This document shows, piece after piece, positions 1 to 58,849 of a stretch of DNA of 58,849 nt. This DNA comes from an uncultured Pelagibacteraceae bacterium (GTDB taxonomy: Bacteria; Pseudomonadota; Alphaproteobacteria; Pelagibacterales; Pelagibacteraceae). The stretch lies in NCBI GenBank assembly GCA_902603215.1, contig CACKTW010000003.1, positions 1-58,849 on the forward strand, given 5' to 3'. The position numbers were made by a program, and so were the translations under genes. The first letter of the stretch is position 1, and each line of letters starts with the position of its first letter. The notes under the pieces are model-generated. The model ran no database searches and was not told the DNA's origin. It worked only from the letters and a program-made list of their open reading frames with translations.

Positions 1-2
1 AA

Positions 3-89
3 TGGCATTCGATGAATAGACCAACTAATGAATTTATTCCTTCTTTTACGAAAAAAATTTTTAAAAAAGTATCTATTCTGTATAAATGA
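3..89 (+). CDS. C-terminal end of an unidentified upstream gene (partial)
   Basis: One frame is open from the left edge to a TGA at 87-89 and encodes 28 residues, rich in Lys, Phe and Ile like the neighbouring genes. Its stop overlaps the start of the next gene as ATGA, the coupling seen repeatedly in this window, which supports it as a real gene end. Too little remains to assign a family. It could still be a chance open frame. Confidence 0.5.
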   Translation, partial: WHSMNRPTNEFIPSFTKKIFKKVSILYK

Positions 90-1216
90 AAAAAAAAATA
101 GCTATTATCGGATCAGGGATAGCAGGACTTACTTTGGCAAGTCTTTTGCAAACCAATCCTAATTTTGAATTTGTTGTATATGAAAAAGAAGATATTTTAA
201 ATTTAGATGAGGGTTTTGGTGTTCAGTTATCAGTTAATAGTGTTTCTATTTTAAATAAATTTGGTTTTCATCAGCTAAATAAAAATGAAAAATATCATCC
301 TTCAAAATTAGATTTTTATTCAATAAATTATAACAAAATTTGCGATTTAGATTTAACCACATTTAATTCCGAAAGCGCCAAATATACAACTCTTAAAAGA
401 TCAACATTAGTTAAATTTTTAAAAGAAAAATTATTTTCCAATTCAATAATGTTTGGCAAAAAAATTAATAATATTAAACAAATAAACGGAAAAATTAATA
501 TTAGTTTTATTGATGGATCAAGCGATAAGATAGATTATTTAATTGTTTCAGATGGAGTGTTTTCTAGCACAAAATCAATAATAGAAAAAAAAGTTTTGAA
601 GCCAATTTATTCTGGAGCCACTGCTATTAGGGCACAGATCAAAATTACAGATATATCTAATATTAATAGTAATAACATCTCTTTGATTATGGGCTCTGAT
701 GCTCATTTAGCTTTATATCCAATAAATCAAAAAAAAGAATTTAACTTAGTTTGTATAATTAGAAAAAAATCAGAAGGCAACGATTCTATAAAAACGATCC
801 TCGAAAATACAATCTTAAAAGAAAATAAAAACTTGGTTAATTTATTTAAAGGAGATTTAAAATTGTGGCCTATTTATACATCTAACAAACCAATTAAATC
901 TATTTACAAAAACGTTTTATATATAGGAGATGCTTTTTATACTTTTCTACCAACCTTAGCTCAGGGAGCCTCTCAGGCAATTGAATCTGCTAATGAAATT
1001 TTTGAACTAATTAGCAATAATCATCTAGAAATACAAAGCGAATATTTTAAAAATAGAGTAGAAAGAACAAATCTAATTAATAAAAGATCAAAATTTAATT
1101 ATTTTGGATTTCATATTTCTAATCCGTTGTTAAAAATTTTAAGAAATAAATTATTAAAACGTCTTGTAAAAAACAAAAAATTTATTCAAAGTTATTTAGG
1201 TAAAATTTACAAATAA
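86..1216 (+). CDS. FAD-dependent monooxygenase (UbiH / salicylate hydroxylase-like)
   Basis: This is a 376-residue class A flavoprotein hydroxylase. It has the N-terminal Rossmann FAD fold with GSGIAG at residues 9-14, a DG-type motif around 156-157 and the GD motif (GDAFYTFLP) from residue 281, followed by AQGASQAIESA, which contacts the flavin. Enzymes of this family use NAD(P)H and oxygen to hydroxylate aromatic or quinone substrates. The substrate cannot be read from sequence; a ubiquinone hydroxylase or an aromatic monooxygenase are both possible. The start overlaps the stop of the preceding frame by 4 bp, so it is probably the distal gene of an operon. It ends 6 bp from the convergent methylase. 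Confidence 0.8.
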   Translation: MKKKIAIIGSGIAGLTLASLLQTNPNFEFVVYEKEDILNLDEGFGVQLSVNSVSILNKFGFHQLNKNEKYHPSKLDFYSINYNKICDLDLTTFNSESAKYTTLKRSTLVKFLKEKLFSNSIMFGKKINNIKQINGKINISFIDGSSDKIDYLIVSDGVFSSTKSIIEKKVLKPIYSGATAIRAQIKITDISNINSNNISLIMGSDAHLALYPINQKKEFNLVCIIRKKSEGNDSIKTILENTILKENKNLVNLFKGDLKLWPIYTSNKPIKSIYKNVLYIGDAFYTFLPTLAQGASQAIESANEIFELISNNHLEIQSEYFKNRVERTNLINKRSKFNYFGFHISNPLLKILRNKLLKRLVKNKKFIQSYLGKIYK

Positions 1217-1222
1217 AAAAAT

Positions 1223-2299
1223 TTACAGAGTTTTGGATAAGAATTTTTGTCTAAGATTGTCTATAGGTTTCATAGATCCATTAATATTGCAGTACCAATA
1301 AGTCCAACCATTACAGCTTTCAGCACCAAGAATTTTAGCTGCCACTTTATGTATAGAGCCCTCAGCAGACTTATGTTTGACGCTTCCATCTGCCATTATT
1401 TTTGCGTTAATCTTTTTTTTTTGGTCAAAAATATTCATACCTGGTTTTATAATTCCAAGTTCAACCAAAGATCCAAATGGTATTCTAGGTTTAGATCTAT
1501 TATTTTTTAATGTATCTAATAAATCATCTTCAATTGGTTTTGTTTTTTTCAATCTTTCTTCTGCGGCTTTAAAATAAGATTTTTCTTTTTCAATTCCATA
1601 ATAAATTCTTCCTAATTTTTTAGCAACTGTTGCGGTAGTTCCTGATCCTAGAAATGGATCTAAAACCATGTCTTCTTTATTTGAAGATGCTAACAAAATT
1701 CTGTGTAATAAAGCTTCAGGTTTTTGTGTAGAGTGAATTTTTTTTCCATTTTTTTTAAGTCTTTCACTACCATTGCAGATTGGAAGATTCCAATTTGATC
1801 TCATTTGGAGATCATCATTTAAACATTTAAGAGATTGATAATTAAAAGTGTATTTTGATTTTTGACTTTTTGAAGCCCAAATTAATGTTTCGTGAGCATT
1901 AGTAAATCGTGTTCCTCTAAAATTTGGCATAGGATTACTTTTGTTCCATATAACATCATTTAAAATCCAAAATCCCAAATCTTGTATAATAGTTCCTAAT
2001 CTAAATATATTATGGTAACTTCCTATTACCCATAGAGCACCGTTTTTTTTTAAAATTCTTCTACATTCTTTTAACCAGCAAATGGAAAACTCATCATACT
2101 TTTTAAAACTTTCAAATTGATCCCATTTATCATTTACAGCATTTACTTTTGATCTGTCTGGTCTAATTAATTTATTTTTTAATTGAAGATTGTACGGAGG
2201 ATCTGCAAAAACTAAATCAAAACTTTCACTAGGAATTTTTTTTAGTTCTTTTAAACTTTCACCGTTAATAATTTTATTTTTGAAATCAATTGTGCTCAT
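1223..2299 (-). CDS. ccrM: CcrM-type DNA adenine-N6 methyltransferase
   Basis: The protein (358 aa) has the beta-class amino-methyltransferase order: catalytic DPPY at residues 33-36 first, and the SAM-binding DPFLGSG at about 214-220 later. A C-terminal RAMA-like domain from about 276 carries [11 protein letters not shown] and GWTYW, as in Caulobacter CcrM. Family knowledge predicts solitary methylation of GANTC, acting in cell-cycle control; no restriction partner is nearby. I place the start at MSTIDFKN (2299), which fits family N-termini, rather than 30 bp upstream. It is the last gene of udg-rnhB-ccrM, and the 83-bp gap before it is long for this window and holds three GANTC sites. Confidence 0.92.
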
Positions 2300-2318
2300 A
2301 AAATTTAAAAAATAATTA

Positions 2319-2367
2319 GACTCCAACAAAGAGTCTGGGTCAACCTATGATTGAATTAAAATGAGTC
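2319..2367 (-). promoter_or_regulatory. Cluster of three GANTC sites before ccrM
   Basis: GACTC lies at 2319-2323, and GAGTC at 2331-2335 and 2363-2367, all in the gap between rnhB and ccrM. GANTC is the expected target of the methylase encoded immediately downstream. In Caulobacter the ccrM promoter is silenced by methylation of such sites. At this base composition a site is expected about once in 350-400 bp, so three in 49 bp is enriched. Function is inferred. Confidence 0.5.
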
Positions 2368-2382
2368 TTTTTGTGTTAATGA

Positions 2383-2961
2383 TTAATTTTTAATCAATAT
2401 ATTGTGTATTGGTTTGTAGGTTTTTCTGTGATGAGGAGTTACACCAAATTTTTTAAGTGCCTCTAAATGTTTTTTAGTTCCATACCCAAAGTTTGTGTTC
2501 CATGAATATTTTTTAAATTTTTTTGATAACTTTTTTATATGCTTATCTCTTGCCACTTTGGCAATAATAGATGCGGCAGAAATTGAAGGTATGCTTTCGT
2601 CACCACGAACAACTGGTCTAATTTTTATTTTTTTTATGTTTGGCACTTGATTTCCATCAACTAATATCAAATTAGGTTTTTTGTCTAATTTATTAATGGC
2701 CCTTTTCATGGAAAGTAAAGTTGCTTGTAAAATATTTTTTTTTTCTATTTCTTTTACAGAAGCCTTAGCAATTGCAAATAAAGAATTTGCTTTTATATAA
2801 TTTGATATTTTTATTCTATTTTTAAAAGATATTTTTTTTGAATCTTTTATAAAGCTTGTATCAATATTGCTGTTTAAAACAACAGCTGCAGAAAAAACAG
2901 GGCCTATCCAGCTTCCTCTTCCAGATTCATCAACTCCTGCAATAATTTTTTTTTTCTTCAA
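2383..2961 (-). CDS. rnhB: Ribonuclease HII
   Basis: RNase HII cleaves the RNA strand of RNA-DNA hybrids and single ribonucleotides embedded in DNA. The 192-residue protein opens with GVDESGRG; the metal-binding acids are D11 and E12, D102 in VDGNQ, and D121 in RGDESIPS, with normal family spacing. The usual DEAGRGPLAGPV signature appears as DESGRGSWIGPV, a mild variant that keeps the catalytic residues. It lies 9 bp after the uracil-DNA glycosylase gene and before ccrM, so the unit groups DNA maintenance functions. Confidence 0.93.
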   Translation of the reverse strand: MKKKKIIAGVDESGRGSWIGPVFSAAVVLNSNIDTSFIKDSKKISFKNRIKISNYIKANSLFAIAKASVKEIEKKNILQATLLSMKRAINKLDKKPNLILVDGNQVPNIKKIKIRPVVRGDESIPSISAASIIAKVARDKHIKKLSKKFKKYSWNTNFGYGTKKHLEALKKFGVTPHHRKTYKPIHNILIKN

Positions 2962-2970
2962 AGATTTTAT

Positions 2971-3672
2971 TTAAATAATATTTAATTTATCAATTTTTTT
3001 TTTTAAAAGTTTAAGATCATTCCATGCAAATTTTTTTTGATCAGGTTTTCGAATTAAAAAAGCGGGGTGAAAAGTTGTAATTATATCTAAATTAGAGTTT
3101 CCTATACTTTTGTTAATCCACGAACCTCTTATTTTTGAAATAGAATTTTCTTTTCCTATAATTGCATTTAAAGCTGTAGCGCCTAATAAAACAAGAATCT
3201 TTGGGTTAATAATCTCAATATGTTTTTTAAGAAAAGGATAATATTTTTTAATTTCACCATCGGTTGGTTTTCTATTATTTGGAGGTCTAAAATTTACAAC
3301 ATTAGATATATAAACTACTGATCGATCAAGATTAATTGCTTTAAGCATTTTGTCCAATAGTTGTCCTGCGGCACCAACAAAAGGCACTCCTTTTATATCT
3401 TCTTGTGCGCCCGGACCTTCTCCAATCAGCATTATCTTGGAATCAGGATTTCCATCTCCAAAAACAACATTTTTACTTGAGGCTTTAAGATCGCAATTTT
3501 TAATTTCATTTATTTGTTTTTTGAGCTTTTCCAACTCTTCAGTTTTGTTGAATATTTGATTATTATTAGAATATCTGTTTATAGGCTTATTGCTAATTAA
3601 CAGATTTAAATTAGTTAAGCTGTAATATTCAATAACGGAAATTTTTTTTTGATTTATTTTTTTATTCATCAT
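2971..3672 (-). CDS. Family 4-type uracil-DNA glycosylase
   Basis: Family 4 UDGs remove uracil left by cytosine deamination. The core carries GEGPGAQED (84-92), PFVGAAGQLLD (97-107), YISNVVNFRPP (121-131) and HPAFL (202-206), all characteristic of the family. Odd point: family 4 enzymes usually bind a [4Fe-4S] cluster through four cysteines, yet this protein has a single cysteine, C60 in NCDLK, and the usual position in KCRPP reads NFRPP. The N-terminal 55 residues are a poorly conserved, Asn/Lys-rich extension. Starts at 3672 or 3669 are equally possible. It is divergent from the TPR gene by about 15 bp and first in udg-rnhB-ccrM. Confidence 0.85.
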   Translation of the reverse strand: MMNKKINQKKISVIEYYSLTNLNLLISNKPINRYSNNNQIFNKTEELEKLKKQINEIKNCDLKASSKNVVFGDGNPDSKIMLIGEGPGAQEDIKGVPFVGAAGQLLDKMLKAINLDRSVVYISNVVNFRPPNNRKPTDGEIKKYYPFLKKHIEIINPKILVLLGATALNAIIGKENSISKIRGSWINKSIGNSNLDIITTFHPAFLIRKPDQKKFAWNDLKLLKKKIDKLNII

Positions 3673-3687
3673 AGATTAAAACAATAT

Positions 3688-5409
3688 ATGAAATTAAGAA
3701 AAATAAACAGTTCATTAGCCATTTTTTTAATCTATTTTTTTGTCTTTTCTTTTTTTGATGTAAAACCTGCAAAACCTACGGTAGAAAACAATCTGTACAA
3801 CAAAGAAAATTTTTCTAATTATTTTTCAGGCACCGTATCATTTGACAATAATGACTTCGATATTTCAGTTAATAAATTAAAAAAAATAGAAAAACTAGGA
3901 AATATTCATAAACAATATATTAATGAATACATATTTGCATTAGTTAATAATCAAAAAATAAGTGAAGCATTTAAATTTTCAAAAAACATTCAGAAAGAAA
4001 AATCAGAATCATTATTTTACACAAATTTATTATTAGCGCTTAATTTTTTTAATAATCATAATTACGATAAATCAATGGAGTACTTGCAAAAAATAATCGA
4101 CAATCAAAATACACCAAATTTTCAACAGATAATTGTCAAAGGAATTTTTAATTACTTAAATGCATTCAATAATTTTTCAGAAAAAGATACTTTTTTTTTA
4201 GAATCTAGATTTACGGCTTTTAACAAAATAAATGAAGCTTTCTATAATTGTTATTTTGACAATCTGAACGTTGAAGAAGATTTCTTAAAATTAGTTAATT
4301 CTGAAGATATGGGTTATTCAAGGTATGATTTTTTTTATTTGAATTATTTAGTATCAAAAGACTTTAAAAAAAAAGCCTCAAATTTTTTGAATACAAGAAA
4401 AGAAAAGCATGAAAATAATCTATTGTTTAATCAAGGAGCTATATGGGTAAATAATAAAAATTATAAAAAGATTAAAAATATCTTTAATTGTAGAAAACCC
4501 AAACATCTTATAAGTGAGTATTTATACTTAATTGCTAATTTATATTCTTCTGAAGAAAAATTTAATTTATCAAATTTTTATTTAAATCTATCGATCTATT
4601 TTAATAAAAATTTTTCATCAAATAAATTCTTATTAGCAGAAAATCTTTTTAATCTTGGAGATTTTAAAAATTCAGAAAAAAATTATCGTTCTTTCGATTC
4701 CAAAGATGAAATCTTTTACTGGTATGCACAAAAAAGATTGTTTTGGATTTTAAAAAAAACAAAAAACGAAGAGAGGGCTTTAGATTTTATTGTAAATAAT
4801 TTTGATAAAATAAAAAATTTTGATGCACTGCATTTTTATGATTTAGCTAATTTTTATAAAAATCTTGAAAAATATTCAGAATCAATTCAATTTTATTCCA
4901 AGTCCTTAGAAATTCTTGAAAAGAAAGACGAACTATATGCTGAAATTTTATATCGCAGAGGAGGAAGTTACGAAAGATTGAAATTATATCAAGAATCAGA
5001 AAAAGACTTACTGGAATCTTTAAAGATAGTTGAAGATGACCCATATGTTTTAAATTACCTTGCGTATTCTTGGATTGAGAGAAACAAAAATATTAATAAA
5101 TCTATGAAAATGCTTGAGAAGGCTCACAGTTTAAAAGATGCAGATCCATATATAGCAGATTCTCTTGCTTGGGCTAATTTTTTGGTAGGCAAATATGATA
5201 AGGCTGAAAAGTTACAACAAAAAGCATTAAAATTAATGCCCAATGACCCAATAGTTAATGATCACTATGGAGATATTCTTTGGAAACAAAATAAAAAATT
5301 AGAAGCACGTTATTTTTGGAAATATGTTTTAAGTTTAGAAGATGCAGAAGAGGAAATGAAAAAAAAGATTAAAGAAAAATTAATTTTTGGCTTAAATAAA
5401 AAATCTTAA
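3688..5409 (+). CDS. Exported tetratricopeptide-repeat protein
   Basis: I do not recognise a named function. The 573-residue product starts with a basic stretch and a hydrophobic segment (about residues 9-24) that looks like a signal peptide or anchor, followed by helical repeats. The C-terminal third has clear TPR units, for example around YAEILYRRGGSYERL, DPYIADSLAWANFLVGKYDKAEKL and DPIVNDHYGDILWKQNK. Such TPR proteins scaffold envelope complexes, and a TPR gene beside ispE is common in Alphaproteobacteria. I start it at ATG 3688 because the longer frame (from 3649) would run antisense into udg and bury the signal segment. Its stop is 3 bp from ispE. Confidence 0.8.
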   Translation: MKLRKINSSLAIFLIYFFVFSFFDVKPAKPTVENNLYNKENFSNYFSGTVSFDNNDFDISVNKLKKIEKLGNIHKQYINEYIFALVNNQKISEAFKFSKNIQKEKSESLFYTNLLLALNFFNNHNYDKSMEYLQKIIDNQNTPNFQQIIVKGIFNYLNAFNNFSEKDTFFLESRFTAFNKINEAFYNCYFDNLNVEEDFLKLVNSEDMGYSRYDFFYLNYLVSKDFKKKASNFLNTRKEKHENNLLFNQGAIWVNNKNYKKIKNIFNCRKPKHLISEYLYLIANLYSSEEKFNLSNFYLNLSIYFNKNFSSNKFLLAENLFNLGDFKNSEKNYRSFDSKDEIFYWYAQKRLFWILKKTKNEERALDFIVNNFDKIKNFDALHFYDLANFYKNLEKYSESIQFYSKSLEILEKKDELYAEILYRRGGSYERLKLYQESEKDLLESLKIVEDDPYVLNYLAYSWIERNKNINKSMKMLEKAHSLKDADPYIADSLAWANFLVGKYDKAEKLQQKALKLMPNDPIVNDHYGDILWKQNKKLEARYFWKYVLSLEDAEEEMKKKIKEKLIFGLNKKS

Positions 5410-5412
5410 AGA

Positions 5413-6264
5413 ATGAAAATCACCAATCTTCATTCTTATGCAAAAATTAATTTATCATTAAGAATTATTAAAAAATTAAATAATGGTTTTCATAAAATTG
5501 AATCATTAGTCAGCTTTTCACAATTATCTGATACTATTTCAATCAAAGAAATTCAATCAAAAAAAGATAAAATTCAAATAAGAGGAAAATTTAAAAAAAA
5601 TATTAAAGTTAATCTAAATACTTTGACCAAAACGCTTAATGTTTTGAGAAAAAATAATTTTTTAAAAGATAAAAAATTTCAAATAATTCTAAAAAAAAAT
5701 ATTCCTACCCACGCTGGCCTAGGAGGAGGGTCAATGAATTCAGCAACTTTAATTAATTTTTTTATTAAAAAATTTAAAATACAAATAAATGCAAAAAAAC
5801 TTTTAAGTATTTGTAATCTTATAAGCTCAGATGTTATTTTGGGGATGGAAAGGAAAAATTCTATTTTTTGTGGAAACAAAACATATCCAAAAAGAAGTAA
5901 AAAAAGGCTAAATTTTTTTATTATTTTAGTTTTTCCTAATGTTAAATGTTCCACAAAAGTTATTTTTTCTAAAAATAAAAAATTTTCAAAAAGTTACAAA
6001 AAATTTAATCAATCTTTATTTTCAACCAATAACCTTTTAAGAGATAAAAATGATTTAGAATCAGTGGTTTTTAGGGTTTATCCAAAAATTAAAAGATTGA
6101 ATAATTTTTTAGGAAAACAAAAACACTGCGTTTTTTCAAGAATGACAGGATCAGGATCTGTTTGTGTTGGATATTTTAAAGGGTTGAGAGCAGCACAAAA
6201 GGCACTAATAAACATTAAAAAAAAACATCCAAAATATTGGTCAGTTTTATCAAAAACTATATAA
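5413..6264 (+). CDS. ispE: 4-diphosphocytidyl-2-C-methyl-D-erythritol kinase
   Basis: IspE phosphorylates CDP-methylerythritol at the 2-hydroxyl in the MEP route to isoprenoids, which supplies ubiquinone and undecaprenyl phosphate for lipid II. It is a GHMP kinase of 283 residues, normal for the family. Visible features are the substrate Lys in YAKINLSL (K11), the ATP loop PTHAGLGGGS (98-107), the catalytic Asp in SSDVILG near 140, and the C-terminal glycine motif MTGSGSVCVG. It is 3 bp after the TPR gene and probably co-transcribed with it. Confidence 0.92.
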   Translation: MKITNLHSYAKINLSLRIIKKLNNGFHKIESLVSFSQLSDTISIKEIQSKKDKIQIRGKFKKNIKVNLNTLTKTLNVLRKNNFLKDKKFQIILKKNIPTHAGLGGGSMNSATLINFFIKKFKIQINAKKLLSICNLISSDVILGMERKNSIFCGNKTYPKRSKKRLNFFIILVFPNVKCSTKVIFSKNKKFSKSYKKFNQSLFSTNNLLRDKNDLESVVFRVYPKIKRLNNFLGKQKHCVFSRMTGSGSVCVGYFKGLRAAQKALINIKKKHPKYWSVLSKTI

Positions 6265-6296
6265 TGATTAATAATTGTGTTATACGAAATATATTT

Positions 6297-6370
6297 TGGG
6301 GCGTAGCCAAGCGGTAAGGCAGTGGTTTTTGGTACCACCATCCTAGGTTCGAATCCTAGCGCCCCAGCCA
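6297..6370 (+). tRNA. trnQ: tRNA-Gln (anticodon TTG)
   Basis: A full cloverleaf folds: acceptor TGGGGCG (6297-6303) with CGCCCCA (6360-6366), discriminator G6367 and a genome-encoded CCA at 6368-6370. The anticodon stem GTGGT/ACCAC (6322-6326, 6334-6338) closes a 7-nt loop with anticodon TTG at 6329-6331. The T arm is CTAGG-TTCGAAT-CCTAG. It decodes CAA and, by wobble, CAG. It lies between ispE and cca, with only 3 nt separating its CCA end from the cca start codon. Confidence 0.97.
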
Positions 6371-6373
6371 ACT

Positions 6374-7642
6374 ATGCTGAATATAATAAACAAAACATTT
6401 TCAAATTTTAAAAGTAAAATATACTTTTTGAAAAGATTTGAAAATTATAAAGACCTTAAAAAAATTTTTTCACTTTTAGAAAGCAAACAAGATAACAAGA
6501 AAGTAATGTTAGTGGGAGGATGTGTAAGAAAGTTTTTAAACAACGAACCAATAAATGATATTGATGCTGCAACAAATCTAACACCCAAAGAAACTAAAGA
6601 AATTTTAGTTAAACATAATATTAAATTCATAGACACGGGTTTATCTCACGGCACAATTACAGTTATTACAAATAATACAAAAGTTGAATTAACCACTTTA
6701 AGAAAAGATGTAAAAACAGATGGGAGGCATGCAGATGTTAAATTTATTTCTGACTGGGAAACTGATGCATTAAGAAGAGATTTTACAATTAATGCAATTT
6801 ATTCTGATTTTAATGGCAAAATCTATGACCCGCTGAATGGTTCAAAAGATTTAAAGGAAGGAGTAGTAAAATTTATTGGTGATCCAAATTTAAGAATTAA
6901 TGAAGACTATTTAAGAATATTAAGATACCTGAGGTTTTTCACCCAATATAGTAGGCTTGATCATGATTATACCACTTTAAAAGCAATTAGAAAAAACTTA
7001 GATGGTTTAGCAAAAATCTCAAAAGAAAGAATGGTAGATGAATTTTTTAAAATATTATCTTTAAAAAATTTAGATAATTTATTTAATAACGAAGATTCTT
7101 GTTTAATTTTATCAGCAATATTTCCTCAATTGAAATATTATAGTAGATTAAAAAAACAGAATGTAATTTCGAAAACAATATTATCAAAAATTGACAGTGT
7201 TTTAATTCTTTCAATAATGCTGATCGATAATTCTGATAGTACTGAATTTTTTTTATATAAATTTAAACTTTCTAATAAAATTAAAGATAGAATTCATTCT
7301 TTATATAAAAATTATAAAAAAATTACACTAAAAGAATTATTAAATGAAAAACAACTAATTAAATTTTCTTATTTTTACAGCACCCAAGAAATCATTGATT
7401 TACTAATTTTATTTATATTCGTAGAAAAAAAAATTGATTTTAATATAGTTGAGAAAAAAATAAAATTTTTAGAAAGTGCCCAACCACCTGTTTTCCCAAT
7501 CGAAGCTGATTTTTTGAAATCAGAATTTGGTTTTTCTCAGGGTAGGGAGCTAGGAGATGCCTTAAAAAAACTTGAAAAATATTGGATTGATAATAATTTT
7601 AATATTGAAAAAAAACAGATCAGAAATATTCTTAATTTATAA
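6374..7642 (+). CDS. cca: CCA tRNA nucleotidyltransferase / poly(A) polymerase family protein
   Basis: The 422-residue protein has the class II nucleotidyltransferase head: GGCVRKFL at about 49-56, catalytic DIDAAT, RRDFTINAI, and the RILRYLRFF motif that selects nucleotides. The family repairs or adds CCA at tRNA 3' ends; poly(A) polymerase activity cannot be excluded. The start is the only ATG that keeps the N-terminal helix and lies 3 nt after the CCA of tRNA-Gln, so normal tRNA 3' processing would leave an almost leaderless cca mRNA. The gene ends 1 bp from convergent greA. Confidence 0.87.
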   Translation: MLNIINKTFSNFKSKIYFLKRFENYKDLKKIFSLLESKQDNKKVMLVGGCVRKFLNNEPINDIDAATNLTPKETKEILVKHNIKFIDTGLSHGTITVITNNTKVELTTLRKDVKTDGRHADVKFISDWETDALRRDFTINAIYSDFNGKIYDPLNGSKDLKEGVVKFIGDPNLRINEDYLRILRYLRFFTQYSRLDHDYTTLKAIRKNLDGLAKISKERMVDEFFKILSLKNLDNLFNNEDSCLILSAIFPQLKYYSRLKKQNVISKTILSKIDSVLILSIMLIDNSDSTEFFLYKFKLSNKIKDRIHSLYKNYKKITLKELLNEKQLIKFSYFYSTQEIIDLLILFIFVEKKIDFNIVEKKIKFLESAQPPVFPIEADFLKSEFGFSQGRELGDALKKLEKYWIDNNFNIEKKQIRNILNL

Positions 7643-7643
7643 A

Positions 7644-8120
7644 TTAAATATAATCTACATCCTTAATTTGAAATTTTTTTTTACCATTTGGCGTTGAAAT
7701 TTCAACGTTTTCACCTTTTGATTTTCCAATCAATCCTTTTCCAAGAGGAGATCTAAAATAAATTAAATTTTCTTTAACATTTGCTTCATCTTTACCAACA
7801 ATTTTAAATATATTTATTTTCTTGGTTTCAATATTTAACAGATGAATTGTGGAGCCAAAAATAACTTTTCCATTATTATTAAGCTTAGTTACGTCAATGA
7901 CATTTGCTCTTGCTATTAGATCATTTATTTCTTGTATCCTTCCTTCTGCTAAAGATTGTTGTTCCTTAGCCGCATGATATTCAGCATTTTCTTTTAAATC
8001 ACCATGTGACCGAGCTTCTGCAATTGTTTTTATTATTTCATGTCTCTTAGTGTTTTTTAAATAATCTAATTCTTTTTTAATTTTTTCTAATCCATTTAAA
8101 GTTAAAGGTTCTTTTTCCAT
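7644..8120 (-). CDS. greA: Transcription elongation factor GreA
   Basis: GreA binds the RNA polymerase secondary channel and stimulates cleavage of backtracked RNA. Length is 158 residues, as usual. The N-terminal antiparallel coiled coil (to about residue 75) includes EARSHGDLKENAEYHAAKE, whose acidic tip acts at the active site. The C-terminal FKBP-like domain ends in FRSPLGKGLIGKSKGE. It is last in trmL-hemF-greA, 3 bp after hemF. Confidence 0.96.
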   Translation of the reverse strand: MEKEPLTLNGLEKIKKELDYLKNTKRHEIIKTIAEARSHGDLKENAEYHAAKEQQSLAEGRIQEINDLIARANVIDVTKLNNNGKVIFGSTIHLLNIETKKINIFKIVGKDEANVKENLIYFRSPLGKGLIGKSKGENVEISTPNGKKKFQIKDVDYI

Positions 8121-8123
8121 ATC

Positions 8124-8933
8124 TTATTTCCATTTTGCTGTTGGAGGCATAGACATTAGTATCGCTTCTGTATTGCCCCCGCTGTTTAAACCAAATTTTG
8201 TACCACGATCATATAATAAATTAAATTCAACGTATCTTCCTCTTTTTTCAAGTTGTAATTCTTTTTCTTTTTTTGTCCATTTTTTAAACATTTTTCTTTT
8301 TATAATTGTTTTCATAAGGTGTACAAAAATATTTCCAACATCTTGAACAAATGCAAAATCTTTTTCCCAATTATCCATTTTATAATCAAAAAATATTCCT
8401 CCTATACCACGAGACTCTTTTCTATGTGGTAAATAGAAATATTCATCACACCATTTTTTATATTTTGGATAATATTTTTTATTATGAAGGTTGGACATTT
8501 TTTTTAATTCATTATGAAAATATTTTTTCTCTTTATGATCAGAAAGACAAGGCGTTACATCCATTCCGCCACCAAACCAATTTTTTTGAGTGCAAATAAA
8601 TCTAGTATTAAAGTGCATTGCAGGAACTTTAGGGTTTTTTGGATGAAGTACTACCGAAACACCTGAAGACCAAAAATTTAGATTATTTTTTGTTCCAGGA
8701 ATTTTTTGTCCAAATTCTTTTGGAAATTTACCTATTACATTTGAAAAAGCAACGCCACCTTTTTCAATTACTTTTCCATTTATAGTTCTAAACTCACCGT
8801 GTTTCCACTTGTTTCCTTTAAACTTTATATTAGAATTGTATTCTTTTTCTAAGTTTTCAATTTCAAGACAAATAATATTTTGCAATAAAGAAAACCAATA
8901 TTTTGTAAGTTTTTTTTTGATTTCTAAATTCAT
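8124..8933 (-). CDS. hemF: Oxygen-dependent coproporphyrinogen III oxidase
   Basis: HemF decarboxylates coproporphyrinogen III to protoporphyrinogen IX with oxygen, in haem synthesis. The protein (269 aa) shows family signatures: HFNTRFICTQ, WFGGGMDVTPC, RGIGGIFFDY, and the C-terminal RYVEFNLLYDRGTKFGLN followed by SGGNTEAILMSMPP. It appears complete. It implies aerobic life; no HemN is seen in this window. The gene is 6 bp after trmL and 3 bp before greA. Confidence 0.96.
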   Translation of the reverse strand: MNLEIKKKLTKYWFSLLQNIICLEIENLEKEYNSNIKFKGNKWKHGEFRTINGKVIEKGGVAFSNVIGKFPKEFGQKIPGTKNNLNFWSSGVSVVLHPKNPKVPAMHFNTRFICTQKNWFGGGMDVTPCLSDHKEKKYFHNELKKMSNLHNKKYYPKYKKWCDEYFYLPHRKESRGIGGIFFDYKMDNWEKDFAFVQDVGNIFVHLMKTIIKRKMFKKWTKKEKELQLEKRGRYVEFNLLYDRGTKFGLNSGGNTEAILMSMPPTAKWK

Positions 8934-8939
8934 TTGTAT

Positions 8940-9389
8940 TTATAAAAGTGAATTTTGTCTTAAAGCTTCTGATAAAGCAATAGATACGCTTGTTACAATA
9001 TTAAGTGATCTAGTATTTTTTTGTATAGGTATTACTAATCTTTCATTTGCGACTTGATGTACAATTTGTGGAACACCTAAGCTTTCTCGGCCAAATAATA
9101 TTGTATCAGTAGGTTTAAAATTAAAATTGAAGTATTTTTTTTTTGCCTTGGTTGTCATTAAAATGATTCTTTTTGTATTTTTTTGATTTTTAAAATCATC
9201 AAAGCTTGTAAAAGATTTGATTTTACATTTGTTTTTATAATCCATAGCGATTCTTTTAAAATTTTTGTTATCTAAAAAAAACCCACAAGGTCCAATTATT
9301 TGCAATTCACAACCAAAACAAGCACATAGGCGAATTATTGCAGCAGTATTTTGAGGAATATCAGGTTGAAACAGTGCAACTTTTATCAT
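8940..9389 (-). CDS. trmL: tRNA (cytidine(34)/uridine(34)-2'-O)-methyltransferase TrmL
   Basis: TrmL is a small SPOUT enzyme that 2'-O-methylates the wobble base of leucine tRNAs. The 149-residue protein carries PDIPQNTAAIIRLCA near the N-terminus and the trefoil-knot SAM motifs ILFGRESLG, LVIPI and RSLNIVTSVSIALSEALRQ. I start it at MIKVALFQPDIP (9389); the longer frame adds 15 residues that do not belong to the family. First gene of trmL-hemF-greA, divergent from petA. Confidence 0.92.
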   Translation of the reverse strand: MIKVALFQPDIPQNTAAIIRLCACFGCELQIIGPCGFFLDNKNFKRIAMDYKNKCKIKSFTSFDDFKNQKNTKRIILMTTKAKKKYFNFNFKPTDTILFGRESLGVPQIVHQVANERLVIPIQKNTRSLNIVTSVSIALSEALRQNSLL

Positions 9390-9502
9390 ATTAGAGCTTT
9401 TTGATAGCATATGTGTCATTCTTAAACAGTGCAAAAATACGTTTTTTTGTTTAAAAATTATATTATATAAAGATAAAGGTTGTAAAATAATTAAATTCTA
9501 AA

Positions 9503-10108
9503 ATGAACGCTTCATACTTGCTCTTAACAACCATAATCATTCTTCTTGTTGCTTTTTTGTATTTATCCTGGATTTTTGTTTCAAATGAAATTGAAAATAA
9601 AGATAAAAGTAAAACAAATAGAAGAGATTTTTTATATACGGCCTCATATACTTTAGGCGCTGTTGGTGTAGCTGCTGCTGCTTGGCCTTTGATTCATCAA
9701 ATGAATCCCGACGCTTCAGTAAAAGCCCTTTCCACCACAGAGGTTGATATAAGCACTATTGAGCTAGGAAAAAGTATAACAGTTTTATGGAGAGGAAAAC
9801 CTGTTTTTATTAGAAGAAGAACACAGGAAGAAATTGTTGAAGCACAAAATATTAAACTATCAGATTTAAAAGATCCTCAAGATGATAAGGATAGGGTTAA
9901 AAAACCAGAATGGCTTGTTATGTTAGGCGTTTGTACGCACCTTGGATGTGTTCCACTTGGAAACAAAGGAGATTATAAAGGTTGGTTTTGTCCTTGTCAT
10001 GGATCTCATTATGATACTTCAGGAAGAATTAGAAAAGGTCCGGCACCCACTAATCTTGAAATACCAAAATACGAGTTTATAGATAATAATACTATCAAAA
10101 TTGGATAG
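9503..10108 (+). CDS. petA: Rieske iron-sulfur subunit of cytochrome bc1
   Basis: The Rieske subunit passes electrons from ubiquinol to cytochrome c1. The [2Fe-2S] motifs CTHLGC and CPCHGSHY are intact. The twin-arginine signal RRDFLYTAS (R41-R42) is followed by one hydrophobic helix (about 52-67). Odd point: about 40 residues precede the Tat motif and include a second strongly hydrophobic segment (about 4-28), giving 201 aa instead of a start just before the arginines. No other ATG lies between 9503 and the RRDF codons. Either the protein has an extra membrane helix or a non-ATG start is used. First gene of petABC. Confidence 0.94.
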
Positions 10109-10114
10109 AGATAC

Positions 10115-11338
10115 ATGAGTGAAGAGAAATATATACCAAAATCAAAAATTGCTCAGTGGTTTGATAGTAGGCTACCTCTATTATCCATGGCTCATCATTT
10201 AAGAGAGTACCCAACTCCCAAAAATTTAAATTATTGGTGGACATTTGGAGGAATACTTACTTTTTGTTTAATTACCCAAATAATCACAGGTGTTGTTTTG
10301 GCAATGCATTATGTTGCTCATGCAGATCTTGCTTTTGAAAGTATTGAGCACATTATGAGAAATGTAAATTATGGGTGGTTGTTGAGATATGTTCATGCAA
10401 ACGGTGCATCAATGTTTTTTCTAGCTGTTTATATTCATATTTTTAGAGCATTGTTTTATGGGTCTTATAAAGCTCCAAGAGAAATGATTTGGATAATAGG
10501 AATGATTATTTACATATTAATGATGGCAACAGCGTTTATGGGATATGTTTTGCCATGGGGACAAATGAGTTTTTGGGGTGCTACAGTTATAACAAATTTA
10601 TTTAGCGCCATACCTTTAGTTGGAGAGGGAATTGTTACTTGGCTTTGGGGAGGGTTTGCTGTTGATAATCCTACTCTCACAAGGTTTTTTAGTTTACATT
10701 ATTTCTTACCATTTTTAATTGTTGGGCTAGTAGTTTTACATATTTGGGCTTTACACATACCTGGTAACAATAATCCTATTGGAATAGATATAAAACAACG
10801 TTCAAAGGATACAGTTCCATTTAGCCCTTACATAGCTGTTAAAGATCTATATGCTTTATTAATTTTTCTAATTATTTTTGCAGGAATAGTATTTTTTGTT
10901 CCTAATATTTTAGGTCACACGGATAATTATATTAAAGCAAATCCAATGGTTACGCCTTCACATATTGTTCCAGAATGGTATTTACTTCCTTTTTATGCAA
11001 TCTTGAGAGCTGTACCAAGTAAATTAGGAGGGGTTATCGCGATGTTCGGCTCTTTGTTTATTTTAATTATCTTACCATGGTTAGACACCTCTAAAGTGAG
11101 ATCAGCAGTATTCAGACCTTTGTATAAAATATTTTTTTGGATTTTGGTCGCAGATGTTTTGGCCTTAGGTTATTTAGGAGCAATGGTTCCAGAAGGTTGG
11201 TATTTATTTTTTGGAAGATTAGCAACAATTTACTATTTTGTTCATTTTTTATTAATTATGCCAATATTGGGTTTTAAGGAAAAAACCTTACCTTTGCCGA
11301 CAAGCATTTCAGAACCAGTCTTAGATGGGAAGAATTAA
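10115..11338 (+). CDS. petB: Cytochrome b of the bc1 complex
   Basis: This membrane subunit binds both b haems and the Qo and Qi quinone sites. The 407-residue protein has the haem-binding histidines in RYVHANGAS and YIHIFR plus a second pair in helix D ([17 protein letters not shown]), and the Qo-site PEWY motif in [13 protein letters not shown]. About eight hydrophobic helices are visible. It starts 6 bp after petA and its stop overlaps the petC start as TAATG. Confidence 0.97.
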
Positions 11339-12123
11339 TGAAAAATAATTACAATTTTTTTTTAGTTGCTGTCTCCTTTATTTTTTTTTCAGCATTAAAT
11401 TTACAAGCATCTGAAAAAGAAATTTCTCTTTTAAAAACTAATTGGAGTTTTAAAGGCATCTTTGGTAAATTTGATAGAGGGGAATTAAGACGAGGTTATC
11501 AAGTTTACAACGAAGTTTGCTCTAGTTGTCACTCTATTTCAGAATTAAGCTATAGAAATTTATCTGAAAAAGGAGGCCCAGAATTTTCAGTTGAAGTAAC
11601 AAAAAATATCGCTGCGAGTTTTGAAGTTATTGATGGACCAAACAGTGATGGAGACATGTTTACTAGACCAGGAAGACTTTCAGACAAGTTTGTTAAACCT
11701 TATGAAAACATTGAGGCTTCAAAAGCTGCTAATGGCGGAGCATATCCACCTGATATGTCGGTTCTTGCAAAAGCAAGAAAGGGAGGTGCAGCATATATAT
11801 ATTCTTTACTCCAAGGATATGTAGATGCACCCGAAGGATATGATTTAGATGATGGCGTTTATTACAACAAATATATGCCTGGAAATCAAATTAAAATGTC
11901 AAATGTTCTTTCAGACGATCTAGTAGAATACAATGATGGAACGAAGGCAACAGTAGAACAAATGTCTAAAGATGTTTCAAGTTTTCTGACATGGGCTGCG
12001 GAACCAAGCTTAGAAGCAAGACATAAAATGGGCTTTAGAGTTATATTATATTTAATTATTTTGGCTACGCTGGTTTATTTTAGTATGAATAGATTGTGGT
12101 CACGTATTGAATCTAAAAAGTAA
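11338..12123 (+). CDS. petC: Cytochrome c1
   Basis: The periplasmic haem-c subunit hands electrons from the Rieske protein to soluble cytochrome c. A signal peptide (about 1-22, ending LNLQA) precedes the covalent haem motif CSSCH. GAYPPDMSVLAKARKGG and YMPGNQIKMS hold the acceptor surface and the Met-ligand region. One C-terminal helix (ILYLIILATLVYFSM) anchors it. Length 261 aa is normal. The last 24 bp overlap the 3' end of convergent ychF. Confidence 0.96.
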   Translation: MKNNYNFFLVAVSFIFFSALNLQASEKEISLLKTNWSFKGIFGKFDRGELRRGYQVYNEVCSSCHSISELSYRNLSEKGGPEFSVEVTKNIAASFEVIDGPNSDGDMFTRPGRLSDKFVKPYENIEASKAANGGAYPPDMSVLAKARKGGAAYIYSLLQGYVDAPEGYDLDDGVYYNKYMPGNQIKMSNVLSDDLVEYNDGTKATVEQMSKDVSSFLTWAAEPSLEARHKMGFRVILYLIILATLVYFSMNRLWSRIESKK

Positions 12124-13173
12124 TATATCTCCATCTTTAACAATATAATTTTTTCCTTCCAATCTTAGCTTTCCAGCACTTTTAGATTCATTGTAACCAT
12201 TGCATGAAATGAAGTCATCATAAGAAATTGTTTCAGCACGAATAAATCCTTTTTCAAAATCAGAATGGATTACGCCAGCAGCCTTTACTGCTGAAGTATT
12301 TTTAGGAACAGTCCATGCCCTTGATTCTTGTATTCCAGATGTGAAAAAAGTTTCTAATTTTAAAATTTTATAACCTTTTTGAATTAAAAGATCTAGACCA
12401 GTTTTTTTTATACCAGAATTTTCCATAAAAAATTTTTTTTCTTTTTCATCTAAATCAACTATTTGATTTTCTATTTCCGCACAGATTGTAATTATGTTTT
12501 CTTCTCCATATTTTTTTAAACAAGAATCAATGTACTTATTGCTGTCAACAAGCGATTTTTCATCAGTATTACAAACATAAATTTTTGGTTTAAGTGAAAG
12601 TAAACCACTTTCATTTAATGTATTTCTATCATAATTTTTTATTATATTTGATAAATCTCCATCTTTTTCCATGCATTTTAAAACATTTCTTAAAAGAATT
12701 TCTTCACTTTCTTTAAGGCTCTTCTTTTTGTTTTTTTCCAACCTTTTATTAATTGATTCCATATCAGCTAAAATCATTTCTGTTTCTACAATTTCAATGT
12801 CTCTGAGAGGATTAATATCATTATTTACATTTTGTATTTTGCTAGATTCAAAACATCTTGCTAGATGAATTATTGCATCAACTTCTCTTATATGGGATAA
12901 AAATTTATTTCCTAAACCTTCTCCTTTTGATGCACCTTTTACCAAACCTGCAATATCAACAAAAGAAATATTGGTGTTAATTTTTTTTTTTGATTTTGAA
13001 ATTTTAGATATTCTGTCTAACCTCTCATCTGGAACAAAAACATTTCCTATATTTGGGTCTATTGTACAAAATGGAAAATTAGCAGCTTGAGCTTTATTGG
13101 ATTGAGTAAGCGCATTAAATAAAGTTGATTTTCCAACATTGGGAAGACCAACAATGCCACACTTAAAACTCAT
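12100..13173 (-). CDS. ychF: Ribosome-associated ATPase YchF (Obg family)
   Basis: YchF is a universally conserved P-loop ATPase linked to ribosomes and redox stress. The G1 loop is GLPNVGKSTLFNAL at the N-terminus, G3 is DIAGLVKGASKGEGLG, and the G4 position reads NTDE rather than NKxD, which matches its ATP preference. The TGS-like C-terminus ends with EGKNYIVKDGDILLFRFN. Length 357 aa. It follows pth by 3 bp, a pairing common in bacteria, and overlaps the tail of petC. Confidence 0.96.
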   Translation of the reverse strand: MSFKCGIVGLPNVGKSTLFNALTQSNKAQAANFPFCTIDPNIGNVFVPDERLDRISKISKSKKKINTNISFVDIAGLVKGASKGEGLGNKFLSHIREVDAIIHLARCFESSKIQNVNNDINPLRDIEIVETEMILADMESINKRLEKNKKKSLKESEEILLRNVLKCMEKDGDLSNIIKNYDRNTLNESGLLSLKPKIYVCNTDEKSLVDSNKYIDSCLKKYGEENIITICAEIENQIVDLDEKEKKFFMENSGIKKTGLDLLIQKGYKILKLETFFTSGIQESRAWTVPKNTSAVKAAGVIHSDFEKGFIRAETISYDDFISCNGYNESKSAGKLRLEGKNYIVKDGDILLFRFNT

Positions 13174-13176
13174 TTA

Positions 13177-13737
13177 TTAAGAATTATTTACTTTACTTGA
13201 GAAGAGATCTAATTTTTTATCTACTAAAATTGTAAATGAACTTGTGATATTAGTAATTAAATTATTCAAAGCAGTTTTTTCATCATCGTTGAAATTATCA
13301 AGCACATGATCTGAGGCAGCATCATTGTTTTGTGGTCTGCCAATTCCAATTCTTACTCTTGAGTAATCTTTTCCTATAAATTTATCAATTGATGCAATTC
13401 CGTTGTGTCCAGCACTGCTTCCTCCAAATTTTGCTTTAATTTTTCCAAAATTGATATCCAGGTCATCATGAAACACGATCACATTTTTTGGGTCAATTTT
13501 AAAATATTCTATTAGTTCTCTTATGCAAGTTCCTGAATTATTCATAAAAGTTAAAGGTTTAATAGCGTAAACTTTTTTATCACCAATTTTTCCAGTTGTA
13601 AGCAAACCTTTAAATTTTGGTTTTTGTTTTGATAGGCTAAATTTTTGATTTATAGCATCGATTACTTTAAAACCAATATTGTGTCTATTATCCTCGTTGT
13701 TGGGACTAGGGTTGCCTAAACCTACTAAAAGTAGCAT
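13177..13737 (-). CDS. pth: Peptidyl-tRNA hydrolase
   Basis: Pth cleaves peptidyl-tRNA dropped from ribosomes and so recycles tRNA. The 186-residue protein has GLGNPSPNNEDNRHNIGF with the catalytic His, KPLTFMNNSG, FHDDLDINFGKIKAKFGGSSAGHNG, and RVRIGIGRP. It sits between rplY (23 bp upstream) and ychF (3 bp downstream); rplY-pth-ychF is a widely conserved translation cluster. Confidence 0.96.
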   Translation of the reverse strand: MLLLVGLGNPSPNNEDNRHNIGFKVIDAINQKFSLSKQKPKFKGLLTTGKIGDKKVYAIKPLTFMNNSGTCIRELIEYFKIDPKNVIVFHDDLDINFGKIKAKFGGSSAGHNGIASIDKFIGKDYSRVRIGIGRPQNNDAASDHVLDNFNDDEKTALNNLITNITSSFTILVDKKLDLFSSKVNNS

Positions 13738-13760
13738 TATTTTATTTTATTCTTTCTCTT

Positions 13761-14555
13761 TTATTTTTTAGCTTTGGTATCTTTTTTTCCATCTTCTTTT
13801 TTGGATGGTTCTTTTTTGTTTTCAGATGCTTTTGCTCCTTGAGCTTGAGAAGATTTATCTTTTGATTCTTCTCCAGGTTTAGCGGCGCCTTCTTTAGTAG
13901 CACCTTCTGCAGTAGTAGCGCCTTCAACACCTTCAGCACCTTCAACACCTTCAGCATCTTCAGCACCTTCTTCAGCTGGTTTTTCAGGCTCAACTACTAT
14001 TGTAGGTGAAGCAACAGTTGCAATTACAAAATCTCTACCTTTGATTGTTGGTTCAACATTTTCAGGTAAGGTAATTGAAGAAATTTTTATACTTGTCCCA
14101 ATTTCAGAATTATCTAGATCAACAGTGATTTCATTGGGAATGTTTTCTGTAGGACAGTTTAATTCTACTTTTCTTCTAACTATATTTAAAACCCCTCCTT
14201 TTTTTAAACCAGGAGATTTATCAGCGTTAATGAAATTAACAGGTATTTCTAAAATAATTTTTTTACCTTTTACTATTCTTAAAAAATCAATATGTGTTGG
14301 CTCATCCGATAATGGATGAAAAGATATATCTCTTGGTATTACTTTTTCTTCTTTGCCGTCTATATTTAAATTCAATAAGCTAGATAAAAAATTTTCTGAA
14401 TTAATCAAATTTTTTATTGAATCTTTTTTTAAAGAAATTTTTTGATTTTTTTCCGTTCCCCCATATAGAATAGCAGGAATAAAACCTTCTTTTCTTAGTT
14501 TGTTAACCGCTCCCTTGCTTTCAGTCTCTCTCTTTTTTGCAATTAATGACGCCAT
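13761..14555 (-). CDS. rplY: 50S ribosomal protein L25 (CTC family) with a long acidic/basic tail
   Basis: L25 binds 5S rRNA. The N-terminal 5S-binding domain (RETESKGAVNKLRKEGFIPAILYGG) and the C-terminal TL5/CTC beta domain occupy about 190 residues. The rest (about 195-264) is a low-complexity tail: first Glu/Gly/Ala repeats of the EGVEGA type, then a Lys-rich end. The repeat part is encoded by 9-bp tandem units and is visibly richer in G+C than its surroundings. Alphaproteobacterial L25 often has such a disordered tail; its role is unknown. Confidence 0.94.
   Translation of the reverse strand: MASLIAKKRETESKGAVNKLRKEGFIPAILYGGTEKNQKISLKKDSIKNLINSENFLSSLLNLNIDGKEEKVIPRDISFHPLSDEPTHIDFLRIVKGKKIILEIPVNFINADKSPGLKKGGVLNIVRRKVELNCPTENIPNEITVDLDNSEIGTSIKISSITLPENVEPTIKGRDFVIATVASPTIVVEPEKPAEEGAEDAEGVEGAEGVEGATTAEGATKEGAAKPGEESKDKSSQAQGAKASENKKEPSKKEDGKKDTKAKK
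13921..13974 (-). repeat. Six tandem 9-bp units in the rplY tail
   Basis: Read on the plus strand, the units are CCTTCAACA, CCTTCAGCA, CCTTCAACA, CCTTCAGCA, TCTTCAGCA and CCTTCTTCA; the first four form two 18-bp dimers. Each unit encodes three residues of the E-G-V/A type. The array stays in frame, so copy-number change would alter tail length without breaking the gene. Confidence 0.85.
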
Positions 14556-14613
14556 AAAAATTTTTAATTCAGAGAAAGTCTTTTAACTTATGAATGATAA
14601 TAAAACAAGTAAA

Positions 14614-15546
14614 TTATTTAAACAAACTGGAGACTGAAGTTGAATTTGAAATACGTTTAATTGCTTCGGACATTAAAGTTGATATGGACAAAACCTCAAT
14701 TTTTGAGGTATTTTTTATTTTTTGTGAGTTATCAATACTGTCTGTGACGATAAGTTTTTTAATTGAAGAATTTTTAATTTTATCTACTGCACTTCCACTT
14801 AAAACAGCATGAGTAATATAAACATAAACTTCTTTGGCGCCTTTATTTTTAAGTGCTTTTGCCGCATTCACTATTGTTCCACCAGAGTCAATAATATCAT
14901 CGGTTATGATACAAGATTTATTTTCTACATCACCAATAATATTCATGACCTCAGATTTACCTGGAGCAGGTCTTCTTTTATCGATAATTGCTAAGCCTGC
15001 ATTTAATCTTTTACCTAATGCTCTTGCTCTTTCCACTCCACCAATATCAGGTGATACGCAAATAATATTTTTTAAATTTATATTTTTTTTAATATGTCTT
15101 GCAAAAATTGGTGTTGTAAAAAGATTATCAACAGGGATATCAAAAAAACCTTGTATTTGACCAGCATGAAGATCTACAGTAACAACTCTGTGCGCTCCTG
15201 CATTCATGATTAGATTTGATACTAATTTTGCAGAAATGGAAGTTCTGGGAACTACCTTTCTGTCTTGTCTTGCGTAGCCAAAATAAGGTATCACCGCAGT
15301 GATATTTTTAGCAGACGATCTCTTTAGTGCATCAATACAAATTAATAATTCCATGAGATTATCATTTGCTGGATGAGATATAGATTGTATTACAAATATG
15401 CTGTTTCCTCTTATATTTTCATTAATCTCAATATAAATTTCACCATCAGCAAAATTCTTAATCGTAGTATTTACTAACTTTAATTTTAGATTTTTAGCTA
15501 TATTATTACTGAGTTTAATGTTGCTTGTGCAAGAAAGGACTTTCAT
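14614..15546 (-). CDS. prs: Ribose-phosphate pyrophosphokinase
   Basis: Prs makes PRPP from ribose 5-phosphate and ATP for nucleotide, His and Trp synthesis. The 310-residue protein has the class I features: ADGEIYIEINENIRG, the flexible loop YARQDRKVVPRTSISAKLV, VTVDLHAGQIQGFFDIP, and the PRPP loop CIITDDIIDSGGTI. It leads into rplY (58 bp). A plausible promoter lies just before its start. Confidence 0.97.
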   Translation of the reverse strand: MKVLSCTSNIKLSNNIAKNLKLKLVNTTIKNFADGEIYIEINENIRGNSIFVIQSISHPANDNLMELLICIDALKRSSAKNITAVIPYFGYARQDRKVVPRTSISAKLVSNLIMNAGAHRVVTVDLHAGQIQGFFDIPVDNLFTTPIFARHIKKNINLKNIICVSPDIGGVERARALGKRLNAGLAIIDKRRPAPGKSEVMNIIGDVENKSCIITDDIIDSGGTIVNAAKALKNKGAKEVYVYITHAVLSGSAVDKIKNSSIKKLIVTDSIDNSQKIKNTSKIEVLSISTLMSEAIKRISNSTSVSSLFK

Positions 15547-15557
15547 GTTTATTTTTA

Positions 15558-15585
15558 CTTATACATTTTTAAAAGAACTTTTCAA
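15558..15585 (-). promoter_or_regulatory. Candidate sigma70-type promoter for prs
   Basis: On the minus strand TTGAAA (15580-15585) and TATAAG (15558-15563) are separated by 16 bp, in the 57-bp gap between pgeF and prs. The predicted transcript would begin only about 5 nt before the prs ATG. Chance matches are common in AT-rich DNA, so this is tentative. Confidence 0.3.
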
Positions 15586-15603
15586 ACATTTTATAATAAC
15601 AGA

Positions 15604-16362
15604 TTAAGTCATCATTATGACAGAAATGCATCTACCATAGTCTTTTTCATTATTTTTTTTTGATCTTCTATAACTAAAAAAATTGTTTTTATCTGAAAAA
15701 GTATCTTTTTTTATATGATCAATGTTTTTAATATTTAATCTTTTTAGCTTAAAATCAATAAAAGCTCTCAGATCAAATAAGTATTTTTTTTTATTTTTCA
15801 TTTTTTTAAAAAATTTTGAGTTTATTCTTTTTTTTGTAAAAATTTTGAAAAATTCTTCACCAACTTCATAATTTTTTTGTGCCAAACAAGGACCAATAGA
15901 TACAATAATATCTTTTTTGACAGATCCTAAAAAAATAAATTTTTTAATCATTTTTTCAATTATTCCTTTTATGACACCTTTCCATCCAGCATGGATTGCA
16001 GCAATTATATTTTTTTTTGGATCACACAAAAGAACTGGCACACAATCAGCGGTCAAAATTCCTAGAGCCAAATAAGTTTTTTTAGTTATTAGGGCATCAG
16101 CGGACTTTTTTTTTAATAGTTTATGATCTTTAATATGGATTATTCTATTGCTATGTATTTGTTTATTGAGAATTAAGCCGTTAAAATTACAACCAATATT
16201 TTTTTTAACAATTTCTAAATTTTTTTTTACATCATTTTTTTTATCATTTGAGCCGATCCCACAATTAAGACTTTTATAAATGCCTTTTGATACACCGCCC
16301 TTCTTTGTAAAGAAACAATGTTTGATAAATGATATTTGTTTAAGATTTCTTGAATAGAGCAT
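15604..16362 (-). CDS. pgeF: PgeF/YfiH multicopper-fold protein (purine nucleoside phosphorylase / peptidoglycan editing factor)
   Basis: The YfiH (DUF152) family is annotated as polyphenol oxidase; characterised members are purine nucleoside phosphorylases, and PgeF edits peptidoglycan precursors in E. coli. The 252-residue protein has LGILTADCVPVLLCDP, AAIHAGWKG and VSIGPCLAQKNYEV, which give the metal-binding His/Cys set, and a C-terminal FSYRRSKKN. Its start abuts the stop of the methyltransferase gene, so the two are coupled. Which activity applies here cannot be told from sequence. Confidence 0.85.
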   Translation of the reverse strand: MLYSRNLKQISFIKHCFFTKKGGVSKGIYKSLNCGIGSNDKKNDVKKNLEIVKKNIGCNFNGLILNKQIHSNRIIHIKDHKLLKKKSADALITKKTYLALGILTADCVPVLLCDPKKNIIAAIHAGWKGVIKGIIEKMIKKFIFLGSVKKDIIVSIGPCLAQKNYEVGEEFFKIFTKKRINSKFFKKMKNKKKYLFDLRAFIDFKLKRLNIKNIDHIKKDTFSDKNNFFSYRRSKKNNEKDYGRCISVIMMT

Positions 16363-17427
16363 TTACTTAAAACCCAAGCTAAAATTTAAACCTTTTTTTT
16401 TAAAAAATAAAACTTTAAACAAATCTCCCATTTCTTTTTCATCAATTAATCTTTTCAATCTGTAAAATAAATCAGCCTTTTCCTTAAAAGTCATATTTTT
16501 TGAAATTATATTTGCTCTTTCAACTATTCCCATTTTTTTTAAAAAAGTTCCTTGTTTGACAACACCTTCTAGCTGGAGTCCATTTTGTTTTAAGAAAAAA
16601 GAAAAAAAATCAAAATCTATTAAATGAGTTATATCTGAATTTCCTAAATCTTTAAGAACATTAGAATATTTATGTTTTTTGACTGATTGCAAAGTATCCG
16701 TTGCGTTATTTTTGCAATACCCATAATCAAAAAAAATAATGCCCCCATTAAATTTCTTTATTTTTTTTGAAATTATTTCTAGCAATTTTATTGCATCAAT
16801 AGGGAATTCAATAAAATTTTTATTTTTAAAAAAATTCTTATAGATTTTTTTATTTAAAATTTTAGATTTATTTCTTTTATCAGAAAAGATAATTTTTTTA
16901 TTATCTATATTTTCCACGTATCTTTCGTATAACAAATTATTTTTCTTTATAAACTGTTTAATTGGCAAAGCGTCAAAAAACTCATTAGACAAAAAAATAA
17001 TTGGACCACTTTTAATTTCCTCTAAACTTTTAATCCATTTTACTTTTTTTGATTTTAATTTTTGTTTTTGTTCCTTTTTTAATTTTTTACTTTTTTCAAG
17101 AAGGATTAATTCAAAAGATTCATTAAATTCTTTGAAATTTGAAAACACATTGATCAGACTTAAACTTAATTTTCCATTTCCCGGACCCATTTCTACGATT
17201 TTAATTTTTTTTGGAAATCCTAATTTTTCCCAAAAGGCAACACACCATATTCCAATTATTTCACCAAAAAGTTTAGAAACCATTGGTGAAGTAATAAAAT
17301 CACCTTTTATTCCAAAGGGATTTTTTTTTGAATAATATCCATATTTTTTATTATATAAAATTTTTTCTAAAAAAATATTTAATGGTAAAGTTTTTTTATT
17401 TTTAAAAATTTTTGAAACAATATTCAT
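16363..17427 (-). CDS. SAM-dependent methyltransferase of the NDUFAF7/MidA family
   Basis: This belongs to the DUF185 family, whose mitochondrial member NDUFAF7/MidA dimethylates an arginine of complex I during assembly. The 354-residue protein has GDFITSPMVSKLFGEIIG (42-59), SAM motif VEMGPGNG (78-85), and FLSNEFFDALPIKQF, a signature of the family. Its start overlaps the lgt stop by 4 bp. A role in complex I assembly is an inference from mitochondria; bacterial substrates are poorly known. Confidence 0.85.
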   Translation of the reverse strand: MNIVSKIFKNKKTLPLNIFLEKILYNKKYGYYSKKNPFGIKGDFITSPMVSKLFGEIIGIWCVAFWEKLGFPKKIKIVEMGPGNGKLSLSLINVFSNFKEFNESFELILLEKSKKLKKEQKQKLKSKKVKWIKSLEEIKSGPIIFLSNEFFDALPIKQFIKKNNLLYERYVENIDNKKIIFSDKRNKSKILNKKIYKNFFKNKNFIEFPIDAIKLLEIISKKIKKFNGGIIFFDYGYCKNNATDTLQSVKKHKYSNVLKDLGNSDITHLIDFDFFSFFLKQNGLQLEGVVKQGTFLKKMGIVERANIISKNMTFKEKADLFYRLKRLIDEKEMGDLFKVLFFKKKGLNFSLGFK

Positions 17428-18212
17428 TTTATTCTTAAATAAATCAGAATTGAAAAAAATATCGTAAAGACACTTAAAATTTGACCCATAGAAAATGAAT
17501 AAAATATATATCCCAATTGGTAATCTGGTTCTCTATAAAATTCTATAATGATTCTGAATATTGAATATAGAAAGACAAATAATATTGAAGTTGCGCCAGG
17601 AACAAATATTAGTTTCTTTTTAAAAGCTAAAAAATTCAAAATTATAAAAAGAACTAAACCTTCCATTAAAGCTTCGTATATTTGCGACGGATGTCTTGTT
17701 AAACTATCAATTTTTGGAAATACAACGCCCCATGACAGTTCTGTTTTTTTTCCATAAAGCTCACCATTTATAAAATTTGACATTCTACCTAAAAATAAAC
17801 CTATGGGAGTAACACAGGATATGATATCAAAATAAATTAATTTTCGAATTTTTTTTTTATTACAGAATAAAATTGTTGAAATTATTATTCCAACCAAAGC
17901 TCCATGGAAAGACATTCCTCCTTCCCATATGTAAAAAATTTCTCTGAGGTTATTTAAATAATATTCTACATTATATAAAAGAACATAGCCGACTCTCCCA
18001 CCAATAATTATTCCAATTATTAGATATGGAATCAAATCATCAAAATCGTCAATTTTTAAATAGTTAAAATTATTATAAATTCTTAATTTTGAAATTATCT
18101 TTCTTCCATAAAACCAACCAATCAAAATTCCGAATATATATGCTAACGAATACCATCTAATTTGTAAGAAATTCAAATCAATAGCTACGGGGTCAAAATT
18201 ATGAATTAACAT
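17424..18212 (-). CDS. lgt: Prolipoprotein diacylglyceryl transferase
   Basis: Lgt attaches diacylglycerol to the lipobox cysteine of prelipoproteins in the inner membrane. The 262-residue protein has about seven hydrophobic helices, IRWYSLAYIFGILIGW near the start, GGRVGYVLLYN, SFHGALVG and the signature GRMSNFINGELYG. The usual RxGNFxN reads RMSNFIN here, a small change. First gene of the lgt-to-ychF run. Confidence 0.94.
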   Translation of the reverse strand: MLIHNFDPVAIDLNFLQIRWYSLAYIFGILIGWFYGRKIISKLRIYNNFNYLKIDDFDDLIPYLIIGIIIGGRVGYVLLYNVEYYLNNLREIFYIWEGGMSFHGALVGIIISTILFCNKKKIRKLIYFDIISCVTPIGLFLGRMSNFINGELYGKKTELSWGVVFPKIDSLTRHPSQIYEALMEGLVLFIILNFLAFKKKLIFVPGATSILFVFLYSIFRIIIEFYREPDYQLGYIFYSFSMGQILSVFTIFFSILIYLRIK

Positions 18213-18270
18213 AAAATAATTTTAAAAATTAAAATTTTGTAATAAACTATATTAAAATAAACATATAGAT

Positions 18271-18522
18271 ATGTCTAAATCAAAACTGATAATCGATAAT
18301 TTAGCTAAATTAATAGAAGAAGGATTAATTACAACAAAGGATGTAAGTAATGAAGTTAAAAATTCATTAAATTTAAAAAGGGACGAAATTTTGAGTAAAT
18401 TAAACTTTGTAACAAAGGATGAATTTGAGGTTCAAAAAGCAAGATTAGATAAAATTCAAAAAGAGCTTGAATTTTTGAAAAAAAATAAAGAAAAAAAAAT
18501 TAAGAAGGCAAAGAGATTTTAA
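18271..18522 (+). CDS. ubiK: UbiK/BMFP family ubiquinone accessory factor
   Basis: This short protein (83 aa) has an amphipathic N-terminal helix (LIIDNLAKLIEEGLITTKDVSNEV) and a C-terminal coiled coil (FEVQKARLDKIQKELEFL), the BMFP (DUF526) pattern. UbiK assists aerobic ubiquinone synthesis, and BMFP proteins promote membrane fusion in vitro. The C-terminus is a poly-Lys stretch. The last 23 bp overlap the 3' end of the convergent histidine kinase gene. Confidence 0.85.
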   Translation: MSKSKLIIDNLAKLIEEGLITTKDVSNEVKNSLNLKRDEILSKLNFVTKDEFEVQKARLDKIQKELEFLKKNKEKKIKKAKRF

Positions 18523-19816
18523 CCCTCAGACCTTTTTGCGGACTTGTTTCCAAAGAAATATCTCCACCATGAGACTTTATAATATCCGAAGCAATAGACA
18601 AGCCAAGACCAACTCCAGTTTTGTTTTGGCTTCTACTTTTATCTATTCTATAGAAAGGTTTTATTACATTTTTCTTTTCTTTTTCTGAAATCCCTGGGCC
18701 ATCATCATCAATGAAAATCAAAATATTATTCATGCTATTTTTTAATGAAATTTCTGCTTTGTTCCCATAACTCAATGCATTATTTACTAAATTAGTTAAA
18801 CATCTTTTTAGTGAATTAAATCTACCTTTATAAGTAATTTCATTTTCAATTGATAATTTAATTTTATCAGAATCATATTTTGAAACAATGTCAGCCAAAA
18901 GTTGATCTAATTGGAATACATCTGTTTTTTCATTTATCTGAGAACTTGAAAATTCTAAATATTCATTTAGCATTTTTTCCATTTCATCTAAATCATCAGA
19001 CATTTTCTTTGAAATATTTTTATTTTCAAGAAATGCCAATTGTAATTTCAATCTAGTGAGTGGTGTCCTTAAATCATGACTAATCCCAGACAACATTTCA
19101 GATCTTTGATTTAGATGTTTTGTTATTCTTTTTCTCATGCGGTCAAATTCGTAAGCAGCCTGTCTAATTTCCAAAGCTCCAGACGGTCTGAATTCTTTAA
19201 TATTTTCACCTTTTCCAAATTGTTCTGCTGCTTTTGCCAAATTTACAATTGGCCTAGTTTGATTTTTTAGAAAAATAATTGCAATTAAAATTAGTAAAAT
19301 TGCTGGCAAGGTTATCCACAAACCAAATATCCTTGCTGAAGAAGGAGAGATTCTTTCTTTAGGAAAAAAGATTTGTAGCACTCCATCTTGAAATTCAATT
19401 CTTAAGTCAATTATTTCTTTATATCTGGTAGCATCAAACCAATAATTATTAAACTGAGATTTTAATTCTCTTCTTAGAGTTCTATCCATTGGGCTAAACC
19501 ATCTTTCACTTTTATAATTAGGCAATCTTTCGGATTTTAAAAATTTAATTGTAAAATCAAAATTTTGATTATACAGCTTGGTTACTAATTTTTTATTATC
19601 TTCATTTCCTTCTTTATAAACATCTATAATCGTTGATATCTCGCTAACCAATGATCTTGTCATACCTTTATTTGTTTTAATCCAAAGACTATCAAAAAAA
19701 ACGATTGTAATTATTAGTTGTATTAAAATAATTGGCGTCGCAACAATTAATAAAGATCTATAAAAGAGTCTTTTAGGAAGAATCTTTTTTAAAAAACTAT
19801 TCAATCCATAAAACAT
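18500..19816 (-). CDS. EnvZ-like sensor histidine kinase
   Basis: A 438-residue kinase with two membrane helices (about 20-42 and 165-183) flanking a periplasmic loop of some 120 residues, a HAMP linker, H-box ISHDLRTPLTRL (phospho-His about 247), N-box NLVNNALSYG, G1 DDGPGI and G2 GVGLGLSIASDII. It should phosphorylate the OmpR-type regulator whose gene overlaps it. I start at MFYGLNSF (19816), inside the end of the regulator gene; the longer frame adds 18 residues of regulator antiphase. The signal sensed is unknown. Confidence 0.9.
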   Translation of the reverse strand: MFYGLNSFLKKILPKRLFYRSLLIVATPIILIQLIITIVFFDSLWIKTNKGMTRSLVSEISTIIDVYKEGNEDNKKLVTKLYNQNFDFTIKFLKSERLPNYKSERWFSPMDRTLRRELKSQFNNYWFDATRYKEIIDLRIEFQDGVLQIFFPKERISPSSARIFGLWITLPAILLILIAIIFLKNQTRPIVNLAKAAEQFGKGENIKEFRPSGALEIRQAAYEFDRMRKRITKHLNQRSEMLSGISHDLRTPLTRLKLQLAFLENKNISKKMSDDLDEMEKMLNEYLEFSSSQINEKTDVFQLDQLLADIVSKYDSDKIKLSIENEITYKGRFNSLKRCLTNLVNNALSYGNKAEISLKNSMNNILIFIDDDGPGISEKEKKNVIKPFYRIDKSRSQNKTGVGLGLSIASDIIKSHGGDISLETSPQKGLRVKISLPS

Positions 19817-20474
19817 ATCCTGAGCCCCTAATAGTTTGTAAATATTTTGGTTTTTTTGTTTCAATTTCAATTTTGTGTCTTAAACGAGTTATAACAACAT
19901 CAACAGATCTTAGTTTATCGATTTTTATTAATTTACCGATTTCTTCTCTCGCAAACACTTTTCCAGGAGATTGTATCATTTTTTTTAATATCATTTTTTC
20001 AGTGTTGTTTATCTTGAAGTTTTTGCCATCCCTTTCAATAATTGATTTATTTAAGTCTAATTTTGTTTTTCCAAAAAATATTGTATCAAATTTTTGAATT
20101 TCCAAAGTCTTATTAAGAATATTTTTGATTCTTAAAAGCAATTCTTTTGGCTCAAAAGGCTTTCCCAAGTAATCATCAGCGCCCAATTCTAATCCTTCAA
20201 TTTTTTCTTCAGTTTTGCCTTTTGCTGTTAATAAGATTATTGGTATCAAGTTATTTTTTTTTAATTCAGTTGTTAATTCTAAGCCACTTTTTTTAGGCAT
20301 CATTATATCTAAAATTATCAAATCAAATTTTATTAAATTAATTTTATCTTTAGCCTCAAAAGCATCTTTTGCGGTTGATACTAGATATTTGTTTTCTTCC
20401 AAATATTGTTTAACAAGCTCTCTAATTCTATTGTCATCATCAACAACAAGTATATGTGCTAAATATTTATCCAT
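19797..20474 (-). CDS. OmpR/PhoB-family response regulator (PetR-like)
   Basis: The receiver domain has the acidic pair D12-D13, phospho-acceptor D56 in LIILDIMMP and the LLTAKG lysine. The C-terminal winged helix has REEIGKLI, DVVITRLRHKIE and TIRGSGYVLW, typical of OmpR-type DNA binding. Length 225 aa. It overlaps the MarR gene by 8 bp and the kinase by 20 bp, so the three are translationally coupled. A MarR gene beside an OmpR-type gene recalls petP-petR of Rhodobacter capsulatus; that name is by analogy. Streamlined marine alphas keep few two-component systems, so this may have broad scope. Confidence 0.9.
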   Translation of the reverse strand: MDKYLAHILVVDDDNRIRELVKQYLEENKYLVSTAKDAFEAKDKINLIKFDLIILDIMMPKKSGLELTTELKKNNLIPIILLTAKGKTEEKIEGLELGADDYLGKPFEPKELLLRIKNILNKTLEIQKFDTIFFGKTKLDLNKSIIERDGKNFKINNTEKMILKKMIQSPGKVFAREEIGKLIKIDKLRSVDVVITRLRHKIEIETKKPKYLQTIRGSGYVLWIE

Positions 20475-20904
20475 TTACAATTTTTTCTAATATTTCTTTA
20501 AAATTTATAACTGCTTGAGAATCTGAACTTTTTAAAGCTTGATATATTCTTTTTTTTTGTTTTGCAAAAATTTCATCAGCTATTTTTTTACCATTTTTAC
20601 TAAGAAATAAATGTTTATTTCTCGAATCAATCTCTCCTTTTTTTGCAATTACAAAATTTTTTTTCGATAAATCTTTCAAAACTCTATTTAAGCTTTGTTT
20701 GGTAACTTTTAGCTTTCTTAATAGACCAGAAACAGTTATTCCCTCATATTTATCAATTAAATGAATCGTTTTATGGTGTGCTATCCCAAAGGAATATTTG
20801 GCAATTATTTTTTTTGGATCTGCAAAAGTTTCTCTATATGCAAAAAATAATTTTTCTATAAAATCTTTAATTTGTTCGTCTTTTAAGTATAAAACATCTT
20901 TCAT
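20467..20904 (-). CDS. MarR-family transcriptional regulator (PetP-like)
   Basis: A 145-residue winged-helix protein. The helix-turn-helix region is GITVSGLLRKLKVTKQSLNRVLKDLSKKNFV, followed by the wing GEIDSRNKHLFLSKNGKKIADEIF. I start at MKDVLYLK (20904); the 31 extra residues of the longer frame are hydrophobic junk running through the promoter region of ilvE. MarR proteins usually repress their own divergent promoter, and a 17-bp inverted repeat lies 19 bp upstream. Ligand unknown. Confidence 0.85.
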   Translation of the reverse strand: MKDVLYLKDEQIKDFIEKLFFAYRETFADPKKIIAKYSFGIAHHKTIHLIDKYEGITVSGLLRKLKVTKQSLNRVLKDLSKKNFVIAKKGEIDSRNKHLFLSKNGKKIADEIFAKQKKRIYQALKSSDSQAVINFKEILEKIVNG

Positions 20905-20922
20905 TTTATTATATTGGTAAGT

Positions 20923-20955
20923 TATATTGACATAATATATTAAGATAGTTATTTT
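20923..20955 (+). promoter_or_regulatory. Candidate ilvE promoter overlapped by a possible MarR operator
   Basis: On the plus strand a consensus TTGACA (20927-20932) is followed after 17 bp by TATTTT (20950-20955), 40 bp before the ilvE ATG. An inverted repeat, TATATT-5-AATATA (20923-20939), covers the -35 element and sits between ilvE and the divergent MarR gene. The size suits a MarR dimer, but the arms are pure AT, so chance is a real alternative. Confidence 0.45.
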
Positions 20956-20995
20956 TCTAAATAAAAATAATTCTCTATTTTGAATATTATTAAAC

Positions 20996-21883
20996 ATGGA
21001 ATTAGTACCCTACGATAAAAGAAATGGTAAAATTTGGTTTAACAATGAATTTGTTGAATGGACAAATGCAAAAGTTCATGTTTTAAATCATGGCTTGCAT
21101 TATGCAAGTTGTGTTTTTGAAGGTGAAAGGGTTTATGATGGTCAAATTTTTAAACTCGAAGAACATACTGATAGACTTTTTCATTCAGCAAAAAGAATGG
21201 GTTTTGAGATACCATATTCTAAAGAACAAATAAATAAAGTTTGTAAGGAAATAATTACAATACAAAAAGTTCAAAATGGATATGTAAGACCACTTGCTTG
21301 GAGAGGAAGTGAGATGATGGCAATATCTGCTCAAAAAAATAAAATTCATGTTGCAATTGCTACTTGGGAATGGGGCTCATATTTTGATCCAAAATTAAAA
21401 TTAAAAGGAATTAAATTAAATATTTCAAAATGGTATAGGCCATCTCCAAAGTCTGTACCATGGGATACAAAGGCAGCTGGCTTATATATGATTTGTACGC
21501 TTTCAAAACATGAAGCTGAAAGTAAAGGATATACAGATTCTTTAATGCTTGATCATGAAGGAAATATTGCAGAAGCAACCGGAGCTAATATTTTTTTTAA
21601 AAATGACAAGAATGAATTACATACTCCTACGCCGGATTCTTTTTTAGATGGAATAACAAGAAGATGTGTAATTGGTATTGCAAAATCAAAAGGAATAAAA
21701 ATAGTAGAAAGAAAAATTAAGCCTGAAGAAATGTCAAATTTTATAGGTTGTTTTTTAACAGGAACAGCCGCCGAGATTACTCCCGTATCTCAAATTGATA
21801 AATATCAATTTAAAGTATGCAGCACAATCAAAGAATTATCAGAGAGCTATCAAAATTTGGTAAGAAAAAAATCAGCCGCTTAA
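20996..21883 (+). CDS. ilvE: Branched-chain amino acid aminotransferase
   Basis: A fold type IV PLP enzyme that interconverts Leu, Ile and Val with their keto acids. The 295-residue protein has HVLNHGLHYASCVFEG, the PLP Lys in PWDTKAAGLYM, and DSLMLDHEGNIAEATGANIFF with the cofactor-binding segment, then FLTGTAAEITPV. It is complete. It overlaps convergent pgsA by 4 bp. It is the only gene of this pathway in the window. Confidence 0.94.
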   Translation: MELVPYDKRNGKIWFNNEFVEWTNAKVHVLNHGLHYASCVFEGERVYDGQIFKLEEHTDRLFHSAKRMGFEIPYSKEQINKVCKEIITIQKVQNGYVRPLAWRGSEMMAISAQKNKIHVAIATWEWGSYFDPKLKLKGIKLNISKWYRPSPKSVPWDTKAAGLYMICTLSKHEAESKGYTDSLMLDHEGNIAEATGANIFFKNDKNELHTPTPDSFLDGITRRCVIGIAKSKGIKIVERKIKPEEMSNFIGCFLTGTAAEITPVSQIDKYQFKVCSTIKELSESYQNLVRKKSAA

Positions 21884-22464
21884 TTTTTTTCATCTTCTGA
21901 GATAGCGTGATCTATTCCTTTTCTCAGATAATCATATCCCGTGTATATTGTTAAAAATGCAGATAACCAAAGGAGGATAATCCCAATAGTTTGAGCATTG
22001 TAATCTTGAAAATTGATTAGTGTATTTCCAGTCTCTCTAGTAAGCAAAATAGATATTGAAAACATTTGAATAAAAGTTTTTACTTTTGCAAGACTCGAAA
22101 CGGGCATTTTTATTTTAATTTTAGCTAAAAATTCTCTCAAACCCGATATTAGAATTTCTCTTGTTAATATGATAACTGCAGCAATAACTTCAAAATTTTT
22201 AATTGTTCCATCTGCTACCAAAAGTATTAAAGCTGAACAAACTAGAATTTTATCTGCAATCGGATCTAATAATTCTCCAAGCTTAGATTCTTCTTTGAAT
22301 AATCTGGCTAATAAACCATCTAAAAAATCACTAAAACTTGCTATTACAAATAATATAAAAGGTATTAAATCTCCATAAAGACCAGGAAGAAAAAAAGAAA
22401 AGACAAAAATTGGAACTATAATTATTCTTCCGATAGTCAATATGTTTGGTATTTTAAATTTCAT
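21880..22464 (-). CDS. pgsA: CDP-diacylglycerol--glycerol-3-phosphate 3-phosphatidyltransferase
   Basis: PgsA makes phosphatidylglycerol phosphate in the inner membrane. The CDP-alcohol phosphotransferase motif DGx2ARx8Gx3Dx3D is exact: it begins DGLLAR and ends GELLDPIAD. The 194-residue protein has about five hydrophobic helices and starts MKFKIPNILTIGRI, typical of PgsA. Last gene of the uvrB-to-pgsA string, 3 bp after uvrC; uvrC-pgsA adjacency is widespread in proteobacteria. Confidence 0.94.
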   Translation of the reverse strand: MKFKIPNILTIGRIIIVPIFVFSFFLPGLYGDLIPFILFVIASFSDFLDGLLARLFKEESKLGELLDPIADKILVCSALILLVADGTIKNFEVIAAVIILTREILISGLREFLAKIKIKMPVSSLAKVKTFIQMFSISILLTRETGNTLINFQDYNAQTIGIILLWLSAFLTIYTGYDYLRKGIDHAISEDEKN

Positions 22465-22467
22465 AAA

Positions 22468-24303
22468 TTATTCGTGGAAAAAATTATATATTTTTTTTGC
22501 AACTTTTTCTTCAATTCCTTCCACTGACTTGATTTCATCTAAACTTGCAGATTCAACTAATTTAGCAGAACCAAAATAGTTTAATAAAGCTCTTTTTCTG
22601 ATAGATCCTATACCTTTGATTTGATCTAACAATGATTTTTTTAAACCTTTTTTTCTTTTATCTCTATGAGCACTAATTGCAAATCTATGTGCCTCATCTC
22701 TTAGTCTCTGAAGCAAAAATAAAACAGGATCATTCCGTGTAAATTTAAAAGCTTGTTTTTTATGAAAAAATGTTTCATTTCCACTATTCCTAAATTTTCC
22801 TTTCGCAATAGCAATAATTGGCAAATCATATAATCCAAATTCATCAAGGATATTTCTAGCAATATTATATTGACCTTTGCCACCGTCAATTATTACAAGA
22901 TCTGGAATAGATAATGAGCCAACAGTTTCTTTAACTGCTTTACTAAATCTTCTAATTAAGACCTCTTTCATCATTCCATAGTCATCATTTTCTATTCCTT
23001 CGGTCTTTATATTAAATTTTCTATATCTTTTTTTAATAAAACCTTCATGCCCATAAGAAATTAAAGCACCAATGCTATCCGAGCCAGAAATATGACTATT
23101 GTCATAAACTTCAACTAAATTGATATCATTTTTTAAAGAAAATTTATTACAAACACTTTCAAAAAGATTTTTATTATTGCTTGTTTCATAAATTTTTCTA
23201 GTTAGCGCTTCTTTTGCATTTTTTTCAGCAAGAGCAACAATTTTTGCTTTATTGCCTTTTTTTACGACTTGAATAGATATTGATTTTTCCTCTTTTAGTT
23301 CCAAAGTTTTTTCAATTAACTTTTGATCTTTGATTTCTGAGTTGATAACTATTAATTTTGGTATATTTTTATTTTCATAAAATTGCATGATAAAAGAAGA
23401 TAGTATTTCCTTAATATTTTGGTCGGGGTCATGTTTGGGAAAAAAAGATTGATTTCCCCAGTTTTGTTTAGATCTAAAAAAAAATATCTGAATGCAAGCC
23501 TTGCCCGATTCTTTATGTATGGCAATTACGTCCGCATCTACAAGATTAGTTTCATTAACTTTTTGAGATGATCGAATGCTATTTAATGCTCGAATACGAT
23601 CTCTAAAAATTGATGCTTTTTCAAAATTAAGATTTTTGCTTGCTCTTTCCATTTCTTTAGATAAGTTTTTTTGAATTTCTCTAGACTTTCCCGCAATGAA
23701 ATTTACGGCATCATCCACCAATTTTTTGTAATCTTTTTTTTCTATTTTGCCCACACAAGGAGCTGAACATCTTTTAATTTGATATAAGATGCATGGCCTT
23801 TTTCTATTTTTAAAAATTGTATCATCGCAAACTCTTAATAGAAAAATTTTTTGTAATATTTTGATTGTCCAGTTTGCGGATCCAGCGGACGCAAATGGAC
23901 CAAAATAATAACCTTTTTTTGTTTTCTTTCCTCTATGTTTTGTTACTTGCGGCCAATCTTCATTTTTACTTATAAATATAAATGGAAAAGATTTATCATC
24001 TCTTAATAGAATATTAAATTTTGGTCTATATTTTTTAATAAGATTTGCTTCAAGCAAAAGTGCTTCGCTTTCGTTAGAAGTTGTTACGATTTCAAGATTT
24101 CTTGTTTGCGAAAGCATTCTTTCAGTTCTTATTATTAAATTTTTTTCAGAAATATAATTTTTCAGTCTACTTGGTAGATTTTTTGCTTTGCCGATATATA
24201 AAATTTCATTTTTTTCATTTAACATTTTATATATGCCTGGACTTTTTGTAATAAAAGGTAGTTTTTTTTTTATTATTTGTTTGCCTTTTTCGGAACTAAA
24301 CAT
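22468..24303 (-). CDS. uvrC: Excinuclease ABC subunit C
   Basis: UvrC makes both incisions of nucleotide excision repair. The 611-residue protein has the N-terminal GIY-YIG nuclease ([20 protein letters not shown]), a Cys-rich region ([15 protein letters not shown]), a UVR domain ([16 protein letters not shown]), the RNase H-like second nuclease ([26 protein letters not shown]) and a C-terminal helix-hairpin-helix. It overlaps folB by 8 bp. Its partner uvrB is two genes upstream in the same string. Confidence 0.97.
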
Positions 24304-24718
24304 TTTCTCTTTTTTTTGTGATTTCTATTCCAACCGAACTTGTTTCTTTCAAGATATCTAATTTTTCTATTCTAAGCATTATCTTCAAAATTCTACGGTC
24401 TTTAAATAGTTCATCAAATGTAGCTTCAGCTAAAGATTCCAAAAAATTGAAATGTTTTTTTCGAATTAAATTTGAAATAATTGCAACAACTTTTTTATAA
24501 TTTACTATTGATTTAATATCGTTGTCATTTTTAGGTTTTTGGTTTCTAAAATTTATTATTAAGTTAAATCTAACACGTTGTTTATTTATTTTTTCGGAAC
24601 TGTAATAGCCTAATTTAAAATTTAAAATTAAATCTCTGATAATAATTTTATTTTCATATGAAAAATATAATTTTTTTTTCTTTACTAATTTGATAATGTT
24701 GTTTTTGTTTTTTTTCAT
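24296..24718 (-). CDS. folB: Dihydroneopterin aldolase family protein
   Basis: FolB cleaves dihydroneopterin to 6-hydroxymethyldihydropterin in folate synthesis. The 140-residue protein has [23 protein letters not shown], with the usual GxxxxE region altered to GYYSSEK, then [12 protein letters not shown] and [17 protein letters not shown] features ([16 protein letters not shown]). I start at ATG 24718, which overlaps the SDR stop as ATGA; the longer frame adds 11 residues. Divergence from classical FolB is notable, so the activity is likely but not certain. Confidence 0.8.
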
Positions 24719-25470
24719 TCTTTGCCTTTTAGTATATCTGGTGTCTGCCAATTCAAACTTTGACCACTATCAACAGCCATTATTTGACCAGTAATTGAAC
24801 TATTTTTAATAAAAAAGTCAACAGCATTACATATTTCATTTATATCTACTTGTTTTTTTAAAGGTGTTGCTAAATATTGTTTTCTAAAGTGTTTTTCAGA
24901 CTGTCTTTTATTTTTTAAAGTAGGTCCAGGAGCTATACCATTTACTCTTATATTTGGAGCAAGGCTCATAGCACTTGTTTTAGTTAGCGTATAAAGACCT
25001 GTCTTACTTATTGTATATGAGAAGAAGTGTGGAGTTAGTTTAAATACTCTCTGATCAATAATGTTAATTATATTGTTATTTTTTCCTTTTATATTTTTAG
25101 CAAATTCTTTTGATAAAAGGGCTGGTGCTCTTAAATTTGTTCTTAAATGTTTACCCCAACTATCTGTTGTGAAATTTTCAAGCTTATCATTTTCAAATAA
25201 TGAAGCGTTATTAATTAAGCAATCAAAGCATTTTAATTTAAATTTTGCAAATTTTATTACTTTATTTACATCTTGTTCTTTACTTAAGTCACCTTTTACC
25301 AAGTATACTTTTGTTTTATTTTTAGATAATTTTTTTTTTAATTTTTCGGCTTTTGACTTAGATTTATTAAAATGAATTACAATTTCTTTTCCTGGACCTG
25401 ATAATTTTTCTGCAATTGCAGAACCAATTCTTGTAGCTCCTCCGGTAATAATTATTTTATTTGCTTCCAT
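24715..25470 (-). CDS. Pteridine reductase-like short-chain dehydrogenase (FolM/PTR1 type)
   Basis: A 251-residue SDR. The cofactor loop reads TGGATRIG (9-16), the TGxxxRxG form of pteridine reductases rather than the common TGxxxGxG. NNAS is at 87-90. The catalytic Ser of ordinary SDRs is replaced by D139, with Y152 and K156, giving the Asp-13-Tyr-4-Lys spacing of Leishmania PTR1. It overlaps folB, so a dihydropterin or dihydrofolate reductase role is likely. The FolM name is by resemblance; another reductase substrate is possible. It overlaps the uvrB end by 19 bp. Confidence 0.75.
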
Positions 25471-27623
25471 TTCTTTTTCCCTTTTTGAGCTCTCGTTCCA
25501 GGCATACCCATAGTGGATCTTCCCTTAGGATAAAGCTTGTTATTAAGACTATACTGTTTTGCTTTAGGATTTAAATCAATTTCTAATTCAGTGTTTTCTA
25601 ATTTTCTTATTTCATCTCTAATTTTTGCCGCTTCCTCAAATTCTAAATTGGCAGCAGAATCCTTCATTTTTTTCTTTAATATTTTTAAGTGTTTTTTAAG
25701 ATTTCCTCCAATGTTTGATCCAGTACCAACTTTCACATAATCTTTTTCATAAACAGATTCCAAAATATCACTAATTTCCTTTTGAACTGTTTTGGCGCTT
25801 ATCTTATTTTTTTTATTATATTCTAACTGTTTTTTTCTACGCCTATTAGTTTCTGAAATAGATTTTTCAATGCTTTTTGTTTTTTTATCAGCATACAAAA
25901 TTACTTTACCTTCTATATTTCTAGCAGCTCTACCTATTGTTTGAATTAAAGATGTTTCTGATCTCAAAAAACCTTCTTTATCAGCATCTAATATTGCAAC
26001 CAAAGAACATTCCGGAATATCCAATCCTTCTCTTAGTAGATTTATACCAACCAAAACATCAAAAACACCCATTCTTAAATCTCTCATTATTTCAATTCTT
26101 TCTAGAGTATTAATATCAGAATGCAGGTATCTAACTTTAATACCATTTTCATGAAGGTATTCTGTTAAATCTTCGGACATTTTTTTTGTAAGAGTGGTAA
26201 CCAAAACTCTAAAATTTTTTTCTACAATTTTTCTACATTCATGCATTAAATCATCTACTTGATTTTTAGCTGGCCTTACTTCAACTTCAGGATCTATTAA
26301 ACCAGTTGGCCTAATAACTTGATCAACATACTTTCCATTTACTTGTTTTAATTCCCACGGCCCCGGAGTTGCCGACACAAAGACAGTTTGAGTTCTCATC
26401 ATGTCCCACTCTTCAAATTTTAATGGACGATTATCCATACAAGAGGGTAGTCTAAAACCATATTCTGCCAATGTGCTTTTTCTTGATCTATCACCTTTGT
26501 ACATTCCATTTAATTGAGGTACAGTTACGTGACTTTCATCAACAAATATTAATGTGTTATCTGGAAAATATTCAAACAAAGTAGGAGGAGGTTCTCCTGG
26601 GTTACGCCCAGATAAAAATCTAGAATAGTTTTCAATTCCAGCACAAGTTCCTGTTGCTTCTATCATTTCCAAATCAAATTTTGTTCTTTCCTCAAGCCTT
26701 TGTGCTTCTAATAATTTATTTTCATTTTTGTGTTTAACTAAAGTCTTTTTTAATTCTTCTTTAATTTTTATTATTGCTTGTTCTATAGTTGGTCTAGGTG
26801 TTATGTAGTGGCTGTTCGCATAGATCTTTATTAAATTGAAATCCTTTGTTTTATCTCCAGTCAAAGGATCAAACTCTTCAATTTTTTCTAATTTGTTTCC
26901 AAATAAAATTAACCTCCAAGCTCTATCTTCCAAGTGGGATGGAAATATTTCTAAACTTTCTCCTCTTACTCTGAAAGTTCCCCTGTAGAAGTTTTGATCA
27001 TTTCTTTTATATTGCAAATTAACAAACATTTTTATCAACTCTTCTCTATTATAATTTTTGTTTTTTTCTAGAGTTACTGTCATTTTGCTATAAGCCTCAA
27101 CTGATCCAAGGCCATAGATACAAGAAACGCTGGCAACTATAATTACATCATCTCTTTCTAACAAAGATCGTGTTGCAGAGTGTCTCATTCTATCGATTTG
27201 TTCATTAATAGAAGCTTCTTTTTCTATATATGTATTTGTTTTTGGAACGTAAGCTTCAGGAGTATAATAGTCATAGTAAGATACAAAATATTCAACAGCA
27301 TTTTCAGGAAAGAAAGATTTCATTTCTCCATAAAGCTGCGCTGCCAACGTTTTGTTTGGAGCTAAAATTAAAGCAGGTCTATTACATTCTTCTATAACTT
27401 TTGCCATTGTAAAAGTTTTTCCAGAACCAGTAACTCCTAATAGAACTTGATTATTTTCACCTTTTTTTGCTTTTTTAACCAATTCTTTAATTGCACCGGG
27501 CTGATCACCCGCAGGTTTAAAGTTGCTTACAACTTTTAGTTTTTTTCCACCTTCAAGTTTTTTGCTAAAAAGTGAACTTGAACCTTGAATTTCTGTAATT
27601 TTATCTTGGTAAGTATTTTGCAT
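25452..27623 (-). CDS. uvrB: Excinuclease ABC subunit B
   Basis: UvrB is the damage-verifying helicase-like subunit. Domains seen are Walker [11 protein letters not shown], the beta-hairpin [12 protein letters not shown] that clamps DNA, DEAD-like [11 protein letters not shown], motif [11 protein letters not shown] and a C-terminal UVR domain ([17 protein letters not shown]) that binds UvrC. I start at MQNTYQDK (27623, 723 aa); the longer frame runs antisense into the aminotransferase gene. It heads uvrB-SDR-folB-uvrC-pgsA and is divergent from aatA by 35 bp. Confidence 0.96.
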
Positions 27624-27652
27624 TTCTGTTATTAAATATTTAATAAATATAG

Positions 27653-28858
<1,206 letters not shown>

Positions 28859-28859
28859 T

Positions 28860-29804
28860 TTAGTGTGATAAAAACTTTTCAGCTTCCAAGGCGGCAATAC
28901 ATCCCATACCAGCCGCAGTCACTGCTTGTCTAAATATTTTATCTTTAACATCACCAGCAGCATATACGCCCGGTATATTTGTAACAGTAGAATCCGGTTT
29001 GGTTATAAGATACCCTTCTTTATCCATATTTAACTGTCCTTTAAATAGAGATGTTGCTGGATCATGACCTATTGCTATAAAAAGTCCATCAATTTTTAAT
29101 TCGCTTGTTTTATTTGTCTTTACATTTTTTATTTTTATTCCTTTAACATTTTTTGGATTTTTTTCACCAAACACATCTTCAACAATTGTATCCCAAACAA
29201 TTTCAATTTTTTTATTATTCATTAATCTTGATTGTAAAAGTTTTTCTGCCCTCAACTTATCTCTTCGGTGTATTAAAGTAACTTTTGATGCAAATTTAGT
29301 TAAAAACATTGCTTCTTCGACAGCAGCATTTCCACCACCAACAACCGCAACTTCTTTTCCTTTAAAGAAGAAACCATCACATGTTGCACATGCCGATACC
29401 CCAAATCCTTTAAATTCTTGTTCTGATTTTATATTAAGCCATCTAGCTTGAGCTCCAGTAGAAATGATTAAACTATCAGCAGTATAAACTTGTCCCCCAT
29501 CTCCTATAGCCTTAAAAGGTTTTTCATTTAATTTTACTTCCTTAATATGATCTTCAATTACTTCTGTGCCAACAGTTGTTGCTTGTTTTTTCATTTGCTC
29601 CATTAACCATGGTCCTTGTATTACATCTGCGAAACCAGGATAATTTTCAACATCAGTTGTTGTAGATAGTTGGCCACCTGGCTCTACTCCATTTATAAGG
29701 ATTGGTTTTAGCATTGCTCTTGCAGCATAAACTGCAGCAGTATAACCAGCGGGACCAGATCCTAAAATTAACACTTTTGTGTGTTTTGTTGGATTTTGAC
29801 TCAT
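28860..29804 (-). CDS. trxB: Thioredoxin reductase
   Basis: TrxB moves electrons from NADPH to thioredoxin. The 314-residue flavoprotein has FAD loop GSGPAG (15-20), redox pair CATC at 139-142, NADPH loop GGGNAAVEEA, and C-terminal FAD motif GVYAAGDV. Low-molecular-weight type. It is monocistronic, with a 21-bp gap to the divergent ELM1-like gene. Confidence 0.95.
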   Translation of the reverse strand: MSQNPTKHTKVLILGSGPAGYTAAVYAARAMLKPILINGVEPGGQLSTTTDVENYPGFADVIQGPWLMEQMKKQATTVGTEVIEDHIKEVKLNEKPFKAIGDGGQVYTADSLIISTGAQARWLNIKSEQEFKGFGVSACATCDGFFFKGKEVAVVGGGNAAVEEAMFLTKFASKVTLIHRRDKLRAEKLLQSRLMNNKKIEIVWDTIVEDVFGEKNPKNVKGIKIKNVKTNKTSELKIDGLFIAIGHDPATSLFKGQLNMDKEGYLITKPDSTVTNIPGVYAAGDVKDKIFRQAVTAAGMGCIAALEAEKFLSH

Positions 29805-29825
29805 ATCAAAGTTATATAGTTATAA

Positions 29826-30764
29826 ATGTCTAAAATAAAAGGTGTTTTATTAACAGAAGGAATGCATGGAATGATAAGTCAAGTTGAAGGATTGGCAAAA
29901 GCTCTTGATTTAAATTTTATTCATCAAAAAGTTGAATTAAATCATTTTTGGCGTTTTTTACCTCCAAAGATTACCCCAATAAAGCAATTCATTTTAAAGG
30001 AAAAAATTGAATCCAATGCAAAAGTAGTAATTTCTTGTGGGAGAAAAAGCGTTATTCCATCTATAATTTTAAAGAAAAAATATAAGGAAAAAATTTTCAC
30101 GATTCATATACAAGAGCCAAAAGTTGGTTTAAATAATTTTGATTTAATTATTGTTCCGGAGCACGATAATTTGAGAGGAGAAAATGTGATTAGCTCAAAA
30201 GGTGCAATTCATTACATTACCAAAGCAGAAATTGAAAAATCAAAGCCTTACCTAACTAACAAAATTACAAGTAACAAAATAGTCACATTAATATTGGGAG
30301 GCCCAAACAAATATTATGATTTTAGCGTTGAAGAGTTAACGAAAGTATTTAATGAAATAAAATCAAAATTTATATCTCTTGAATACAAGGTAGTTGTAGT
30401 GCCTTCAATGAGAACCCCAAAAACAATTATTGATCTAGCAGTCAAAGAATTCGTTGGCCATGGATATGTTGTTCAAAATATAGATAGAAACGCATACTTA
30501 TCCTCGCTTGGACTTGCAAAAAATATAATTGTAACCTGTGATTCAACCTCAATGATCTCTGAGGCGGCAACATCTGGAAAACCTATTTTTATTGCCCATA
30601 TGAAAACCAAAAAGAATAACTATAGATTTAAAAAATTTTTTCAATTATTTAGAGAGATGGGAATTACTAGAAATTTAGGAGAAAAAATTGAAGATTGGAA
30701 TTATAATTATTTTAATGAAGCTGAACGAATAGCGAAAATTGTGAAAGAAAAATGGAATATTTAA
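29826..30764 (+). CDS. ELM1-like protein (GT-B glycosyltransferase fold)
   Basis: The 312-residue protein resembles the DUF1022/ELM1 family, named for a plant mitochondrial fission factor and common in Alphaproteobacteria without a known role. Recognisable parts are LLTEGMHGMISQVEGLAKAL, VVISCGRKSVIPSI, HIQEPKVGLNNFDLIIVPEHD, ILGGPNKYYDF and VTCDSTSMISEAATSGKPIFI, the last recalling the nucleotide-sugar site of GT-B enzymes. It overlaps the following oxygenase gene by 13 bp, so the two are probably made together. Substrate unknown. Confidence 0.75.
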   Translation: MSKIKGVLLTEGMHGMISQVEGLAKALDLNFIHQKVELNHFWRFLPPKITPIKQFILKEKIESNAKVVISCGRKSVIPSIILKKKYKEKIFTIHIQEPKVGLNNFDLIIVPEHDNLRGENVISSKGAIHYITKAEIEKSKPYLTNKITSNKIVTLILGGPNKYYDFSVEELTKVFNEIKSKFISLEYKVVVVPSMRTPKTIIDLAVKEFVGHGYVVQNIDRNAYLSSLGLAKNIIVTCDSTSMISEAATSGKPIFIAHMKTKKNNYRFKKFFQLFREMGITRNLGEKIEDWNYNYFNEAERIAKIVKEKWNI

Positions 30765-31414
30765 ATTCTTTGAAGAAAAGGTCAAAACATTTTACCTCTC
30801 CCTTTGAGCATTGGGAAATGAATGAACCCTTGAGCAAGGAATCAATAAAAGAGATTTGTGACACTGAAATTGCAGATATAAGCAAAATGAATATTAATTA
30901 TGATGGAACAAGAGCTATTGATGGTGGTGAAGGAAAATTTAGAGAGGGTATAGCAAGCGGAGGCAAAGCTATAAAATTCAGATGTTTTATTGACGCAAAT
31001 AATTCAAGAGATTTTCCTAGTTTATCCAATTTAATTGATGAGCTTAGATTAAAAGATACTTACGAATATATTGGTGAATTAATTAAAAAAGATTTATCCA
31101 ATTCATATATTAGAGTTGAGGTTATATGTGATCGCAAAGGGTTTTGGTTAAAACCACATTGTGACATTAAAGAAAAATTAATGTCATCATTGCTATTTGT
31201 TAATCCTTTTAATGAGTCAGAAAATCTAGGAACTGATTTTTATGATGAAAAATTGAAAATAGCAAAGACAGTTCCGTATAAAAATAATTATGGTTATCTT
31301 TTTACCACTGGACCAAAAGCTTGGCATGGAATGGAAAAAAAGGAAATTAAAAAAGAAAGAAGATCTCTCCTAATAAATTATGTTACTTTTAAAACTGATT
31401 GGAAAGTAAAATAA
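30752..31414 (+). CDS. Probable 2-oxoglutarate/Fe(II)-type oxygenase, function unknown
   Basis: The 220-residue protein shows the facial triad spacing of the double-stranded beta-helix oxygenases: H136-x-D138 in KPHCDIKEK, a distal H192 in AWHGME, and an Arg (203 or 204) in RRSLLINYV that could hold 2-oxoglutarate. GTDFYD near 160 also fits. I infer an Fe(II)-dependent oxygenase, possibly acting on a glycan or lipid, because the gene overlaps the ELM1-like glycosyltransferase-fold gene. No signal peptide. The substrate is not predictable. Confidence 0.6.
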   Translation: MEYLNSLKKRSKHFTSPFEHWEMNEPLSKESIKEICDTEIADISKMNINYDGTRAIDGGEGKFREGIASGGKAIKFRCFIDANNSRDFPSLSNLIDELRLKDTYEYIGELIKKDLSNSYIRVEVICDRKGFWLKPHCDIKEKLMSSLLFVNPFNESENLGTDFYDEKLKIAKTVPYKNNYGYLFTTGPKAWHGMEKKEIKKERRSLLINYVTFKTDWKVK

Positions 31415-31440
31415 CCTTTAATAAAAAGTTTTAATATTAT

Positions 31441-34400
31441 TTATTTAATGTCTTGGAGAGAAGTGACGGTAATTTTTTTTAATTTCAAAGATTTAATAGC
31501 CTCTAAACATGCATAAGCTGTTGACATATTTGTGCAGTAGGGAACCTTGTTTATTAATGTTGCTCTTCTTAAAGCAATTGCGTCTTGAACACGATATTCA
31601 CTTCTTCCACCTCCGGTATTAATTACTAAAGCAATTTTTTTTGAATTTAACACATCAACTATGTGTGGCGAACCTCCGCTAACTTTATTTATTTTTTTAC
31701 ATTTTAAGCCACTTCTTTTGATTGCATTTGCCGTACCTTCTGTGCCACAAAGTGTAAAATTTAATTTTACAAGTTGTTTTGCTAAATCTACTCCTTCATT
31801 TTTATGATTGTCTTTTAGAGAAATGAAAGCCAAGCCTTTAGTTGGCAAAGAATTTTCAGAAGCAATTTGACTTTTAGCGTATGCAAGACCGAAATCTTTA
31901 TCTAATCCCATTACTTCTCCCGTAGATTTCATTTCAGGTCCTAACAAAACATCAACATTTGGAAATTTATTAAATGGAAAAACAGCCTCTTTAACTGCAT
32001 ACATATTTTTATTTTTGTTTTTTAAATTAAATTTAGATAATTTTTCACCTGCCATTATTCTTGAGGCAATTTTAGCCAAAGGGATTCCTTTAGCTTTAGA
32101 AACAAAAGGGACGGTCCTGCTAGCTCTTGGATTGACCTCAATAATAAAAATTTCATCATTTTTAATTGCAAATTGAACATTCATAAAACCTTTGACTTTT
32201 AGAGCCAAAGCTAATTTTTTTGTTTGATTATTAATTTCTTTAATTAATTCTTTCTTAATAGCAATAGGAGGAAGGCAGCATGCTGAATCACCAGAATGTA
32301 TGCCGGCTTCCTCAATATGTTGCATGATACCTGCAACAAAAACTTTTTTGCCATCTGAAATAGCATCTACATCAACTTCCATTGCATTATTTATAAATTT
32401 ATCAATTAAAATTGGATTATTTTCTCCAGCTTTAAAAGCTTCTTGAACAAAATCTTTTAGCTGATTTTTTTCATAAACTATTTCCATCGCTCTACCACCC
32501 AATACATATGATGGTCGGACTAATAATGGTAATTCAATCTTCGAAGCAATTTTAATTGCCTCGTCATATGTTTTTGCAATTCCACTATCTGCTTGTTTTA
32601 ATTTTAATTTAATTAAAAGTTTTCTGAATCTTTCTCTATCTTCAGCTAAATCAATAGAAGAATATTGAGTTCCTATTATTGGGAATGAATTTTCATTGAG
32701 AAATTTTGCTAGTTTAATTGGAGTTTGGCCTCCAAATTGAGCTATTATTCCAACTAAATTTCCATTTGATTTTTCTTTTAGTATGATGTTGTGAACATAC
32801 TCTTCTATTAATGGCTCGAAGTATAATCTATCACTTGTGTCATAATCAGTAGAGACAGTTTCAGGGTTACAATTTATCATTATTGTCTCAAAACCAGATT
32901 CTTTCAAAGAGTAACTTGCTTGACAACAGCAGTAATCAAATTCAATTCCTTGACCTATTCTGTTTGGCCCTCCACCTAAAATAATAATTTTTTTCTTTGA
33001 AGATGGATTAGCTTCACATTCAGTATTTATTGAAAAGTTTCTTTGATATGTGGAATACATGTAAGGAGTGAACGATTTGAATTCAGCCGCACAAGTATCA
33101 ACTTTTTTATAAACAGGAAAAACTTTAAGAGCCACTCTCTTTGATCTCACAAGTTTTTCACTCATATTAGAAAGTTTAGCAATTTTTTTATCTGAAAATC
33201 CTATAGATTTTAATTTATTAAATTCATTGAATTTTTTTGGTATTCCTTTTTTTTTTATCTCGTTTTCCGAATCTACAATTTCTTTTATTTGCTCCAAAAA
33301 CCATGGATCAATTCCAGACAATTTATATATTTTTCTTAAATCTATTTTTTTTCTTATCGCCTCAGCAACCAAAAGCAATTTATTTGGAATATTTATTTTT
33401 AATTTTTTCTCAATTTTTTTTTTATTTAAATTAAAAATTCTATCTAATCCTGATAAACCAATTTCTAAAGATACAAGTGCTTTTTGCAAAGACTCTTTAA
33501 AATTTCTGCCAATAGCCATTGCTTCCCCTACAGATTTCATTGATGTACCTAAAATAGCTGGTGATTGAGAAAATTTTTCAAAAGTAAATCTTGGTACTTT
33601 AGTTACAACATAATCAATAGTTGGCTCAAATGAAGCAGGAGTTGTCTTTGTTATTTCATTTTTTAATTCATCAAGAGTGTATCCAATTGCTAATTTTGCT
33701 GCAATTTTTGCAATAGGAAATCCCGTTGCCTTTGATGCTAACGCTGATGACCTTGAAACTCTTGGATTCATTTCAATTATAACCATTCTTCCATTCTTGG
33801 GGTTAATTGCGAATTGAACATTTGATCCTCCAGTTTCAACGCCAATTTTTCTTAAGCATGCAATAGATGCATTTCTCATAACTTGGTATTCTTTATCTGT
33901 AAGTGTTAAAGCTGGCGCAACAGTAATCGAGTCTCCAGTATGAATACCCATTGGATCAACATTTTCTATTGAGCAAACAATTATACAGTTATCTTTTTTA
34001 TCTCTAACAACCTCCATTTCAAATTCTTTCCATTTCTCCAAACATTCTTCAACAAGAACTTGATTTACGGGAGAGGCATGCAAGCCTTCTTTAATAATTT
34101 TAAAAAATTCTTTTTTTGATCTTGCAATACCTCCGCCTAACCCACCTAAAGTAAAAGACGGCCTTATAATTGCCGGCAAACCAATTTTTTTAAAACATTT
34201 TTGAGCTTGTTTAATATTGTTCACTATCTTAGATCTTGGAAGGTCTAGCCCAATATCACTCATATTTTTTCTAAACTTTTTTCTATCTTCAGCGTTAGAG
34301 ATGGCTTTTGCATTTGCGCCAATTAGTTCAATCTTATATTTTTTTAACAATCCTACTTTTTCTGCTTTGATTGCTAAATTTAATGCTGTTTGTCCTCCCA

Positions 34401-34668
34401 TTGTTGGTAAAATTGCATTAGGGTTTTCTTTTTTTAAAATTTTTTCCAAGATATCAATTGTAATTGGTTCAATGTATGTCTTATCCGCAACACCAGGATC
34501 TGTCATTATAGTTGCTGGATTAGAATTAATTAAAACAACTTTGTAACCCTCATCTTTTAATGCCTTGCATGCCTGTGTTCCAGAGTAATCAAATTCACAT
34601 GCTTGACCAATTATTATTGGACCAGCACCAACGACTAAAATTTTTTTAATATCTTTTCTTTTTGGCAT
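31441..34668 (-). CDS. carB: Carbamoyl phosphate synthase large subunit
   Basis: CarB uses ammonia from CarA, bicarbonate and two ATP to make carbamoyl phosphate for pyrimidines and arginine. The 1075-residue protein has the duplicated ATP-grasp halves ([20 protein letters not shown] and [39 protein letters not shown] and [19 protein letters not shown]) and a C-terminal MGS allosteric domain ([19 protein letters not shown]). It overlaps the end of carA by 23 bp. Confidence 0.98.
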
Positions 34669-35839
34669 TTTTTTTTATTTCTTTAATAAATTGATTAAAT
34701 AAATAATGACTGTCTTGTGGCCCTGGATTTGATTCGGGGTGATACTGAACTGAAGATATTGGTTTGTTTTTTAATTTAATCCCTTCAACACAATCATCAA
34801 ATAGGGACTTATGAGTAATCTCAACATTTTTTGGTAAACTTTTTTTAATTATTTCAAAGCCGTGATTTTGACTGGTTATTTCAACTTTATTATTGATTAA
34901 ATTTTTGACAGGATGATTTGCTCCCCTATGGCCCAATTTCATTTTTTTTGTTTTTGCTTTTAGTGCCAAAGCTAACAATTGATGTCCAAGACATATACCA
35001 AATATAGGAATGTTGGCTTTTATCAGTTTTTGAATAATCTTTATAGCGTATTTACCAGTTGCAGCAGGATCGCCAGGACCATTTGATAAAAAAATACCAT
35101 CAGGTTTTGTTTTCAAAATTTCTTCAGCGCTCATTTTGCAAGGAACCACAATTACATCACATGCGAAGTTAGAAAAGTATCGTAAAATATTTTTTTTAAT
35201 TCCATAATCAATTGCGACTATCTTTAAATTTTTCCTTTTATTTTTCACATAACCTTTTTCTTTGCTCCAGGTTTTAAAACCTTTCCAAATATATTTTTTT
35301 GGAGTAGTAACAATTTTTGCTAGATCTAGTCCATTGAGACCAGACCATTTCGAGGATGAATTAATTAATTTTCTTAAATTAAACCTACCAGTTTTATTAT
35401 TGGATATGGTTCCTTTGGGAGCACCTTTATCTCTAATAAAATTGGTTAAGCTTCTTGTATCTAAGCCAGTTAATCCAACAATCTTATATTTTTTAAGCCA
35501 TGCGTCTAAATCTTTTAACGATCTATAGTTTGATGGGTTAGTGATTTCAGAATTAAAAATTACACCTTTTGTCCAAATTTTATCTGACTCATGATCCTCA
35601 TTGTTCGTTCCAACATTTCCAATGTGAGGAAATGTAAAATTTATAATTTGTCCTGCATAAGATGGATCAGATATAATTTCCTGATAACCTGTTAAAGATG
35701 TGTTAAAGCAAATCTCACCTGTTGCCGTTCCTTCAAACCCTATACCAATTCCTCTAAAAACTTTCTTATTTTCAAGAACTAAAACGCCTGGGGTAAATTT
35801 TGAATTTTTTATTGAGTTTACTTTTTGTTTTTTGGTCAA
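34646..35839 (-). CDS. carA: Carbamoyl phosphate synthase small subunit
   Basis: CarA is the glutaminase subunit. The 397-residue protein has the N-terminal domain ([23 protein letters not shown]) and a class I amidotransferase domain with the catalytic Cys in [14 protein letters not shown], and HPESNPGP with the catalytic His. The start is TTG at 35837-35839: a TAA lies directly upstream in frame and no ATG precedes the first conserved residues. A 12-bp palindrome sits 4 bp before the start. Confidence 0.96.
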
Positions 35840-35843
35840 TTAC

Positions 35844-35855
35844 AACTCATGAGTT
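35844..35855. promoter_or_regulatory. 12-bp perfect palindrome upstream of carA
   Basis: AACTCATGAGTT reads the same on both strands and lies 4 bp from the carA TTG start, in the carA-yqeY divergent region. It could be an operator or part of the translation start region. No known regulator matches it in my reading. Confidence 0.35.
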
Positions 35856-35917
35856 AAAGGTTATTACAATAAAACATGATTTTGCGCAACATAAGAAATT
35901 GAATTAAATACGTAAAT

Positions 35918-35967
35918 AAACCTAATTTTTGTTTTGAAGAATTAATTTATTTAAGTAGATTAGGTTT
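35918..35967 (+). promoter_or_regulatory. Long inverted repeat before yqeY
   Basis: AAACCTAAT (35918-35926) and ATTAGGTTT (35959-35967) are perfect 9-bp inverted arms separated by 32 bp, ending 9 bp before the yqeY ATG. It could be a split operator or a leader hairpin that covers the ribosome binding region of the yqeY-dnaG-rpoD unit. Function inferred only from position. Confidence 0.4.
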
Positions 35968-35976
35968 GTAAAAAGC

Positions 35977-36435
35977 ATGTCTCTAAGAACTGAAATTGAA
36001 AACAAGTTACAAAATGCACTCAAAGAGAGAGATAAAGTTAAAATATCAACCCTAAGGCTTGTTATAGCCGCTATAAAAGATCGAGATATTGCGGTCAGAA
36101 CAAATGATAATAAAAGCGGAATTCAGGATGATGATATCAAACAACTTTTGAAGAAAATGATTAAACAAAGAAACGAATCAATTGAGATATATAAAAAAAA
36201 TAACAGAAATGATCTTTTGGAAACTGAATTAAAAGAAACAGAGGTAATAAGGTCGTTTTTGCCAAAACAACTAACTGATGATGAAGTTTTAAAAATTTGC
36301 AAGGATACAATTAAATCTGTTGGTGCTGCTAGCACCAAAGACATTGGGAAAGTAATGGGATCATTAAAGAAAAAATATTCTGATACCATTGATTTTGCAA
36401 AAGCAGGCTCGGCCATTAAAGATTTGTTAAAATGA
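35977..36435 (+). CDS. yqeY: GatB/YqeY domain protein
   Basis: YqeY resembles the C-terminal tRNA-binding domain of amidotransferase GatB, but its role is not established. The 152-residue protein has LRTEIENKLQNALKERD, STLRLVIAAIKDRDI, RNESIEIYKKNNR and EVIRSFLPKQLTDDEV, then KDIGKVMGSLKKKY. It lies 9 bp before dnaG; yqeY-dnaG-rpoD is a conserved variant of the macromolecular synthesis operon. Confidence 0.93.
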   Translation: MSLRTEIENKLQNALKERDKVKISTLRLVIAAIKDRDIAVRTNDNKSGIQDDDIKQLLKKMIKQRNESIEIYKKNNRNDLLETELKETEVIRSFLPKQLTDDEVLKICKDTIKSVGAASTKDIGKVMGSLKKKYSDTIDFAKAGSAIKDLLK

Positions 36436-36444
36436 TAGAAGTTA

Positions 36445-38238
36445 ATGAAATATCCTAAAGAATATATTGAAGAAATCAAAACAAGATTAAAAGTTTCAAC
36501 AGTTGTTGGTCGCTCAATTAATTTAAAAAAAAGAGGAAAAGAATTTGTTGGATTATCTCCTTTTAAAAATGAAAAAACACCATCTTTTACAGTAAACGAT
36601 CAAAAAGGATTTTATCACTGTTTTAGCTCAGGAGAGCATGGAAATATATTTGACTTTTTAATGAAAACACAAAACTTTAAATTTGGTGAAGCGGTTAGAA
36701 AATTAGCATCAGAAGCTGGAATGCCAATTTATAAATTTACAAAATTTGATGAAGAAAAAGATAAAAAATGGAAAATTTACTCAAAAATTTTAGAAAGTTA
36801 TAAACTTTATTACAATAAAGAGTTAAAGAATCAAAATAATAAAGAATTAACTTCTTACTTAAACAAAAGAGGCTTGTCAGAAAAACAAATTGAAGATTTT
36901 AAAATTGGTTTTGTTCCAAACAATCCAAATTTTTTTGGTTTATTAAGAAAAGAATATAGTGAAGACGAGATTATGCTTTCCGGACTTTTTTATTTGGATG
37001 AAAAGAATAACAAATATGTTGAAAGATTTAGAGATAGAATACTTTTTCCAATAAATGGATTGAGTGGATCCACAATAGCTTTTGGCGGAAGAGCAATTTC
37101 AGAAAAAAAATTAGCTAAATATATAAATTCTCCTGAAACTTTGTTTTTTAAGAAAGGAAATTTTTTATTTAATTTAGATAAAGCTAGACAGTTATCTTTT
37201 TCAAAAGACGAGATGTTTCTTGTTGAAGGATATATGGATGTAATAAGTTTAAATAAATTTGGAATCAAAAATGTTGTTGCTAATCTTGGTACAGCTTTGA
37301 CAGAAAATCAAATTCAATCAATTTGGCGATTTTATAGTCATGTTATTATATGTTTTGATGGTGACACAGGAGGCGTTGGTGCTGCCGTTCGTGCCGCAGA
37401 AAGATTAATTAGTTTAACAAAACCAAATCAAAACATTTCATTTCTTTTTTTGCCTAATAATGATGATCCTGACACTTTTATTCACAAAAATGGTAAAGAA
37501 GGTTTTATTTCTTATTCAGAAAAAAAGATTTCCATATATGATTTTATTTGGAATTATCACTTCAAAAATACTAGAACAAATGAACCACAATCTGTTGCCG
37601 AATTAGAAAAGAATCTAAAAAACTTATCAAATAAAATTTTAGATGAAACTACCAAAAAATATACATTGGAATTTTTTTTAAAAAAACTTTCATTTTTAAC
37701 TCCATTTTCAAATGAAAAAAGAAATTACTTTAAAAAACAGAGTGGGGCACAACATCAGCCATTAGATTTAACAAAAAAAATATTTTTAAAGAAAAAAAAT
37801 TATGAAACATTTGAAATTAAAGAATTTTCAATATTTCATTTAATTATAAATCATCTTCATATATTTCAAAAAAAAATAGAACTATTATCCGAACTAAACC
37901 TATATTCTCAAACAAGTAAGGATTTTTTAAATGCGTTAATTGAAAAAATTTCTTCAAAAGAAATTTTTGATAATGAAAGTTTTAAGGAAAAATTTAAAGG
38001 AACAAAATATATAGAATTCATAAATAATATTAATCAAATGTCAGCCGTAAAATATATAATTAAAAAAACACAAGATGAAAATCAAATATTGTCATTATAT
38101 GACGAAATGGCAAATGATTTAAGCAAATTTGAAATTAGTAATAAAATAAAAATTCTGGAAAACAAATTAATAAAAGATATGAACGATAAAACCTATAAAG
38201 AGTTAATTGATCTTAAAAAATTAGCTAATAATAGCTAA
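36445..38238 (+). CDS. dnaG: DNA primase with a degenerate zinc finger
   Basis: DnaG lays RNA primers at replication forks. The 597-residue protein has the N-terminal domain with GLSPFKNEKTPSFTV and FYHCFSSGEHGN, the TOPRIM core (FLVEGYMDVISL near 260 and ICFDGDTGG) and a divergent helicase-binding C-terminus. The CHC2 zinc ligands C-H-C-C read S38, K41, C59, S62, so three of four are gone. As far as I recall, other Alphaproteobacteria show similar loss. It lies between yqeY and rpoD. Confidence 0.96.
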   Translation: MKYPKEYIEEIKTRLKVSTVVGRSINLKKRGKEFVGLSPFKNEKTPSFTVNDQKGFYHCFSSGEHGNIFDFLMKTQNFKFGEAVRKLASEAGMPIYKFTKFDEEKDKKWKIYSKILESYKLYYNKELKNQNNKELTSYLNKRGLSEKQIEDFKIGFVPNNPNFFGLLRKEYSEDEIMLSGLFYLDEKNNKYVERFRDRILFPINGLSGSTIAFGGRAISEKKLAKYINSPETLFFKKGNFLFNLDKARQLSFSKDEMFLVEGYMDVISLNKFGIKNVVANLGTALTENQIQSIWRFYSHVIICFDGDTGGVGAAVRAAERLISLTKPNQNISFLFLPNNDDPDTFIHKNGKEGFISYSEKKISIYDFIWNYHFKNTRTNEPQSVAELEKNLKNLSNKILDETTKKYTLEFFLKKLSFLTPFSNEKRNYFKKQSGAQHQPLDLTKKIFLKKKNYETFEIKEFSIFHLIINHLHIFQKKIELLSELNLYSQTSKDFLNALIEKISSKEIFDNESFKEKFKGTKYIEFINNINQMSAVKYIIKKTQDENQILSLYDEMANDLSKFEISNKIKILENKLIKDMNDKTYKELIDLKKLANNS

Positions 38239-38297
38239 AATAATAATAGATTTTTTTGATTTAATGGCTATATATCTCTAGGGGCATCATAAAGATT

Positions 38298-40175
38298 GTG
38301 GAAAAAATAATTACAAAATCATTTGCTAGATTGATGGGCAGAGGTATTCATCGTGGTTTTATAACCAACGATGAACTAATTAAATCTCTTGGAAAAAGAA
38401 ACTCAACTCCACAAAATTTAGAGCAAGCATTTTTACATATCCTAGATAGCAAAATTTCTTTGGTAGCAAATAAATCAGATTATAAAAGTTTAAAGAAAAG
38501 AGACAACTCTTCATCAGAAGAAAGTAAAACTGGAGATAAGAGTGATGATCCTATTAGAATGTATCTAAGAGAGATGGGAGGAGTAGAACTCTTATCAAGA
38601 GAAGGGGAAATTGCAATAGCGAAACGTATAGAAGCTGGAAAAAATGTGATGCTTAACGCATTATCAGAAAGTCCTATAACAGGAAGAAAAATTTTTGAGT
38701 GGGATCAAAAACTTCAAAAAGACGAAATTTTAGTTAGAGAAATTATTGATATAGATACAAACTATGATGATGAAAAGTTAGAAGCACAAGATAATAAACA
38801 AGATAATAAAAAAGAAACAAAAAAAGATAAAAAAACCATCAACAAAAATGAAGAAAAAGAAAATAATCAAAATGCATCAGAAGAAACTAATAATAATGAG
38901 GACGATGAATTTAATGTTTCCTTAGCTGCGATGGAGACCGAAATTAAACCTAAGGTGTTAAAAACAATTAGCAATTTATCTAAAAATTATAATAAATTAT
39001 TAAACTATCAAAAGGAAAAATTAGATTTTGTAATAAATTCAAAAAAATTTTCCCCCATTAAAGAAAAAAGTTCAAAAAGAATAATTAAAGACATTGTTGA
39101 AAGAATCAAAAGTTTGCAGTTAGCGCCATTCGTGCTCGACGAACTTGTTGAAATGCACTATGCTGAAAGTAAAAAGATTTTATCGCTTGAAGGAATCCTT
39201 TTGAGGTTAGCTCAAGAAAATAATATTCCAAGACAAGAATTTGTTAAGTTTTACCTTGGAAATGAAATTAATCCAAACTTAATTAATTTTTTAAATGATA
39301 ATAAAGTTTGGAAAAATTTTTTTCAGAAAAATAAAAAAGAATTTTCTAACATTAGAGAGAGATTGACCGAGTTAAGTCAAAGATTGGGTATAGTTGTTGG
39401 AGATTACAAAGCATTAGTAGGTAGAATTCAAAAGGGTGAAAAAGAATCTAGGTTAGCAAAGAAAGAAATGGTAGAAGCAAATTTAAGGTTGGTTATATCT
39501 ATTGCTAAGAAATACACTAATAGAGGTTTGCAATTTTTAGATCTAATTCAAGAAGGAAATATAGGTTTGATGAAGGCGGTAGACAAGTTTGAATATAGAA
39601 GAGGCTATAAATTTTCCACTTATGCCACTTGGTGGATAAGACAAGCCATAACTCGTTCAATAGCAGATCAGGCAAGAACTATAAGAATACCAGTTCACAT
39701 GATTGAAACAATTAATAAAATTGTTAGAACTCAAAGATTAATTTTAAGCGAACATGGAAGAGAGGCAACTCCCGAAGAACTTGCTCAAAAATTAAGAATG
39801 CCACTTGATAAAGTAAGAAAGGTTCTAAAAATATCAAAAGAACCAGTATCATTAGAAAAAAAAGTTGGGGATGAAGAAGATAGTAGTCTTGGAGATTTCA
39901 TCGAAGACCAAAGCGCTTTGAAACCTTTAGATCAGGCAATTAAATCAAACTTGAGTGCAGCAACAACTAAAATTTTAGCAACTTTAACACCAAGAGAAGA
40001 AAGAGTTTTAAGGATGAGATTTGGAGTTGGAATGAATACAGATCATACATTGGAAGAAGTTGGTTTGCAATTTTCAGTTACAAGAGAAAGAATAAGACAA
40101 ATAGAAGCTAAAGCCTTGAGAAAATTGAAACATCCGAGCAGATCAAAGCAATTAAAAAGCTTTCTTGATAATTAG
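38298..40175 (+). CDS. rpoD: RNA polymerase primary sigma factor (sigma70/RpoD)
   Basis: The housekeeping sigma factor. The 625-residue protein has a region 1.1-like N-terminus, region 1.2 ([22 protein letters not shown]), a non-conserved insert that is a Lys/Glu/Asn-rich low-complexity block (about 155-205), regions 2.1-2.4 ([39 protein letters not shown]), region 3 and region 4 ([17 protein letters not shown]). The start is GTG at 38298, with no suitable ATG in frame before the conserved part. It is followed 22 bp later by a tRNA gene. Confidence 0.97.
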
Positions 40176-40197
40176 TTTTTTGGTAAAAAAAAACAAA

Positions 40198-40274
40198 GGG
40201 CCTGTAGCTCAGCTGGTTAGAGCAGTACACTCATAATGTATTGGTCCCAGGTTCGAATCCTGGCGGGCCCACCA
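40198..40274 (+). tRNA. tRNA with CAT anticodon, probably tRNA-Ile2 (lysidine)
   Basis: The cloverleaf has acceptor GGGCCTG (40198-40204) with CGGGCCC, discriminator A and an encoded CCA (40272-40274), anticodon stem GTACA/TGTAT, loop CTCATAA with anticodon CAT, and T arm CCAGG-TTCGAAT-CCTGG. It is not an initiator by its D and acceptor features. C4-G69 and C5-G68 pairs match the known E. coli TilS determinants of tRNA-Ile2, whereas E. coli elongator tRNA-Met has T4 and A5. I favour Ile2; elongator Met remains possible. Its end abuts the mlaC stop on the other strand. Confidence 0.95.
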
Positions 40275-40874
40275 TCAGCTGTTAATGAACTCTTCTAGTT
40301 TTTTGAATAAGGCGTTGATATCTCCATCATTACCTTCAATGATTGAAGCAAATTCCTCTTTCTGAGTTCTTGCCAAGCTTAATCCTTCAATAATTAAATC
40401 TCTTATTAAGGGTTTTTCAGGATTTTTTGTATAAACTCTCCAGTCAACTTTGACTTCTGGTTTTTTACTGGTTGCTTCTAAAAGGCTAAAAACAATTGTA
40501 TATTTGTCGTTTTTCTTTTCTGTAGAAATTACATTTATTTTGGGATCCGAGTATTCTGTTAATCGAGAAACAAAAGTTTTTAAAAAATATTTTTGAAATA
40601 AATCTGCATATTTCTTTTTTTGTTCGTCATTTAATTGTTTTCTATATGATCCAAGCGTGTACATTCCTATCCCTTTAATATCGACAGTTTTAACAGCTAG
40701 TTTGGCTAAATTTTCTGATTTGTATTCTTTTGAGTTTGTTGCTTTTAAAATAACTTGTGCTTCATTGACAATATTTTCAATAAATAACCTTGGTTCTTGA
40801 GCCTTTAGATTCAAAGTTCCGATTAAAAAGAATATAAAAATTAGATTAATAAAAAAAATAAATTTTTTTTTCAT
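40275..40874 (-). CDS. mlaC: Periplasmic phospholipid-binding protein MlaC
   Basis: MlaC shuttles phospholipids between the outer-membrane MlaA complex and the inner-membrane MlaFEDB transporter. The 199-residue protein has a signal peptide (about 1-25, ending LNLKA), and family features NEKKKYADLFQKYF-like EQKKKYADLFQKYFLKTF, then VDWRVYTKNPEKPLIRDLIIEGLSLARTQ in the lipid-cradle region. It follows mlaA by 13 bp. mlaFED is not in the window. Confidence 0.9.
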   Translation of the reverse strand: MKKKFIFFINLIFIFFLIGTLNLKAQEPRLFIENIVNEAQVILKATNSKEYKSENLAKLAVKTVDIKGIGMYTLGSYRKQLNDEQKKKYADLFQKYFLKTFVSRLTEYSDPKINVISTEKKNDKYTIVFSLLEATSKKPEVKVDWRVYTKNPEKPLIRDLIIEGLSLARTQKEEFASIIEGNDGDINALFKKLEEFINS

Positions 40875-40887
40875 ATTTTTTATTTTT

Positions 40888-41652
40888 TTATTGGTTGTCT
40901 ATATCATCCCAATCACTATCGTCTTGCGTTTCAGTAATTGTTTTAGAGTTGTTTATTTGATTTTTTCTATTTTGAAGATAAAGACTTTTCAAAGAGGCGT
41001 ATAAATCCATTGAGTTTTTTTCTAAATTATCAAAAGATTCAATATTTTTTGCCCTAAAATCTATGCCTTTTGCTCCAATTGTATAATAATAATCGCTATC
41101 TTTAAAATGTTTCGTGTCGTTTCCAGTTGTTACATTGTACCAAGGATCTCCACCAATTGTTGTTGCAGCAAAACCCACCGCATCCCTAACTGTTGTTGGT
41201 CCAATAATTGGCATTACAAAATAACACCCACTTGGAACTCCCCACGTGGCGAGCGTTTGACCATAATCTTCTTTTTCATAATTTAATCCCATTGCAGAAG
41301 CAGGATCAAATATTCCAAAAATTCCAACCGTTGTATTGATTATAAATCTTGCCGTTGTAACACCCGCTGCTTTAAAATCTCCTTGCAGAATATTGTTAGG
41401 AATCGTCATGACATGACTTAAATTTGAAACAACATTTCCAGTTCCTTGTCTTATCGGGTTTGGAAGAATTCTATAAACCTTTGCAATTGGTTTAAAGGCA
41501 ACCTTGTCTAAGCCTTGATTAAAACTAAATATCGCACGACTTAGACCTTCAAAACATTCGCTCGTTGTATTAGTATTACTTTTAGTATCTGCCAAAACTT
41601 GGCCGCTAGACATTAAAGTGCATAATACGGTTATCCAAATAAGCTTTCTCAT
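40888..41652 (-). CDS. mlaA: MlaA/VacJ outer-membrane lipid asymmetry protein
   Basis: MlaA removes phospholipids from the outer leaflet of the outer membrane and hands them to MlaC. The 254-residue protein has RAIFSFNQGLDKVAFKPIAKVYR, SNLSHVMTIPNNILQGDFKAAG, DYGQTLATWGVPSGCYFVMPIIGPTTVRDA, all family signatures. The N-terminus is an export signal, but a good lipobox is not evident: only C11 in TVLC is near, and the better site is VLA-D for signal peptidase I. So it may not be a lipoprotein. First gene of mlaA-mlaC. Confidence 0.92.
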   Translation of the reverse strand: MRKLIWITVLCTLMSSGQVLADTKSNTNTTSECFEGLSRAIFSFNQGLDKVAFKPIAKVYRILPNPIRQGTGNVVSNLSHVMTIPNNILQGDFKAAGVTTARFIINTTVGIFGIFDPASAMGLNYEKEDYGQTLATWGVPSGCYFVMPIIGPTTVRDAVGFAATTIGGDPWYNVTTGNDTKHFKDSDYYYTIGAKGIDFRAKNIESFDNLEKNSMDLYASLKSLYLQNRKNQINNSKTITETQDDSDWDDIDNQ

Positions 41653-41675
41653 ATCAATTTCCTAATTGTTAGCCT

Positions 41676-41739
41676 TTTGTATATAGATAAATATATCAAT
41701 ATCAATATACAAATGTGTTATAAAATCCTAATATTTAGG
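41676..41739. promoter_or_regulatory. Nested inverted repeats between mlaA and the amidase gene
   Basis: The 108-bp divergent gap holds TTTGTATAT (41676-41684) with ATATACAAA (41705-41713), a perfect 9-bp pair, and CCTAA-3-TTAGG (41727-41739), a 13-bp palindrome. TTAGCC (41669-41674) also pairs with GGCTAA (41738-41743). A possible -10 (TATAAA, 41719-41724) lies between the elements. Together they suggest an operator for one or both divergent genes. Confidence 0.4.
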
Positions 41740-41760
41740 CTAAAAAAAGACTGAAAAATA

Positions 41761-42498
41761 ATGATTTTTGAAAAATTTTCAATAAATTTTGATAAAAAAA
41801 AGAGGTCAAAAAATCAGATAAAATTCTTAATTTTCCATTATACAGGAATGCAATCAGAGATAGAATCTTTGAAAAGACTATGTAACCCAAAATCCAAAGT
41901 AAGTTGCCATTATTTTATAGGTTTCAGTGGAAAAATTACCAGACTGGTTCCTGATGAATTTTCAGCATGGCATGCGGGAAAGTCTAATTGGAAAAATATT
42001 AATTTGTTAAATAGATATTCAATTGGGATAGAATTAGCTAATCCAGGTCATCAGTTTGGTTACAGGAAATTTAAGAAATCACAAATAAATTCTTTAAAAA
42101 AAATTTCAAAGCTATTAATTAAAAAATACAAAATATCAAAAACTAATATAGTGGGACATTCAGATGTTGCTCCACTAAGAAAGAAGGATCCCGGTGAAAA
42201 ATTTCCTTGGAAAAGTTTAGCTTCGTCTAATGTGGGTTTATGGCATAAATTGAAGGATAGAGAATTAAAAAAAAGAAGAAAAAATAAAATAAATAACAGG
42301 GAAAAAAAATTTTTTTTTAAATATATTAGAAAAATAGGCTACAAAATTAACTATAATGTAAAAAAAACAGTATATCAAAAAAGAGTTACGCAAGCTTTTC
42401 AAAGACGATTTAGACCAGAAAGTATATCGGGAATTATTGATCAAGAGTGCCTATTAATTGCAAAAAACCTAGCTTTTTTGATCAAAAATAAAACTTGA
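41761..42498 (+). CDS. N-acetylmuramoyl-L-alanine amidase (Amidase_2 family)
   Basis: The enzyme cleaves the MurNAc-L-Ala bond. The 245-residue protein has the zinc-ligand His in LIFHYTGMQS, the SCHYFIGFSGKI and AWHAGKSNW segments, and NIVGHSDVAPLRKKDPGEKFPW with the second His and the ligand Asp. The C-terminus (TQAFQRRFRPESISGIIDQE) is a peptidoglycan-binding domain of the PG_binding_1 type. There is no signal peptide, which suggests a cytoplasmic role in muropeptide recycling like AmpD, unless export is unconventional. It ends about 30 bp before RNase P RNA. Confidence 0.88.
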   Translation: MIFEKFSINFDKKKRSKNQIKFLIFHYTGMQSEIESLKRLCNPKSKVSCHYFIGFSGKITRLVPDEFSAWHAGKSNWKNINLLNRYSIGIELANPGHQFGYRKFKKSQINSLKKISKLLIKKYKISKTNIVGHSDVAPLRKKDPGEKFPWKSLASSNVGLWHKLKDRELKKRRKNKINNREKKFFFKYIRKIGYKINYNVKKTVYQKRVTQAFQRRFRPESISGIIDQECLLIAKNLAFLIKNKT

Positions 42499-42511
42499 AT
42501 AATCTTTGTTT

Positions 42512-42517
42512 TATAAT
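42512..42517 (+). promoter_or_regulatory. -10 element of a probable rnpB promoter
   Basis: A perfect TATAAT lies 11 bp before the predicted 5' end of RNase P RNA. No convincing -35 stands 16-18 bp upstream; TTGAAT at 42495-42500 is only 11 bp away. The element fits an rnpB start near 42524-42529. Confidence 0.5.
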
Positions 42518-42528
42518 AGTTTGATTTT

Positions 42529-42889
42529 GCTAGATAAATGACTTGTCGCTTTTTTGCTTGCAAAAAAGAGGAAAGTCCGGGCTCTATAAAGACACGGTGC
42601 CAGATAACTTCTGGCGGGGGCGACCCCAGGGACAGTGCCACAGAAAATAAACCGCCTGATCAAGGCAAGGGTGAAAAGGTGTGGTAAGAGCACACCGGTT
42701 TTTTGGTAACAAAAAACGCATGGAAAACCCCACCGGGAGCAAGACCAAATAGAGATGACAACGTTTCTTTTGAAACAAAAAACAGTCTTTAGTTAGTCAT
42801 CAGGGTTGGTTGCTTGAGCTAAGAGGTGACTTTTAGCCTAGAGAAATGACATGTTTTAATGACAAAACCCGGCTTACAGTTTATCTAGC
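42529..42889 (+). ncRNA. rnpB: RNase P RNA (bacterial type A)
   Basis: The catalytic RNA of RNase P, which trims tRNA 5' leaders. The ends pair as helix P1: GCTAGATAAA (42529-42538) with TTTATCTAGC (42880-42889). The universal core GAGGAAAGTCCGGGCTC is at 42568-42584, the ACAGAAA block is near 42640, GGTAAGAGCACACCGG is in the middle, and AAAACCCGGCTTACAG is near the 3' end. About 361 nt. Local G+C is far above that of the neighbouring genes, as expected for structured RNA. It probably serves both tRNAs in this window. Confidence 0.95.
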
Positions 42890-42906
42890 TTTTAATTTAT
42901 AAAAAG

Positions 42907-42915
42907 TTATTCACA
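42907..42915 (+). promoter_or_regulatory. DnaA-box match
   Basis: TTATTCACA matches the TTATNCACA consensus exactly. A single box with no cluster is more in line with DnaA acting as a transcription factor, or with chance, than with an origin. Confidence 0.35.
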
Positions 42916-43062
42916 GTAAATTTTTAACTTTCCTTGGATGTTCTGGCTTTGATTCATCAAAGATTCGCTTCTGTTCTTTTTTTTCAACCTAAAACATAAG
43001 CATCTCAAGCTCTATTTTTGCTCCTCATAACTTGAGTATGTAATTTTGAAATTTACCTGATT

Positions 43063-43085
43063 ATAGCTAAATTTAAGCTATTTTT
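43063..43085 (+). terminator. Possible weak intrinsic terminator upstream of the mraZ promoter
   Basis: ATAGCT (43063-43068), a 7-nt loop and AGCTAT (43076-43081) form a 6-bp stem that runs into a T stretch ending at 43085. It would separate rnpB transcription from the mraZ promoter, which starts 7 bp later. The stem is short and AT-rich, so this is uncertain. Confidence 0.35.
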
Positions 43086-43091
43086 AGGGTA

Positions 43092-43120
43092 TTGACGTAT
43101 AAGTTGAAAACCCATATATT
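43092..43120 (+). promoter_or_regulatory. Sigma70-type promoter of the dcw operon
   Basis: TTGACG (43092-43097) and TATATT (43115-43120) are separated by exactly 17 bp, about 88 bp before the mraZ ATG. Both elements are one mismatch from the TTGACA/TATAAT consensus. The -10 overlaps the first MraZ boxes, as expected of an autorepressed promoter. Confidence 0.75.
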
Positions 43121-43141
43121 CCCATATATTCCCAAATGGGA
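43111..43141 (-). promoter_or_regulatory. MraZ operator: three TGGG boxes at 10-bp spacing
   Basis: CCCA occurs at 43111, 43121 and 43131, so the minus strand reads TGGG-6-TGGG-6-TGGG, one box per helical turn; the first two 10-bp units are identical. A TGGGA on the plus strand (43137-43141) makes the last box partly palindromic. Known MraZ operators are direct TGGGN repeats spaced by 5 bp upstream of mraZ, the same 10-bp period. Binding here should block the promoter and act on mraZ, ftsZ and the genes behind them. Confidence 0.8.
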
Positions 43142-43207
43142 TTATGTAAGAAAATAAAATGATGAAATTTAAAGGTTTTTTTAGATTTATTTTTGAATTG
43201 AATATTT

Positions 43208-43672
43208 ATGTTTTTATCAACGCACGAAAACAGACTAGACAAGAAAGGACGGGTATCTGTGCCTGCTAGTTTCAGATCATATTTGTCAAGCTTAGGTTAT
43301 AGTGGAATTATTTGTTATCCTTCTTTTAACAATTCTTCATTAGAGGCTTGCGCACAAAATAGAATAGAAAAATTATCTGACACTATTGATGCTCTTAATC
43401 CTTTTGATGAAAAAAGAGATATCTTTGCAACATCAGTTTTGGCTGAAAGCACAAATCTGAATTTTGATAGCGAAGGCAGAATTTCCATTCCTGAAAAACT
43501 TTTAAAACATGCAAAAATAAAATCAAAAATGCTTTTTGTTGGGCAGGGTAAAATTTTTCAAATTTGGGAACCAAGTTCTTATGAAAAATTTAGAATTCAA
43601 GCTAGAAAAAAAGCAAACTTGAATAGAGCAAGTCTTAAATGGGAAAATCAATTTAATAAGGAGGGGAAATGA
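43208..43672 (+). CDS. mraZ: Transcriptional regulator MraZ
   Basis: MraZ is a ring-forming SpoVT/AbrB-type DNA-binding protein that represses its own division operon. The 154-residue protein has the two half domains: [23 protein letters not shown] and [21 protein letters not shown]. It lies behind a matching operator. It overlaps the ftsZ start by 4 bp (ATGA), and a strong AAGGAGGGG just upstream should serve ftsZ. Confidence 0.95.
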
Positions 43673-45174
43673 CAATAAATGTAGGAGCGCCAGAGTTAAG
43701 AGAATTAAAACCAAGAATATTAGTTTTGGGAGTTGGTGGAGCAGGCGGAAACGCAATTAATGGAATGATTGAGGCAGGATTACAAGGTGTTGAGTTTGTT
43801 GCTGTTAACACCGATGCACAAGATTTAAGAGTGAATAAGGCCAAAGGGAAGATACAGTTAGGAATGAATTTAACAGGAGGATTAGGAGCTGGTGCGAGAT
43901 TAGATGTAGGTCAGGCAGCCGCAAATGAATCTTTGAACGATATAATAAATTTAATTCAAGGTGCCAATATGTGTTTTATTACAGCAGGAATGGGGGGCGG
44001 AACCGGAACAGGCGCAGCGCATATAATAGCTAAAGCAGCAAAGGAATTAAATATTTTAACAGTTGGTGTTATAACATTACCTTTTTTATATGAGGGCCCA
44101 AGCAGAATGCAAAGAGCCCATGTAGGTCTTGAAGAACTTAAAAAACATGTAGACACAATGATTGTAATTCCAAATCAAAATTTATTTAAAATAGCAAATG
44201 AAAAAACAACATTTGAGGAATCTTTTCATTTGTCAAACAATGTACTTCAACATGGAGTTCAGAGTGTAACTGATTTAATGGTTAGACCTGGTCTTATCAA
44301 TTTAGATTTTGCTGACGTTGAAAGTGTTATGAGCGGAATGGGTAAAGCAATGATGGGAACAGGCCAAGCAGAAGGAGAAGGTAGAGCAAAAAAAGCTACC
44401 GAATTAGCTTTAAACAATCCTTTAATAGACGAATATTCTTTAAGAGGTGCAAAAGGTCTTTTAGTAAATATAACTGGAGGAAAAGATCTAACGCTTTTTG
44501 AAGTTGATGAAGCAGTTAATGCTATTAGAGCAGAAGTTGATCCACAAGCGGAATTAATAATTGGAGCTATTACAGACAGCGCTTTAGAAGGAAAAATGAG
44601 AGTGTCTGTTGTTGCAACATCATTGGATGGGCAAGAAGCTATCAGACGACCAGTGGTAAGCATGATTCACAGAATTCATAGTAGAAATCCTGGCTACTCA
44701 GGATCTTCAACTAATGATGCTTCATTATCTCAACAAACTTCTTTAAATAACGGAGCGAATTATACTCAAGGAGCAACAGCACTTAAGTTAGATAACGAAA
44801 CAACATTAAATCTAACTCAAGAAAAAGAAGTAACTGTTGATCAAAGAGAAACCAACAGGGTTTCCTCAGAAAATCTTGATAATATTTCTTCAGAAAACCT
44901 TGGCTATATGGAAAATAATCAAGAAAACAATAGTGAAGAAAACTTGGAACACATAGAAATAGAAAAAATAGAAAAAATAGAAAACGATCTTCTAAATAAC
45001 GAAGATGAGTTTACGCCACAGTTATTTACTGATGATGGTGAGGCAAACCCTTTAGGCGAAAATTCAGAATCAAAAGTTGAAAGTGAAACCGAGGAATTGA
45101 TACCACAATCAGAAGAAGAAGAAGAAGAAGAAGATTACGAAATTCCAGCTTTTTTAAGAAAACAAAAAAATTAA
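43669..45174 (+). CDS. ftsZ: Cell division protein FtsZ
   Basis: FtsZ is the tubulin-like GTPase of the division ring. The 501-residue protein has the N-terminal GTPase with [10 protein letters not shown], the tubulin signature GGGTGTG at about 109-115, and the T7 synergy loop [14 protein letters not shown] disordered Asn/Glu-rich linker (about 335-485, including a GAA trinucleotide run near 45112-45134) leads to the C-terminal peptide [11 protein letters not shown], which binds FtsA and other partners. Its place directly after mraZ, translationally coupled, is unusual: it normally ends the dcw cluster after ftsA. Confidence 0.98.
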
Positions 45175-45198
45175 TGAATGATAAAATAGATATTTATA

Positions 45199-46218
45199 AT
45201 GAATGCCACCATGTCATTGGAAAAAGTAAATCATTTTCCAGTGATGCTAGATCAAATTCTAAGCATTATAACCCCTCAACATGGTGGCACATTTATTGAC
45301 TGCACATTTGGCTCAGGCGGATATTCAAAAGAGATATTAAAACATCCAAAATCTAGCGTTATCGCATTTGATAGAGATAAAAATGTTAAACCTTTTGCAT
45401 CAGAAATCGAAAAAATTTATGGAGAAAAATTTCAATTTTTCAATCAGCCTTTTAGCAATATTTCATCTAAAGTAAAAAAAACAAAAAATCTAAAAGCCAT
45501 AATTTTTGATCTTGGTTTTTCACTTATGCAGATTAAGGATTTAGAAAGAGGATTTTCTTTTGATTCTAGAGGGAGCCTGGATATGAGAATGGGTTTTAAT
45601 AAATATAGTGCAAATGATGTTATTAATTCTTTGGGTCAACATGAAATTGGAAAGATTTTAAAATATCTTGGAGAAGAAAAGGATCATAAAAAAATTGCTT
45701 TTCAAGTAGTTAAAGCAAGAGAAAAAAAATTATTAAACACAGAAGATTTGGTTTATATAATTAAAAAAATAAAAAAGAATCCACAAAAATTCAAAAAAAA
45801 TGTAGCAACAAAATCTTTTCAGGCCATAAGAATTTTTGTTAATAAAGAAATTAATGAATTAGTAAAAGGACTAATAGAAGCTACAAAAATTTTAAATCCA
45901 GGAAATATTTTAGCGGTTGTGACATTCCACTCATTAGAAGACAAAATAGTTAAATTTTTTTTTAAAAATTATTCTGAGATTAAGAAAAATCCTTCAAGAT
46001 ATCTTCCAAAGATAGAACAAAAGGATAAACGTTTATTTGATTTTACAAATAAAAAACCAATTTTGCCTTCGGATGAAGAAATTGAAAAGAATCCAGCTTC
46101 AAGATCAGCAAAATTGAGATACGCAATTAGAAATGAAAAAGATTTTTTTTATCCAAACGATCTAATTAAAAAATTTGAAAATTATTTAAATCTAGAAAAT
46201 ATGGAATTCAATTTATGA
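45199..46218 (+). CDS. rsmH: 16S rRNA (cytosine(1402)-N4)-methyltransferase
   Basis: RsmH (MraW) methylates C1402 of 16S rRNA. The 339-residue protein has HFPVMLDQIL, SAM-binding DCTFGSGGYSKEIL, AFDRDKNV, IFDLGFSLMQIKDLERGFSF and the C-terminal VVTFHSLEDKIVKFFFK with SAKLRYAIR. The start may be ATG 45199 or the internal ATG at 45211. It follows ftsZ by 24 bp and overlaps ftsL by 4 bp. Confidence 0.96.
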   Translation: MNATMSLEKVNHFPVMLDQILSIITPQHGGTFIDCTFGSGGYSKEILKHPKSSVIAFDRDKNVKPFASEIEKIYGEKFQFFNQPFSNISSKVKKTKNLKAIIFDLGFSLMQIKDLERGFSFDSRGSLDMRMGFNKYSANDVINSLGQHEIGKILKYLGEEKDHKKIAFQVVKAREKKLLNTEDLVYIIKKIKKNPQKFKKNVATKSFQAIRIFVNKEINELVKGLIEATKILNPGNILAVVTFHSLEDKIVKFFFKNYSEIKKNPSRYLPKIEQKDKRLFDFTNKKPILPSDEEIEKNPASRSAKLRYAIRNEKDFFYPNDLIKKFENYLNLENMEFNL

Positions 46219-46532
46219 ATAAATTTTATTTATTTATCATATTAATTTGTGGACTATTTTTTACCTCTTTAATTAAAAATAAAACTAGAGAAGTAGAAAA
46301 AAAAATTAGAATTATTGATAGAGAAATAAATTATTTAGATTTGAAATTGTCAGAAGCTTCCATTGAGTTTGAATATCTTTCAAGTCCAGAGCAAATAGTA
46401 AATATGACTCAAGATTATTTAGGAGATAATTTTTCATTTTATAAAAATGATCAAATTAATATTCTAAATTCCAAGGATTTATTTGAAGATAGAGAGTTTA
46501 ATAAGATTACTAAGAATATTGAAAAAAATTGA
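46215..46532 (+). CDS. ftsL: FtsL-like division protein
   Basis: A small bitopic protein (105 aa): short N-terminus, one membrane helix (about 4-19, FYLFIILICGLFFTSL), then a coiled coil of the type KKIRIIDREINYLDLKLSEASIEFEYLSSPEQI. Position between rsmH and ftsI and the shape identify FtsL, which with FtsB and FtsQ activates septal peptidoglycan synthesis. Sequence identity within the family is always low. It is coupled to rsmH by ATGA. Confidence 0.8.
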   Translation: MNKFYLFIILICGLFFTSLIKNKTREVEKKIRIIDREINYLDLKLSEASIEFEYLSSPEQIVNMTQDYLGDNFSFYKNDQINILNSKDLFEDREFNKITKNIEKN

Positions 46533-46533
46533 T

Positions 46534-48249
46534 ATGATAAAAAAAAACAAAAAAATAACGAAAAATCAAAAAAGTTTTTATTTTGAAGACTATGAAATTA
46601 AAAATTATAATACTAAATCAAAAAATCTTAATTTTTCCATTAAAAGACTTTCTTTAGTTTTTTTCATTTTTTTGTTTTTTGCAACAATTTATAGTTTTAA
46701 AATTGTTTATTTAAGTTTAATAAAAGAAGAAAATTATTTTTTAAACAAATATTCGGGTGAGAAAGTTGTAAAAAGACAAGATATATTAGACAGGAACAAT
46801 GTAATTCTTGCAAAAAATACAGAAGCTTATAACGTTGCCGTTAGACCTGATTTGGTTAAAGATAAAAAAAAACTTTTAATTAATTTAACGATTAATTTTC
46901 CAGAGCTTAATATCCCTGAAATAAAAGAAAATTTAGAAAAAGGAAAATTTTTTTATTTAAAAAAGAAAATCAGTCCCTTAGAAAGAGAAAAATTTTGGAA
47001 TCTAGGAGAAAAATCAATTGATTTATCAGAAGTTTATGAAACTAGAATATACCCCCAAAAATCTCTTTTCAGTCATGTTTTAGGTCAAACAAATGATAAA
47101 GGCGAAGGTATTTCTGGTTTAGAAAAATCTTTCAACCAAATATTAAAAGATTCTAATAATTCTTTGGTTCTTTCACTAGATTCTAATTTGCAATTTTTAA
47201 TTAGAGAAGAACTGATGGAATCAAACAAAATATTTAAAACAGTGGGTAGTGCAGCATTGCTAATGAATGTTAATAATGGAGAAATTTTATCACTAGTTTC
47301 ATTGCCTGATTCTGATTTAAACAAAAGGATAAATTTGGATGACCCAAAATATTTAAACAAAGTAACAATGGGCGTATATGAATTGGGATCTGTTTTTAAA
47401 ACATTTGCTTTAGTAGCGGGTCTAGAAAAAAAAGTAATCGAATATGATACAAAATTTAGAGATTTGAAAAACCAAATAAGGTGTGGAAAATATATAATAA
47501 AAGAACATGACAAATTGCCAAAAGATTTAACTTCAGAACAAATCTTAATTGTATCATCAAATATTGGCGCTATTAGAATAGCCCAAAAAGTAGGTCTTGA
47601 AAGTTATAAAAATTTTCTTCATTCAATCGAACTATTTAATAAGATTGATTTTGAATTAGATGAAGTCGGAACTCCATTAAAATTTAATTGGGGAAAATGC
47701 AAACTTGCCACTTCATCATATGGTCATGGGATTACAACAACGCTTTTACAGCTAGCGAAAGCATATGCAATTATAGGAAACGGGGGTTTTAAAATAAATC
47801 CAACAATTATAAAAGACAAAAATTCTTTAAATGAAAAAAATGAGAAAATAATTTCTTCCAATACAAGTGATATTATTAATCAAATTTTGAGGAAAGTAGT
47901 TTCCGAAGATGCAGGTACAGCAAATTTTGCTAATATTTCTGGTTATGATATTGGTGGAAAGACAGGAACCGCATACAAATCAATCAATGGTGTTTATGAC
48001 CGGAATAAGAAAAGAAATACATTTGTTTCTCTGTTTCCAATGGTTAAACCCAAGTATTTGCTTTTGGTTATGCTCGACGAACCTAAGCCAGCACCAAATT
48101 ATGTTTATTCTAATCCAAACGGAACAAAACATACAGGGGAATGGCGAAGCACATCTGGCTGGAATACGGTTGAGGTAGCTGGCAAAATTATAAGAAAAAT
48201 TGGTCCAATTTTAGCCATAAATACTTTGCAAGTTGCAAGTAACTTTTAG
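46534..48249 (+). CDS. ftsI: Septal peptidoglycan transpeptidase FtsI (PBP3)
   Basis: FtsI crosslinks septal peptidoglycan. The 571-residue protein has one N-terminal helix (about 38-61), a pedestal domain with DRNNVILAKNTEAYNV, and the transpeptidase motifs SVFK (286-289, catalytic Ser), SSN (341-343) and KTGT (476-479). I start at ATG 46534, 1 bp after the ftsL stop; the longer frame overlaps ftsL by 50 bp. Its stop abuts murE. Confidence 0.95.
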   Translation: MIKKNKKITKNQKSFYFEDYEIKNYNTKSKNLNFSIKRLSLVFFIFLFFATIYSFKIVYLSLIKEENYFLNKYSGEKVVKRQDILDRNNVILAKNTEAYNVAVRPDLVKDKKKLLINLTINFPELNIPEIKENLEKGKFFYLKKKISPLEREKFWNLGEKSIDLSEVYETRIYPQKSLFSHVLGQTNDKGEGISGLEKSFNQILKDSNNSLVLSLDSNLQFLIREELMESNKIFKTVGSAALLMNVNNGEILSLVSLPDSDLNKRINLDDPKYLNKVTMGVYELGSVFKTFALVAGLEKKVIEYDTKFRDLKNQIRCGKYIIKEHDKLPKDLTSEQILIVSSNIGAIRIAQKVGLESYKNFLHSIELFNKIDFELDEVGTPLKFNWGKCKLATSSYGHGITTTLLQLAKAYAIIGNGGFKINPTIIKDKNSLNEKNEKIISSNTSDIINQILRKVVSEDAGTANFANISGYDIGGKTGTAYKSINGVYDRNKKRNTFVSLFPMVKPKYLLLVMLDEPKPAPNYVYSNPNGTKHTGEWRSTSGWNTVEVAGKIIRKIGPILAINTLQVASNF

Positions 48250-51075
48250 ATGTATTTAGGAAATCTTTTTAAATTTTCAAATAAAAAATATCAAAAAATT
48301 TTTTTTAAAAATATTAGTTTTGATAGCAGAAATGCAAAAAAGAATGACATATTTTTTTCAATAAAAGGTAGTAAAACCTCTGGTAATAATTTTATCAATG
48401 ATGTCGTTAAAAAAAGAGTATCAGCAATTTTTTCTGAAAAAAAAATAAACTTAAAAAATTCAAATATTCCCATCATTAGAGTTAAAAACACAAGATCTAA
48501 GTTAGCAGAAGCTAGTTCTTATTTTTATAAAAAAAAACCATCATGCATAGTTGCAGTAACCGGCACAAATGGAAAAACATCAGTTGCAAATTTTTTTTTT
48601 CAATTATTTAAATTAAACAATATAAAAGTAGCTTCGATAGGCACATTAGGAATAGAAACAAATTCAAAAATTAAAAAAACACAATTAACTACTTCTGATC
48701 CTTTGACTTTAAATAAAACTCTTTCAGAGCTCAAAAAAAAAAAAATTGATAAAGTTATTTTAGAAGCATCTAGCCATGGATTAGACCAAAAAAGACTTGA
48801 TTATATTAGATTTAAGGGAGCTATTTTTACTAATTTTAGCCGAGATCACCTAGATTATCATAAAAGTAGCAAGAAATATTTAAATTCAAAACTATATTTA
48901 TTTAAAAATTTACTTACAAAAAATAGTTTTTGTTTGACAGATGAATCAAATTCTTTTTTTAAAAGGTTAAAAAAAATTGTTTTAAATAAAAAAGTTAATC
49001 TTTTTACAATTGGAAATAAAAATAGCAGTTTAAAACTGCTTAGCATTAAATCGATAAACGATCTTCAGGAAGTAAGATTTTTATATAAAAAAAAGATATA
49101 TAAATTTTTGACTTCATTAGTTGCTGAATTTCAAATTAAAAATTTACTTCTTGCGATTTTAGCAGCGGAAAAATGTGGGCTTAGTCTAAATAAATCTCTT
49201 CAAAAAACAGCATTTATTAAAACACCAAAAGGTAGACTTGAATGTATAAAAAAACTTAAAAATCATTCAAAAATATTTACTGATTTTGCCCATACTCCCG
49301 ATGCATTAGATCATGTTTTAAAAAATCTAAAATCTTATGGAAAAAATATTTCTATCGTCTTTGGATGCGGAGGAGATCGAGACAAAGGAAAAAGATCTAA
49401 AATGGGATATATTGCTAGCAAATATTGTAATAAAATTTATGTTACAGATGACAACCCAAGACACGAGAATCCAAAAATAATTAGGAAAGAAATAATAAAA
49501 GGAATTAAAAAAAAATTTCAAGAAATTTCAAGTAGAAAGTTAGCAATCCAAAAAGGAATTAAAGAACTAAATTATAATGAAATTTTATTAGTTGCAGGAA
49601 AGGGGCATGAACAGTATCAAGATTTTGGTTCTAAAAAATTTGCTTTTTCTGATGAAGTTGAAATAAAAAAGTTTCTCAAAAAATTTAAAATAAATGTCCA
49701 AAGTTCTTGGTGTTCAAGTATAAATTCTTTAGTTTTTAAAAAAGATAAAAAATTTAATTTTGATACTGTCTCAATCAACTCAAAAGAAAAAGCCAAAAAA
49801 TCAATTTTTTTTGCTATAAAAGGAAAATTTAAAGACGGTCATAATTTTGTTCCAGAAGCTATATCTAATGGCGCTGTTAAAAATGTTGTTCAGAAAAAAA
49901 TCAATAAAGTAAGTCCAAAAAAACTAATCTATGTAAAGGATACTTTCAAAACATTAAATAATTTTGCTAAAATTGTAAGAGAAAAAACTGAATCAAAAAT
50001 AATTGGAATTACTGGAAGTTCTGGAAAAACCACATTAAAAAATATGACAAGTTTTGTTCTGCAAAAGTTTGGAAGCACTGCTTTTTCTAAAAACTCATAT
50101 AATAATCATTATGGATTGCCATTAAGTTTATCAAATCTAAAATTTTATAATTTATATGGTGTTTTTGAACTAGGCATGAGTAAGAAGGGTGAAATTGAAA
50201 AACTTTCAAAAATATTAAAACCAAATTTAGGAATTATAACAAATATTTCACAAGCACATTCAGAAAATTTTAAAAATTTGGAAGGAATTGCAAAAGCAAA
50301 ATCTGAAATTATTAACAATATTATGCCAAATGGTTTTTTAATACTAAACAGAGATGATCAGTTTTTTAATCTTATATCTAAAAAAGCAGAAGAAAAAAAA
50401 ATAAACATCAAATCTTTTGGCCTGAATAAAAAAGCTGACCTTTGCTTAAAATCAATTAAAAAAATAAAAAAACATTACTTAATTAGGATATTATATAATA
50501 AAAGAAGATATTCATTTATAGTTAGTCAAAATGATTCTGCCTATATTCAAAATATTTTATGTTCATGCTTAATATTGTTTACTTTGAATCTAAATATATC
50601 AGGTAAAAGAAACTTATTTTATGATTTTAAAATTCCAGAAGGCAGAGGAGATTTTAGCAAAGCTTCAATTTTTGGTAAAAGATTTTATTTAATAGATGAA
50701 AGTTATAATGCAAATCCAAATTCTATGAAACTAGCAATTTTTAGATTCAACAGGATAAGAAAGAAAAATAGAAGAAAAATAATTTTTTTAGGAGATATGC
50801 TTGAATTAGGAAAAAAAACAAATTTTTTCCATAAAAATTTAGCCAAATATATAAATAACAGCAACATCGATAAGACTTTTGTGATTGGTAAACACATTAG
50901 GAACACATATAAATTATTAAAAGAAGAGAAAAAAGGAAGAATTTTAAAAAATATTTCTGATATGAAAAATATTTTTTACCACTATATTAATAATAATGAT
51001 TTAATTATGATTAAAGGCTCAAATGCTACTGGGTTAAATAAATTTGTTAGAAAAATAAGAAAAAATGCTTTTTAA
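48250..51075 (+). CDS. murE/murF: Bifunctional MurE-MurF fusion (UDP-MurNAc-tripeptide / pentapeptide ligase)
   Basis: One 941-residue frame carries two Mur ligases. The MurE half (about 1-480) has its P-loop TGTNGKTS at 104-111 and the meso-diaminopimelate signature DNPR at 401-404. The MurF half (from about 485) has ITGSSGKTT at about 587-595, NNHYGLPLSL, ELGMSKKGEIEKL and DESYNANPNSM. Together they would add diaminopimelate and then D-Ala-D-Ala to UDP-MurNAc-dipeptide. Both active sites look complete, and the junction (about 49690) is continuous with no stop or frameshift. A 13-A run (48733-48745) lies in the MurE half. It overlaps mraY by 11 bp. Confidence 0.93.
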   Translation: MYLGNLFKFSNKKYQKIFFKNISFDSRNAKKNDIFFSIKGSKTSGNNFINDVVKKRVSAIFSEKKINLKNSNIPIIRVKNTRSKLAEASSYFYKKKPSCIVAVTGTNGKTSVANFFFQLFKLNNIKVASIGTLGIETNSKIKKTQLTTSDPLTLNKTLSELKKKKIDKVILEASSHGLDQKRLDYIRFKGAIFTNFSRDHLDYHKSSKKYLNSKLYLFKNLLTKNSFCLTDESNSFFKRLKKIVLNKKVNLFTIGNKNSSLKLLSIKSINDLQEVRFLYKKKIYKFLTSLVAEFQIKNLLLAILAAEKCGLSLNKSLQKTAFIKTPKGRLECIKKLKNHSKIFTDFAHTPDALDHVLKNLKSYGKNISIVFGCGGDRDKGKRSKMGYIASKYCNKIYVTDDNPRHENPKIIRKEIIKGIKKKFQEISSRKLAIQKGIKELNYNEILLVAGKGHEQYQDFGSKKFAFSDEVEIKKFLKKFKINVQSSWCSSINSLVFKKDKKFNFDTVSINSKEKAKKSIFFAIKGKFKDGHNFVPEAISNGAVKNVVQKKINKVSPKKLIYVKDTFKTLNNFAKIVREKTESKIIGITGSSGKTTLKNMTSFVLQKFGSTAFSKNSYNNHYGLPLSLSNLKFYNLYGVFELGMSKKGEIEKLSKILKPNLGIITNISQAHSENFKNLEGIAKAKSEIINNIMPNGFLILNRDDQFFNLISKKAEEKKINIKSFGLNKKADLCLKSIKKIKKHYLIRILYNKRRYSFIVSQNDSAYIQNILCSCLILFTLNLNISGKRNLFYDFKIPEGRGDFSKASIFGKRFYLIDESYNANPNSMKLAIFRFNRIRKKNRRKIIFLGDMLELGKKTNFFHKNLAKYINNSNIDKTFVIGKHIRNTYKLLKEEKKGRILKNISDMKNIFYHYINNNDLIMIKGSNATGLNKFVRKIRKNAF

Positions 51076-52150
51076 TTTATTAATTAGTTTAGTTGAAGAT
51101 TATTCTTTTTTAAATGTGTTTAGATATTTAACATTTAGAACTGGATTGTCTCTAGTTACCTCAATGTCTATCGTTTTGATTATTGGGGGTCCATTTATTA
51201 AATATTTTTCAAAAAAAAATATTTCAGATCCAATTAGAGATGATGGACCGGCTGAGCATATAATCAAAAAAGTTGGAACTCCAACAATGGGGGGTTTGTT
51301 AATTCTTATTGGTATTTTATCAAGTACTTTACTTTGGTCAGATTTAAATAATATTTTTATTTGGTTTTTAATTATTGTCTCAAGTAGTTTTGGTATTTTA
51401 GGTGCCATAGATGATTTTTTAAAAATAAAAAGCGAAAATTCTTCCGGAATGTCACCAAGTAAAAAATTTTTATTACAAATAATTTTGGCTTTAATAGCAA
51501 TACTTTTTTTAAATCAATTTTCTTCCCACGAACATTTAGAAAATTTATATTTTCCTTTTTTTAAAAATTTGATTTTAAATTTAGGAATCTTTTTTATTCC
51601 ATTTTATATATTTATAATTGTTGGCTCTTCTAATGCTGTAAATTTGACAGATGGATTAGATGGGCTGGCAACTGTTCCTGTAATATTAGTTGCAACATCT
51701 TTCGCTTTTATTTGTTATGTTGCTGGCAATATTATTTTTTCTGACTATTTGCAAATACCATATATTAAAAACCTGGGTGAAATTTCAATATTTTGTGGTT
51801 CAATTGTTGGAGCTTGCCTTGGTTTTTTGTGGTTCAACGCTCCTCCTGCAAAAATTTTTATGGGTGATACGGGTTCTTTATCATTAGGTAGTTCTTTGGG
51901 AGCTATAGGAATTTTATCTAAACACGAAATAGTTCTTGGAATTATAGGAGGCCTGTTTGTTTTAGAGACAGCATCAGTTATTATTCAAGTAATTTCTTTT
52001 AAATTAACAGGCAAGAGAGTTTTTAGAATGGCACCAATCCATCATCATTTTGAGAAAAAAGGTTGGGCCGAATCTACTGTTGTTATTAGATTTTGGATTA
52101 TTTCAATAATTTTAGCTTTGATTGGATTAGCAACTCTTAAATTAAGATAA
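51065..52150 (+). CDS. mraY: Phospho-N-acetylmuramoyl-pentapeptide transferase
   Basis: MraY transfers phospho-MurNAc-pentapeptide to undecaprenyl phosphate, making lipid I in the inner membrane. The 361-residue protein has about ten hydrophobic helices with TPTMGGLLILIGIL, GAIDDFLKI, NLTDGLDGLATVP, FMGDTGSLSLG and MAPIHHHFEKKGWAE, the conserved catalytic loops. It shares a base with murD at TAATG. Confidence 0.97.
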   Translation: MLFNLLISLVEDYSFLNVFRYLTFRTGLSLVTSMSIVLIIGGPFIKYFSKKNISDPIRDDGPAEHIIKKVGTPTMGGLLILIGILSSTLLWSDLNNIFIWFLIIVSSSFGILGAIDDFLKIKSENSSGMSPSKKFLLQIILALIAILFLNQFSSHEHLENLYFPFFKNLILNLGIFFIPFYIFIIVGSSNAVNLTDGLDGLATVPVILVATSFAFICYVAGNIIFSDYLQIPYIKNLGEISIFCGSIVGACLGFLWFNAPPAKIFMGDTGSLSLGSSLGAIGILSKHEIVLGIIGGLFVLETASVIIQVISFKLTGKRVFRMAPIHHHFEKKGWAESTVVIRFWIISIILALIGLATLKLR

Positions 52151-53484
52151 TGCTAAATTTAAATTCAAAATTTTCTAATAAGAAATTTTTTATTTATGGT
52201 CTTGGCAAAAGTGGTTTGGCTACATTCGATTTTTTAAGAAAGATAAATACAAAAATTATCTGTTGGGATGATGATAGTTTTCAAAAAAATAGAGTAAATA
52301 AAAGGTTTTATTTAAAAGATTTAAAAGAATTAAAAAAATTTGACTTTGATTACATTGTAATTAGTCCAGGAATAAACGTAAAAGACTGTTTGTTAAAAAA
52401 TTTTTTAAACAAAAATAAAAATAAAATAATTACAGATTTAGATATTTTTTATCATTTTAATAATAAAAATGAAATTATTTCAATTACCGGCACAAACGGC
52501 AAATCAACAACATGCAAATTGCTTGAAGAAGTATTTAAAAATGCTGGATTTAATGTAGAACTTGTTGGAAATATAGGAAGACCATTTTTATCTCTTAAAA
52601 AATTTAATAAAAAAACTTTATTTATAATAGAGCTTTCTTCTTATCAGCTTGAATATACGAAGTATTTTAGATCAAATCATTCAGCTATTTTAAATATATT
52701 TCCAGATCATTTAGATAGACATGATAATTTTAAAAAATATATAAATGCAAAGTTAAAAATTTTTAAATTTCAATTTCCGAAAGATTGTGCCTATCTAAAT
52801 TCAAAAAATAAAATTACAAAAAAAATTTTAAAAAATTTTAAAAATTTAAAATTTAAATCAAAAGCTAATCAAGTTAATCAAAATAGATTAAATAGAATTC
52901 TCAAAAAGATTAAAAACCCATATTTGTTATCCAAAAATAATCTTGAAAACATGTCTTTCACAATAGAAATTGCTAACAAATATAAAATTAAAAAATCAAT
53001 AATTTTAAAATCTTTAAATTATTTCAAAGGCTTGAATCATAGACAAGAACAGGTTTTTGAAAGTAAAAATTTAAAATGTATTAACGATTCAAAAGCCACT
53101 TCATTCAGCGCAACTTTACAATCTTTGAAAACATATAAAAACATTTTTTGGATAGTGGGTGGTCTTCCAAAAAAAGATGATCAATTTTTTTTGAAAAATG
53201 TTAAAAAAAATCTAATTAAGACATACATAGTAGGAAAAAAAATAATTTTTTTTAAAAAAAAGTTAAAAAATCAAACAAAATTTGAAATTTCAAAAGATTT
53301 AAAAAATGCAATATTGGGAATTAAAAAAGATTTAAAATTTGCAAAAAAAAATACTAAAGAAAAGTTTACAATTCTATTAAGCCCAGCAGCTGCTTCATTT
53401 GATCAATTTAAAAACTTTGAAGAAAGAGGAGATAGATTTAAAAAAGTGGTTAAACTTTATAAAAAAGCTCTTATTAATGTTTGA
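52150..53484 (+). CDS. murD: UDP-N-acetylmuramoyl-L-alanine--D-glutamate ligase
   Basis: MurD adds D-Glu to UDP-MurNAc-L-Ala. The 444-residue protein has an N-terminal dinucleotide-like domain (FIYGLGKSGLATFDFL), P-loop TGTNGKSTT, ELSSYQLEY and NIFPDHLDRHDNF in the central domain, and NDSKATSFSAT, VGGLPKKDD and LLSPAAASFDQFKNFEERG in the C-terminal domain. It is unusually rich in Lys and Asn. It overlaps ftsW by 8 bp. Confidence 0.96.
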   Translation: MLNLNSKFSNKKFFIYGLGKSGLATFDFLRKINTKIICWDDDSFQKNRVNKRFYLKDLKELKKFDFDYIVISPGINVKDCLLKNFLNKNKNKIITDLDIFYHFNNKNEIISITGTNGKSTTCKLLEEVFKNAGFNVELVGNIGRPFLSLKKFNKKTLFIIELSSYQLEYTKYFRSNHSAILNIFPDHLDRHDNFKKYINAKLKIFKFQFPKDCAYLNSKNKITKKILKNFKNLKFKSKANQVNQNRLNRILKKIKNPYLLSKNNLENMSFTIEIANKYKIKKSIILKSLNYFKGLNHRQEQVFESKNLKCINDSKATSFSATLQSLKTYKNIFWIVGGLPKKDDQFFLKNVKKNLIKTYIVGKKIIFFKKKLKNQTKFEISKDLKNAILGIKKDLKFAKKNTKEKFTILLSPAAASFDQFKNFEERGDRFKKVVKLYKKALINV

Positions 53485-54619
53485 TTTTTCTAGAGAAAAT
53501 AAAAGCCTTGTAGCCAGTTGGTTTAGGAATATTGATAAAACAATATTATTCTTAATACTCCTATTATTTTTATTGGGAATATTTTTTTCTTTTTCTTCTA
53601 CTTCTTCCGTAGTGGGTGATAAATTAAATAAAGAAAGTTATTTTTTTTTGAAAAAACATACAATTTTTGTTTTTCTTGGTTTTTTAATAATATTTTTTAT
53701 ATCCTTATCAGAACAAAAATTTATTAAAAAATATTTTCCTTTGCTTTTTATCTTTTCTTTTTTGTTTTTATTACTTATTCCATTTATAGGTACTGAAATC
53801 AAAGGTTCAAAAAGATGGCTTGATTTATTTTTTTTACCAAGATTTCAGCCAATTGAACTTGTGAAACCTTTTTTTATAATTATTTGTGCAAAGATTATTT
53901 CTTTAGAAACAGAATATAATATTTATAAAAAATATTTTTTATCTTTTATAATATTATCTTCCATATTATTTTTATTAGTTTTGCAACCAGATTTAGGACA
54001 ATCAGTTTTGCTTTTTTCTTCTTGGCTAATTATGATTTACGTATCAGGATTTAATTTAGTTTTTTTGATTATTTTTTTGATTATTTGTTTATTTTGTCTT
54101 TTTTTTATAATTTTTTTATTTCCTTATAAATTTGGATATATTGTTTTAAGATTAAAATCTTTTATAGATCCTGCTCAAGGCGATAACTATCAATCTGAAA
54201 AAGCTTTAGAAGCAATCATAAGTGGGGGATTTACCGGCAGAGGTTTGGGTGAAGGAATTTTGAAAGATTTGGTTCCCGAAGCACACACCGACTATATTAT
54301 TGCCGTAATTTCAGAAGAGTATGGAGCATTATTAGTATTACTTTTAATTATAATGTTTTTATTATTATCTTATAAAGTGCTTTACAAATTACAAAACGAA
54401 AGAGATGAATATATCAAACTCGTTTTGGTTGGATTGGTATCTTTATTATTGATTCAAACTTTTATTCACGTTGGTGTAAATATAAGACTTTTTCCAACTA
54501 CAGGCATGACCCTTCCTTTTTTGAGTTATGGAGGATCTTCAATAATAGGTATCTCAATTATTTCAGGACTAATTTTAAATTTTACAAAACACAAACCTAA
54601 TCTAAATAATAATTTATGA
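53477..54619 (+). CDS. ftsW: Septal peptidoglycan polymerase FtsW
   Basis: FtsW is a SEDS glycosyltransferase that polymerises lipid II at the septum together with FtsI. The 380-residue protein has about ten hydrophobic helices and the family motifs GSKRWLDLFFLPRFQPIE, QPDLGQSVLL, SGGFTGRGLGEG, HTDYIIAVISEEYG and GMTLPFLSYGGSS. I start at MFDFSREN (53477), which overlaps the murD stop by 8 bp; the longer frame overlaps murD by 86 bp. Confidence 0.95.
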   Translation: MFDFSRENKSLVASWFRNIDKTILFLILLLFLLGIFFSFSSTSSVVGDKLNKESYFFLKKHTIFVFLGFLIIFFISLSEQKFIKKYFPLLFIFSFLFLLLIPFIGTEIKGSKRWLDLFFLPRFQPIELVKPFFIIICAKIISLETEYNIYKKYFLSFIILSSILFLLVLQPDLGQSVLLFSSWLIMIYVSGFNLVFLIIFLIICLFCLFFIIFLFPYKFGYIVLRLKSFIDPAQGDNYQSEKALEAIISGGFTGRGLGEGILKDLVPEAHTDYIIAVISEEYGALLVLLLIIMFLLLSYKVLYKLQNERDEYIKLVLVGLVSLLLIQTFIHVGVNIRLFPTTGMTLPFLSYGGSSIIGISIISGLILNFTKHKPNLNNNL

Positions 54620-55707
54620 AAAAAAAAATTGTTTTTTGTGCCGGAGGCACTGGAGGACATATTATTCCAGCATTGAGTTTGCTTAATTATTTTCAAAAAA
54701 ATGAATTTAATGTTTTTTTTATTACAGATAAAAGAGGCAGTAGATTTTTGGATAAAAATTTTAATTTTTTTAAAATACTAAACGTAAGTTCACCATTTGA
54801 GAAAGGTTTAAAAAAAAAGTTTTTTTCTATTATTAAATTAATATTTTCTTTTATAATTTCATTTCAAATTTTATTTAAAGAAAAACCAGATATTATTTTT
54901 GGTTTAGGTGGATATTTATCTTTTCCATTTTGTTTAGCAGCAAAAATGGTTGGAATTAAAGTTTTGATTTATGAACAAAATCTTGTTCTTGGCAAAACTA
55001 ATAAAATTCTATTAATATTATGTGAAAAAATTTTTTTAAACTCAAATAATATTATAAATTTTAATGAAAAATATAAAAAAAAATCTGTTGTTATTGGAAA
55101 TTTAGTAAGAGAAGAAATAAAAAAATATTATTCTAACGAAAAAAAAAAATTAAGTGATACCAAAACAATAATTATTTTAGGTGGTAGCCAAGGCGCTTTT
55201 ATTTTTGCAGATATAATACCAAAAGCAATTTATGCACTGAAAAAAAAAAATTATAAAATAAAGATAATACATCAGGCAATGTCGGAACATGTTGAAAAAT
55301 TGGAAAATTTTTATAATCAACATGATATTGATAATCATGTTTTTAGTTTTAATAAAAACATTTTAGAATTCATGTCGAAATCTGATTTAGCTATTTCAAG
55401 ATGTGGAGCTTCAACTCTTGGAGAGCTTGCATATTTAAAAATCCCTTTTATTGCAATACCGTATCCTTATGCGACAGACAATCATCAATATGAAAATGCA
55501 CTTTTTTATGAAAAAGAAGGTTTTTGTAATTTATTAAAACAAAAAGATTTAAATTTAGAAAGTCTTAATGATTTGTTAATCAAAATGCTTAATAATGATT
55601 CAAATTTTGAAAAAAATAATATTTTTAAAAATCAAAGTGATCAAGTTTTACCTAGTATAAAAAAAGAAATAGAAAAAATATTTAATGAAAATTCAAATAG
55701 CAAGTAA
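54616..55707 (+). CDS. murG: UDP-GlcNAc--undecaprenyl-PP-MurNAc-pentapeptide transferase
   Basis: MurG adds GlcNAc to lipid I, giving lipid II. The 363-residue GT-B protein has the glycine loop CAGGTGGHIIPALSL, GLGGYLSFPFCLAA, EQNLVLGKTNK, ILGGSQGA, and SRCGASTLGELAYLKIPFIAIPYPYATDNHQYENA at the UDP-GlcNAc site. It overlaps ftsW by 4 bp and murC by 23 bp. An 11-A run (55240-55250) lies within the gene. Confidence 0.96.
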   Translation: MKKKIVFCAGGTGGHIIPALSLLNYFQKNEFNVFFITDKRGSRFLDKNFNFFKILNVSSPFEKGLKKKFFSIIKLIFSFIISFQILFKEKPDIIFGLGGYLSFPFCLAAKMVGIKVLIYEQNLVLGKTNKILLILCEKIFLNSNNIINFNEKYKKKSVVIGNLVREEIKKYYSNEKKKLSDTKTIIILGGSQGAFIFADIIPKAIYALKKKNYKIKIIHQAMSEHVEKLENFYNQHDIDNHVFSFNKNILEFMSKSDLAISRCGASTLGELAYLKIPFIAIPYPYATDNHQYENALFYEKEGFCNLLKQKDLNLESLNDLLIKMLNNDSNFEKNNIFKNQSDQVLPSIKKEIEKIFNENSNSK

Positions 55708-57079
55708 CGAAACTATTCATTTTATTGGAATTGGCGGAATAGGCATGAGTGGCTTAGCTCAAATTATGTATAACATGGGTTTTAAAATTCAAGGTAGTGA
55801 TAAAACTAAAAATAAAAGCATCGATAGATTAAAAAAATCTGGTATAAAAATTTATCTAGGACACAAAAAAAAAAATATTTATAAAGCAACATGTGTTGTA
55901 ATTTCTTCTGCAATCAAAAAAAATAATTTAGAATATTTAATTTCTAAAAAAAAAAAATTACCAATATTTAAGCGTGGCGAAATGTTAGCCCATATTGTTT
56001 CTTTAAAAAAAAATATTGTAGTTTCAGGAGCACATGGAAAAACTACAACCACTTCATTGATTTCAAATATTTTAATTGCAGCTAAAATAGACCCAACAGT
56101 CATTAATGGTGGAGTAATAAATCTTATAAATAATACCGCAAAACTTGGAAAAGGTGATTGGAGCGTTTTAGAATCAGACGAATCTGATGGAAGTTTTTTA
56201 AAGATTTCACCAACTTATTCGGTTGTTACGAATATTGATAAAGAGCATTTAGATTATTATAAAAGCTTTGATGTTTTGCAAAAATCCTTTCTTAAATTTG
56301 TAGAAAAAACACCATCTTTTGGAAAATCTATTATTTGTTTAGATGATTTTTACAATAAGATTTTAATCAAAAATTTGAAAACAAAAAATTATTTAACATA
56401 TGGGTTTAATAAAAAATCAAACTTTCATATTTGTAGAGTTCAAAGATCAACTTATGGATCAAAATTTGATTTAAAAATTAATTTAATTTCAAATAAATTA
56501 AAATATATTAGCAATCTAAGAACACCTCTACTAGGAGATCATAATATAAAAAATTGTACAGCAGCTGTTGCTGTTGCATTAAGTTTAGGAATTAACATTG
56601 ATATTATTAAAAAAAGTCTAAAAAATTTTAAAGGAGTACAAAGAAGATTTAACAGGATATTTAGATTTAATGGCAATGATTTTTATGATGATTATGCTCA
56701 CCATCCAACGGAAATAAATGCTCTTTTAGAAGGGGTTAAAAACGTTTATCAAAAAAGAAAAATAATATCTGTTTTTCAGCCTCATAGATTTTCTCGAGTT
56801 AAGCTATTAAAAAAAGAATTTTCAAACGCATTTAAGAAAAGCGATGTGGTAGTTTTATGCCCCGTATATCCGGCTGGTGAAAAAAAAGATTCATCCTTCA
56901 ATTCTGATTCTTTTGGAAAATTGATTGCTAAAAATTCAAAAACTTTAGTTATAATGATAAATTCAGAAAAAGATTTATTAAAATATTTTAAAAAGAATTT
57001 ATATGATAACGAGCTAGTTATATGTATGGGCGCCGGAAGTATCTCAGAATGGATTAGAAATATATCAAAGAGAATATGA
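55685..57079 (+). CDS. murC: UDP-N-acetylmuramate--L-alanine ligase
   Basis: MurC adds the first amino acid, L-Ala, to UDP-MurNAc. The 464-residue protein has IHFIGIGGIGMSGLAQIMYNMG, P-loop SGAHGKTTTTS, ESDESDGSFL, TNIDKEHLDYY, FDDYAHHPTEI and FQPHRFSRVKLL. It overlaps murG by 23 bp and murB by 4 bp. It contains runs of 11 and 12 A (55865-55875, 55946-55957). Confidence 0.97.
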   Translation: MKIQIASNETIHFIGIGGIGMSGLAQIMYNMGFKIQGSDKTKNKSIDRLKKSGIKIYLGHKKKNIYKATCVVISSAIKKNNLEYLISKKKKLPIFKRGEMLAHIVSLKKNIVVSGAHGKTTTTSLISNILIAAKIDPTVINGGVINLINNTAKLGKGDWSVLESDESDGSFLKISPTYSVVTNIDKEHLDYYKSFDVLQKSFLKFVEKTPSFGKSIICLDDFYNKILIKNLKTKNYLTYGFNKKSNFHICRVQRSTYGSKFDLKINLISNKLKYISNLRTPLLGDHNIKNCTAAVAVALSLGINIDIIKKSLKNFKGVQRRFNRIFRFNGNDFYDDYAHHPTEINALLEGVKNVYQKRKIISVFQPHRFSRVKLLKKEFSNAFKKSDVVVLCPVYPAGEKKDSSFNSDSFGKLIAKNSKTLVIMINSEKDLLKYFKKNLYDNELVICMGAGSISEWIRNISKRI

Positions 57080-57996
57080 CAGTAGAAGAAAAAATAGAAA
57101 AAATTTCAAAAAAAATCTCTAGCAAGATTCTATTTGATTATAATCTAAAAAAATTAAACTGGTTTAATTTAGGAGGTTCGGCAAAAGTTTTTTTTAAACC
57201 TGACAATTTAAATGATCTTGTTTTATTTTTAAAAGAATTTTCAAGTAATTTGCCCATTAAAGTTATTGGAGCCGGATCAAATATACTTGTAAGAGATGGT
57301 GGATTTAATGGTGTCATTATTAAGCTAGGGAAGAATTTTTCTCACCTATCTAAGCTTGATAATGGAACTATTGTTTCAGGGGCGTCTGTTTTAGATAAAA
57401 AATTATCTGATTTTGCATTAGAAAATTCAATTGGAGGATTTGAATTTTTTTCTTGCATTCCAGGATCTGTTGGAGGAGCTATAAGAATGAATTCAGGATG
57501 TTATCAATTTGATGTATCCAAATGTTTGATTTCAATTCAATCAATAGATTATAAGGGTAATGTTAAACTCCTAATGTCAAAAGATATTAAATTTCATTAT
57601 AGAGGATCAAATTTACCAGATGATCTAATTTTTTTAAGCGCCACATTCAGAGGTATGCAAAATGATAAAATAACCATTCAGAAAAAAATAGAAAATTTTA
57701 TTGAATCAAAGAAAAAGTCTCAACCTTCCCAAATAAAAACTTGTGGCAGTACATTTAAAAATCCACTTGAACAAACTACAAAAAAAGTATGGGAATTGAT
57801 AAAAGAATCTGATTGCAATAAAATGAAAGTAGGAGGAGCATATATTTCAGATAAACATTTTAATTTTTTTGTTAACGATGGCACGGCCACTTCGTTGGAT
57901 ATGGAGCTTTTAATTGAAAAGGTTAAAGAAAAAGTTATCAAAAAAACTGGGATTAAATTAGATTTAGAACTCCAAATCATTGGAGAAAAAAATTGA
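57076..57996 (+). CDS. murB: UDP-N-acetylenolpyruvoylglucosamine reductase
   Basis: MurB reduces the enolpyruvyl group to give UDP-MurNAc, using FAD and NADPH. The 306-residue protein has the FAD-binding GGSAKVFF, VIGAGSNILVRDGGFNGVII, GFEFFSCIPGSVGGAIRMNSGCY and YRGSNLPDD, then GSTFKNP with the catalytic Ser and C-terminal VGGAYISDKHFNFFVNDG. It overlaps murC by 4 bp, and its TGA overlaps the TTG start of ddl. Confidence 0.96.
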   Translation: MTVEEKIEKISKKISSKILFDYNLKKLNWFNLGGSAKVFFKPDNLNDLVLFLKEFSSNLPIKVIGAGSNILVRDGGFNGVIIKLGKNFSHLSKLDNGTIVSGASVLDKKLSDFALENSIGGFEFFSCIPGSVGGAIRMNSGCYQFDVSKCLISIQSIDYKGNVKLLMSKDIKFHYRGSNLPDDLIFLSATFRGMQNDKITIQKKIENFIESKKKSQPSQIKTCGSTFKNPLEQTTKKVWELIKESDCNKMKVGGAYISDKHFNFFVNDGTATSLDMELLIEKVKEKVIKKTGIKLDLELQIIGEKN

Positions 57997-58849
57997 AAAA
58001 TAAAATTTTAGTTTTAATGGGAGGTTTGTCTGGTGAGAGAGAGATTAGTATTTTAACAGGAAAAGCTTGCATCAAAGCTTTGAAAAACAAAAAATATAAA
58101 GTTGTTAGTTTGGATCCCAAAGGTAATTTTATTACAGAGCTTAGAAAGATTAAACCCAATATAGTGTTTAATGCATTGCACGGTCGATTTGGAGAAGACG
58201 GTTTTGTTCAGAGCATTTTAGAACTCGAAAAAATAAAATATACTCATTCAGGAGTTTTTGCATCAAGTGTTGCGATTGATAAACATATATCAAAACAAAT
58301 TTTTATTAAAAAAAAAATTAATACACCAAAATATTTTATTTATGATTATAGAAAAAAAACAAATATTAGTATTTTTCTTAAAAAGAAAAATCTTAAATTT
58401 CCAATTGTTATTAAACCCATAAATGAAGGCTCAAGTCTTGGAGTATATATATGTTCCAAAAAAAACTTAAAAAAGAATTTAAATAAACTTAAAAATTATG
58501 ATCAAATATTAGTTGAAGAATATATTCCAGGAAGAGAAATCCAGGTTGCCGTAGCGAATGAAAAACCTTTGGGAGCAATTGAGCTTAGACCTAAAAGAAA
58601 ATTTTATGATTATTTTGCAAAATATTCAAAAAAAGCTAAAACGTTACATATAATGCCAGCTCCAATAGGTTCAAAAAAATATAATGAAGTCTTAAGTTTG
58701 GCAGTTAAGGCTCACAAAGCTCTTAAATGCAAAGGAATTACAAGATCCGATTTTAGATATTACAAAAAGAAATTTTATTTATTAGAAGTTAATACACAGC
58801 CAGGCATGACCCAATTATCATTGGTGCCAGAAATAGCTGCTTATAATGG
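57993..58849 (+). CDS. ddl: D-alanine--D-alanine ligase, cut by the right edge (partial)
   Basis: Ddl makes the D-Ala-D-Ala dipeptide used by MurF. The frame is open from a TTG at 57993, overlapping the murB stop as TTGA, to the window edge (285 codons). It reads M-KNKILVLMGGLSGEREIS, then NALHGRFGEDGFVQS, FPIVIKPINEGSSLGV, and LLEVNTQPGMTQLSLVPE with the magnesium and D-Ala binding residues. The next ATG (58017) would cut into the GG loop, so TTG is the likely start. Only a short C-terminus is missing. In related operons ftsQ and ftsA follow. Confidence 0.93.
   Translation, partial: MKNKILVLMGGLSGEREISILTGKACIKALKNKKYKVVSLDPKGNFITELRKIKPNIVFNALHGRFGEDGFVQSILELEKIKYTHSGVFASSVAIDKHISKQIFIKKKINTPKYFIYDYRKKTNISIFLKKKNLKFPIVIKPINEGSSLGVYICSKKNLKKNLNKLKNYDQILVEEYIPGREIQVAVANEKPLGAIELRPKRKFYDYFAKYSKKAKTLHIMPAPIGSKKYNEVLSLAVKAHKALKCKGITRSDFRYYKKKFYLLEVNTQPGMTQLSLVPEIAAYN

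Follow-up and report, generated by a model that had tools for sequence, protein, structure and literature searches.

A conserved pair of an ELM1-family glycosyltransferase and a predicted 2-oxoglutarate oxygenase in SAR11 bacteria: a candidate two-step Kdo module of lipopolysaccharide

What do two overlapping genes lodged between trxB and carB do in a SAR11 bacterium, and do they serve one pathway? The question is raised by a stretch of 58,849 nucleotides (hereafter the window; contig CACKTW010000003.1) whose source, an 805-kb Pelagibacterales-like (SAR11) genome, is approximately 70% complete. ORF A (29826-30764, plus strand) begins with ATG and encodes 312 amino acids; ORF B (30752-31414, plus strand) also begins with ATG and encodes 220. 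The two genes are arranged head to tail, ORF A first, and are flanked by trxB (28860-29804) and carB (31441-34668), both on the minus strand. The original prediction described an ELM1-family GT-B protein whose gene overlaps by 13 bp that of a protein with an HxD...H triad and a C-terminal Arg, and suggested a single pathway for both, perhaps one of a surface glycan or lipid. The coordinates and the 13-nt overlap (30752-30764) were exactly as claimed, and an overlap of this kind suggests translational coupling. We propose, with a probability of roughly 0.55, that the pair is an inner-core lipopolysaccharide (LPS) module in which a KdoT-type transferase is followed by a Kdo-oxidizing 2-oxoglutarate oxygenase.

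The family assignment of ORF A was confirmed by comparison with Pfam, in which it matched PF06258 (Mito_fiss_Elm1) with E=4.3e-75 and 253.1 bits against a cut-off of 27, the match covering residues 15-310 and positions 2-304 of the 304-position model. Weak, sub-threshold matches to 3-hydroxyanthranilate dioxygenase were taken as chance. An AlphaFold2 model (pLDDT 92) has a GT-B fold, and its neighbors by fold in the PDB are UDP-GlcNAc 2-epimerases and MGD1-type enzymes. The original prediction also called the bacterial role of ELM1 unknown, a statement that is now out of date. In Acinetobacter baumannii, the third Kdo depends on the ELM1-like protein A1S_2903 (PMC10936431), and the purified protein is a CMP-Kdo transferase in vitro that adds KdoIII to Kdo2-lipid IVA, for which it was named KdoT (PMC12856342). 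These two studies provide the first bacterial function for the ELM1 family, and an ELM1 homologue from Rickettsia partly complements the Acinetobacter mutant (PMC12856342). This activity of KdoT allows a name to be put to the glycan: the inner-core Kdo of LPS.

We then compared the residues that matter in KdoT with those conserved in the family. Across 56 aligned ELM1 family members, G12, H113-D114, S194-x-R196-T197 and D239-S240 of ORF A are kept in 55-56 proteins. The SxRT motif (codons S194-M195-R196-T197, 30405-30416, plus strand) has its Ser, second Arg and Thr in all 56. Mutagenesis of the corresponding SRRT of KdoT revealed that the second Arg (R180) matters while the first does not (PMC12856342), and it is this dispensable first Arg that is replaced by Met, Tyr, Val or Ile in SAR11 members. 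The His-Asp pair (codons H113-D114, 30162-30167, plus strand) is likewise invariant in 56 of 56, with spacing that matches H109-D110 of KdoT, which are part of the active site although single alanine changes there are not inactivating (PMC12856342). On family, motif, genomic context and the published activity of a distant homologue, ORF A, an ELM1/GtrOC1-family GT-B glycosyltransferase, very probably acts as a Kdo transferase of the KdoT type.

ORF B fell below the threshold of PF13640 (2OG-FeII_Oxy_3; E=0.012, 16.9 bits against a cut-off of 27), and profile searches placed it in no curated family above cut-off. In ORF B, H136-x-D138 (codons H136-C137-D138, 31157-31165), the predicted third iron ligand H192 (31325-31327) and R203 (31358-31360), which is predicted to bind the 2-oxoglutarate carboxylate, all on the plus strand, are invariant across 37 aligned homologues, phage copies included, and likewise in distant paralogues within the class. 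Such a triad with an Arg is the signature of Fe(II)/2-oxoglutarate oxygenases, and by these residues ORF B is a predicted member of that superfamily. The double-stranded beta-helix expected of the second protein was recovered in its AlphaFold2 model (pLDDT 84; residues 53-73 of low confidence), whose best fold neighbors in the PDB are 2-oxoglutarate oxygenases with E values down to 3e-7 (PasI, Tpa1, PolD). OGFOD1, PHD and Pseudomonas P4H were, like Tpa1, also among the fold neighbors, many of which hydroxylate proteins. When the sequence profile of the ORF B family was compared with the PDB, the matches were PasI (E=1.3e-7) and, weakly, PolD, with no others. The PasI structure contains amino-hydroxy-octosyl acid phosphate, and PolD has been assigned a role in degrading octosyl acid, a nucleoside of an eight-carbon sugar acid.

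Among 297 genomes of the order, a homologue of ORF A was detected in 269 and one of ORF B in 258. None of 80 named Pelagibacterales loci has a gap of more than 4 nt between the two genes, and where the genes overlap they do so by 1-23 nt; trxB is beside the pair in 78 of the 80 and carB in 77. The pairing is beyond chance, given this order-wide presence and consistently close spacing, and it is a near-fixed feature of SAR11 rather than a peculiarity of the window genome. However, the flanking genes are equally conserved as part of the frozen SAR11 gene order, and adjacency within the order must therefore be counted as one observation, not 80; we rejected the use of SAR11 genomes as independent support for coupling, because the trxB-carB neighborhood is frozen throughout. 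The exceptions carry more information. In family f2 (L290-L295), at least six genomes have lost ORF B but keep ELM1 and its flanks intact. Conversely, ORF B without ELM1 was not seen in any of the 297 genomes; the sole candidate (G105) starts at a contig end and was rejected for that reason. ELM1 outlasts ORF B and the reverse is unseen, an asymmetry that would be expected if ORF B tailors the product of ORF A. One f2 locus (L292) retains a 54-amino acid remnant of ORF B in place, and a 156-amino acid, GreA-sized gene comes next at L290-L295.

The original prediction proposed testing whether the two families occur together across Alphaproteobacteria, and a pairing of ELM1 with a 2-oxoglutarate oxygenase does recur there. 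Of 387 genomes sampled from the class, 318 have ELM1. Close relatives of ORF B (type 1) were found at E<1e-30 in 36 class genomes outside the order, and every one of the 36 has ELM1. A second oxygenase group (type 2), homologous to type 1 (hhalign probability 98.7), often occupies the place of type 1 beside ELM1. A type 1 or type 2 gene lies within 300 nt of ELM1 on the same strand in 44 of the 149 class genomes with listed ELM1 coordinates, mostly downstream of ELM1 and in some cases upstream; in two genomes the order is ELM1, type 1, type 2, and in families f27 and f122 ELM1 and type 1 overlap or abut. GreA-, TrxB- and CarB-type genes recur around ELM1 in the class, and by comparison with this arrangement ELM1 and ORF B appear to have been inverted as a unit in SAR11. 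Together, the conserved neighborhood in the order and the recurrence of the pairing in the class support the proposal of a single pathway on a surface glycan or lipid.

Homologues of ORF B are also carried by marine phages, and these offer the strongest independent clue to its function. Type 1 homologues occur on approximately 45 marine viral contigs and mostly share 41-47% identity with ORF B along its entire length. They belong to a sugar-modification cassette that also encodes glycosyltransferases, FkbM methyltransferases and a carbamoyltransferase and that adjoins genes for ribonucleotide reductase, RuvC and, at L200-L246, ferredoxin. That the oxygenase is carried in such sugar-modifying sets suggests that it alters a surface recognized by phages. 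On contig L228 (1850-3207), the ORF B homologue overlaps by 19 nt a gene for CMP-Kdo synthase (NF003952, 223.6 bits against a cut-off of 193). Two single-protein scans of phage contigs for further overlaps of this kind returned only L228, the contig L307 having a type 1 relative with no KdsB within approximately 3 kb, and no named phage genome in INPHARED has an ORF B homologue at E<=1e-8. Phylogenetic analysis of the proteins joined the phage copies to SAR11 family f2 sequences (support 98/88), which makes exchange with SAR11 relatives likely. A cassette protein (v1) considered as an ELM1 relative was rejected (hhalign probability 0.5%). L228 also holds a fragment of another 2-oxoglutarate oxygenase (phrog_81) upstream and a tail-fiber gene downstream.

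The same cassettes can be read differently. ORF A could be KdoT-like while ORF B, merely co-expressed with it, modifies some other part of the surface glycan or of lipid A, either a different sugar or an acyl chain. The carbamoyl-, methyl- and glycosyltransferases that accompany the phage homologues do not assign a substrate, and type 1 and type 2 genes also occur away from ELM1: type 2 is found in genomes with no detected ELM1, and tandem type 2-type 1 genes in other alphaproteobacteria have unrelated neighbors. We nevertheless consider this explanation unlikely, as L228 ties an ORF B homologue directly to CMP-Kdo synthase, and ORF B was never seen without ELM1 in the order genomes. As for the tandems themselves, those at L266, L270 and L271 lack ELM1 and lie near radical SAM, Crp/Fnr-type regulator or COX1-type oxidase genes; a link to low-oxygen loci is possible. 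The idea that they are LPS clusters was unsupported, the sampled neighbors being radical SAM, Crp/Fnr, COX1, acyl-CoA dehydrogenase and TctC genes.

If ORF A is a Kdo transferase, its host should have both a supply of CMP-Kdo and a Kdo-lipid acceptor, and evidence for each was found. The window's own genome encodes KdsB (TIGR00466, 166 bits against a cut-off of 155). WaaA was detected in 24 of 27 order genomes tested, including all single-contig ones, and a complete relative carries an msbA-waaA-lpxK-lpxL stretch; the assembly that holds the window, approximately 70% complete, gave no WaaA match. At the level of the class, WaaA was present in 36 of 40 genomes with ELM1 and in 22 of 40 without it (p=0.0009, in a test that ignores relatedness). 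Rhizobial relatives carry the NCBI name 'ELM1/GtrOC1 family putative glycosyltransferase', and on Pararhizobium p2 the ELM1 gene adjoins a gene for 3-deoxy-manno-octulosonate cytidylyltransferase (CMP-Kdo synthase) and other glycosyltransferase genes. In a second alternative, the donor of ORF A would be some other acidic nucleotide sugar, and ELM1 would be a broader glycosyltransferase group with KdoT as one specialized branch. Four ELM1-positive genomes gave no WaaA match (G325, with three ELM1 copies; G361; G397; and G343, with a weak ELM1 match); KdoT activity is therefore probably not shared by the whole family, which may hold more than one activity. Moreover, some genomes hold two to five ELM1 copies, the top fold neighbors use UDP-sugars, and ORF A shares only 24-33% identity with the other alphaproteobacterial members. 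Against this stand the association of ELM1 with WaaA, the rhizobial CMP-Kdo synthase neighbors, the conservation of SxRT and His-Asp, and the partial function of the Rickettsia homologue, and for ORF A itself we regard a different sugar as distinctly improbable.

That ORF B is instead a protein hydroxylase of the P4H or OGFOD1 type, acting for example on a translation factor or ribosomal protein and fixed beside ELM1 by synteny, is very improbable: its fold neighbors Tpa1, OGFOD1, PHD and Pseudomonas P4H, the frozen gene order and the tandems near regulator and oxidase genes would fit, but the phage sugar-modification cassettes and the CMP-Kdo synthase overlap, the restriction of the PDB profile matches to PasI and PolD, the loss of ORF B while ELM1 stays in place, and the several arrangements in which the pairing occurs do not.

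Returning to the two-step Kdo module, KdsB would make CMP-Kdo, the donor for ORF A. WaaA would first make Kdo-lipid A, to which ORF A, acting as an inverting GT-B enzyme, would then add a Kdo residue. ORF B, whose translation is probably coupled to that of ORF A through the overlapping frame, would oxidize the Kdo added by ORF A, most simply by hydroxylation as in the conversion of Kdo to Ko by KdoO; its substrate would be the lipid-bound Kdo or the sugar nucleotide. We infer the use of CMP-Kdo by ORF A, Kdo as the substrate of ORF B, and the product, for which a Ko-like sugar is the simplest guess. The coupling of the genes, their asymmetric loss, the phage context and the solved relatives indicate that ORF B is probably an oxygenase for the ORF A-added Kdo residue or for a Kdo-containing sugar. 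Several results weigh against the module as a whole: ORF B falls outside the KdoO family, many of its fold neighbors hydroxylate proteins, type 2-type 1 tandems lie in contexts other than LPS, type 2 is present in genomes with no detected ELM1, a few ELM1-positive genomes gave no WaaA match, and the overlap with KdsB was seen on a single phage contig. A broader proposal, which we hold tentatively and at somewhat short of even odds, is that ORF B founds a second Kdo oxygenase lineage, unrelated to KdoO and translationally coupled to a KdoT-type transferase; that its presence in nearly all SAR11 gives these abundant marine cells an oxidized Kdo in the LPS; and that marine phages acquired the oxygenase, in one case together with a CMP-Kdo synthase, as a means of altering the sugar displayed by the host or by the phages.

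Throughout a bacterial class, ELM1 carries the annotation of a mitochondrial fission protein, yet its most likely role there is to build LPS. If the two genes were assigned as a Kdo transferase and as a new Kdo oxygenase, a concrete chemical trait of the SAR11 surface could be predicted, and the phage-borne oxygenase copies would gain a testable purpose. Such an assignment also raises the question of whether plant ELM1 descended from an LPS enzyme that the mitochondrial ancestor possessed. The same kdsB-GT92-ELM1-glycosyltransferase order was observed on S. meliloti pSymB and Pararhizobium p2 (L302, L303), and the rhizobial kdsB-GT92-ELM1 cluster is an easy genetic system for the rhizobial ELM1.

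Among known systems, KdoT (A1S_2903/GtrOC1) of A. baumannii is like ORF A in belonging to the ELM1 family, in its GT-B fold, in an SxRT motif with a key second Arg and in its His-Asp pair, a comparison that rests on published KdoT residues rather than direct sequence alignment; by this likeness CMP-Kdo is the expected substrate of ORF A. The two differ in that the partner of KdoT is GnaT while that of ORF A is a 2-oxoglutarate oxygenase, and in that the ORF A gene, unlike KdoT, lies outside an LPS cluster. The plant ELM1 that gives the Pfam family its name is a mitochondrial fission factor whose role in DRP3A recruitment is without counterpart here, and the name is misleading in bacteria. For ORF B, the closest solved relatives by profile, and among the closest by fold, are the 2-oxoglutarate dioxygenases PolD and PasI (9blq, 9ei6, 9ei7), whose substrates are high-carbon (eight-carbon) sugar-acid nucleosides; they differ in being approximately 16-17% identical to ORF B and in serving nucleoside-antibiotic pathways rather than LPS. 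The functional precedent is KdoO, the Kdo-3-hydroxylase, an Fe(II)/2-oxoglutarate enzyme that acts on Kdo after the Kdo transferase (Chung and Raetz 2011) and so resembles the proposed ORF B in cofactors, substrate and place in the pathway. KdoO belongs to PF11004 (Kdo_hydroxy), whereas ORF B gave no match to that family at E up to 10, for which reason membership was rejected; KdoO was absent from its best 50 fold matches, and a search of 13 order genomes, run without a positive control, returned no PF11004 match. Should ORF B do the job of KdoO, it would represent a different branch of the superfamily.
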